NCBI GenBank assembly: GCA_026981985.1 | Contig: JALSHZ010000142.1 | Span: forward strand, 1 to 38,335 | DNA: 38,335 nucleotides | DNA from: Gammaproteobacteria bacterium | GTDB lineage: Bacteria; Pseudomonadota; Gammaproteobacteria; UWMA-0217 | Direction: 5' to 3' | Shown: positions 1 through 38,335 of the stretch, piece by piece | Layout of the letters: every line of letters starts with the position of its first letter | How positions within the stretch are numbered: the first letter of the stretch is position 1 | The notes under the pieces: model-generated | Told to the model about the DNA's origin: nothing | The model's input: the letters and a program-made list of their open reading frames with translations, nothing else | Database searches by the model: none | Translations under genes and position numbers: made by a program

Positions 1-49
1 TACGAGGGTCTTCTAACGGCGAAAAGTGTTCAATCAAGCAGGCGGTCAC
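1..49 (-). CDS. 5' end of an ISAs1-family transposase (partial)
   Basis: Reading leftwards from a GTG at 49, the 16 visible codons give VTACLIEHFSPLEDPR. The L-I-E-H-F-S-x-L-E-D-P-R pattern is typical of the N-terminus of ISAs1 (H-repeat associated) DDE transposases. An AGGAG ribosome-binding site lies about seven bases upstream (complement of 56-60). The gene runs off the window at base 1, so neither the catalytic residues nor the other IS end can be seen. The roughly 290 bases between this start and nrdB look more AT-rich than the rest of the window and should contain the IS terminus, which I could not define. The family call is recognition from a short stretch only. Confidence 0.6.
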   Translation of the reverse strand, partial: MTACLIEHFSPLEDPR

Positions 50-342
50 GGGAAACTCCTAATGTGGTTTCTCTGTATGATCTCATATCTTGCTGGTTTT
101 ATGGGAGTTTATATGCGCTCGCCCTGTTGCAGGAGCGAGTAAACAGCATATATTGGGCTGTTTCTTGGAACCTCGAAAAGGCTTCGAATTTTAGGGTGAA
201 CGATGAATATAGATCAAGGAGCCTCCTGAGTTCGAAAGCAACCTCTTTTGCCTTATTTTTGTACATATTTTCCACGGTGGGAGACTATCTGCATAACAAT
301 GCTATTGAAGTGTGGAATCGTATTTCGTTCGGAAAACCTCGG

Positions 343-1515
343 CTAATCCCAACTCAACCCCCCACCCGTCTGATATTCCGTCACCCGTGTTTCAAAGAAG
401 TTTTTCTCTTTGCGGATGTTGGCTTGTTCGTCGAGCCAGGTGAGGGTGCATTCGACGCCGGGGAAGGGTTCGTCGAGGTTGAGCTGGCGGGCGCGGCGGT
501 TGGCGACGAAGCGGAATTGGTTGATGTGGTCTTCGGCGCTGTAGCCGAGGATGGGGTCGCGCAGGATGTAGTTGGCGTAGTCGACTTCGGCGGCTTCGCA
601 TTCGTCCCACATGTCGCGGATGTCTTTCGGGTCGAGGGTGACGTCGTTTTCGAGGATGATCTGTTTGACGACGCGGATGCCGAAGGAGGCGTGCAGCACT
701 TCGTCGCGCATGATGTACTGGAATTGTTCGGCGGTGCCTTTCATCAGGCCGCGGCGTTGCAGTGAGAAGATGGGGCTGAAGCCGTTGTAGAACCAGCAGC
801 CTTCGAAGACGCCGGCGAAAAAGAGGTAGGAGAGGACGAAGTTGTTGAGTTCGTCGCGGTCGTTGAGGTCGATGTCGGGGCGCAGCACGGAGTTGAGGCG
901 GCGGTTGGCGATCTGGATTTTCTGGTTGATCTCGGGCACGACGCGGTAGCGGTTGTAGATTTCGCTCTGGTCGAGGCCGATGGTTTCGATGCAGTGCTGG
1001 TAGGTCCAGGTGTGCATGGCTTCTTCGAAGACCTGCCGCGCCTGGTAGATTTGCAGTTCGGGCGCGGTCATTTTTTCCATCACGGCCAGGCCGATATTGC
1101 GCATGGCGAGGATGTCGGAGGTGGTGAGGTACGACAGCACGTTTTCGTACACATGGCGTTCTTCAGTGGTGAGTTTGTGCTGATAGTCCTGCACGTCTTG
1201 CGCCATGTTGATGTCGAGCGGCGTCCAGTGGTTCTTGTTGGCGTTGAGAAAGAACTCCCAGGCCCAGGGGTAGCGGAATGGCGCCAGCTGGTTGACGTCG
1301 GTGAGGCCGTTGATGACGCGCTTGTCTTCGACGCGAACCGGGGGCTGGCCGAGCACGGGGGCGCCCGCGCTGTCGGCAAGCGGCGCGGTGGTGGGTTCGG
1401 GCTGGTTCAGCGCGTCCAGTGTCTGCTCGACCGTTTGGGGGTGAACGGTTTTTTCTTCTTCGACTTGGGTGGCGGGTTTGGTGTTGAGGCCCAGTGGGTC
1501 ATCCCAGTTCAGCAT
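343..1515 (-). CDS. nrdB: ribonucleoside-diphosphate reductase beta subunit (class Ia)
   Basis: This 390-residue protein is the radical-generating small subunit of ribonucleotide reductase. It houses the di-iron tyrosyl-radical cofactor and passes the radical to NrdA to make dNDPs. Visible ligand regions are LDINMAQDVQDY (Asp), EERHVYENVLSYLTTSD (Glu and His, with a Tyr in the LSYLTT position expected for the radical) and FEEAMHTWTYQH (Glu and His). The C-terminal tail ends GGGLSWD and is the part expected to dock on the alpha subunit. The gene lies 85 bases downstream of nrdA on the same strand and is probably cotranscribed. The first ~70 residues are a poorly conserved Pro/Thr-rich extension. 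Confidence 0.95.
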   Translation of the reverse strand: MLNWDDPLGLNTKPATQVEEEKTVHPQTVEQTLDALNQPEPTTAPLADSAGAPVLGQPPVRVEDKRVINGLTDVNQLAPFRYPWAWEFFLNANKNHWTPLDINMAQDVQDYQHKLTTEERHVYENVLSYLTTSDILAMRNIGLAVMEKMTAPELQIYQARQVFEEAMHTWTYQHCIETIGLDQSEIYNRYRVVPEINQKIQIANRRLNSVLRPDIDLNDRDELNNFVLSYLFFAGVFEGCWFYNGFSPIFSLQRRGLMKGTAEQFQYIMRDEVLHASFGIRVVKQIILENDVTLDPKDIRDMWDECEAAEVDYANYILRDPILGYSAEDHINQFRFVANRRARQLNLDEPFPGVECTLTWLDEQANIRKEKNFFETRVTEYQTGGGLSWD

Positions 1516-1600
1516 GGTGCTGTCTCCTTGATTCGCTAAGCGTTATCGCCCCGCCTGGCCTTGTTTGGGCCAGACTGGCGTCGCGTTGTCTTCTGTGGTG

Positions 1601-4471
<2,871 letters not shown>

Positions 4472-4528
4472 GAATCCTCCGTCAATACCTGTATGCGTCC
4501 GTGGTGTGGTATGTCTTCCTGATGGCGG

Positions 4529-4544
4529 ATACTATAGGATGTGT
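4529..4544 (-). promoter_or_regulatory. NrdR box 1
   Basis: ATACTATAGGATGTGT matches 12 of 16 positions of the NrdR-box consensus acaCwAtATaTwGtgt. It covers the -10 hexamer of the nrdAB promoter, the expected place for a repressor. It starts exactly 32 bases from box 2, about three helical turns, the spacing usual for tandem NrdR boxes. Confidence 0.7.
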
Positions 4545-4560
4545 TTCGAAGGCGCGTCAA
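4531..4560 (-). promoter_or_regulatory. sigma-70 promoter of nrdAB
   Basis: On the minus strand TTGACG (4560-4555) and TATAGT (4536-4531) are separated by 18 bases. Each matches five of six consensus positions. The expected start point is near 4524, leaving a leader of roughly 50 bases before the nrdA ATG. Confidence 0.7.
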
Positions 4561-4576
4561 GCACAACATCATGTGT
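4561..4576 (-). promoter_or_regulatory. NrdR box 2
   Basis: GCACAACATCATGTGT matches 12 of 16 positions of the NrdR consensus. It abuts the upstream edge of the -35 hexamer of the nrdAB promoter. With box 1 it brackets the promoter. Confidence 0.7.
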
Positions 4577-4605
4577 ATATCTCCTGTGTAAAACTGTGTA
4601 GATGC

Positions 4606-4614
4606 TGTGGATAA
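4606..4614 (-). promoter_or_regulatory. DnaA box upstream of nrdAB
   Basis: TGTGGATAA is the exact complement of the consensus DnaA box TTATCCACA. Two CTGTG motifs at 4584 and 4594 repeat at 10-11 base intervals beside it and may be weaker boxes. DnaA control of nrd genes is known in E. coli. Here it is inferred from the motif. Confidence 0.55.
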
Positions 4615-4641
4615 CTATCGCGAAAAGCAGCGGAATCCATG

Positions 4642-4647
4642 TATAAT
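4642..4647 (+). promoter_or_regulatory. candidate -10 element for the CBS-GGDEF/ROK operon
   Basis: A perfect TATAAT lies in the divergent region between nrdA and the plus-strand operon. No convincing -35 is seen at the right distance, and the leader would be about 110 bases long. Tentative. Confidence 0.3.
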
Positions 4648-4760
4648 CGCGGCCTTCGCAGACGTCGGCAGCGCCACATTGTCCCCGCCATTAGCACTAG
4701 CGGTGGGATGGCCGCAGCGTCGTGTCTTTTACTTCAAAATACAAGAATCAGGGGTTCTGA

Positions 4761-5780
4761 ATGTCTGATACCAAGCGCCGTCTGCCGTTTCTGTATGGTT
4801 ATGCGCAGCGGGTGGAGTCGCTTGTCGAAGATCGGATGAAGATCGACTTCGAGGCTAGCGCCGCGAGCTTGCGTGAGCTGTTCCTGCGCCATGAGGGTGT
4901 CGTGGCATTGCCGGTGACACAGCGGGAACGTCCGGTCGGTTGGGTGAGGCTGCACGATGTGATCGCAACGCCGATCGCTGGCGCCTCGGCAGGGGCGTTG
5001 ATGCGCCACGGCTGCGAGACGATCGACAGCAATGCCACGGTTGCAGACCTGCTGCGGGATCTCCGCGATGGCCGTATCGAGGTCACTGACGCGGGCCTGG
5101 TCGTCATCGACGAGAGTGGTTGTTACCTCGGGCGTATCGGTTTGGTCACGCTGCTGCGTTTCGTGGCCGGGATCAAGGCGTCGCCAGATGCCGGGAATGC
5201 GCATCTGCACAATCTGACGGGTGGCTTGCCGGGAAAGCCGGCATTGCTGGCGCGCACGCAGCAGTTGTTGCGGGAAAAGTCGCTGTTCGTTGGCGCCAGT
5301 CTGGATATACGCGGCTTCAATGCCTTCAATGATCGTTACGGCTATGCGCGCGGCGATGAGGTGATTCGTTTCGTCAGTGGCCTGCTGCGCCGCCATCTCG
5401 ATGCGGAACTCGATTTTGTGGCGTACCTCGGCGGCGACAACTTCACCGTGCTGTTGCGTAGCATGGACTGGTTCGAACGCTGCGAAGCCATTTTGCAGGA
5501 CTGTGAGGCGCAGGCGCCCGGTTTCTACGATGCTGATGATCGTCGCAACGGCGGGATCGAGCACTACAATCATCTGGGAGAGCGGATGTTCACGCCGATC
5601 TTCAGCCTCTCCATCGGCGTTACCCAGGTCGAGCCCGGCAAGTTTCGTGATCAGCACAGTCTGTTGAAGGCGGTGCGTGAACTCAAGGTTCGGGCCGCCA
5701 ATGGCGGGGGTAATGCCATTTTCGTCGAGGGGCTCAGTGGCCCGGCGATGGATGGCGTGTTTGGGATCGTCCATCACTGA
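4761..5780 (+). CDS. CBS-like plus degenerate GGDEF-domain signalling protein
   Basis: This is a 339-residue cytoplasmic protein. Residues ~35-140 look like a CBS-type pair (VALPVTQRERPVGWVRLHD and LVVIDESGCYLGRIG). After an LTGGLPGKPALL linker, residues ~170-320 form a GGDEF-like domain with FNDRYGYARGDEVIRF and the signature YLGGDNF (224-228). The acidic fourth residue of GGDEF, needed for metal and catalysis, is Asn here, so cyclase activity is doubtful; a c-di-GMP or nucleotide-sensing role is an inference. No EAL domain follows. The ATG at 4761 has a weak GGGG ribosome-binding site. The ROK kinase gene starts 16 bases downstream and is probably cotranscribed. Confidence 0.85.
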   Translation: MSDTKRRLPFLYGYAQRVESLVEDRMKIDFEASAASLRELFLRHEGVVALPVTQRERPVGWVRLHDVIATPIAGASAGALMRHGCETIDSNATVADLLRDLRDGRIEVTDAGLVVIDESGCYLGRIGLVTLLRFVAGIKASPDAGNAHLHNLTGGLPGKPALLARTQQLLREKSLFVGASLDIRGFNAFNDRYGYARGDEVIRFVSGLLRRHLDAELDFVAYLGGDNFTVLLRSMDWFERCEAILQDCEAQAPGFYDADDRRNGGIEHYNHLGERMFTPIFSLSIGVTQVEPGKFRDQHSLLKAVRELKVRAANGGGNAIFVEGLSGPAMDGVFGIVHH

Positions 5781-5796
5781 CATCCCGGAGCAGTCA

Positions 5797-6702
5797 GTGA
5801 TCCGTATCGGCATCGATCTCGGCGGCACCAAGACCGAAGTCATCGCCCTCGATGACGCTGGCGCCGAATTGCTGCGGCAGCGCCGGGCGACCCCGGCGGG
5901 TGACTACGCGGCAACGGTCCAGCAGCTTGCGGCGATGGTGCGCGAAACAGAGGCAGCTTTGGGCGAGCGCGGTAGTGTCGGCATCGGTGTGCCAGGGTCG
6001 ATATCGCCCGCCACTGGGTTGATGCGCAATGCCAATTCCACCTGCCTGAACGGTCAGCCACTGCAGCGTGATATCGAGGCGCTGCTCAGGCGCCCGGTGG
6101 CGATCAGTAACGATGCCAACTGCTTTGCCTTGTCCGAAGCGACTGATGGCGCCGGGGCCGGGGCTGCTTCAGTGATCGGCGTCATCATCGGTACTGGCAC
6201 CGGCGCGGGACTGGTGGTCGATGGCACGGTGATCGGTGGTCACAACGGCGTCGCCGGCGAGTGGGGGCACAATCCGCTGCCCTGGCCACAGCCCGAGGAG
6301 TATCCCGGCCCCGCTTGCTGGTGTGGTCACGATGGCTGCATCGAAACCTGGTTGAGCGGCCCGGGGTTTGCCCGTGATTTCGAACAAGCCACGGGGCAGC
6401 GCTTGACTGCCGAAAAGATTGTCGCTGCCGCCGAGTTGGGAGATGAGCCAGCGCAGCAGGCACTGCAACGCTACCAATCGCGGTTGGCCCGGGGCCTGGC
6501 GCACATCATCAATATCTTCGATCCGGAAGTGATCGTGCTCGGTGGCGGCATGTCCAACATCCAGACGCTCTATTCGACCGTACCGGATAACTGGGGTGAT
6601 CATGTCTTTTCCGACAGCGTGGCGACGCGGCTGCTGCCGCCGGTATACGGAGACTCCAGTGGTGTGCGCGGTGCCGCATGGCTGGGCGCAGCGGTAGTCT
6701 AG
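5797..6702 (+). CDS. ROK-family sugar kinase (fructokinase-like)
   Basis: This 301-residue ROK protein phosphorylates a free hexose with ATP; the exact sugar cannot be read. The phosphate-1 motif is IGIDLGGTKTEV at the N-terminus. It is followed by SNDANCFALSEA, the catalytic Asp region. The GHNGVAGEWGHNPLPW block and the zinc-binding CWCGHDGCIETWLSG are standard ROK signatures, and the adenosine motif is VIVLGGGMSN. No N-terminal helix-turn-helix is present, so it is a kinase rather than a repressor. The GTG at 5797 is chosen because it has a GGAG ribosome-binding site and directly precedes the first beta strand. Upstream ATGs in frame lie inside the preceding gene. Confidence 0.88.
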   Translation: MIRIGIDLGGTKTEVIALDDAGAELLRQRRATPAGDYAATVQQLAAMVRETEAALGERGSVGIGVPGSISPATGLMRNANSTCLNGQPLQRDIEALLRRPVAISNDANCFALSEATDGAGAGAASVIGVIIGTGTGAGLVVDGTVIGGHNGVAGEWGHNPLPWPQPEEYPGPACWCGHDGCIETWLSGPGFARDFEQATGQRLTAEKIVAAAELGDEPAQQALQRYQSRLARGLAHIINIFDPEVIVLGGGMSNIQTLYSTVPDNWGDHVFSDSVATRLLPPVYGDSSGVRGAAWLGAAVV

Positions 6703-6794
6703 TACGCATTTCTTAACACCCGGTGAGAACGCCAGGATTAGCGGAGCAGTCGAGGTGCACGATTTGAGCCTGCCGGCCGGAAAGACGCTACGTC

Positions 6795-7015
6795 GTCATC
6801 CTCGCAGGGAGGCGGGGATCCAGTTATAGGGATATTATGCCACTGGTGGTGGTAGCCCTCCCTGGCACTGGATTCCGGCGTCCTGCCGGAAAGACGGAGT
6901 ACGCTGTCATCCTCGCAGGGAGGCGGGGACCCAGATTATAGGGATGTATGCCACCGTCGGTGGTAGCCCTCCCTAGCATTGGATTCCGGCGTCCTGCCGG
7001 AAACACGGGGCTACC
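6795..7015. repeat. tandem intergenic repeat, two ~111-bp units
   Basis: The 364-base gap between the ROK gene and the next coding region holds no gene but two head-to-tail units with a 111-base period. They start at 6795 and 6906 with GTCATCCTCGCAGGGAGGCG. Each unit runs through GGTGGTAGCCCTCCCT to GGATTCCGGCGTCCTGCCGG, which contains the perfect palindrome TTCCGGC-gtcct-GCCGGAA. The ends resemble the dRS3-like GGCGGGGATCCAG / CTGGATTCC repeats known in proteobacterial genomes. A related ~50-base fragment lies at 26373-26420. The hairpins could act as transcript ends. Confidence 0.75.
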
Positions 7016-7066
7016 GATTCGGTACTCCCGGGACTGCCGACAACAGCAACTATCAGGACTCTGCCC

Positions 7067-7513
7067 ATGCAGCAAACGACGACTGACTCATCGGCCTATA
7101 TGCAGAAGTACAACGGCAAGATCGTGGCGTTGCGACATTGGCGCGATCTGGAGCAGTTTTGGCAGACCTTGCTGACTGCGGCGGATGACGGCTGGTACAT
7201 CTATGCAGTTGGTGAGCCGCCGCCGGATGCGCCGGTGTCACGCGACAAGCTGGCGGTTTTCGTGCGCGAGATCGATGCGCTGCTACGCCGAGACCATGAT
7301 GAGGAGTATTGCGGCATTGTCTATGTCGATGATCGTGACGATCCGGCCTTCGTGAAGATCTACGATCCGAACAACCTGGGATCGGTCTGCGGCTCCAGCG
7401 GCACGGTGACGCTACCCGGCTGGACTTTGTCGCGCGCGCAGCCGGTGGATTTGCAGGCGGCGTTTCCGCTACCCGCCAACCGCCGCCGCTGGTGGCAGCG
7501 ACTGTTCGGTTGA
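7067..7513 (+). CDS. hypothetical protein (unrecognised)
   Basis: A soluble 148-residue acidic protein without signal peptide or membrane segment. It reads as a compact alpha/beta domain: YNGKIVALRHWRDLEQFWQT, then DDGWYIYAVGEPPPD, then EEYCGIVYVDDRDDPAFVKI and YDPNNLGSVCGSSG. Its end is basic and aromatic (RRRWWQRLFG). I do not recognise the family and assign no function. The ATG at 7067 is the furthest upstream; Met12 is an alternative. The last 45 bases overlap the convergent REC-PAS-GGDEF-EAL gene tail to tail, so one reading of either tail may be unusual. Confidence 0.65.
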   Translation: MQQTTTDSSAYMQKYNGKIVALRHWRDLEQFWQTLLTAADDGWYIYAVGEPPPDAPVSRDKLAVFVREIDALLRRDHDEEYCGIVYVDDRDDPAFVKIYDPNNLGSVCGSSGTVTLPGWTLSRAQPVDLQAAFPLPANRRRWWQRLFG

Positions 7514-9655
7514 TGGCTGTTTCTGCTGGCCGGTGAATTCGAAGAACTCCAGCAGCTCTGTAGCCGGCAGGGGTTTGCTGATGAAATAGCCCTGGATCAA
7601 TGTGCAGCCCTGCTGGCTGAGAAACGCCAATTGCTCCCGGGTTTCGACGCCCTCGGCGACGGTCTCCAGTTTCAGGCTGTTGGCCAGTGAAATAATGGCG
7701 CGGACGATTGCCGCGTCGTTGTCGTCGTTCGCCACATCGCTGACAAACTGCCGGTCGATTTTGAGTACGTCGATTGGCAGCCGCTTCAGGTAGGCAAGCG
7801 ACGAGTAACCGGTGCCGAAATCGTCCACCGAGATCTTCATGCCCATCTTCTTCAGCTGCTTGAGTTTGACGATGGATTCCTCTGCATCACTCATGATCAG
7901 GCTTTCGGTCAACTCGATGTCGATCAGCTTGGGTGGTACGCCTTCGGCCGCCAGCAGGGTACTGACCGATTCTACGAAGTCTTCCTCGCGGAACTGGCGA
8001 CTGGAGATATTGACGGCGACGGGAATGGCGCGGTAACCCGCATCGATCGAGCTGCGCAGTTGGCGACAGGCCGAGCGCAATACCCACAGCCCAATGGGTA
8101 CGATCAGCCCGGTTTCCTCGGCCAGCGGAATGAACTCGGCCGGGCTCACCAAGCCTTCTTCGGGGTTCTCCCAGCGTACCAGTGCTTCTACCGCCAGCAG
8201 TTCGCCGCTGCGGGCATCGACCTGCGGCTGGAAATGTAGCACCAGTTCATTATTGTCGATGGCCCGGCGCAGACGGCTTTCAAGTTGCAGTTTGTGCAGT
8301 GCCTTGGCATTCATCTCGGCTTGGTAGAAGGCAAAGTTGTTCTTGCCACGCGCCTTGACGTGATACATCGCTGTATCGGCATTTTTCATCAAGGTGTCGA
8401 GATCATCGCCATCGTCGGGATAGATGGCGATGCCAATGCTGCCGGAGGGGAAAAACTCTTGCCCATCGAGTGACAGCGGTTGCTCGATATTGTCGAGGAT
8501 TCGCTGGGCGACGATGGCAGCGTCCTGAGGATGTTGCAGATCACCGGCGACGAGGATGAATTCGTCGCCGCCAACGCGTGCCAGGCAAGGGTCGCGGTTG
8601 GCATCATCGTCGAGCTGTGGTGGGGTGATCAGATCGGTATCGCGCAGCGATGACATGATGCGGCGGGATAGCTCTTGCAGGAATCGGTCACCTGCGTTGT
8701 GGCCAAGGGTGTCGTTGACGTGTTTGAAACGGTCGAGATCGAGATACAGCAGGGCTGCCTGATGGTGGCTGCGCGAGGCCCGTTTCAGTGTCAGCTCGGC
8801 CTGTTCACGAAACAATTGGCGGTTGGGTAACTTGGTGAGCGGGTCGTAATAAGCCAGGTGCCTGATCTTGTCTTCTGCGAGCTTGCGCTCGGTGATGTCC
8901 TGCAATGTCCCCGACAGATAGCAGACGACGCCGTTGTTGTCATAGTGGGGGAGCCCTTGCAATTGCGTATGGCGCCGCTTGCCATCCTTGCGCGTGATGC
9001 GAAGGTCGATATCGAGTTCCTTTCCCTGTTGCAGCGAGTCGGCCAGGGCCGCTTCGACCGCCCAGCGGTCGTCGGGGTGAATGTGCTTCAGGAAGTCGCC
9101 GAGTTCAAACGCGTCAAGGTGACGATCGAGGCCGAAGATGCGGAACAGCTCCTCGGAGCCATAGACTTTTTCCGTATCGGGGTAAAGCTCCCAGCTGCCG
9201 ATCCGTGCCAGCCGTTGGGCTTCCTCCAGGCGGCGCTCGCTTTCCTGCAGTGAACGCGCCGCCACCGTTGACTGGACGATAAACTGCAGATGGTGTTTGA
9301 GCAGCGTCCAGTTGATCGGTTTGGTAAGAAAGTCGGTGGCTCCGGCCTCGAACGCTTGCTGGATCGATTCGGTATCGTCAGAGGAGGTGACCATCAGCAC
9401 CGGGACGAACTGACCGCCTTCGAGCACCCGCAGTGCGCGGCAGGCGTCAAACCCGTTCATCACTGGCATTTCGATATCGAGAATGATGAGGTCGGGCATC
9501 TCCAGGCGCATCATCTCGACCGCCTGCTGACCATTTTCGGCTTCCGTGACATCGATCCGCATCGACATCAACGCTTTGCGCATCATGGTGCGAATGCTTG
9601 CCTGATCATCCACAACCAGCGCGTGGGTCTTGCCTCGTCGTCCGTTTCGTAACAT
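7469..9655 (-). CDS. response regulator with PAS, GGDEF and EAL domains
   Basis: A 728-residue c-di-GMP turnover protein. Residues ~10-125 are a receiver with acidic pocket VVDDQ, phospho-acceptor Asp60 (LIILDIEMPVMNG) and Lys112. A PAS domain covers ~150-258 (ends GTLQDITERKLAE). The GGDEF domain (~262-440) has intact RVGGDEF at 362-366. The EAL domain (~455-710) has all expected catalytic residues: E490AL, N549, E584, D611/D612 in DDFGTGYSS, K632, E668 and Q688. Both synthesis and breakdown are therefore possible. The RDTD inhibitory-site candidate (338-341) is separated from GGDEF by about 15 extra residues. No membrane segments. Any partner kinase is outside this locus. Confidence 0.93.
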   Translation of the reverse strand: MLRNGRRGKTHALVVDDQASIRTMMRKALMSMRIDVTEAENGQQAVEMMRLEMPDLIILDIEMPVMNGFDACRALRVLEGGQFVPVLMVTSSDDTESIQQAFEAGATDFLTKPINWTLLKHHLQFIVQSTVAARSLQESERRLEEAQRLARIGSWELYPDTEKVYGSEELFRIFGLDRHLDAFELGDFLKHIHPDDRWAVEAALADSLQQGKELDIDLRITRKDGKRRHTQLQGLPHYDNNGVVCYLSGTLQDITERKLAEDKIRHLAYYDPLTKLPNRQLFREQAELTLKRASRSHHQAALLYLDLDRFKHVNDTLGHNAGDRFLQELSRRIMSSLRDTDLITPPQLDDDANRDPCLARVGGDEFILVAGDLQHPQDAAIVAQRILDNIEQPLSLDGQEFFPSGSIGIAIYPDDGDDLDTLMKNADTAMYHVKARGKNNFAFYQAEMNAKALHKLQLESRLRRAIDNNELVLHFQPQVDARSGELLAVEALVRWENPEEGLVSPAEFIPLAEETGLIVPIGLWVLRSACRQLRSSIDAGYRAIPVAVNISSRQFREEDFVESVSTLLAAEGVPPKLIDIELTESLIMSDAEESIVKLKQLKKMGMKISVDDFGTGYSSLAYLKRLPIDVLKIDRQFVSDVANDDNDAAIVRAIISLANSLKLETVAEGVETREQLAFLSQQGCTLIQGYFISKPLPATELLEFFEFTGQQKQPSTEQSLPPAAAVGG

Positions 9656-9799
9656 GCCAAGCGTTTTTCATCCATGAAAGCTCTGGAACATATCGAAGAC
9701 ACAGCGGTGGTAACAGGAACAAATCCTCTTTGTCATGCAGGCAGGGGTGACTATGGTCGAGAGAACAGCACCATTCATCCTTCACCCGTGAGTGCGACC

Positions 9800-10246
9800 A
9801 TGAACAAGTCAGCAAAGAAAACGGCACCGAACGAGGTGCAGACCATTACCTCCCGTGAGGCCTGGGAGATTCTGCAAAATGACCCGTCTGCGATTTTCAT
9901 CGATGTGCGGGCGACACTGGAGTTCCTGATGATCGGTCATCCGGTGGGTGCCATTCATATCGCCTGGATGGATGAGCCGGACTGGGAACCCGATCCCCAC
10001 TTCGTCGCCAAGGTGCGTGAATTGATGCTGGGGCAGATTGCCTGTAGCAGTGGAGGTTGTCCGCCGCTGCTGCTGATCTGCCGCAGCGGCAACCGTTCAC
10101 TGGCGGCTGGCAAGCTGCTGGTCGAAGCCGGCATTCGCAACGTCTACAACGTGGGTGATGGCTTCGAAGGCCCGAGGGATGAGAACCACCATCGCAGCAC
10201 CGTGAGCGGGTGGCGCTTCGAAGGCTTGCCATGGGAGCAGTGCTGA
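9800..10246 (+). CDS. rhodanese-like sulfurtransferase
   Basis: A single rhodanese domain of about 148 residues. It has IFIDVRATLEFLMIGHPVGA at the start of the fold. The active-site loop LLICRSGNRSL has the cysteine that would carry the persulfide, and NVYNVGDGFEGP is the usual C-terminal element. It probably transfers sulfane sulfur; the acceptor is unknown. No signal peptide is seen. I chose the ATG at 9800 (MNKSAKK) because the 42 codons upstream in frame have no family character and would overlap the divergent gene's leader. The gene converges with thiE, 7 bases away; a link to thiamine sulfur supply is only a possibility. Confidence 0.85.
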   Translation: MNKSAKKTAPNEVQTITSREAWEILQNDPSAIFIDVRATLEFLMIGHPVGAIHIAWMDEPDWEPDPHFVAKVRELMLGQIACSSGGCPPLLLICRSGNRSLAAGKLLVEAGIRNVYNVGDGFEGPRDENHHRSTVSGWRFEGLPWEQC

Positions 10247-10253
10247 CAGGGCG

Positions 10254-10901
10254 TCAGTCGATATCCCATAGCGCACGATAGGCGCGCGCTTGCGCGGTGA
10301 TGTCGGGCGCTGACCACAGATCCGATATCACGGCGGTCATGTCTGCCCCGGCGGTAATGAGTGATGGGGCGTTATCGAGGGTTATGCCGCCGATGGCGCA
10401 GACCGGAACCTGTGGGTGGTCCCATTGTTCCAGCAGGGTGGTGGAGGCGCGCACGGCGGCGGGTTTGGTTGGCGATGGGAAGAAGGCACCGAAGGCGACG
10501 TAGCTCGCGCCGCTGGCGGCGGCATGGCGGGCAGCTTCCAGTTGGTTGTAGCAGGAGACGCCGATGATGGCGTCGGCCCCGAGCTGCTCTACTGCGGTGA
10601 TGATGTCGGCGTCGTCGCGTCCCAGGTGTATGCCGGCTGCACCACAGCGCGATGCCAGTTCGATATCGTCGTTGATGATCAGCAAGGCATCGAAGCGTTG
10701 GCACAGTGACGCCAGCGCCTTGGCCTGTTCCAGCCGCAGTCCCGGGTCGGCGGATTTGTCGCGATATTGCAGTGCAGTGACGTCGCCTTGCAATGCCGCC
10801 TCTGCTTCATGCAGGAGTTCGTCGGTGCTGCTGTAGTTGCCGCGTGTGATGGCGTACAGACCACGCAGGCGGGGATCAGCGTGCATGGCTGGAGGTCGCA
10901 A
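10254..10901 (-). CDS. thiE: thiamine-phosphate synthase
   Basis: A 215-residue TIM-barrel enzyme joining HMP-pyrophosphate and thiazole phosphate to make thiamine phosphate. Recognised by GLYAIT near the N-terminus, TALQYRDKS (pyrophosphate-binding Gln/Arg/Lys), LIINDDIELA, GIHLGRDD, IGVSCYN, YVAFGAFFPSPTK and the CAIGGIT glycine-rich phosphate site. It is the last gene of HAD-thiD-thiE, 41 bases after thiD. Met6 (10886) is an alternative start. No TPP riboswitch was seen upstream of this operon. Confidence 0.94.
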   Translation of the reverse strand: MRPPAMHADPRLRGLYAITRGNYSSTDELLHEAEAALQGDVTALQYRDKSADPGLRLEQAKALASLCQRFDALLIINDDIELASRCGAAGIHLGRDDADIITAVEQLGADAIIGVSCYNQLEAARHAAASGASYVAFGAFFPSPTKPAAVRASTTLLEQWDHPQVPVCAIGGITLDNAPSLITAGADMTAVISDLWSAPDITAQARAYRALWDID

Positions 10902-10942
10902 GCTGGTTCAGGTATGCGGCAGCGGCTGTGGTCCGAGCGACT

Positions 10943-11746
10943 TCAGTGATCGTCATGATTGTTCGTCCAGAAGAAGCGGTCCGGGAGTTTCTGCCCCATG
11001 CCGATGTGTCGCCCATGTCGGAGCGTGTTCCAGGCGTAACGCTGGGCCGGCTCGATCACACTCAGCACGTCCTGACTCTGTGCCAGCAGCGCGGCAATGG
11101 CCGAGGCCAGCGTGCAGCCGGAGCCGTGGTAGCTGCCATCGAGCCGTTCCCAGCGATATTCATCCAGTTTGCGGCGGTTGCCATAGAGTGTGTTGACGAC
11201 CTCCGGGGTTTTTTCGTGGGTGCCGGTGATGAGGACATTCTCGCAACCGGTGTCCAGTAGTGCCATGGCACAGGCTTCGAGGGTATCGGACGCTGGCGAC
11301 AGCTGTCGTGCCTCCAGGCTGTTGGGGGTTGCAATCGTGGTTTGTGGCAGCAACAGGCTGACCAGGGCGTGTACGACATCACCGTCCGCAAGCTGCTTGC
11401 CACTGCCCGATGCCAGCACCGGGTCGAGCACCACGGGCACCTCGGGGTAATCGACCAGAATCGAGTGAATGGCTTCGATCACGCCGACATCGGGCAGCAG
11501 CCCCAGCTTGATGCTGGCAACCGGGATGTCTTCGAGTACGGCCCGGGCCTGTTCGGCGAGAAAGGCTGGGCTGACGGGCATGACCTCGATGACCCGTGAC
11601 GTATTCTGCACCGTCAGGCAGGTGGCGACCGGGGCGGCATGGCCACCCATGCTGGCGATGGTTTCGATATCGGCCTGAAGGCCGGCGCCGCCGGTCGGGT
11701 CGAGACCGGCGAAAACGAGCGTGACGGCGGTGCGTGTGTCGTTCAT
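10943..11746 (-). CDS. thiD: hydroxymethylpyrimidine/phosphomethylpyrimidine kinase
   Basis: A 267-residue ribokinase-fold enzyme that phosphorylates HMP to HMP-P and then HMP-PP. It shows FAGLDPTGGAGLQADIETI at the N-terminus, ATCLTVQNT and VVLDPVLASGSGKQL. It also has LITGTHEK and the anion-hole/catalytic YHGSGCTLASAIAA. The start ATGA overlaps the stop of the HAD gene upstream by four bases, indicating translational coupling. Its product feeds ThiE directly. Confidence 0.94.
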   Translation of the reverse strand: MNDTRTAVTLVFAGLDPTGGAGLQADIETIASMGGHAAPVATCLTVQNTSRVIEVMPVSPAFLAEQARAVLEDIPVASIKLGLLPDVGVIEAIHSILVDYPEVPVVLDPVLASGSGKQLADGDVVHALVSLLLPQTTIATPNSLEARQLSPASDTLEACAMALLDTGCENVLITGTHEKTPEVVNTLYGNRRKLDEYRWERLDGSYHGSGCTLASAIAALLAQSQDVLSVIEPAQRYAWNTLRHGRHIGMGQKLPDRFFWTNNHDDH

Positions 11747-12396
11747 CGGAATGAAATAATGGGCCAGTTGCGATGGTTGGCGGTAGCGACGAGGGGCTCG
11801 TCGGCATCGACCGCGACAGGGTTGTCGACCTGTTCCAGCAATGGCAGGTCGTTATGGGAATCACTATAGAACGTGCTACCGCTCAGATCCATATCATGCT
11901 GTTCCAGCCATTGTTGCAGACGCTGAACCTTACCTTCCCGGAAACAGGGTGTGCCGTCGATCTCACCGGTAAAACGGCCTTCCCGCATTTCCGGTACGGT
12001 GGCAATCAGATGCTTCACGCCAAAAGCGGTCGCAATGGGTTGCGTGACGAAGCTGTTGGTGGCGGTGATGATAATGACGGTATCGCCGCGCTCAGCGTGT
12101 GCGGCGATGGTGTCGCGCCCCTTCTCCAGCATGATGGGTGTGATCTTTTCGGCGACGAATTCCTGCCGCCAGGCCAGCAGTTGCTCGTAGTCGTTTTCCT
12201 TCAACGGTGTAAACGCAAAGCGTGCGAACTCGTAGATATCGAGCTGTCCTTGTTTGTAAAGATCGTAGAAACGCTGGTTCGCCGCTTCATACGCCTGGCC
12301 GTCGACGATGCCGCGTTCGACCAGGAATTGACCCCAGGCATAGTCACTGTCGCCATCGAGTAATGTGTTGTCCAGGTCAAAAAGTGCCAGTGCCAT
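11743..12396 (-). CDS. HAD-superfamily IB phosphatase (SerB/histidinol-phosphatase-like)
   Basis: A 217-residue soluble HAD hydrolase. Motif I is ALFDLDNTLLDGD (nucleophile Asp7, acid Asp9). Motif II is IIITATNSF, the motif III lysine lies in FREGKVQRL, and motif IV is YSDSHNDLPLL. An alpha-helical C1 cap sits between motifs I and II, as in phosphoserine-phosphatase relatives. Homologues are found beside rppH-ptsP in pseudomonads, as here. Candidate substrates are phosphoserine or histidinol phosphate; the sequence does not decide. It leads the thiD-thiE operon and diverges from rppH. Confidence 0.85.
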   Translation of the reverse strand: MALALFDLDNTLLDGDSDYAWGQFLVERGIVDGQAYEAANQRFYDLYKQGQLDIYEFARFAFTPLKENDYEQLLAWRQEFVAEKITPIMLEKGRDTIAAHAERGDTVIIITATNSFVTQPIATAFGVKHLIATVPEMREGRFTGEIDGTPCFREGKVQRLQQWLEQHDMDLSGSTFYSDSHNDLPLLEQVDNPVAVDADEPLVATANHRNWPIISFR

Positions 12397-12528
12397 TCAT
12401 GCTATTCTCTTGCAAAGTCAGCGGCGATTATAAGGGCGGTTTGCCCGAACTGAAGGGTTGTGAAAAAATATTTACCCCTCAGGCATGACGACGCTGGGCG
12501 ATAACCCCCAAGAAAACAGGCAGATACA

Positions 12529-13032
12529 GTGATCGATGAAGATGGTTTCAGAGCCAATGTAGGCATTATTCTGTCGAACCGGCAGGGTGAGGTCTTCTGG
12601 GCCAAACGCATCGGACAGCGCGCCTGGCAGTTCCCGCAGGGTGGTATTCGCGAGCATGAGTCGGCGGAAGAGGCCATGTACCGTGAACTGCGTGAGGAGG
12701 TCGGTCTATCACCCGATCATGTCCGCATCATGGCCTCGACGCGGGACTGGCTGCGTTATCGTCTGCCCAAACATCTGCTGCGCCGTGATTCACATCCGTT
12801 GTGCATCGGCCAGAAACAGCGCTGGTTTCTGCTGCGCATGGAGTGTGGTGAGCATGAGGTATGCTTCGACACCACCTCGCAGCCGGAATTCGATGGCTGG
12901 CGCTGGGTCGACTACTGGCTGCCGGTCGAAGAAGTGGTGTTCTTCAAGCGCGAGGTCTACTTTCAGGCGCTGAAGGAACTCGCACCCGCCATCGAGGGCA
13001 TTCGCCCCACGCCCGATCTCGCACCGACCTGA
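12529..13032 (+). CDS. rppH: RNA pyrophosphohydrolase
   Basis: A 167-residue Nudix enzyme that removes pyrophosphate from the 5' end of primary transcripts and so starts RNase E-dependent decay. The Nudix box spans 38-60 ([20 protein letters not shown] then VGL), with the metal-binding REXXEE. Family hallmarks are the [16 protein letters not shown]-terminus and WQFPQGG. The start is a GTG at 12529, supported by the conserved N-terminus; the ribosome-binding site is weak. ptsP follows after 9 bases. Confidence 0.95.
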
Positions 13033-13041
13033 TTTTTTTCT

Positions 13042-15297
13042 ATGCTCTTTACCCTTCGCCGCATCGTCCAGGAAGCAACGCAGGCCGAGGGGCTGGCGAA
13101 TGTTCTCGATCTGATCGTTCAGCGTGTTCGCGAGGCGCTGAGTGTCGATGTGGCCTCTCTCTACCTACTATGCCCACAGAATGAACAGCTGACACTGATG
13201 GCCAGCCATGGCCTGGCGCAAGGTGCTCACCTGCAGCAATATGAAGGCCTGGTGGCATTGGTGGCCGAGCGCGCTGAGCCAGTCATTCTTGATAATGTAA
13301 CCGGGCATTCCCGTTACCAGCGTTTTCCTGGCTCTGTCGAAGAACCCCTCAACTCTTTTCTCGGTGTACCCCTTCTGCACCAGCGACGGCTGTTGGGAGT
13401 GCTGGTGGTGCAGGCGTTGGGTGAACACCGCTTCCAGGAAGACCATGTTGCCTTTCTGGTGACCTTGGTTGCGCAGCTGGCGAGTGTCATCAGTAGTGCC
13501 GAGATTTCCGGCGAGCTGGGCAGTGGCGAAGTGCAGGATGTGGGCCGCAATATTCTCGTTAGCGGCATTCCAGGGTCACCAGGCATCGGGATTGGCACGG
13601 CGGTCGTTTATTTTCCCGACACCGAACTTGAGGCAGTACCCGACCGTAATCCCGATTCGATAGAGGATGAGATTACGCTGTTCCGCGAGGCGGTGGCGCA
13701 AGTCGAGGTGGATCTGCTGCGGATCAAGGAGGAGCTCAGCAGCAAACTGCCTGCCGAGGATCGGGCATTGTTCGACGCCTACCTGATGATGCTTTCCAGC
13801 AGCTCGTTGATCGATGGCGCGGTCGAGCGAATCAAGGAAGGTAACTGGGCACCGGGCGCACTGCGTGCGACGTTCCTGGAATATCAGCGTCATTTCGATG
13901 AAATGGAGGACGATTACCTCAGAGAGCGTGCCACGGATGTGCAGGATCTCGGGCGGCGTATTCTGGAGCACCTACTGACGGATGGGCACAAGCGACCACA
14001 GTACCAGGAGAATACGATTTTGGTCGGGCGTGATATTTCCGCTTCACAGCTGGCGGAAGTGCCAGCAGAAAAGCTGGCGGGGATGGTCTGTGGTTCCGGC
14101 TCAGGATCATCCCACGTGGCGATCTTGGCGCGGGCGCTTGGGGTGCCGGCGGTGATGGGCGCGAGCGATCTGCCGGTGGCGCGCATCGACGGGCTCGATG
14201 TCATCGTCGATGGCTACCAGGGTAGTATCTACCTGCGGCCGGAAAAGGCAGTTCGCACCGAGTTCGAGCGCCTGGCACGGGAAGAGAGTGAGCTGACCCA
14301 GGGCTTGTGGAGCGAGGCAAAGCGCCCCGCGATCACGCCAGATGGACATACCGTTCCGGTCTACATCAACAGTGGTCTCAAGTCTGATCTGATGCAGGCG
14401 CAGCGTTCGATGGCGGACGGTATCGGGCTATACCGCACCGAGCTGCCATTCATGGTGCGTGAGCGTTTTCCCGGCGAAGTCGAACAGGCCAATATCTACG
14501 AACGCGTGCTGCGCTCCTTTCCGGCGCATCCGGTCACTCTGCGCACGCTCGATGTTGGCGGTGACAAGGCGCTGAGCTATTTCCCGATTGTTGAGGACAA
14601 CCCTTTCCTTGGTTATCGTGGCATCCGCATCTCTCTCGATCACCCGGATATTTTTCTCACCCAGCTGCGCGCGATGCTGCAAGCCAGCCGGGCGACCGGC
14701 AATCTGCATGTGCTTTTTCCGATGATCAGCTCGATGGATGAGCTGGATGAATCGCTGGCGTTGTTGGAACGGGCGCGTCATGAGCTCGGTGAGGAGGGTA
14801 TAGAAACGCCGCTGCCGCGCACCGGCGTGATGATCGAAGTGCCATCGGCGGTCTATCTGGCCGAGCATCTGGCGCGTAAGGTCGATTTCCTCAGCATTGG
14901 CACCAACGATCTGGTGCAATACCTGTTGGCGGTGGACCGGAACAATACCCGTGTGGCTAAGCTCTATCATGATGACCACCCGGCTGTACTCTGCGCGATC
15001 GAAGCCATTGTCGATGGTGCGCATCGGGCCGGGCGGCCGGTGTCGGTCTGTGGTGAGATGGCCAGTGATCCGGCATCGATGTTGCTGCTGCTCGGCGCTG
15101 GGGTCGATAGTCTCAGCGTCAGTGTCGCCAGCTTGCCGCGCATCAAATGGGTGATCCGGAGCTTCTCACGCCAGCACGCCAGTGAAATCTTCACTGAAGC
15201 ACGGCGCCTGCTCGATCCGGAAAGCATACGCAGCCTGCTCAACAATACACTGATCGACGCCGGTCTCGGGGCGCTGGTGCGTGCCGGCAGGCATTGA
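13042..15297 (+). CDS. ptsP: PEP-protein phosphotransferase of the nitrogen PTS (EI-Ntr)
   Basis: A 751-residue cytosolic EI paralogue with an N-terminal GAF domain (~15-165), the mark of EI-Ntr. It takes phosphate from PEP and passes it to NPr (ptsO at 19.2 kb). The HPr-binding helical domain follows. The phospho-histidine loop is GSGSSHVAILARALG, with His358. The PEP-binding barrel shows YRTELPFM, LRTLDVGGDK, GYRGIRISL, LSIGTNDL and the catalytic-cysteine loop SVCGEMASDP. It overlaps nothing and is probably transcribed with rppH. GAF ligands in this family include glutamine and 2-oxoglutarate, suggesting nitrogen sensing. Confidence 0.95.
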   Translation: MLFTLRRIVQEATQAEGLANVLDLIVQRVREALSVDVASLYLLCPQNEQLTLMASHGLAQGAHLQQYEGLVALVAERAEPVILDNVTGHSRYQRFPGSVEEPLNSFLGVPLLHQRRLLGVLVVQALGEHRFQEDHVAFLVTLVAQLASVISSAEISGELGSGEVQDVGRNILVSGIPGSPGIGIGTAVVYFPDTELEAVPDRNPDSIEDEITLFREAVAQVEVDLLRIKEELSSKLPAEDRALFDAYLMMLSSSSLIDGAVERIKEGNWAPGALRATFLEYQRHFDEMEDDYLRERATDVQDLGRRILEHLLTDGHKRPQYQENTILVGRDISASQLAEVPAEKLAGMVCGSGSGSSHVAILARALGVPAVMGASDLPVARIDGLDVIVDGYQGSIYLRPEKAVRTEFERLAREESELTQGLWSEAKRPAITPDGHTVPVYINSGLKSDLMQAQRSMADGIGLYRTELPFMVRERFPGEVEQANIYERVLRSFPAHPVTLRTLDVGGDKALSYFPIVEDNPFLGYRGIRISLDHPDIFLTQLRAMLQASRATGNLHVLFPMISSMDELDESLALLERARHELGEEGIETPLPRTGVMIEVPSAVYLAEHLARKVDFLSIGTNDLVQYLLAVDRNNTRVAKLYHDDHPAVLCAIEAIVDGAHRAGRPVSVCGEMASDPASMLLLLGAGVDSLSVSVASLPRIKWVIRSFSRQHASEIFTEARRLLDPESIRSLLNNTLIDAGLGALVRAGRH

Positions 15298-15414
15298 GCC
15301 GGATTTTCTACTGAAGTATCGGCATGCGTCAGGGCTGTACCGCTGTCCCTGCGAACGGCCTCGCCCTGAGACTTGCTATGGCCAATGCCTCAACCCGTTT
15401 TTCACTACGCCAAT

Positions 15415-15442
15415 TTGGTATGGCTGGGCCTTGGTGTAGAAT
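15415..15442 (+). promoter_or_regulatory. candidate sigma-70 promoter of apbC/mrp
   Basis: TTGGTA (15415-15420) and TAGAAT (15437-15442) are spaced by 16 bases, matching the consensus at 4 and 5 of 6 positions. It sits about 45 bases before the Mrp start, in the 189-base gap after ptsP. Confidence 0.45.
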
Positions 15443-15486
15443 CCCCGGCCTGACTCATACTAGTTGCCGGACCGGAGGCATGACCC

Positions 15487-16578
15487 ATGGCTGAAATTAC
15501 TCAGGCACAGATCGAAGCTGTATTGAAAGAGATCAACGACCCTTACGGGGAAAAAGACATCGTTTCCAGCAAGGCCGTCAAGTCTATCGATATCGACGGC
15601 AGTACGGTAAAGATCGTGGTCGAACTCGGCTATCCGGCCAAGGGTATCGTCGATGCGCTTGCCAAGGAGATCACCGAAAAAGTGCAGGCTATCGACGGTG
15701 TCGAAGGCGCTGATGTCACGGTGGGCTGGAAGATTGTCAGCCACGCGGTGCAAAAAAACCTCAGCCCGTTGCCAAATGTGAAGAACATCATCGCCGTGGC
15801 TTCAGGCAAGGGCGGCGTCGGCAAATCGACCACCACCGTCAATCTGGCGCTTGCATTGGCTGCTGAGGGCGCGCGTGTTGGTGTCCTCGACGCAGACATC
15901 TATGGCCCCAGTATTCCGCGGATGCTGGGCATCACCGGTCAGCCAGCGTCGAAAGATGGCAACTCGCTGGAGCCGATGGAAAACTATGGCATCCAGGCCA
16001 TGTCGATCGGTTTTCTCATCGAGGAAGACACCCCGATGATCTGGCGTGGCCCAATGGTGACGCAGGCGTTGGAGCAACTGCTGTCGGATACGCAGTGGGA
16101 CGATCTGGACTATCTGATCATCGACATGCCGCCGGGCACCGGCGATACCCAGCTGACACTGTCGCAGAAGATCCCCGTCAGTGGTGCCGTCATCGTCACC
16201 ACGCCGCAGGACATTGCCTTGCTGGATGCTCGCAAGGGGCTGAAAATGTTCGAGAAAGTCGAAGTCACCGTGCTCGGCATCGTGGAGAATATGAGTACGC
16301 ATATCTGTAGTAACTGTGGCCATGAAGAGCATATCTTTGGCGCTGGCGGTGGCGAGCGGATGGCACAGGAGCATGGGGTCGATCTGCTCGGATCGTTGCC
16401 GCTGGATATCACCATCCGTGAACAGGCTGACAGCGGCCACCCAACTGTCGTGGCCGACCCTGAAGGCAAGATTTCTCAGGTCTATCGTGATATCGCACGT
16501 CGTACTGCCGCGAAGCTGGCGAAGCAGGCCAAGGACTACAAGGCCAAGTTCCCGAAGATCGTTATTCAGAACACCTGA
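15487..16578 (+). CDS. apbC: Mrp/ApbC-type iron-sulfur cluster carrier ATPase
   Basis: A 363-residue P-loop ATPase that binds and hands on Fe-S clusters as a dimer. Residues ~1-90 are a MIP18/DUF59 domain. The NTPase domain has the deviant Walker A SGKGGVGKST at 106-115, with the intermonomer lysine. It also has VLDADIYGPSIPRML, the Walker B-like IIDMPPGTGDTQL, and the cluster-binding pair HICSNCGHEE. The ATG at 15487 follows a GGAGG ribosome-binding site eight bases upstream. It is followed by a hairpin before dcd. Confidence 0.94.
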   Translation: MAEITQAQIEAVLKEINDPYGEKDIVSSKAVKSIDIDGSTVKIVVELGYPAKGIVDALAKEITEKVQAIDGVEGADVTVGWKIVSHAVQKNLSPLPNVKNIIAVASGKGGVGKSTTTVNLALALAAEGARVGVLDADIYGPSIPRMLGITGQPASKDGNSLEPMENYGIQAMSIGFLIEEDTPMIWRGPMVTQALEQLLSDTQWDDLDYLIIDMPPGTGDTQLTLSQKIPVSGAVIVTTPQDIALLDARKGLKMFEKVEVTVLGIVENMSTHICSNCGHEEHIFGAGGGERMAQEHGVDLLGSLPLDITIREQADSGHPTVVADPEGKISQVYRDIARRTAAKLAKQAKDYKAKFPKIVIQNT

Positions 16579-16585
16579 GCAGTCA

Positions 16586-16613
16586 GGACAGGAGGGAGTC
16601 CTCCCTTCTGTCC
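16586..16613 (+). terminator. strong hairpin downstream of apbC
   Basis: GGACAGGAGGGAG and CTCCCTTCTGTCC, eight bases after the apbC stop, can pair over 13 positions with one G-U. The innermost pairs must open to form a loop. No T-run follows, so it may be a transcript-stabilising or pausing hairpin rather than a strict intrinsic terminator. Confidence 0.45.
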
Positions 16614-16680
16614 ACCATTCCCGCCTTCCTCATGATGGTGTAGTCTTGCGTTCCCGCAATGCTGACAGCGTGGTCAAGCC

Positions 16681-17244
16681 ATGAGTATCAAACCCGATTT
16701 CTGGATTCGCCAGGCGGCCGAACAGGGCATGATCGAACCTTTCGAGCCGGGACAGATTCGTCACGTCGATGGCAAGAAGATCGTCTCCTACGGTACATCC
16801 AGCTATGGCTATGATGTGCGTTGCGCGGATGAGTTCAAGATTTTCACCAACATCAATTCTGCCATTGTCGACCCGAAGGCGTTCGATGAGAACAGTTTTG
16901 TCGATGTGAAGTCGGATGTGTGCATTATCCCGCCCAACTCCTTTGCGCTGGCGAGAACGGTGGAGTATTTCAGAATTCCGCGCCGGGTATTGACGATTTG
17001 CCTGGGTAAATCGACCTATGCACGATGCGGCATCATTGTGAACGTAACACCGCTCGAACCCGAGTGGGAAGGGCATGTGACGCTGGAGTTTTCCAATACG
17101 ACGCCGTTGCCGGCCAAGATCTACGCCAACGAAGGCGTTGCCCAAATGCTGTTTCTGGAGTCTGACGATGACTGTGAGACCTCCTACAAGGACCGGGGCG
17201 GCAAGTATATGGGGCAGCGTGGTGTCACGCTGCCCAAGACCTGA
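16681..17244 (+). CDS. dcd: dCTP deaminase
   Basis: A 187-residue trimeric enzyme making dUTP from dCTP for thymidylate synthesis. It shows [29 protein letters not shown], the substrate-binding [20 protein letters not shown] (active-site Arg and Glu) and the C-terminal [16 protein letters not shown] lid. Length and motifs are standard for the gammaproteobacterial deaminase that releases dUTP. It lies 102 bases after apbC with a weak ribosome-binding site. Confidence 0.95.
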
Positions 17245-17269
17245 TTGTCCTGTCTCTCCCAGCGGCTTT

Positions 17270-17521
17270 CTATCCCCGGTTCAGCCCGAACCGTTTCAGA
17301 CCCACCAGACCAAGCAGTGTCGATCCGACAACCCAGACAAAAGGTATGCCGGGCTCACGGTTGCGCGATCCGGAGTCTCCCGCGACCGCCGTTTTTGCTG
17401 TGATGATAGTCGGTTGCTCTGCTTCAATGCGTTTGTTGTAACTGTGCTGCAAGCCGATGGCGGTAACGATGATGATGGCGCCAGCGAGTGCCAAGCGCCT
17501 TTTGCTTGTGGTTTTCTCCAT
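17270..17521 (-). CDS. small membrane protein with PEP-CTERM-like tail
   Basis: An 83-residue protein not recognised as a named family. A basic N-terminus (EKTTSKRR) precedes a hydrophobic segment at ~10-25 that may be a signal anchor. The middle is polar and contains SGSRNREPG. The end, PFVWVVGSTLLGLVGLKRFG, is a hydrophobic helix closed by basic residues and resembles VPLPA-type PEP-CTERM sorting signals, although the strict VPLP motif is absent. The ATG at 17521 has a good GGGAGCAGGA ribosome-binding site, which supports a real gene. It stands alone, convergent with dcd. Confidence 0.6.
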   Translation of the reverse strand: MEKTTSKRRLALAGAIIIVTAIGLQHSYNKRIEAEQPTIITAKTAVAGDSGSRNREPGIPFVWVVGSTLLGLVGLKRFGLNRG

Positions 17522-17715
17522 TGTCCTGCTCCCTGTGATTTGTACACGACCTGAATATTTTTAGTCAGCCAGTACATTCCTAAGTGTGTTGATCCAATAT
17601 TCCCGCGCTCTGTGGCGGGGGTGGGGATCATAGTTCAGTTGCTGCGGGATGGATGGAGATGAATCACGTTGACGTATTGTTACATTATCGGCAACGGTGA
17701 GTTTGTGAGGTGTTT

Positions 17716-19071
17716 TCAGGTTAGCAGCAGTGTGGCCAGGCCAAGGAAGGTGAGGAAACCGATGACATCGGTGACGGTGGTGAGCACCACGCCACCGGCC
17801 AGCGCCGGATCGATACGCAGTTTTTCCAGCACCAGCGGGATGATGACCCCCGCCAATGCTGCACAGACGAGGTTGATGACCAGTGCGGCAGCAATAATGC
17901 CGCCGATTTGCCAGCTACCAAACCAGAAAATGGTGATGCCAGCGACCACTGCGGACCAGATCAGGCCATTGAGCAGGCCGACGGAAATCTCCTTGAACAG
18001 CAGCCAAGAGGTGTTTTGCGAGCCGATTTGGTCGAGGGCAAGGCCTCGAATCATCAGCGTGAGTGTTTGTGTGCCAGCGATGCCCCCCATGCTGGCGACG
18101 ATCGGCATCAGCACCGCGAGTGCGACCACCTTTTCCAGTGTTGCCTGGAAGTTGCCAATGACCCAGGCCGCGAGCAGGGCGGTCAGCAGATTGATGCCGA
18201 GCCACAATGCGCGCCGTTTGGTGCTTTTCCAGACCGGCGCAAAAACATCATCCTCCTCGCTCAAGCCGGCGTGACTGAGGAGGTTGTGCTCCGCTTCATC
18301 TCGAATGATGTCGACAACGTCGTCGACGGTGATGCGACCGAGCAGTTTGCCGTCGTTGTCGACGACTGGCGCGGTCATCAGGTCGTGAATTTCGAATAAT
18401 TGCGCCACTTCCGCGGCAGGTGTATCAACCTTGATGCTGATGATATCGGGGGGTATTACTTCGGCAACCATCTTGTCGCTATCGGATGTCACCAGCGTCG
18501 ACAGTGGCAGTGTCCCGAGAAGCTTTTCATAGCGATTGACGACGAACAGACTGTCGGTGTGGGGTGGCAGCTCGCCACGTAGCCGAAGATAGCGAAACAC
18601 CACTTCGAGGGTGACATCACCCCTGACGGTCACCGTGTCGGTGTTCATCAGGCCACCGGCTGTGTCTTCGCCGTAGGCGAGTACTGATTCGAGGCGTTCC
18701 CTGTCTTGTTGATCCATGGAGCGCAGGATCTGCTGTGTGATGCGATCGGGCAGGTCCTGCAACAGGTCGGCCAGGTCATCCGTGTCCATGTGTTCGGCAG
18801 CGGTGACGAAGTCTTCCACTTCCATCTCGTCTGTCAGGTCGGCCATGACCGCCTGGCCGAGCAACACCAGTACCTCGCCCCGTGTTTCTGCTTCGACCAT
18901 GCTCCAGATCAGGCGTCGCTCGGTGGGTGGCAGTGACTCCAGAAGATGCGCGATTTCGGCCGGATGCAGTGCGTTCAACATCCGCCGAATCGGCTGCAGC
19001 CGACCGCTGCGCAGCAGATCAGTCAACTGCTGACGTTGGGTATCCGGTTGATGTTGTAAGGTTGCTTCCAT
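17716..19071 (-). CDS. mgtE: MgtE-type magnesium transporter
   Basis: A 451-residue inner-membrane Mg2+ channel/transporter. The N-terminal MgtE superhelical domain (LLESLPPTERRLIWSMV and DLLQDLPDRITQQILRSM) is followed by EDTAGGLMNTDTVTV and a CBS pair (~140-265, for example DLMTAPVVDNDGKLLGRIT). The plug helix region and five membrane helices (~285-450) follow, with VLMPIVASMGGIAGTQTL as the pore-lining signature. Mg2+ bound at the cytosolic domains closes the pore in this family. I start at ATG 19071 (MEATLQHQ); the 33 codons further upstream lack family character. It closes the rpoN-PTS block and lies 147 bases after ptsO. Confidence 0.92.
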   Translation of the reverse strand: MEATLQHQPDTQRQQLTDLLRSGRLQPIRRMLNALHPAEIAHLLESLPPTERRLIWSMVEAETRGEVLVLLGQAVMADLTDEMEVEDFVTAAEHMDTDDLADLLQDLPDRITQQILRSMDQQDRERLESVLAYGEDTAGGLMNTDTVTVRGDVTLEVVFRYLRLRGELPPHTDSLFVVNRYEKLLGTLPLSTLVTSDSDKMVAEVIPPDIISIKVDTPAAEVAQLFEIHDLMTAPVVDNDGKLLGRITVDDVVDIIRDEAEHNLLSHAGLSEEDDVFAPVWKSTKRRALWLGINLLTALLAAWVIGNFQATLEKVVALAVLMPIVASMGGIAGTQTLTLMIRGLALDQIGSQNTSWLLFKEISVGLLNGLIWSAVVAGITIFWFGSWQIGGIIAAALVINLVCAALAGVIIPLVLEKLRIDPALAGGVVLTTVTDVIGFLTFLGLATLLLT

Positions 19072-19218
19072 GGATTGTCCGTAGCGGTTGAACTGCCAGC
19101 CCGGGTATCTCCTGAAGGTGAGTTCAGTTCGACCGGCGCAGAGTTCGGGCGAGGTTACAGGCAATCGCACAGTGGGTAAAGATCTGGTGGGAACTGGTGG
19201 GGGCCTTGGCCAGAAGAG

Positions 19219-19488
19219 CTATTCAGTTTCGCCGAAATGTTCTCTGACCAGTGTTTCGATGGCGTTGAGGGCTTCCTGCGCATCGGCACCATCGGCGTGG
19301 ACGATGATGTCAGTACCTTTTGCCGCGGCCAGCATCATGACGCCCATGATGCTTTTGCCATTGACTTTGCGGCTGTTGCGTTCGATCTCAATGGTTGCAG
19401 CAAACTGTGAGGTGAGACCCACCAGTCGCGCTGCAGCGCGTGCGTGCAGGCCCAGCTTGTTGATAATGGTGAGGCGGCGGCTGATCAT
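19219..19488 (-). CDS. ptsO: NPr, HPr-like phosphocarrier of the nitrogen PTS
   Basis: An 89-residue HPr homologue. His15 in GLHARAAA is the site phosphorylated by EI-Ntr. Ser46 in GKSIMGVMML is at the regulatory position targeted by HPr kinases. It passes phosphate to PtsN and probably to the EIIA-Man-like protein encoded 9 bases upstream. The retained Ser46 motif and the linked hprK indicate serine control is plausible here. Confidence 0.92.
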   Translation of the reverse strand: MISRRLTIINKLGLHARAAARLVGLTSQFAATIEIERNSRKVNGKSIMGVMMLAAAKGTDIIVHADGADAQEALNAIETLVREHFGETE

Positions 19489-19497
19489 TTCCGTACA

Positions 19498-19914
19498 CTA
19501 GCACTGATGTGTGATTCTGGTGGGTTCCTGCTGACAGACCATGATCCCGTCATGACCACCTGAAACCGCCTTTTCGCGCAGTTCCTGCAGTGACAGCGCA
19601 GCGTAGTTCATGATGCGGATCAGCATCGGCATATTGATGCCGGTGACGACTTCGACGTTGGGTAGGTCGAGCAGGCGCTGGGCGATATTGCTGGGTGTGG
19701 AGCCGTACATGTCGGTCAGTACGAGCACGCCGTCACCGCTGTTGATGCGCAGGCAGATGACGCGCGCCATGAGATTCATCTCGTCGATATCGAATTCGGG
19801 GAAGATGGAAAGCGCCTCGGTATCCAGCGGGCAGACGCCCAGCGTGGTGCTCGCCTGTTCAAGCATTTCCTCGCCGATGCGTCCGTGGGTGATGACCAGT
19901 ATGCCGACGGTCAT
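19498..19914 (-). CDS. PTS EIIA component, mannose/fructose family
   Basis: A 138-residue EIIA-Man fold protein: MTVGILVITH with the phospho-accepting His10, SGDGVLVLTDMYGSTPSNIA and VVTGINMPMLIR. Its start ATGA overlaps the rapZ stop by four bases, so the ATG at 19914 is preferred over an upstream in-frame Met. No EIIB, EIIC or EIID partner is encoded nearby. A regulatory rather than transport role is likely, as for other proteobacterial proteins in this hprK-rapZ context. Confidence 0.9.
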   Translation of the reverse strand: MTVGILVITHGRIGEEMLEQASTTLGVCPLDTEALSIFPEFDIDEMNLMARVICLRINSGDGVLVLTDMYGSTPSNIAQRLLDLPNVEVVTGINMPMLIRIMNYAALSLQELREKAVSGGHDGIMVCQQEPTRITHQC

Positions 19915-20771
19915 CGCAGTTCCCGATGTTTGACATGCACGCTGTCGCCAAGTTGATTGCGAAGATGGGCAGCGAGCCGCTCCGCCATATAGACCGAACG
20001 GTGGCGGCCTCCGGTACAACCGACCGACAGCGTGACGTAGCTGCGATTGCAGGCGCGGAAATGTGGTATCCACTGGTCGAGGAACTGGTGGATGGAATGA
20101 AACATCGTAGCGACCTCCTCGTGCTGTTCAAGGAAGTCGATAATGGGCTGTTCCAGACCAGTATGGGGGCGCAGCTTGGGCTCCCAATGTGGGTTGGGCA
20201 GGCAACGCAAGTCGAAGATGAAGTCGGAATCCAGAGGAATGCCATGTTTGAAGCCGAATGACTGTATCAACAGCGACAAGCCGCCGTGGAAGTCTCCGGG
20301 TGCGCGTTCCTTGACCAGCAGGCTCAGCTCATGGACGTTGAGTCGTGAGGTATCGATGGCGAGGTCGGCAAAGGCGGCGATTGCCTGCATCATCTCGCGC
20401 TCGCTCTGAATGGCTTCCACCAGTGGCAGGCCGGTATGCGTCAGCGGATGTTTGCGGCGGGTTTCACTGTAGCGTTTGATCAGCACATCTTCGCTGGCCT
20501 GCAAATAGATCAGGGAGACCTCGAAGCCCTGTTCGCGGAAGAGATCGAGAATCCGCTCCAGGTCGTGGAGTGCGCGTTCACCTGAACGGGCATCGATGCC
20601 CAGGGCAATATGATCGTAGCCCTCGGGCAGATTGCTGGACAGTTCTCTGACGGTGGTTTCCAGCAGCGTGATCGGGAGGTTGTCGATACAGTAATAGCCT
20701 TCGTCTTCGAAGGCATTCAGCGCGATGGATTTCCCCGAACCTGAGAGGCCACTGACGATAGTGATTTTCAT
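19911..20771 (-). CDS. rapZ: RNase adapter protein / P-loop nucleotide-binding RapZ
   Basis: A 286-residue protein with Walker A GLSGSGKS at 8-15 followed by ALNAFEDEGYYCIDNLP. The C-terminal domain contains FIFDLRCLPNPHWEP and VGCTGGRHRSVYMAERLA, the phosphosugar-binding signature. In enterobacteria RapZ hands the sRNA GlmZ to RNase E and senses glucosamine-6-phosphate. Here that role is by family. It is embedded between hprK and the EIIA-Man-like gene, the usual proteobacterial arrangement. Confidence 0.94.
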   Translation of the reverse strand: MKITIVSGLSGSGKSIALNAFEDEGYYCIDNLPITLLETTVRELSSNLPEGYDHIALGIDARSGERALHDLERILDLFREQGFEVSLIYLQASEDVLIKRYSETRRKHPLTHTGLPLVEAIQSEREMMQAIAAFADLAIDTSRLNVHELSLLVKERAPGDFHGGLSLLIQSFGFKHGIPLDSDFIFDLRCLPNPHWEPKLRPHTGLEQPIIDFLEQHEEVATMFHSIHQFLDQWIPHFRACNRSYVTLSVGCTGGRHRSVYMAERLAAHLRNQLGDSVHVKHRELR

Positions 20772-20877
20772 GGGTGAAGGCTGATCCCGTCTCTGCTAGC
20801 GTTGATCGCGGATTCCTCACTGGTGTGACGAGCGCTTGCCACACGCTGGGAACTCCGGGCGGGTGGATACGATGGCG

Positions 20878-21429
20878 CTATTTCGTCTCGTCATGCGCCG
20901 CAGTGCCGGTGTCGAGCAGTTGCTGCAGGCGCGCCTGAAAGTCCACGGCGGAATTATACCCGTTTCGAATCAACAAGTGGTTACGAACGGCGGTTTCTAC
21001 CAGGATCGGGAGGCTCCTGCCAGGGGAGACGCCGAGGGTGATGGTTGGGAAGGTTTGCTCGCAGATACGGGTGCTGCCGATGTAACCGGACAAGCGTTGT
21101 TCCGTGCTGTCGTTGGCGCGTGGCATGGCTACCAGTTCAATGATGAGATCAAGCGGGTGGCAGGGTGAAATGGCGGAATCATCAAACAGTTTGCGGATAT
21201 TGATGACGCCCAAGCCTCTGATCTCAAGAAAATCCTGGAGCAGCGTTGGGCACCGTCCCATGACCCGCTGACCGTCGCCGACGGTGAATTCTGGCGCATC
21301 GTCGGCGACCAGTTGATGTCCCCGGCTGATCAGATCCAGCGCCAGTTCGCTCTTGCCGATGCCGGCCTCTCCTGCAATCAGGATGCCGACGTCGTCGATG
21401 ACCAGAAACACACCGTGCGCGATCTGCAT
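20878..21429 (-). CDS. hprK: short HPr kinase/phosphorylase (kinase domain only)
   Basis: A 183-residue HprK C-terminal domain. Its P-loop is AGEAGIGKSELALDL (20-27), followed by HQLVADDAPEF with the paired Asp. The HprK signature LEIRGLGVINI lies at ~68-78. It would phosphorylate Ser46 of NPr and reverse the reaction. Most HprK proteins are ~310 residues with an N-terminal ~130-residue domain. Here an in-frame TGA lies two codons before the ATG and ptsN ends 17 bases upstream, so that domain is absent rather than missed. Alphaproteobacterial HprK are similarly short. About 105 bases separate it from rapZ. Confidence 0.85.
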   Translation of the reverse strand: MQIAHGVFLVIDDVGILIAGEAGIGKSELALDLISRGHQLVADDAPEFTVGDGQRVMGRCPTLLQDFLEIRGLGVINIRKLFDDSAISPCHPLDLIIELVAMPRANDSTEQRLSGYIGSTRICEQTFPTITLGVSPGRSLPILVETAVRNHLLIRNGYNSAVDFQARLQQLLDTGTAAHDETK

Positions 21430-21446
21430 TCGTCAGAATGGGGCGA

Positions 21447-21914
21447 TCAGGCCGCGATGTGTGACTGCCATTGGATCAGTTGCTGATACAGCGCTTCGCA
21501 GTGATGTGTGTTGCGTAATTCGGTCACCAGGTCGCGGTTGCCAAGCATCTCGGCCAGCCGGGCGAGGATCTCGAGGTGACTGGCATTGTCTTCCAGGGGA
21601 ACTGCCAGTGCGAAGAGGATGTCCACCGGCGCCTGATCGGGTGCATCAAAGTCGATACCCTTTTCGAGCTTGATCATCGCAATGGTGGGTGAGGTGATAT
21701 TGGCAAGGCGGGTATGAGGAATTGCAACCCCTCGTCCCAGGCCGGTGGTGCCGAGACGCTCGCGATTCAGGAGGCCATCGAAGGTTTCTTCTTCGGAGAG
21801 TTCCGGGCTGGATTTGGCCAGCAGGCTGCTGAGAATTTCCAATGCCCGTTTTTTGCTGGTGGCTTCCGGATTGCAGAGTATCTGGCCGGCCGGGAGAAGG
21901 GGTGCAATATTCAT
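21447..21914 (-). CDS. ptsN: PTS EIIA-Ntr
   Basis: A 155-residue EIIA of the fructose/mannitol type. The phospho-acceptor is His67 in GVAIPHTRL, flanked by RERLGTTGLGRG. DILFALAVPLEDNASHLEILARLAEML is the family core. It receives phosphate from NPr and, in relatives, controls potassium transport and stress sigma activity by its phosphorylation state. It sits 21 bases after hpf in the rpoN operon. Confidence 0.94.
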   Translation of the reverse strand: MNIAPLLPAGQILCNPEATSKKRALEILSSLLAKSSPELSEEETFDGLLNRERLGTTGLGRGVAIPHTRLANITSPTIAMIKLEKGIDFDAPDQAPVDILFALAVPLEDNASHLEILARLAEMLGNRDLVTELRNTHHCEALYQQLIQWQSHIAA

Positions 21915-21935
21915 TGGCGCCAGGCCTTCGGTAGG

Positions 21936-22277
21936 CTATTCGGTTTCGCCGACCACGACGTTGCGGTGCGAACCTTCGTTGTGATTGCGGTGGTGGTTGT
22001 GGTTCTTTTCCTTATGCTTGACCACCTGACGGTCGAGTTTGTCCACGAGCTTGTCCAACGCAGCATACATGTCTTCCTCGACCGACTCGGCAAACAGCCG
22101 GGCACCGCTGACGTGCAATTCGGCCTCTGCTTTTTGCCGCAGCTTTTCGACGGTGAGAATCACTTTGGCATCGATCACTTGGTCGAAGTGGCGTGCCAGC
22201 CTCTGGAATTTTTCTGTGACATAGTTTCTGAGGGAATCGGTGATATCGACATGATGTCCTGTCAGCGTCAGTTGCAT
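21936..22277 (-). CDS. hpf: short ribosome hibernation-promoting factor
   Basis: A 113-residue HPF/YfiA-family protein beginning MQLTLTGHHVDITDSLRNYV. The beta-alpha fold ends with VEEDMYAALDKLVDKLDRQV, followed by a His/Asn-rich tail (KEKNHNHHRNHN). It binds the 30S subunit and supports 100S dimers at low growth. The long-form C-terminal dimerisation domain is absent. The start at 22277 is fixed by an AAGGAGAT ribosome-binding site seven bases upstream; the upstream extension in the same frame is not coding-like. Standard location after rpoN. Confidence 0.93.
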   Translation of the reverse strand: MQLTLTGHHVDITDSLRNYVTEKFQRLARHFDQVIDAKVILTVEKLRQKAEAELHVSGARLFAESVEEDMYAALDKLVDKLDRQVVKHKEKNHNHHRNHNEGSHRNVVVGETE

Positions 22278-22466
22278 AACGGATCTCCTTGGTTGGATGG
22301 AAAGTCGCCATCTGGTGAGCCCGCGGGACGGGGGCAATCCACGATGTCCATGGATGCTTGTCCGGTTGCGGTGCGTTGCCGGATAGCGCGGTGAAACTGT
22401 GGAATGTACAGAGCGGATACGCCGAGCTGCGTATCGGGTGAGTCGAGCACGCCTTGTTTGTTGTTG

Positions 22467-23954
22467 TCAGGCAATATGCTTTCTCTCGTTGGAGGGAGGA
22501 ATGCGCATGGCTTCACGATATTTGGCGACCGTTCTTCGAGCCACTTTTACGCCTTTTTCTTCTAATAAGATAGAGGTTATCTTGCTATCACTCAAGGGCT
22601 TTTGCGGATCTTCCTCACTGATCAGTGTACGAATCATGGCGCGAATCGCGGTAGCGGAGGCATTGCCACCGTCTGAGGTATTGAGCTGACTGGAGAAAAA
22701 GTACTTGAACTCGAACATGCCGCGTGGCGTCAGCATGTATTTGCTGGTTGTGACGCGGGAAATCGTCGACTCATGCATGCCCAGTTCTTCGGCGATATCG
22801 CGCAGTACCATGGGTTTCATCGCCTCCTCCCCGTGCTCGAAGAACCCCTGCTGCTTGTCGATAATGGCCTCGGCGACACGCAGAATCGTACTGTTACGGC
22901 TCTGGATGCTCTTGATGAACCAGCGGGCTTCCTGCAACTGCTCGCGGATGTACTGGTTGTCGGCACTTTTGTCACCGCGCTTGACCAGTGTCGAATAGTA
23001 GGGGTGAACCCGTAGGTGGGGAGCGATATCCGGATTGAGAGAGACCACCCACTTGCCCTCATGCTGCGTGACATAGACATCCGGCGTGACATAGGCGGCG
23101 GTGTTCTGGCTATACTCGGCGCCTGGGCGCGGGTTCTGCCGACGGATCAGTTCGATGGCGCGTTCCAGAGCCTCGGTGTCGAGACCACTGCGGCTCATCA
23201 GTTTTTTCAGGTTTTGCTTTTCCAGTTCGGTAAAGCAGCGCTGCAAGACCATCAATGCGTTGTCTTTCACTTCGCCATCGGCATCCGACTGCCGTACCTG
23301 GCTGATTAAACTCTGTTGCAGGTTTTCGGCGCAGCAACCCGGTGGCTCGAACTGCATGATCAAGTGCTGGACGACCTGCACCGATTCGATGTCCAGCGGC
23401 TCTTCAACTGCCTCGGCCGGGAGCGCGCTGGCGATCTCTTCGTAGAGACTCTCCAGGGGCTCGGCAAGATAGCCATCGTCGTCGATATTGTGGATTAGAT
23501 ACTGGCCGATCATCCGGTCGATGTCGTTAAGTGGCGTCAGCTCCAGTTGCTCCAGCAGGTGTTCGATGAGTCCTTCGGCTGCGCCGGGCTGGTTTTCCAG
23601 GATCTCGGCGGCCGAGACTGCGTCGGTATTGAGCGGGGGGGCAGGTGGCGCGTCGTAGACGCTGTCCCAACTTGTATCGACGGCGAGTTCGGCGGGGATT
23701 TGCTGGGTGGCGTCGGTGCCGGGCAGTTCGGTAGCGGCGTCAGCCGAAGCGTAGGGATTTTCCTGCTCGATCAGTGGTTCGTTGGTGCTTTGTTCGGGCT
23801 CTTCGAGTTCCAGCAGCGGGTTTTGCTCCACCATCTCCTGGATCTGCTGTTGTAGTTCCAGGGTCGAATACTGGAGCAGGCGAATGGTCTGCTGCAGCTG
23901 AGGCGTCAGCGTCAGGTTCTGGCCGATACGGAGCTGTAGATTGGCTTTGAGCAT
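22467..23954 (-). CDS. rpoN: RNA polymerase sigma-54 factor
   Basis: A 495-residue sigma-54. The Gln/Leu-rich region I (LTPQLQQTIRLLQYSTLELQ) that contacts activators is followed by an acidic region II. The core-binding domain and helix-turn-helix (ESTISRVTTSKYMLTPRG) come next. The C-terminal RpoN box ARRTVAKYRE, which reads the -24 element, completes it. It is preceded by lptB and followed by hpf and ptsN, the classical order. A 189-base gap separates it from hpf, in which I saw no good -24/-12 site. Confidence 0.96.
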   Translation of the reverse strand: MLKANLQLRIGQNLTLTPQLQQTIRLLQYSTLELQQQIQEMVEQNPLLELEEPEQSTNEPLIEQENPYASADAATELPGTDATQQIPAELAVDTSWDSVYDAPPAPPLNTDAVSAAEILENQPGAAEGLIEHLLEQLELTPLNDIDRMIGQYLIHNIDDDGYLAEPLESLYEEIASALPAEAVEEPLDIESVQVVQHLIMQFEPPGCCAENLQQSLISQVRQSDADGEVKDNALMVLQRCFTELEKQNLKKLMSRSGLDTEALERAIELIRRQNPRPGAEYSQNTAAYVTPDVYVTQHEGKWVVSLNPDIAPHLRVHPYYSTLVKRGDKSADNQYIREQLQEARWFIKSIQSRNSTILRVAEAIIDKQQGFFEHGEEAMKPMVLRDIAEELGMHESTISRVTTSKYMLTPRGMFEFKYFFSSQLNTSDGGNASATAIRAMIRTLISEEDPQKPLSDSKITSILLEEKGVKVARRTVAKYREAMRIPPSNERKHIA

Positions 23955-24036
23955 AGGGTTATTATGCCCGACGCACGGCTAATTGTTAAGCAAATTTCAT
24001 GCCAAAAATTAAGCTCGGCATCCGAAATGAGAACTG

Positions 24037-24762
24037 TTAGAGGGTGAAGTTTTCGCCAAGATAGAAACGCTTGACGTCGGGGTTGTGCAGGAGGGCTTCG
24101 GGCTCGCCCTCGGCCATCATGTGGCCGTCGTGAAGAATATAACCGCGGGAGCAGATGCCCAGGGTTTCGCGAACATTGTGGTCGGTGATCAACACGCCAA
24201 TGTTGTTATCCACAAGATGCGTGATAATTCGCTGGATGTCCAGTACCGAAATCGGGTCGACCCCCGCAAAAGGCTCATCCAGCAGGATGAACGATGGTTC
24301 CGTGGCCAGTGTCCGGGCGATTTCCACGCGCCGCCGTTCCCCCCCGGACAGGCTGATGCCAAGGCTGTCCCGGATATGCTCGATCTGCAACTCCTCCAAC
24401 AGGGCATCGAGTTTGTCGTTACGCTGCTGCTGTGACAGTTCCTTGCGCAGTTCCAGTACTGCCTTGATGTTATCGGCGACGCTCAGTTTGCGAAACACCG
24501 ATGCCTCCTGTGGCAAATAGCCGACGCCGAGCCGGGCGCGCTCGTGCATTGGTTTGTCGGTAATATCCGTGTCGTCGAGCGTAATGCTGCCGCCATCAGG
24601 AGGAATCAGCCCGACGATGATATAGAAGCAGGTGGTCTTGCCGGCACCGTTCGGGCCGAGCAGGCCAACGACTTCGCCGCTTTCGACATGCAGCGACACA
24701 TCCTTGAGTATCGGTCGTTTCCTGAAGCTCTTGCTCAGGTTGGCAGCGCGCAGAATACTCAT
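24037..24762 (-). CDS. lptB: LPS export ABC transporter ATPase
   Basis: A 241-residue ABC ATPase powering the LptB2FG extractor. Walker A is [15 protein letters not shown], the Q-loop region [11 protein letters not shown], the signature [14 protein letters not shown] and Walker [14 protein letters not shown]; the switch His is in [10 protein letters not shown]. The start overlaps lptA by four bases. lptF and lptG are not in the window. Confidence 0.96.
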
Positions 24763-25247
24763 TCGGCCGGCTGGAAGATGACTTCGACGCGTTTTTTGGC
24801 CTTGCTGCCACCGGCCTTGAGGTTGCCCCGGTTCAGGTCGTATTCGATGTAGTCGTTTTCGATCCGGTTGCGGCCCTGGGTGAGTTTGCCATTGCCGATA
24901 AGTGTCAGCAGACCAGCGCTACTATCGAAGCGAATCTTGCCCGCTTCGCCGCTGACGTTGGTGCCGTCATCAAGGCGGGTGTCGAAGCGAGCCGGGTTGC
25001 CGCGCGCCTCGATGCTACCGAGCTTGCCGTCGGTGACGAATACGGTCAGCGACTCCGCCGTCAGCTTCATTTCGCCCTGGGTCAGCAGCACATTGCCGCT
25101 ATAGGTTGTCGACTGCGCCTTCTGGTCGAGTTCCAGCGAGTCCGCAGAGATCTTTACCGGTGGCGCTGAAGCAGCCTGAACGGCAGCCGGAAGAAGTAGC
25201 GAAAGAGACAGTAATAGCAGGCGTAAGCGGCTGATTTCACGGAACAT
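24759..25247 (-). CDS. lptA: periplasmic LPS transport protein LptA
   Basis: A 162-residue OstA-fold protein bridging inner and outer membranes during LPS export. A signal peptide ([19 protein letters not shown] then ASAPP) precedes the jellyroll repeats, such as [35 protein letters not shown] and [11 protein letters not shown]. The start lies inside the end of lptC by 11 bases, and the stop overlaps lptB by four, so the three are translationally coupled. Confidence 0.92.
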
Positions 25248-25776
25248 AGTAGCCTTCGATATTGTGGCGTAAGCGGAGCCAATGGGTCTGAAGATTAGCC
25301 GTCAATGCCTCCCCGCGCAAACGGCTATTACCCTGCGTGATGTTGACGAGGGCGTCGGTAGTCGCCAGTTTACGGCCAAGATCGAGCGCGAGATCGGATG
25401 TCGTCAGCGTCAGATCATCCTGTGCCTTGCCTGTTGCGACAATGCCGCCGCGCAGTTCCGCCTGTGTCATGGCGGCGTCCATCCACGCCGAATGTGCAGT
25501 GATGTCCCAGCGTCCAGTTTCGCTCAGCAGAATGAAACGTGGGGCCTCGAGCTTGAAATCATGACTGCCGCTGAGCTGCCGTAGCGCCGAGCCGGTGACA
25601 CGGTGGGTCATGTTGCCGTCGTGATCGAAAGCGGCAAGCTTGAAGTCGTCCAGGTGGTAGTCGTCTTCGACCGTCAGGGGTGTGGTGTCGTCCTGTTGTC
25701 CCTGATCCAGTGTCAGCAACCAGGTGATCGCCAGAGCCGTGAATATGGCCAGTAGAGAAAGGTGTCCACGTGACAT
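25237..25776 (-). CDS. lptC: LPS export inner-membrane protein LptC
   Basis: A 179-residue bitopic protein. One N-terminal membrane helix (LSLLAIFTALAITWLLTL) is followed by a periplasmic OstA-like jellyroll: YHLDDFKLAAFDHDGNMTHR, LEAPRFILLSETGRWDITAH and LRGEALTANLQ. It takes LPS from LptB2FG to LptA. It follows kdsC by three bases and overlaps lptA. Confidence 0.9.
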   Translation of the reverse strand: MSRGHLSLLAIFTALAITWLLTLDQGQQDDTTPLTVEDDYHLDDFKLAAFDHDGNMTHRVTGSALRQLSGSHDFKLEAPRFILLSETGRWDITAHSAWMDAAMTQAELRGGIVATGKAQDDLTLTTSDLALDLGRKLATTDALVNITQGNSRLRGEALTANLQTHWLRLRHNIEGYYVP

Positions 25777-25779
25777 GGA

Positions 25780-26301
25780 TTACAGGTAGCTGGCCAGTTT
25801 GTCGTCGAGCACCCCGCGTGCCCGCATCAGGAATTCGCAGACCTCCCGACCGGCGCCACGACCCCCCTTGGCGTGGGTGATCCAGTCGGCATGCTCCAGC
25901 ACCATAGGATGCGAGTCCGCCACCGCGATCGCCAGGCCGACCTGCTTCATCACCGGCAGATCGACGACATCATCGCCAACGTAGGCGACCACCGCAGGGT
26001 CGAGCCCGGTTTCCTTGAGCAGTTCCGCAAAGGCAGGGCGCTTGTCGCGATGGCCTTGCATGACCAGCTCGATGCCGAGGTCGCGGGTGCGGTGCTTGAC
26101 CACCTCGGAGCTGCGTCCAGTCAGAATGGCCGCGCGGATGCCGCACTCCTGCAGCATGCGGATGCCATGCCCGTCCTTCGAATTGAAGGCCTTGTACTCT
26201 TGGCCGTCGTCGCCAATGAACAGCGAGCCGTCGGTGAGTACGCCATCAACGTCGAAAATGACCAGTTCGATTGTCTTTGCCGTTGCGGTGAGTTGATCCA
26301 T
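25780..26301 (-). CDS. kdsC: 3-deoxy-D-manno-octulosonate-8-phosphate phosphatase
   Basis: A 173-residue capless HAD phosphatase that releases Kdo from Kdo-8-phosphate. Motif I is VIFDVDGVLTDGSLF, motif II AILTGRSS, the motif III Lys lies in HRDKRPAF, and motif IV is YVGDDVVDLPVM. GGRGAGREVCEFLM is the conserved C-terminal arm used in the tetramer. It follows kdsD after 125 bases that contain a repeat fragment. Confidence 0.94.
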   Translation of the reverse strand: MDQLTATAKTIELVIFDVDGVLTDGSLFIGDDGQEYKAFNSKDGHGIRMLQECGIRAAILTGRSSEVVKHRTRDLGIELVMQGHRDKRPAFAELLKETGLDPAVVAYVGDDVVDLPVMKQVGLAIAVADSHPMVLEHADWITHAKGGRGAGREVCEFLMRARGVLDDKLASYL

Positions 26302-26372
26302 GATGACTGTTTTCCTGTTCTTATGCGGATAGTGGTGATCTTATCAAGGTCGGGGGTGGATACCATCCCGCA

Positions 26373-26420
26373 AGGGATATACGCCTTCGGTGGTGGTAGC
26401 CCTCCCTGACGCTGGATCCG
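26373..26420. repeat. fragment of the 6.8-kb intergenic repeat
   Basis: AGGGATATACGCC then TGGTGGTAGCCCTCCCT and GCTGGATCC closely follow the middle of the tandem units at 6795-7015. The fragment is ~50 bases long, lacks the palindromic outer end, and stops six bases short of the kdsD stop codon. It separates kdsD from kdsC in an otherwise tightly packed operon. Confidence 0.65.
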
Positions 26421-26426
26421 AGTTAT

Positions 26427-27413
26427 TCAGACCACCCCTGCCCGCAGCAGATCGAGCATGTTGAGCGCCCCGATGACCCGGTTATCCGCGTCGATCACCG
26501 GCAGGGCGTTGATCTTGTGCTTCTCCATCAGATTTAGCGCATCGACGGCCAGTGCATCGGCGCTGATGGCGCGGCAGGGCGATGTCATCTCCGAGTCGAT
26601 ATTGAGCTGGTGAATGTCGATCTGCCGGTCAAGCGTGCGCCGCAGGTCGCCATCGGTGTAGATGCCGATCAGCTGTCCGCTGCTGTCGGTAATGGTCGTG
26701 CAGCCCAAGCTTTTGGCCGTCATTTCCATCAAGGCTACCGTCAATGGTGTGCCGGGCGCTACCCGGGGCACATCGTCGCCATCGTGCATCACGTCGCGCA
26801 CGCTGAGCAGCAGCCGCCGTCCCAGCTTGCCACCCGGGTGAGAACGGGCGAAATCTTCAGCAGTGAAACCGCGGATCTTCAGCAGGCTGACCGCCAGTGC
26901 GTCGCCCAGGGCCAGCGTTACTGTGGTGCTGGAGGTGGGGGCCAGGTTCAGTGGGCAAGCCTCTTTCTCCACCGAAATATCCAGGTGGATATCGCAGGCC
27001 GCAGCGAGCGGCGAGGCGGGGTTGCCCGTCATCGCGATCAGCGGCACATCGAGACGGCGAATGATCGGTACGATGCTGAGAATTTCGTCGGTGGATCCCG
27101 AATTGGAAATGGCGATGACCACGTCGTCCGCAGTGATCATGCCGAGATCGCCATGACTGGCTTCGCCGGGGTGGACGAAAAAGGCGGGGGAGCCGGTGCT
27201 GGCCAGTGTCGCCGCGATCTTGCCGCCGATATGACCGGATTTGCCCATGCCTGTGACGACGATGCGACCGCGGCAGTCATACAGCTTGTCGCAGGCGGCG
27301 ATGAATGTGTCATCGAGACGTGATCTGAGCGCGGCAATGGCTTGCGCTTCGGTATCGAGCACATCGCGAGCGAGGTCGAGGAGTTGTTGCTGAGGTAGCG
27401 TCATGGTGGTCAC
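26427..27413 (-). CDS. kdsD: D-arabinose-5-phosphate isomerase
   Basis: A 328-residue enzyme converting ribulose-5-phosphate to arabinose-5-phosphate, the first Kdo precursor. The SIS domain (~40-180) contains VVTGMGKSGHIGGKIAATL, FFVHPGEASHGDLGMI and AISNSGSTDEI. Two CBS motifs follow (~205-320: VALMEMTAKSLGCTTITDSS and NALPVIDADNRVIGALN). It overlaps the exchanger gene by four bases and precedes kdsC. Confidence 0.95.
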   Translation of the reverse strand: MTTMTLPQQQLLDLARDVLDTEAQAIAALRSRLDDTFIAACDKLYDCRGRIVVTGMGKSGHIGGKIAATLASTGSPAFFVHPGEASHGDLGMITADDVVIAISNSGSTDEILSIVPIIRRLDVPLIAMTGNPASPLAAACDIHLDISVEKEACPLNLAPTSSTTVTLALGDALAVSLLKIRGFTAEDFARSHPGGKLGRRLLLSVRDVMHDGDDVPRVAPGTPLTVALMEMTAKSLGCTTITDSSGQLIGIYTDGDLRRTLDRQIDIHQLNIDSEMTSPCRAISADALAVDALNLMEKHKINALPVIDADNRVIGALNMLDLLRAGVV

Positions 27414-28381
27414 GGATCGAGGAACAGCCAGGCCTGATAGGTGAAGAAGACCGCAACGAGCGCGAGCCCCTCGAACCAGTGAATGCGCCGGCTGCTGGTG
27501 CTGGCGCGAAAGCGGAAGGCCATCAGAAACAAGGCAACCGTCAGCGCCAGCATCAACGGGTAGTCGCGATTGAGTACCTGATGCGGCAGCGCTGCGGGCG
27601 CGATCAGGCCGGGCAGGGCCATGACACCGAACAGATTAAACAGATTCGAGCCAATGACATTGCCAACGGCGATATCAGATTCACCCTTGCGCACGCTGAC
27701 GATCGAAGCGGCGAGTTCAGGCAGGCTGGTGCCGATGGCGACGATCGTCAGGCCAATCACCAGATCGCTGACCCCGAGGGCGGTGGCCACGTTGACCGCG
27801 CCCCAGACCAGCATCCTCGCACTGATCAGCAGCACGATCAGGCCAATGGAGAACCACATGATCGCAGTACCGAGCGGCATCTCGGCATTGACCTCGTCAG
27901 CGAGTTCCCCAATCAGTACGTCAGAGGGTTTCACCCGTGTCGCGTCGTAGATCAGAATGCCCATGACGATGAACAGTGACAGTAGCAGGATCAGACCATC
28001 GTTGAAGCTGAGGTAGTTGTCCCAGATCAGCACCAGGCCCACCAGCATGCCGACCAGCAGCACGGGAAGCTCCAGCCGGATCAGGCCGGATGAGATGATG
28101 ACCGGGGCAACCAGCGCGGTCACGCCGAGGATCAGGGCGATATTGGCGATATTGGAACCCACCGCATTACCAACCCCGAGTGATGGATTGCCCTGCCAGG
28201 AGGCGATGGCTGCCACCAGCATCTCCGGTGCCGAGGTGCCGAGGCCGACGATGGTGATACCAATGATCAGCGGTGACAGCCCCAGATTGTGCGCAATGGC
28301 AGAGGCGCCATCGACGAAGCGATCCGAGCTCCAGACGAGCAGGGCAAGTCCGATGACGATGGCGAGAATGGATAGCAGCAT
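27410..28381 (-). CDS. yrbG: calcium/sodium antiporter (YrbG-type)
   Basis: A 323-residue CaCA-family exchanger with ten predicted membrane helices in two inverted halves. The alpha repeats are IIGITIVGLGTSAPEMLVA with GNAVGSNIANIALILG, and VIGLTIVAIGTSLPELAAS with GNVIGSNLFNLFGV. The acidic residues in GTSxPE are the ion ligands. It is the first gene of the Kdo/Lpt block and diverges from mlaF, as in enterobacteria. Confidence 0.92.
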   Translation of the reverse strand: MLLSILAIVIGLALLVWSSDRFVDGASAIAHNLGLSPLIIGITIVGLGTSAPEMLVAAIASWQGNPSLGVGNAVGSNIANIALILGVTALVAPVIISSGLIRLELPVLLVGMLVGLVLIWDNYLSFNDGLILLLSLFIVMGILIYDATRVKPSDVLIGELADEVNAEMPLGTAIMWFSIGLIVLLISARMLVWGAVNVATALGVSDLVIGLTIVAIGTSLPELAASIVSVRKGESDIAVGNVIGSNLFNLFGVMALPGLIAPAALPHQVLNRDYPLMLALTVALFLMAFRFRASTSSRRIHWFEGLALVAVFFTYQAWLFLDP

Positions 28382-28419
28382 ATTGGATAAAGTCCGGATC
28401 GGCGGTCTTGGAGGGCGCG

Positions 28420-28425
28420 ATTATA
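28420..28425 (-). promoter_or_regulatory. candidate -10 of the yrbG-kdsD-lpt block
   Basis: The minus strand reads TATAAT about 40 bases before the yrbG ATG. No good -35 is apparent, so it may be weak or activator-dependent. Confidence 0.35.
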
Positions 28426-28605
28426 CTGACTTTGCTGTTGCGGCGAGATGTTTTCCGTGAAGGCAGCATGGAGCGTGCAGAGTGAATGCGCTACGGTCAG
28501 CTCCGGGAACCCGCTTTTGGTGTTGCCAGATCTGTGCAATACGCCCCACAAACATTACGAAAGGTTACTGGTTGCCCCTTGCCAACTATGGCACCCTATG
28601 CCGCC

Positions 28606-29412
28606 ATGGACGAAACGCATATCAGCATCGAGCAAGTCAGCTTTTCGCGTGGCGACCGGTTGATTTTCGATGGCATCTCAATGGAGATCCCACGCGGCAG
28701 GATTACCGCGATCATGGGGCCGAGCGGCACCGGCAAGACGACCTTGCTGCGGTTGATCGGTGGCCAGTTGGTGCCGGATTCAGGGCGTGTGCTGGTCAAT
28801 GGGCTGGAAGTCGCCTCGCTCTCCCGCCGGCGGCTCTACGAGCTGCGCAAGCGCATGGGCATGCTGTTCCAGAGTGGGGCACTGCTGACGGACTTGTCAG
28901 TGTTCGAGAATGTCGCCTTCCCGCTGCGCGAACACAGCCGGATGCCGGAAGACATGATTCGCGACATGGTGCTGATGAAACTTCAGGCAGTCGGCTTGCG
29001 TGGCGCGACCGAGCTGATGCCGGCAGAACTGTCGGGCGGCATGGCGCGCCGGGTTGCGCTGGCGCGCTCGATTGTGCTCGACCCGGAAATGATCATGTAC
29101 GATGAGCCGTTTACCGGGCTCGATCCCATCACCATGGGCACCATCGTTACCCTCATCAAGCGTCTCAACCGCGCACTGGGCATTACCAGTCTGCTGGTAT
29201 CGCACGACGTTGAGGAAACGTTGTCGATTGCCGATCATGTCATTCTGATCTCTGCCGGCAAGGTGGTCGAAGCAGGCTTACCTGCCGAACTCGCCGCATC
29301 GGCCTCGCCCTGGGTACAGCAGTTCATCCAGGGCTTGCCTGATGGTCCGGTTCCCTTCCACTATCCTGCGCCGGATCCGCTCGAACAGTTTCTCGGAGGT
29401 GATCATGCTTGA
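28606..29412 (+). CDS. mlaF: Mla phospholipid transport ATPase
   Basis: A 268-residue ABC ATPase of the MlaFEDB complex, which drives phospholipid transfer between the outer and inner membranes. Walker A is [16 protein letters not shown], signature [14 protein letters not shown], Walker [18 protein letters not shown], switch SHDVEETL. The C-terminal tail [13 protein letters not shown] is typical of MlaF and contacts MlaB. The ATG at 28606 ([16 protein letters not shown]) aligns with the family start. In-frame ATGs further upstream (28588, 28486) lack ribosome-binding sites and family similarity. Confidence 0.95.
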
Positions 29413-30181
29413 TCTGTTCGCGGGACTGGGGGCGGCAACGCTATCGGCATTGCAGCGTACCGGGCGTGGCTTCATTTTTCTGCTGCGCACATTGGCGGGC
29501 GTACCGCTGTTGCTGGCGCGCCCCGGGTTGTTGGTCAAGGAGCTCTTCAGTACCGGTGTACAGTCCTTGCTGATCATTCTTGTTTCCGGGCTGTTTGTTG
29601 GCATGGTGCTGGGGTTGCAGGGCTATGTCACCCTGTCGAAATTCGGTGCCGAGGAGTCGCTTGGCGTGATGGTCGCGCTGTCGCTGGTACGCGAGCTGGG
29701 ACCGGTGGTGACTGCGTTGCTGTTTGCCGGGCGTGCTGGCTCGGCGCTGACGGCCGAGATCGGCTTGATGAAGAGCACCGAGCAACTGTCGGGCATGGAA
29801 ATGATGGCGGTGGATCCGATTCATCGCGTGATCGCGCCACGTCTGACGGCTGGTTTTATCGCCATGCCGATACTGGCGGCGTTGTTCAGCGCGGTTGGAA
29901 TACTGGGTGGCTATCTCGTCGGCGTCGGGTTGCTCGGCGTCGATGCGGGATCGTTCATGTCGCAGATGCAGGCCGGGGTGGATTGGCGCATCGATGTGTT
30001 GAATGGTGTTATCAAAAGCATCGCATTTGGCTTCGTCGTCACCTGGATTGCCGTGTTCGAAGGTTACGATGCCGTGCCCACTTCGGAAGGTGTCAGCCAG
30101 GCCACGACGCGCACGGTGGTGCATTCTGCGCTGGCGGTGCTGGCGCTTGATTTCGTGCTGACCGGACTGATGTTTACCTGA
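29405..30181 (+). CDS. mlaE: Mla phospholipid transport permease
   Basis: A 258-residue inner-membrane permease. It has an N-terminal interfacial helix and about five membrane segments. Characteristic stretches are [56 protein letters not shown] and [21 protein letters not shown]. The ATG at 29405 has a perfect GGAGGT site and overlaps the mlaF stop by eight bases, so the longer upstream frame is rejected. A mini-element lies between it and mlaD. Confidence 0.95.
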
Positions 30182-30212
30182 TTGTCCGGCAGGCGGTATT
30201 GATAGTTTCAGC

Positions 30213-30250
30213 GTAACTACTCAGCATAGGTCCGTAAGCTGAGCAGTTGC
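30213..30250. mobile_element. 38-bp IS66-like mini-element with 8-bp target duplication
   Basis: The 116-base mlaE-mlaD gap contains a 38-base segment beginning GTAACTACTCAGC and ending GCTGAGCAGTTGC. The ends are inverted repeats pairing at nearly all of 13 positions. It is flanked by perfect direct repeats GTTTCAGC at 30205-30212 and 30251-30258. GTAA termini and 8-bp duplications are IS66-family traits. The element would fold as a ~13-bp hairpin with a 12-base loop inside the mla transcript. It is related to the element at 35979-36167. Confidence 0.75.
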
Positions 30251-30297
30251 GTTTCAGCAGTTGTTAATCTAACTGAATACATACTTTGGATGGTGAT

Positions 30298-30759
30298 ATG
30301 CGCACATCACGTACACAGGAAATTTGGGTGGGAATCTTTGTTGCATTGGGCATGCTGGCACTGTTCGTGCTGGCCTTGCGCGTCAGCAACTACAGCAGCT
30401 ACACCAATGGCAACCAGTATCATGTCTATGTCTATTTCGAGAACATAGGCGGGCTCAAGGTGCGTTCGCCGGTGACCTTGTCCGGTGTCACCGTCGGCCG
30501 CGTCACCAGTATCGACTACGATCCGGACAGCCTGCAAGCAAAAGTCGAACTGGGTATCGAGGAGAAATACAACTTTCTCTCGACCGACACGGCTGCGAGC
30601 ATCTATACCGCGGGTTTGCTGGGAGAACAGTACATCGCCCTGGAGCCTGGTGCCGAAGATGAGACGTTGGCAGAGGGGGACGAGATTATTCATTCCCAAT
30701 CGGCAATGGTGCTGGAAGAGTTGATCGGTCAGTTCCTCGTTAAAATGAGTTCAAAATAG
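30298..30759 (+). CDS. mlaD: MCE-domain protein MlaD
   Basis: A 153-residue protein anchored by an N-terminal helix (EIWVGIFVALGMLALFVLAL). It carries one MCE domain (~40-115: VYVYFENIGGLKVRSPVTLS and GVTVGRVTSI). Hexamers form the periplasmic lipid channel on MlaFE. The C-terminus is shorter than in E. coli MlaD (183). The ATG at 30298 has a purine-rich GGATGGTG upstream; a TTG four codons earlier is also open. About 36 bases separate it from mlaC. Confidence 0.93.
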   Translation: MRTSRTQEIWVGIFVALGMLALFVLALRVSNYSSYTNGNQYHVYVYFENIGGLKVRSPVTLSGVTVGRVTSIDYDPDSLQAKVELGIEEKYNFLSTDTAASIYTAGLLGEQYIALEPGAEDETLAEGDEIIHSQSAMVLEELIGQFLVKMSSK

Positions 30760-30794
30760 ACTCGCAGCAATATGGCGGGGCAGGAGTAACGACT

Positions 30795-31433
30795 ATGCAA
30801 ATGATCAGAAAACTCGTATTGATACTTGGACTCGGTTTTTTCCTCGCGGCGGCTGTTGGCCAGGCTGCTGATGTAGCGCCGGATAAGCTGCTGCAGGAAA
30901 AAGCACAATTGGTCATGGCCGAGCTGCGGCGTGACGGTGGCGCGATCCGCAATGACATCAACAAACTCTATGATTTGGTTGAGCGTGAGATCCTGCCAAT
31001 GGTGGATTTTACGTCGATGAGCAAGCTCATTCTTGGCAAGCACTGGAAGCAGGCAACGCCCGAGCAGCGCAAAGGTTTCATCAGAGCTTTTCGCAACCTG
31101 TTGGTCAACACCTATACCAAATCGCTGAAGCAGTATGCGAATCAGGAGATTCGTTTCTTCCCCAATCGCACCAAGATCAAGGGTAAGTATGCCACTGTCT
31201 ATTCGGAGTTCGTCCCCGGCAACGGTCAGCGCAATGTGCCGGTCATCTACAAGTTGCGCAAGGACAAGAACGGCAACTGGAAAGCCTACAATCTCGAAAT
31301 CGAGGGCTTGAGCGTGGTGAAGAACTTCCGCACCGATTTCAATGCCGAAATCAACGCCAAGGGGCTAGATGCCCTGATCGCCCGGCTGGAGAGCGAGCAG
31401 GAAGCACGTCGCCGCGAGGCTGCGGCATTGTGA
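30795..31433 (+). CDS. mlaC: periplasmic phospholipid-binding protein MlaC
   Basis: A 212-residue protein with a signal peptide (KLVLILGLGFFLAAAVGQA then AD). It has the MlaC/Ttg2D fold: IVDFTSMSKLILGKHW-like region (here MVDFTSMSKLILGKHW), ATPEQRKGFIRAFRNLLVNT and VIYKLRKDKNGNWKAYNLEI. It ferries lipids between MlaA at the outer membrane and MlaD. An AGGAG ribosome-binding site lies eight bases before the ATG. The stop overlaps the GTG of mlaB. Confidence 0.94.
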   Translation: MQMIRKLVLILGLGFFLAAAVGQAADVAPDKLLQEKAQLVMAELRRDGGAIRNDINKLYDLVEREILPMVDFTSMSKLILGKHWKQATPEQRKGFIRAFRNLLVNTYTKSLKQYANQEIRFFPNRTKIKGKYATVYSEFVPGNGQRNVPVIYKLRKDKNGNWKAYNLEIEGLSVVKNFRTDFNAEINAKGLDALIARLESEQEARRREAAAL

Positions 31434-31765
31434 CAGCGCCGCAGCTGGTCAAGGTTGACGACGGCCAGTATCGCCTCACTGGCGAGATTGTCTTTTCGGT
31501 CGTCGCCACACTGGCCGACCGGCCGCTTGATGACAATGGCGGTGCCTGTCATGTCGCGCTCGACACGCTGGAGCGTGCCGATAGCAGCGTATTGGCGCTG
31601 CTGCTACGCTGGCTGCGTCGCGAGCGTCGGCGGGGCATCACATTGACGTTTTCGGGTTTCTCCGACCAGTTGCTGTCGCTGATCGACCTCTATGATCTGG
31701 AGCCGATTCTGCTGGAGTTGCAGCAGGAAGGGGGGAATGCAGTGGAGATCAGAAAACCGCTATAG
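31430..31765 (+). CDS. mlaB: STAS-domain protein MlaB
   Basis: A 111-residue STAS-fold protein that binds and stabilises MlaF. It shows VDDGQYRLTGEIVFSVVATL, then HVALDTLERADSSVLALLLR with the conserved Ser, and GITLTFSGFSDQLLSLIDLY. It starts with GTG overlapping the mlaC stop (GTGA). It ends the mlaFEDCB operon; ibaG and murA, which follow in E. coli, are absent. Confidence 0.88.
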   Translation: MTAPQLVKVDDGQYRLTGEIVFSVVATLADRPLDDNGGACHVALDTLERADSSVLALLLRWLRRERRRGITLTFSGFSDQLLSLIDLYDLEPILLELQQEGGNAVEIRKPL

Positions 31766-31890
31766 CCTGTTCGAAGATGAGCCACTGATCGAGGTGGACT
31801 GATGAGGATGTTGCAAAGCTTGCGGTACACGAATTTGGTGGTACGCCGGTACGCAGATCGATGAGCATGCCCCCACCATTATCGCGTATC

Positions 31891-31914
31891 GGTGAGCGCC
31901 TGATGGCGCTCACC
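31891..31914. terminator. perfect hairpin between mlaB and htpG
   Basis: GGTGAGCGCC-TGAT-GGCGCTCACC is a 10-bp perfect stem with a 4-base loop in the convergent gap of mlaB and htpG, 19 bases after the htpG stop. There is no T-run on either side. It probably serves as a shared transcript end or 3'-stabilising structure. Confidence 0.5.
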
Positions 31915-31933
31915 CTCAGGGTGACTCGCTGCC

Positions 31934-33838
31934 TTACTTCGACAGCGTCAACATCATGTCGTTCATCTTGTGGACGAAGCCTGCCGGGTCTTCCAGCTGC
32001 CCGCCTTCTGCGAGAATCGCCTGGTCGAGCAGCAGCTCGGCCCAGCCGTTGAAACGCTCGTCGTCCTTCTCGTCTTCCATGCGCTTGATGATCGGGTGGC
32101 CGGGATTGATTTCCAGCACGGGCTTGCTGGTGGGGACTTCCTGACCCGCCTGTTTCATCAATTGTTGCATGTACAACGCCATGTCGTAGTCGTTGAGCAC
32201 GATGCAAGATGGCGAGTTGGTCAGACGCTCCGACAGGCGTACGTCTTCCACGTTCTCGCCCAGCGCCTTCTTCAGCTTCTTGATGATTTTCTTGGCGGCT
32301 TTCTGTTCTTCCTTGGCCTTTTTCTTGTCTTCCTCAGTTTCCTCGCCCTTGATTTTACTCAGGTCGAGTTCACCCTTGGCGACAGACTGGAAGCTCTTGC
32401 CGTCGAATTCACTGATGAAGCCCATCATCCACTCGTCGACGCGATCGAACATCAGCAGCACTTCAATGCCTTTCTTCTTGAACACTTCGAGGTGCGGGCT
32501 GTTCTTGGCCGCGTTATAGCTGTCGGCGGTGATGTAGTAGATCTTCTCCTGACCTTCCTTCATCCGACCGATGTAGTCTTCCAGCGAGACATTTTGTGCG
32601 TCGTTGTCATTGTGCGTGGAGGCGAAGCGCAGCAGCTTCAACACCCGCTCGCGGTTGTTGGTGTCCTCGACCGGGCCTTCCTTCATGACCTTGCCGAACT
32701 CTTTCCAGAAGTCGGCATATTTCGCCGGGTCGTTCTTTACCATCGATTCGAGCAGGCCGAGAATCTTCTTCACCGATCCGCTCTTCATGTTCTCGACCAC
32801 GCGATTGCTCTGCAAGATCTCACGCGAGACGTTCAGTGGCAGATCATTGGAATCGAGCACACCGCGGACGAAGCGCAGATAGCGCGGCATCAGGTTCTCG
32901 TTGTCTTCCATGATGAAGACGCGCTGCACATACAGCTTGATGCCGTGGGCCTGTTTCGGCTCGAACAGATCGAACGGCGCTTTCGACGGGATGTACAGCA
33001 GCGAGGTGTATTCGTACTTGCCTTCGACGCGGTTGTGCGTCCAGGCCAGCGGGTCTTCGAAATCGTGGGCGACGTGCTTGTAGAATTCCTTGTACTCTTC
33101 GTCGCTGATCTCGTTCTTCGGCAGCGTCCACAGGGCATTGGCCTTGTTGACCGTCTCCCACTCTTCCTTGTCGTCCTTTCCTTCCTCGCCTTCCTTGCGC
33201 ATCTTGATCGGCAGCGGTACGTGGTCGGAATATTTGCGGATGATCTGGCGCAGACGCCAGCCGTCGAGGAATTCATCCTCGCCTTCGCGCAGATGCAGAA
33301 TCACCTCGGTGCCGCGGCTTTCCTTGTTGATCGACTCCAGCGTGTAGCCGGACTCTCCGGTGGATTCCCAGGACACGGCGGCATCAGCGGGTTCACCGGC
33401 CTTGCGGGTACGCAACGTCACCCTGTCGGCGACGATAAAGCTGGAATAGAAGCCGACGCCGAACTGACCGATCAGGTGAGAATCCTTGGCCTGGTCGCCG
33501 GTCAGGCTCTTGAGGAACTCGGCGGTACCCGACTTGGCGATGGTGCCGATGTTCTCGACCACTTCGTCGCGGGTCATGCCGATACCGTTGTCGCGGATGG
33601 TGATGGTGCGGGCATCCTTGTCGAACTCGACTTCGATACGCAGCTCGGGGTCGTCGGCCATCAGGCTGTCGTTGCCCAGTGCGGCAAAGCGTAGTTTGTC
33701 ACAGGCGTCCGAGGCATTGGAGACCAGTTCGCGCATGAAGATCTCCTTGTTGGAATACAAGGAGTGGATCATCAGGTGCAGTAGTTGATCGACCTCGGTC
33801 TCGAATTGCATGGTTTCCTTCGTGGTGGCGTCGCTCAT
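31934..33838 (-). CDS. htpG: chaperone HtpG (bacterial Hsp90)
   Basis: A 634-residue ATP-dependent cytosolic chaperone, a full-length Hsp90. The N-terminal GHKL ATPase has [20 protein letters not shown] with its [22 protein letters not shown], the [10 protein letters not shown] lid and [17 protein letters not shown]. The middle domain has [19 protein letters not shown]-type sequence (here [19 protein letters not shown], with the catalytic-loop Arg). The C-terminal dimerisation domain follows a charged [20 protein letters not shown] stretch. It is preceded by a sigma-32 promoter and a GGAGA ribosome-binding site. A 574-codon antisense frame is a shadow. Confidence 0.97.
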
Positions 33839-33878
33839 TGCCAGTTGTCTCCAGTACTGTTGAACGGAATGGAGCGCA

Positions 33879-33907
33879 CAATGGGGACGCCGCAGCGGAA
33901 TTCAACC
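33879..33907 (-). promoter_or_regulatory. sigma-32 heat-shock promoter of htpG
   Basis: On the minus strand GGTTGAA (33907-33901), a 14-base spacer and CCCCATTG (33886-33879) match the sigma-32 pattern cTTGAAa / CCCCATnT, the -10 at 7 of 8 positions. The inferred start lies ~35 bases before the htpG ATG. Confidence 0.75.
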
Positions 33908-33988
33908 CCAATTCCGGGTAGGCGGAGTCAAGTTGATCGTTCAAATGACGATAGCATCAAAAAAACCTCATCATTGGAGAACCACAAG

Positions 33989-34318
33989 ATGTCCGTCGTC
34001 GCCGAATCCCTCGATCACAACCGCCTGCTCATGGAACTGAACCGTGCCGTCCGAAACGCCAACCGTGAAATCATCAACCCCCTGATCCCCGAACTCACTA
34101 TCGACGAGCTGACGCCGGTCATGGCGATGGTGGCACGGGCCCGTGGTGATTACCTCAAGGCCTTGTTCACTATCACCGAAAGTGCCGGCGAAGGGCTGCC
34201 CAGCAGCGAAGACACGCAACGGTTGCGAAAAAAGCGCGAGAGCTACGAAGAGCTGCTGGCGGCCGCCAAGTCGCTGGAAGTGGCCATCGAGAGGGGTTAT
34301 CTGGACGTCAGCGGCTAG
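33989..34318 (+). CDS. hypothetical protein, helical (unrecognised)
   Basis: A 109-residue soluble, mostly helical protein: SLDHNRLLMELNRAVRNANR, then IPELTIDELTPVMAMVARAR, then RLRKKRESYEELLAAAKSLE. No signal peptide or known motif is visible and I assign no function. The ATG at 33989 follows a GGAGA site. An upstream in-frame start at 33785 would run antisense through the htpG promoter and start, and is rejected. It diverges from htpG and overlaps the channel gene tail to tail by 11 bases. Confidence 0.7.
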   Translation: MSVVAESLDHNRLLMELNRAVRNANREIINPLIPELTIDELTPVMAMVARARGDYLKALFTITESAGEGLPSSEDTQRLRKKRESYEELLAAAKSLEVAIERGYLDVSG

Positions 34319-35165
34319 GCCTGCTGTCATCATTGGGTGCTTGCCTGGAGAGATGTTCCAGCATTGCCTCGATGCGCGCCAGCCGTTGCTCCATCGACTC
34401 GGTGTGCTCGCGAATCCAGTGCACCTCGCCGGCTTCGCTGCTGTCGTTTTCCTGGTCGAGTTTTTCATGCTCCTTCTGCATCACATCCAGCACCACGCCG
34501 ATCATCATGTTGAGGAAAACGAAGGCCGCCAGAAAGATGAAGGTGACATAGTAGATCCAGCTCAGTGGATAGACTTCCATCGTTTCGTACATCACGTCGG
34601 TCCAGTCTTCGAAGGTGGCGACGCGGAACAGCGTCAATAGCGAAATGGTGATGTCACCCCACAGCACCGGGTTGATCTGCTCGAAGAAGAAGCTGCCAAA
34701 TGCGGCATAGACGTAGAAAATAATGAACATCAGCAGCGCCACGTAACCAATGCGGGGGACGGCCTTGATCAGCGCGTCCATCAGCATCCGCAGCTCAGGT
34801 ATGATGGAGACCAGGCGCAGCACCCGGAAGATACGCAGCAGTCGTGCCAGCAACACCATGTCACCGCCGTCGATCGGTATCAGACTGGCGGTGACGATCA
34901 GAAAATCAAAGATATTCCAGCCATTTTTGAAGAAATTACGTAGCTTTTCTTCGGCAGCCATGCGAATCAGAATCTCGATCAGAAAGAACAGGGTGACTGC
35001 GAAGTCAAAGAACTTCAGTAGCTTCAGGTAGCGTTCGTCGATCTCATACGTCGTGGCGCCGATCAGCAATGCCGACAGAATGATGATCGCAATCACCACC
35101 ATCTCGAAGATCTTGTTACTGCGCAGTGCCAGGAAGCGTGCACGCCATGTCGTGGCCGAGGTCAT
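34308..35165 (-). CDS. bacterial voltage-gated cation channel (NaChBac/NavAb family)
   Basis: A 285-residue six-helix channel subunit that would form tetramers. S1-S3 span ~20-95. The S4 voltage sensor carries Arg108, 111, 114 and 117 (ARLLRIFRVLRL). S5 is ~138-160. The pore has TLFRVATFEDWTDVM, with filter residues T184-D190, then MEVYPLSW and S6 (~203-228). A C-terminal coiled coil (~252-274, ESMEQRLARIEAMLEHL) matches the BacNav tetramer bundle. The filter TFEDWTD is more acidic than the sodium-selective TLESWSM type, and its acidic positions resemble the engineered calcium-selective CavAb filter TLDDWSD. A GGAG ribosome-binding site precedes the ATG. Confidence 0.9.
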   Translation of the reverse strand: MTSATTWRARFLALRSNKIFEMVVIAIIILSALLIGATTYEIDERYLKLLKFFDFAVTLFFLIEILIRMAAEEKLRNFFKNGWNIFDFLIVTASLIPIDGGDMVLLARLLRIFRVLRLVSIIPELRMLMDALIKAVPRIGYVALLMFIIFYVYAAFGSFFFEQINPVLWGDITISLLTLFRVATFEDWTDVMYETMEVYPLSWIYYVTFIFLAAFVFLNMMIGVVLDVMQKEHEKLDQENDSSEAGEVHWIREHTESMEQRLARIEAMLEHLSRQAPNDDSRPSR

Positions 35166-35331
35166 GGGTAGAACTCCAGGTTGAATAAGACAAAACGGGG
35201 CGTGATTCTATAGCGCTCCTCTTGAAATTGCTCCTGTTGTCATTTGCGGGTCATGAGCTGCTCCGCCCCGGGGAACGCTGACACTTGAGCGGCCTCGCTA
35301 CGAGAACCACTGAGAAATCCCGTCTGGTCAT

Positions 35332-35340
35332 TGCTACAAT
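35332..35340 (+). promoter_or_regulatory. extended -10 promoter of the first Uma2 gene
   Basis: TGCTACAAT fits the extended -10 form TGnTATAAT with one mismatch and lies ~33 bases before the ATG. The same element precedes the second copy (36279-36287), and the duplicated block begins just before it. Confidence 0.4.
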
Positions 35341-35372
35341 GAGAACTTGACGTATCCATCCCGGAGATAGCC

Positions 35373-35972
35373 ATGCCTGCCACTGCTGCAGAAAGAGATG
35401 CAGAACCTCACAGCTACGGTGAATACCTCAGCTGGCCCGAGGATCTGCGCTATGAGCTGATCGATGGGACCGCCTACTTGATGTCGCCGGCGCCTTCACT
35501 CGATCATCAGGAGATCGCGGGTGAAATTTACTTTCAGCTACGCCAATCCCTCAAGGGTTCGAATTGCCACCCCTATATCGCCCCGCTCGATGTGCGTCTG
35601 CCAAAGGCCGATGAGGCTGATGAGGATATCGATACGGTATTGCAACCCGACGTTTTGGTGGTCTGCGATGAGACGATGCTGGATTCGAAAGGGGTACGAG
35701 GTGCGCCCGATTTTGTGGTCGAGGTGGTTTCGCCGGGTACTGCGTTTCATGACCACCAGCGCAAGCGGGCTATATATGAGCGTGCAGGAGTAAAGGAATA
35801 CTGGCTCGTCGATCCGGTCGAGCGTTTTATTACGATTTATCGGCTCGGCGAGGCGGGCTATGGCAAACCCGATATTCAGCCGTTGGAGGCGGCGACCGCC
35901 GTCGCTGTGCTGCCCAAGGTTGTGATCGAGTGGGATCACTTGCTCCAACGTCTCCGCCCAGTCGCGGAATGA
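35373..35972 (+). CDS. Uma2-family (DUF820) putative restriction endonuclease-fold protein, copy 1
   Basis: A 199-residue protein of the PD-(D/E)XK superfamily. Opening segments are SYGEYLSWPEDLRYELIDG and YLMSPAPSLDHQEIAGEIYF. Putative catalytic residues are Asp93 (QPDVLVVCD), Glu117 (FVVEVVSPGT) and Lys131 (HQRKRAIYERAGVKEYW). The family is abundant in cyanobacteria and some Gammaproteobacteria; its biological role is uncertain. A CGGAGATAGCC ribosome-binding region precedes the ATG. It shares near-identical ends with copy 2 but a diverged middle. A MITE has inserted exactly at its stop codon. Confidence 0.85.
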   Translation: MPATAAERDAEPHSYGEYLSWPEDLRYELIDGTAYLMSPAPSLDHQEIAGEIYFQLRQSLKGSNCHPYIAPLDVRLPKADEADEDIDTVLQPDVLVVCDETMLDSKGVRGAPDFVVEVVSPGTAFHDHQRKRAIYERAGVKEYWLVDPVERFITIYRLGEAGYGKPDIQPLEAATAVAVLPKVVIEWDHLLQRLRPVAE

Positions 35973-35978
35973 CGCATA

Positions 35979-36167
35979 GTAACTATTCAGCACAGTCCCG
36001 TAACTGCTCAGATTGCCCCCGTTTTGCGTCAAATCAAGGCGGAAGCGCGCACGACTCCAAGGATGGAGGAGGTAGGGCGACGCAGGATGCTAAAGCCGAG
36101 TTTACAAGTGTAAATGAGCACTTCCAACGCAGAGTTGGCGCACACAGGGGGTAAGCTGAGCAGTTAC
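35979..36167. mobile_element. 189-bp IS66-like MITE with 8-bp target duplication
   Basis: This element begins GTAACTATTCAGC and ends GCTGAGCAGTTAC, inverted ends matching at 11 of 13 positions. It is flanked by perfect direct repeats GACGCATA at 35971-35978 and 36168-36175. A second inward copy of the end (GTAACTGCTCAG at 36000) matches the right end over ~22 bases, including a run of C opposite a run of G. No open reading frame of note is inside. GTAA ends with 8-bp duplications indicate IS66-type transposition by an enzyme supplied elsewhere. The duplication starts within the TGA of Uma2 copy 1. Confidence 0.75.
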
Positions 36168-36278
36168 GACGCATATTGCTCGTCAGTCAATAGTAGGGTG
36201 GGCGCTGCCCTGGGTGCCTACCGACAAGGCCAGTGAGAGTGCGCACGAAATACGCCCTGTCCCCGCCAGCAGTGTCAT

Positions 36279-36287
36279 TGCTACAAT
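36279..36287 (+). promoter_or_regulatory. extended -10 promoter of the second Uma2 gene
   Basis: TGCTACAAT, identical to the element before copy 1, ~33 bases before the ATG. Part of the duplicated block. The stretch 36176-36270 before it holds no gene that I can see. Confidence 0.4.
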
Positions 36288-36319
36288 GAGGCATCGACGT
36301 ATCCATCCCGGAGATAGCC

Positions 36320-36919
36320 ATGCCTGCCACTGCTGCAGAAAGAGATGCAGAACCTCATAGCTACGGTGAATACCTCAGCTGGCCCGAGGATCTGCGCTAT
36401 GAGCTGATCGATGGGACTGCCTATTTGATGTCGCCGGCACCTTCGCTCGATCATCAGGAGATCGCTGGGGAGGTCTACCGGCAGCTTGCCAATCAGTTGG
36501 AAGATCAGCTTTGCAGGCCATTCATCGCGCCTGTCGATGTGCGTCTGCCGAAAGCCAATGAGCAAGATGCCGATATTGATACGGTGGTTCAACCCGACGT
36601 GCTGGTTGTATGCGATCCAGAGCAACTGGATTATCGCGGTGTGCGCGGCGCACCAGACTTCGTGGTCGAGGTGGTTTCGCCGGGTACTGCGTTTCATGAC
36701 CACCAGCGCAAGCGGGCTATATATGAGCGTGCAGGAGTAAAGGAATACTGGCTCGTCGATCCGGTCGAGCGTTTTATCACGATTTATCGGCTTGGCGAGG
36801 CGGGCTATGGCAAACCCGATATTCAGCCGTTGGAGGCTGAAACGACCGTAGGCGTTTTGCCCGGGGTTTCGATCCAGTGGGATGCGCTGGTGGCCCGGTT
36901 GGCCGTGGTGGTGGAGTGA
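36320..36919 (+). CDS. Uma2-family (DUF820) putative restriction endonuclease-fold protein, copy 2
   Basis: A 199-residue paralogue of the gene 947 bases upstream, with the same PD-(D/E)XK residues (QPDVLVVCD, FVVEVVSPGT, HQRKRAIYERAGVKEYW). Residues 1-50 and ~110-185 are almost identical to copy 1, down to the DNA. Residues ~51-109 differ at many positions (QLANQLEDQLCRPFIAP against QLRQSLKGSNCHPYIAP). The last ~12 residues also differ. The gene is intact and ends nine bases before the convergent nosD-like gene. Confidence 0.85.
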   Translation: MPATAAERDAEPHSYGEYLSWPEDLRYELIDGTAYLMSPAPSLDHQEIAGEVYRQLANQLEDQLCRPFIAPVDVRLPKANEQDADIDTVVQPDVLVVCDPEQLDYRGVRGAPDFVVEVVSPGTAFHDHQRKRAIYERAGVKEYWLVDPVERFITIYRLGEAGYGKPDIQPLEAETTVGVLPGVSIQWDALVARLAVVVE

Positions 36920-36928
36920 TCCACGGGG

Positions 36929-38182
36929 CTACTGGGCAGTCCTGCTAGTTGGATATATGGTGCCGAGCCTGCCATGCATCCTCGGAGCCGGGTCACGCAG
37001 CACCAGCTCGGGTGGGGAGAACGGTGCCAGCCGTTCGACGAAGTCCACCACGCTCAGCGCGGGTGAACCGCGGAAGAATTTGGTCATTGGCCGGTCGCGC
37101 CAGATGCGATCGGAATAGAGATGGATTTCATGGGGCAGGTCGCCACGGCCATCTTCATTGAAATCGTAGCCGGCGTACCTGTCCCAGTAGTTTCCCAACC
37201 AATCGTTGTCCCTCACCGTCATCGAGGCGCTGCCGATGACATCGGCAAAGTTGTTGATGAAGTCGTTGTCGTGAATCACATGCCCACCTTTCTCGCCGTA
37301 GAAATACATCGCGATGTCGTTGAACAGCAGTGTATTGCGCCTTGCGTAGAGGATATTTTCAGGGTGGATCGGCGCATTCGCGCGCAGGCCGACGGCGCAG
37401 TGAATGAGCTGATTGCCTTCGATGACGACCTGCGAGCTTTCCTTGAAGGCGAGTCCGGAGCCGGTGAGCTTGCGCATGTGGCTGATGTGATTATCCCTGA
37501 TGACGAGGTCGTTGGAGTAGAGCACGGTGATGCCGGTGGCGTTGTAATGCAGCGTATTGCCGATGATTTCATTGTCGGGGGAGAAGACGAACTCCATGCC
37601 GATGCGGCTGTGGTCGATACGGTTGCCGACAAAGCGGTTATCGCTGGCGTTGGTGATCACCAGATCGCGGACGTGGCTGAACACATTGTTGGTGATGGTG
37701 TTGTCGTGGCTGTACCAGAGCCGCAGCCCTTCGCCGCGCATGGAGATGTCGTAGTCTTTGGAGCTGACCTTGTTGCCGCGGATCAGGTTGCCATCCGACT
37801 TGCGCAGGTGGATGCCAAACAGACAATTGTCGATTGTCAGGTTTTCGACGATGTTATTGCTGCCGTTGACCAGCAGGCCGGCATCGAGCCGGTTGTGGGA
37901 ATCGCCGGAATTGATGATGCGCAGATTCCGCAGCTCGACGCCATTGGCATTGATGGTCACCACGGTTTCATTGTCATCACCATCGATCGTGACCTTGCCT
38001 TGCCCATCGATCACCATCTTGCGGTCGATGATGACCGGGCCTGAGTAGACACCGGGATCGGGCACGAGTGTGCCGCCGGTTGGCGTCAGCGCGATATAGA
38101 GTTGCAGGGGCGGGTTGCTGAAAGCCGGTGCTGGTAGCAGACACAGGAGCAGAAGCAAGCGTGGTTTGAACTTGCCAGCCAT
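36929..38182 (-). CDS. nosD: NosD-like periplasmic right-handed beta-helix protein
   Basis: A 417-residue exported protein. A signal peptide (MAGKFKPRLLLLLCLLPAPA then FSNPP) precedes VYSGPVIIDRKMVIDG and about ten parallel beta-helix (PbH1) turns, such as NNIVENLTIDNCLFGIHLRK, NLIRGNKV, NTITNNVF and NRFVGNRI. The C-terminal NDWLGNYWDRYAGYDFNEDG and the ending DLPHEIHLYS are typical of NosD. NosD assists copper-site assembly of nitrous-oxide reductase. The ATG at 38182 is preferred to a GTG seven codons upstream because it starts the signal peptide. nosF does not follow; nosZ would have to lie beyond the right edge. A related CASH-domain role is possible. Confidence 0.82.
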   Translation of the reverse strand: MAGKFKPRLLLLLCLLPAPAFSNPPLQLYIALTPTGGTLVPDPGVYSGPVIIDRKMVIDGQGKVTIDGDDNETVVTINANGVELRNLRIINSGDSHNRLDAGLLVNGSNNIVENLTIDNCLFGIHLRKSDGNLIRGNKVSSKDYDISMRGEGLRLWYSHDNTITNNVFSHVRDLVITNASDNRFVGNRIDHSRIGMEFVFSPDNEIIGNTLHYNATGITVLYSNDLVIRDNHISHMRKLTGSGLAFKESSQVVIEGNQLIHCAVGLRANAPIHPENILYARRNTLLFNDIAMYFYGEKGGHVIHDNDFINNFADVIGSASMTVRDNDWLGNYWDRYAGYDFNEDGRGDLPHEIHLYSDRIWRDRPMTKFFRGSPALSVVDFVERLAPFSPPELVLRDPAPRMHGRLGTIYPTSRTAQ

Positions 38183-38335
38183 GAGCTTGTCACGGCAGAT
38201 CACTGCGCCGGAACTTGAGTTAAGAATAATGGGGCCTCGGCCACATTTTTTTACCGCCGTAGCCGGGAGTGTTTCCCCTTGCCCGATCCGGCGCCATGCC
38301 GCGGTTGCATCGCATGTGATAATCGAACACAGACG

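Follow-up and report, generated by a model that had tools for sequence, protein, structure and literature searches.

A 38-bp element in the mlaE-mlaD spacer of a gammaproteobacterium as a probable excision scar of an IS66-type MITE

In a 38,335-nucleotide stretch of DNA from a gammaproteobacterium (the whole of which we refer to as the window), the spacer between mlaE and mlaD, two genes of a lipid-transport operon, holds a 38-bp inverted-repeat element bracketed by a perfect 8-bp target duplication (TSD). An insertion sequence (IS) of IS66 type and MITEs in the same genome have matching ends, and the 38 bp fit a longer MITE from which the stretch between two GTAA repeats has been removed. Judging from these comparisons, the element is probably a host-made scar, of the type known as 'nearly precise excision', of an IS66-type MITE. 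We thus read it best as neither a functional transposon nor a regulator of mla. The scar belongs to an already known kind of remnant, and is itself newly found.

The element and the family of its ends

The site reads GTTTCAGC-(GTAACTACTCAGC ATAGGTCC GTAA GCTGAGCAGTTGC)-GTTTCAGC, with the element itself at 30213-30250 and the TSDs extending it to 30205-30258 (Table 1); the sequence and coordinates are exactly those that an earlier note on this DNA had given. The spacer and GTAA together make up the interior (ATAGGTCCGTAA, 30226-30237), and the right end is slightly degraded, terminating in GTTGC, not GTTAC. By chance, an 8-bp flanking repeat would be perfect with a probability of about 1.5e-5. 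In the 3.35-Mb genome the complete 38-bp pattern is found once (reversed-pattern controls gave 0 matches), and since the 24 bp of interior plus right end occur in a single copy even with up to 3 mismatches allowed, the 38-bp sequence has not multiplied. Like a MITE, the element is non-coding and has terminal inverted repeats and a TSD, but it is shorter than the roughly 50-500 bp of MITEs and is not multi-copy, whereas the putative parents (121-250 bp) are both long enough and multi-copy.

Table 1. Features of the window that bear on the 38-bp element
Feature	Position	Strand	Remarks
mlaE-mlaD intergenic gap, 116 nt	30182-30297	+	mlaE ends at 30181, mlaD starts at 30298; 70 nt without the element and one TSD copy
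Left TSD copy, 8 bp, GTTTCAGC	30205-30212		The genus-mate gap holds one GTTTCAGC
Hairpin in the predicted mla mRNA, 40 nt	30212-30251	+	-17.8 kcal/mol, without a U-tract
Left terminal inverted repeat, 13 bp, GTAACTACTCAGC	30213-30225	+	Same as both ends of the genome's IS66-type IS
Spacer, 8 bp, ATAGGTCC	30226-30233	+	Matches the spacer between outer and inner left ends of parent MITEs (ACAGGCCC/ACAGTCCC)
GTAA, putative deletion junction	30234-30237	+	4-bp direct repeat common to the parent's inner left end and right end
Right terminal inverted repeat, 13 bp, GCTGAGCAGTTGC	30238-30250	-	Reverse complement GCAACTGCTCAGC
Right TSD copy, 8 bp, GTTTCAGC	30251-30258		Perfect match to the left copy
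189-bp double-ended MITE, parent type	35979-36167	+	GTAA-to-GTAA deletion would leave exactly 38 bp
Its outer left end	35979-35991
Its spacer, ACAGTCCC	35992-35999
Its inner left end	from 36000
Its second GTAA	36151-36154
Its right end	36155-36167
Its TSD, GACGCATA	35971-35978		Perfect; second copy at 36168-36175

The ends are far from rare. Allowing up to one mismatch, the 13-bp end has 112 + 90 matches in the genome against 1 + 4 for the reversed control; the search for 13-bp ends with 8-bp flanking repeats that the earlier note had proposed thus returned about 200 end copies, TSD-bearing MITEs among them. According to the sequence read around the matches, the 38-bp element shares these ends with an IS66-type IS and with MITE families of 121-250 bp that have 8-bp TSDs. 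Families A (beginning GTAACTACTCAGCTCACCAC) and B (containing CTTACCCCC) are about 121 bp long, and in 'double-ended' MITEs of 142-250 bp one end is enlarged by a second end copy and a spacer of 8 or 18 bp. A perfect 8-bp flanking duplication is present in 22 distinct paired elements, and in none does it extend to 9 bp. One MITE (L105:751-959, contig C132) carries its left end five times in tandem with a 22-bp period (GTAACT...CAGC plus a 9-bp spacer), which suggests stepwise end duplication. Separately, a repeat of about 1 kb (start GTAACTACTCAGCGCCCC / GTAACTACTCAGCGCCCCAGCCCGCTGCGC; copies at seven loci, 84-97% alike) has an IS66-type end at one side, and no partner end was found nearby.

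Copies of the IS break the assembly about 110-125 bp into each end, appearing as split contig ends of two types, GTAACTACTCAGCGCAAAAAAACC with 10 distinct flanks and GTAACTACTCAGCCCATTAAATC with 16. In three cases the two types pair by an identical 8-bp flank (AAATAAAA, AAACAAAC and AATGGATT; about 0.002 expected), so they represent the two ends of one IS with 8-bp TSDs. Read inward, the GTAACTACTCAGCCCATTAAATC end encodes FCRIRGYLSTCRKQGLSASDALALVFAGKLPHFDLMG. In tblastn this peptide matches best, at 70.6% identity, an IS66 remnant of 960 bp carried by a Marinobacter plasmid; the remnant has the ends GTAACTATTCAG/CTGAATAATTAC and the TSD AAAACTTT. At the DNA level, NSSKPPSSD lies in one frame with the rest of this remnant, and we take NSSKPPSSD and KVQQKISGCFRSMEGAKIFCR in that frame to be stretches of the IS66 protein TnpC. 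The IS-end peptide also matches a Pseudanabaena sequence whose annotation reads IS66 family transposase. In plasmid BLAST searches the left end of the IS had a single match, in Marinobacter, and the right end none at the DNA level; it is the protein search with the right-end peptide that assigns the IS to the IS66 family. Pfam found no domain on the two short IS-end peptides, and the IS66 transposase profile (PF03050) had no match in the genome assembly; the body of the transposase is missing from it, presumably collapsed at contig ends. The link to IS66 drawn in the earlier note is borne out, as an IS with identical 13-bp ends encodes the C-terminus of an IS66-type transposase and makes 8-bp TSDs.

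IS66 elements produce 8-bp duplications and have GTAA(GCG) ends (PMC11946415, PMC12888890), their terminal repeats being 20-30 bp long and starting with GTAAGCG (PMC11946415). The 38-bp element agrees in its 8-bp TSD and in its GTAA ends, which match those of an IS66-type IS, but these ends are the 13-bp GTAACTACTCAGC and not 20-30-bp GTAAGCG repeats. As the ends are of the GTAACT subtype, which is also found on the Marinobacter remnant, we call the element 'IS66-type' and not a classic IS66 member.

Origin of the 38 bp

We set the 38 bp against all internal deletions that 26 TSD-bearing parents could undergo, taking both orientations of each. The best-fitting deletion runs from GTAA to GTAA in a 142-bp double-ended MITE (L089) and is identical at 35 of 38 positions, the others being three transitions; given these three differences, this MITE is the best fit and not an established parent copy. 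Random 12-bp middles reached the same score in 1 of 2000 cases, and with the GTAA microhomology, junction positions 21-25 tie. Deletion between internal GTAA repeats, the origin suggested in the earlier note, is thus the best fit among all deletions of the 26 candidates. The '36-kb element' that had been named there as the source holds as a type of source but not in its size: it corresponds to the 189-bp MITE near coordinate 36 kb (Table 1), which looks intact and is the sole MITE in the window.

Three further micro-elements are present elsewhere in the genome, of 37 bp (C16; TSD CCTCAGAC, perfect), 38 bp (C103; TSD matching at 7/8 positions) and 45 bp (C36; 7/8). All three fit equally well, each by deletion in a parent of its own at a microhomology of 1-4 bp. 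Elements of 56-86 bp, searched for as intermediates, were not found in the genome, so element sizes are bimodal. The 38-bp element corresponds to what defines an excision scar, namely a longer element minus the stretch between direct repeats, with the TSD retained.

In the course of events that we propose, an IS66-type MITE of 142-189 bp with a doubled left end would have landed in the mlaE-mlaD spacer, duplicating GTTTCAGC. An error of host DNA copying, slippage between the two GTAA direct repeats that flank the hairpin-forming body of the MITE, may then have removed the interior, and both terminal repeats, the 8-bp spacer and the TSD would have stayed behind as the 38-bp scar. We infer both the order, with insertion first and shrinkage in place afterwards, and slippage as the cause from the arrangement of the sequence.

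That the element is instead a chance palindrome, a REP-type repeat or an assembly artefact is hardly credible. Short palindromes with similar ends and no duplication do exist in other genomes, but the perfect 8-bp TSD, the 200-copy family of ends and the best-fit deletion of known MITEs all speak against such a reading, as does the site, which occurs once and is well away from the ends of its 38-kb contig.

The mlaE-mlaD gap in relatives and predicted effects

By Pfam, the genes around the gap encode an MlaF-like ABC ATPase, MlaE (E 1.5e-73), MlaD (E 9.5e-24), MlaC and an MlaB-like STAS protein. A stable hairpin (-17.8 kcal/mol) in a long gap just upstream of mlaD could be read as a regulatory structure conserved among mla operons and flanked by a repeat by coincidence, a finding that the earlier note had named as one that would overturn its proposal. 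We consider this very improbable. Among 26 related genomes with a readable mlaE-mlaD gap, none has an IS66-type end in it, so the hairpin is not a conserved feature of mla, and in 25 of them the gap is at most 46 nt long. Furthermore, the ends belong to a transposable family found throughout the genome, and the signature of a terminator is absent.

The remaining relative, a genus-mate whose mlaE is 82% identical to that in the window, has a gap of 208 nt with a single GTTTCAGC directly after mlaE. This lone copy, which lies outside an inserted repeat, fits an unoccupied target, although divergence elsewhere in the gap prevents a clean alignment to an empty site; the comparison with relatives advised in the earlier note thus yielded the expected single copy but not the full alignment. 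The inserted repeat (L033:2365-2526) is a different, hairpin-rich interspersed one with about 43 matches in the genome of the genus-mate, and the mlaE-mlaD gap seems tolerant of insertions in this genus.

The hairpin has no U-tract, was not called in a scan for terminators, and stops about 46 nt short of the start codon of mlaD, so any effect of the element on the level of MlaD, and with it the change in the MlaD:MlaE ratio that the earlier note had thought possible, is probably small. Beyond the added hairpin and 46 nt, the scar would be expected to have little influence on mla expression.

Short elements in other bacteria and known remnants

We scanned contigs of one genome per species for the same ends 25-55 bp apart and obtained at least 121 matches in at least 119 stretches. 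Among the matches listed, the 8-mers on the two sides differ at no more than 2 positions in 38 of 121 (about 0.5 expected), and 12 have perfect 8-bp TSDs, in Gammaproteobacteria, Desulfobacterota, Magnetococcales and Clostridia among others. Elements of 27-51 bp with 8-bp TSDs thus recur in distant bacteria, which is more unusual than the 38-bp scar itself. Palindromes that match the end pattern and have no TSD, several of them exactly 31 bp long, were left out of the scar count. Such 31-bp palindromes, with two IS66-type ends, occur in several Gammaproteobacteria (five loci and others), and TSD-less short palindromes with these ends may be something else. In a Clostridia assembly (G371, L275-L294) a 32-bp palindrome, GTAACTGTTCAGAACCTGTTCTGAACAGTTAC, is present about 75 times; many copies are followed by GCATCGGGCGATGC on one side, and some have 8-bp duplications.

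In three unrelated assemblies the short elements form multi-copy sets of one size, 27-28 bp (G373), 45-46 bp (G369) and 51 bp (G374), each copy with a different 8-bp TSD. It is possible that such short forms, which amount to about two 12-13-bp ends, are themselves mobile. That IS66-type transposases move elements of 27-51 bp, the one studied here included, is a proposal to which we give only a small probability; if true, hardly any known transposable unit would be smaller. However, same-size copies as proof of mobility lose weight, since all three assemblies also hold MITEs of 120-145 bp whose internal repeats would give those short sizes; one 135-bp MITE, for example, starts with the 28-bp unit and finishes in the same AGTTAC. 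With such longer MITEs present, parallel deletion between fixed direct repeats (AGTTAC...AGTTAC) suffices to explain the sets.

For the 38-bp element, the corresponding reading is that an IS66-type transposase moved it as a minimal pair of ends, so that it was inserted at its present size. It retains both ends needed for recognition, yet it is single-copy in its own genome, one of its ends is mutated (GTTGC), and the four micro-elements of this genome are all different, each matching its own deletion in a longer MITE. In addition, the two ends of so short a DNA loop should be hard to bring together. We therefore hold transposition at 38 bp to be unlikely, and prefer a scar left by the shrinkage of a longer MITE.

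In nearly precise excision, the interior of a transposon is lost between short direct repeats near its inverted-repeat ends, and the end stubs and the TSD stay. This process has been studied with Tn10 derivatives, in a Tn10-related assay (PMC12524634). The 38-bp scar resembles the Tn10 remnants in the loss of its interior between direct repeats and in the end stubs and TSD that were kept, but it would derive from a 142-189-bp MITE and not from a multi-kb transposon, the repeats are of 1-4 bp, and several natural cases are found in one genome. With IS66-family MITEs the element shares non-coding sequence, 8-bp TSDs and GTAA-starting ends in common with an IS66-type IS of the same genome; in contrast to them it is single-copy, and at 38 bp it falls short of the 50-500 bp range that is usual for prokaryotic MITEs (PMC10969869). 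Classic IS66 ends (PMC11946415) differ again in being GTAAGCG and not GTAACTACTCAGC.

Degraded QMITE1 copies of Coxiella burnetii, 39-400 bp long (PMC10969869, PMC5896051), are likewise MITE copies that have shrunk, to about 39 bp, with ends better preserved than interiors; however, their shrinkage is presented as gradual decay and not as one deletion between direct repeats. QMITE1 was rejected as the same family because its TSDs are 2-3 nt (PMC5896051). REPs, REPINs and cyanobacterial small dispersed repeats (Elhai 2008, as cited in PMC3116915) are also very short, palindromic or dispersed, and intergenic, but they are not defined by IS66 ends and 8-bp TSDs, and REPINs are tied to RAYT transposases. 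Our search of open-access literature brought up no description of IS66-type MITE scars of such a size.

The 38-bp scar illustrates how a MITE within an operon can shrink to a near-invisible stub, one that nonetheless changes both the spacing and the structure of the mRNA. Doubled ends, which bring their own direct repeats, could be what drives this shrinkage. Such stubs fall under the usual size limits for MITEs and are probably unannotated. Should some turn out to be mobile, the lower size limit for a transposable unit would be set by them.
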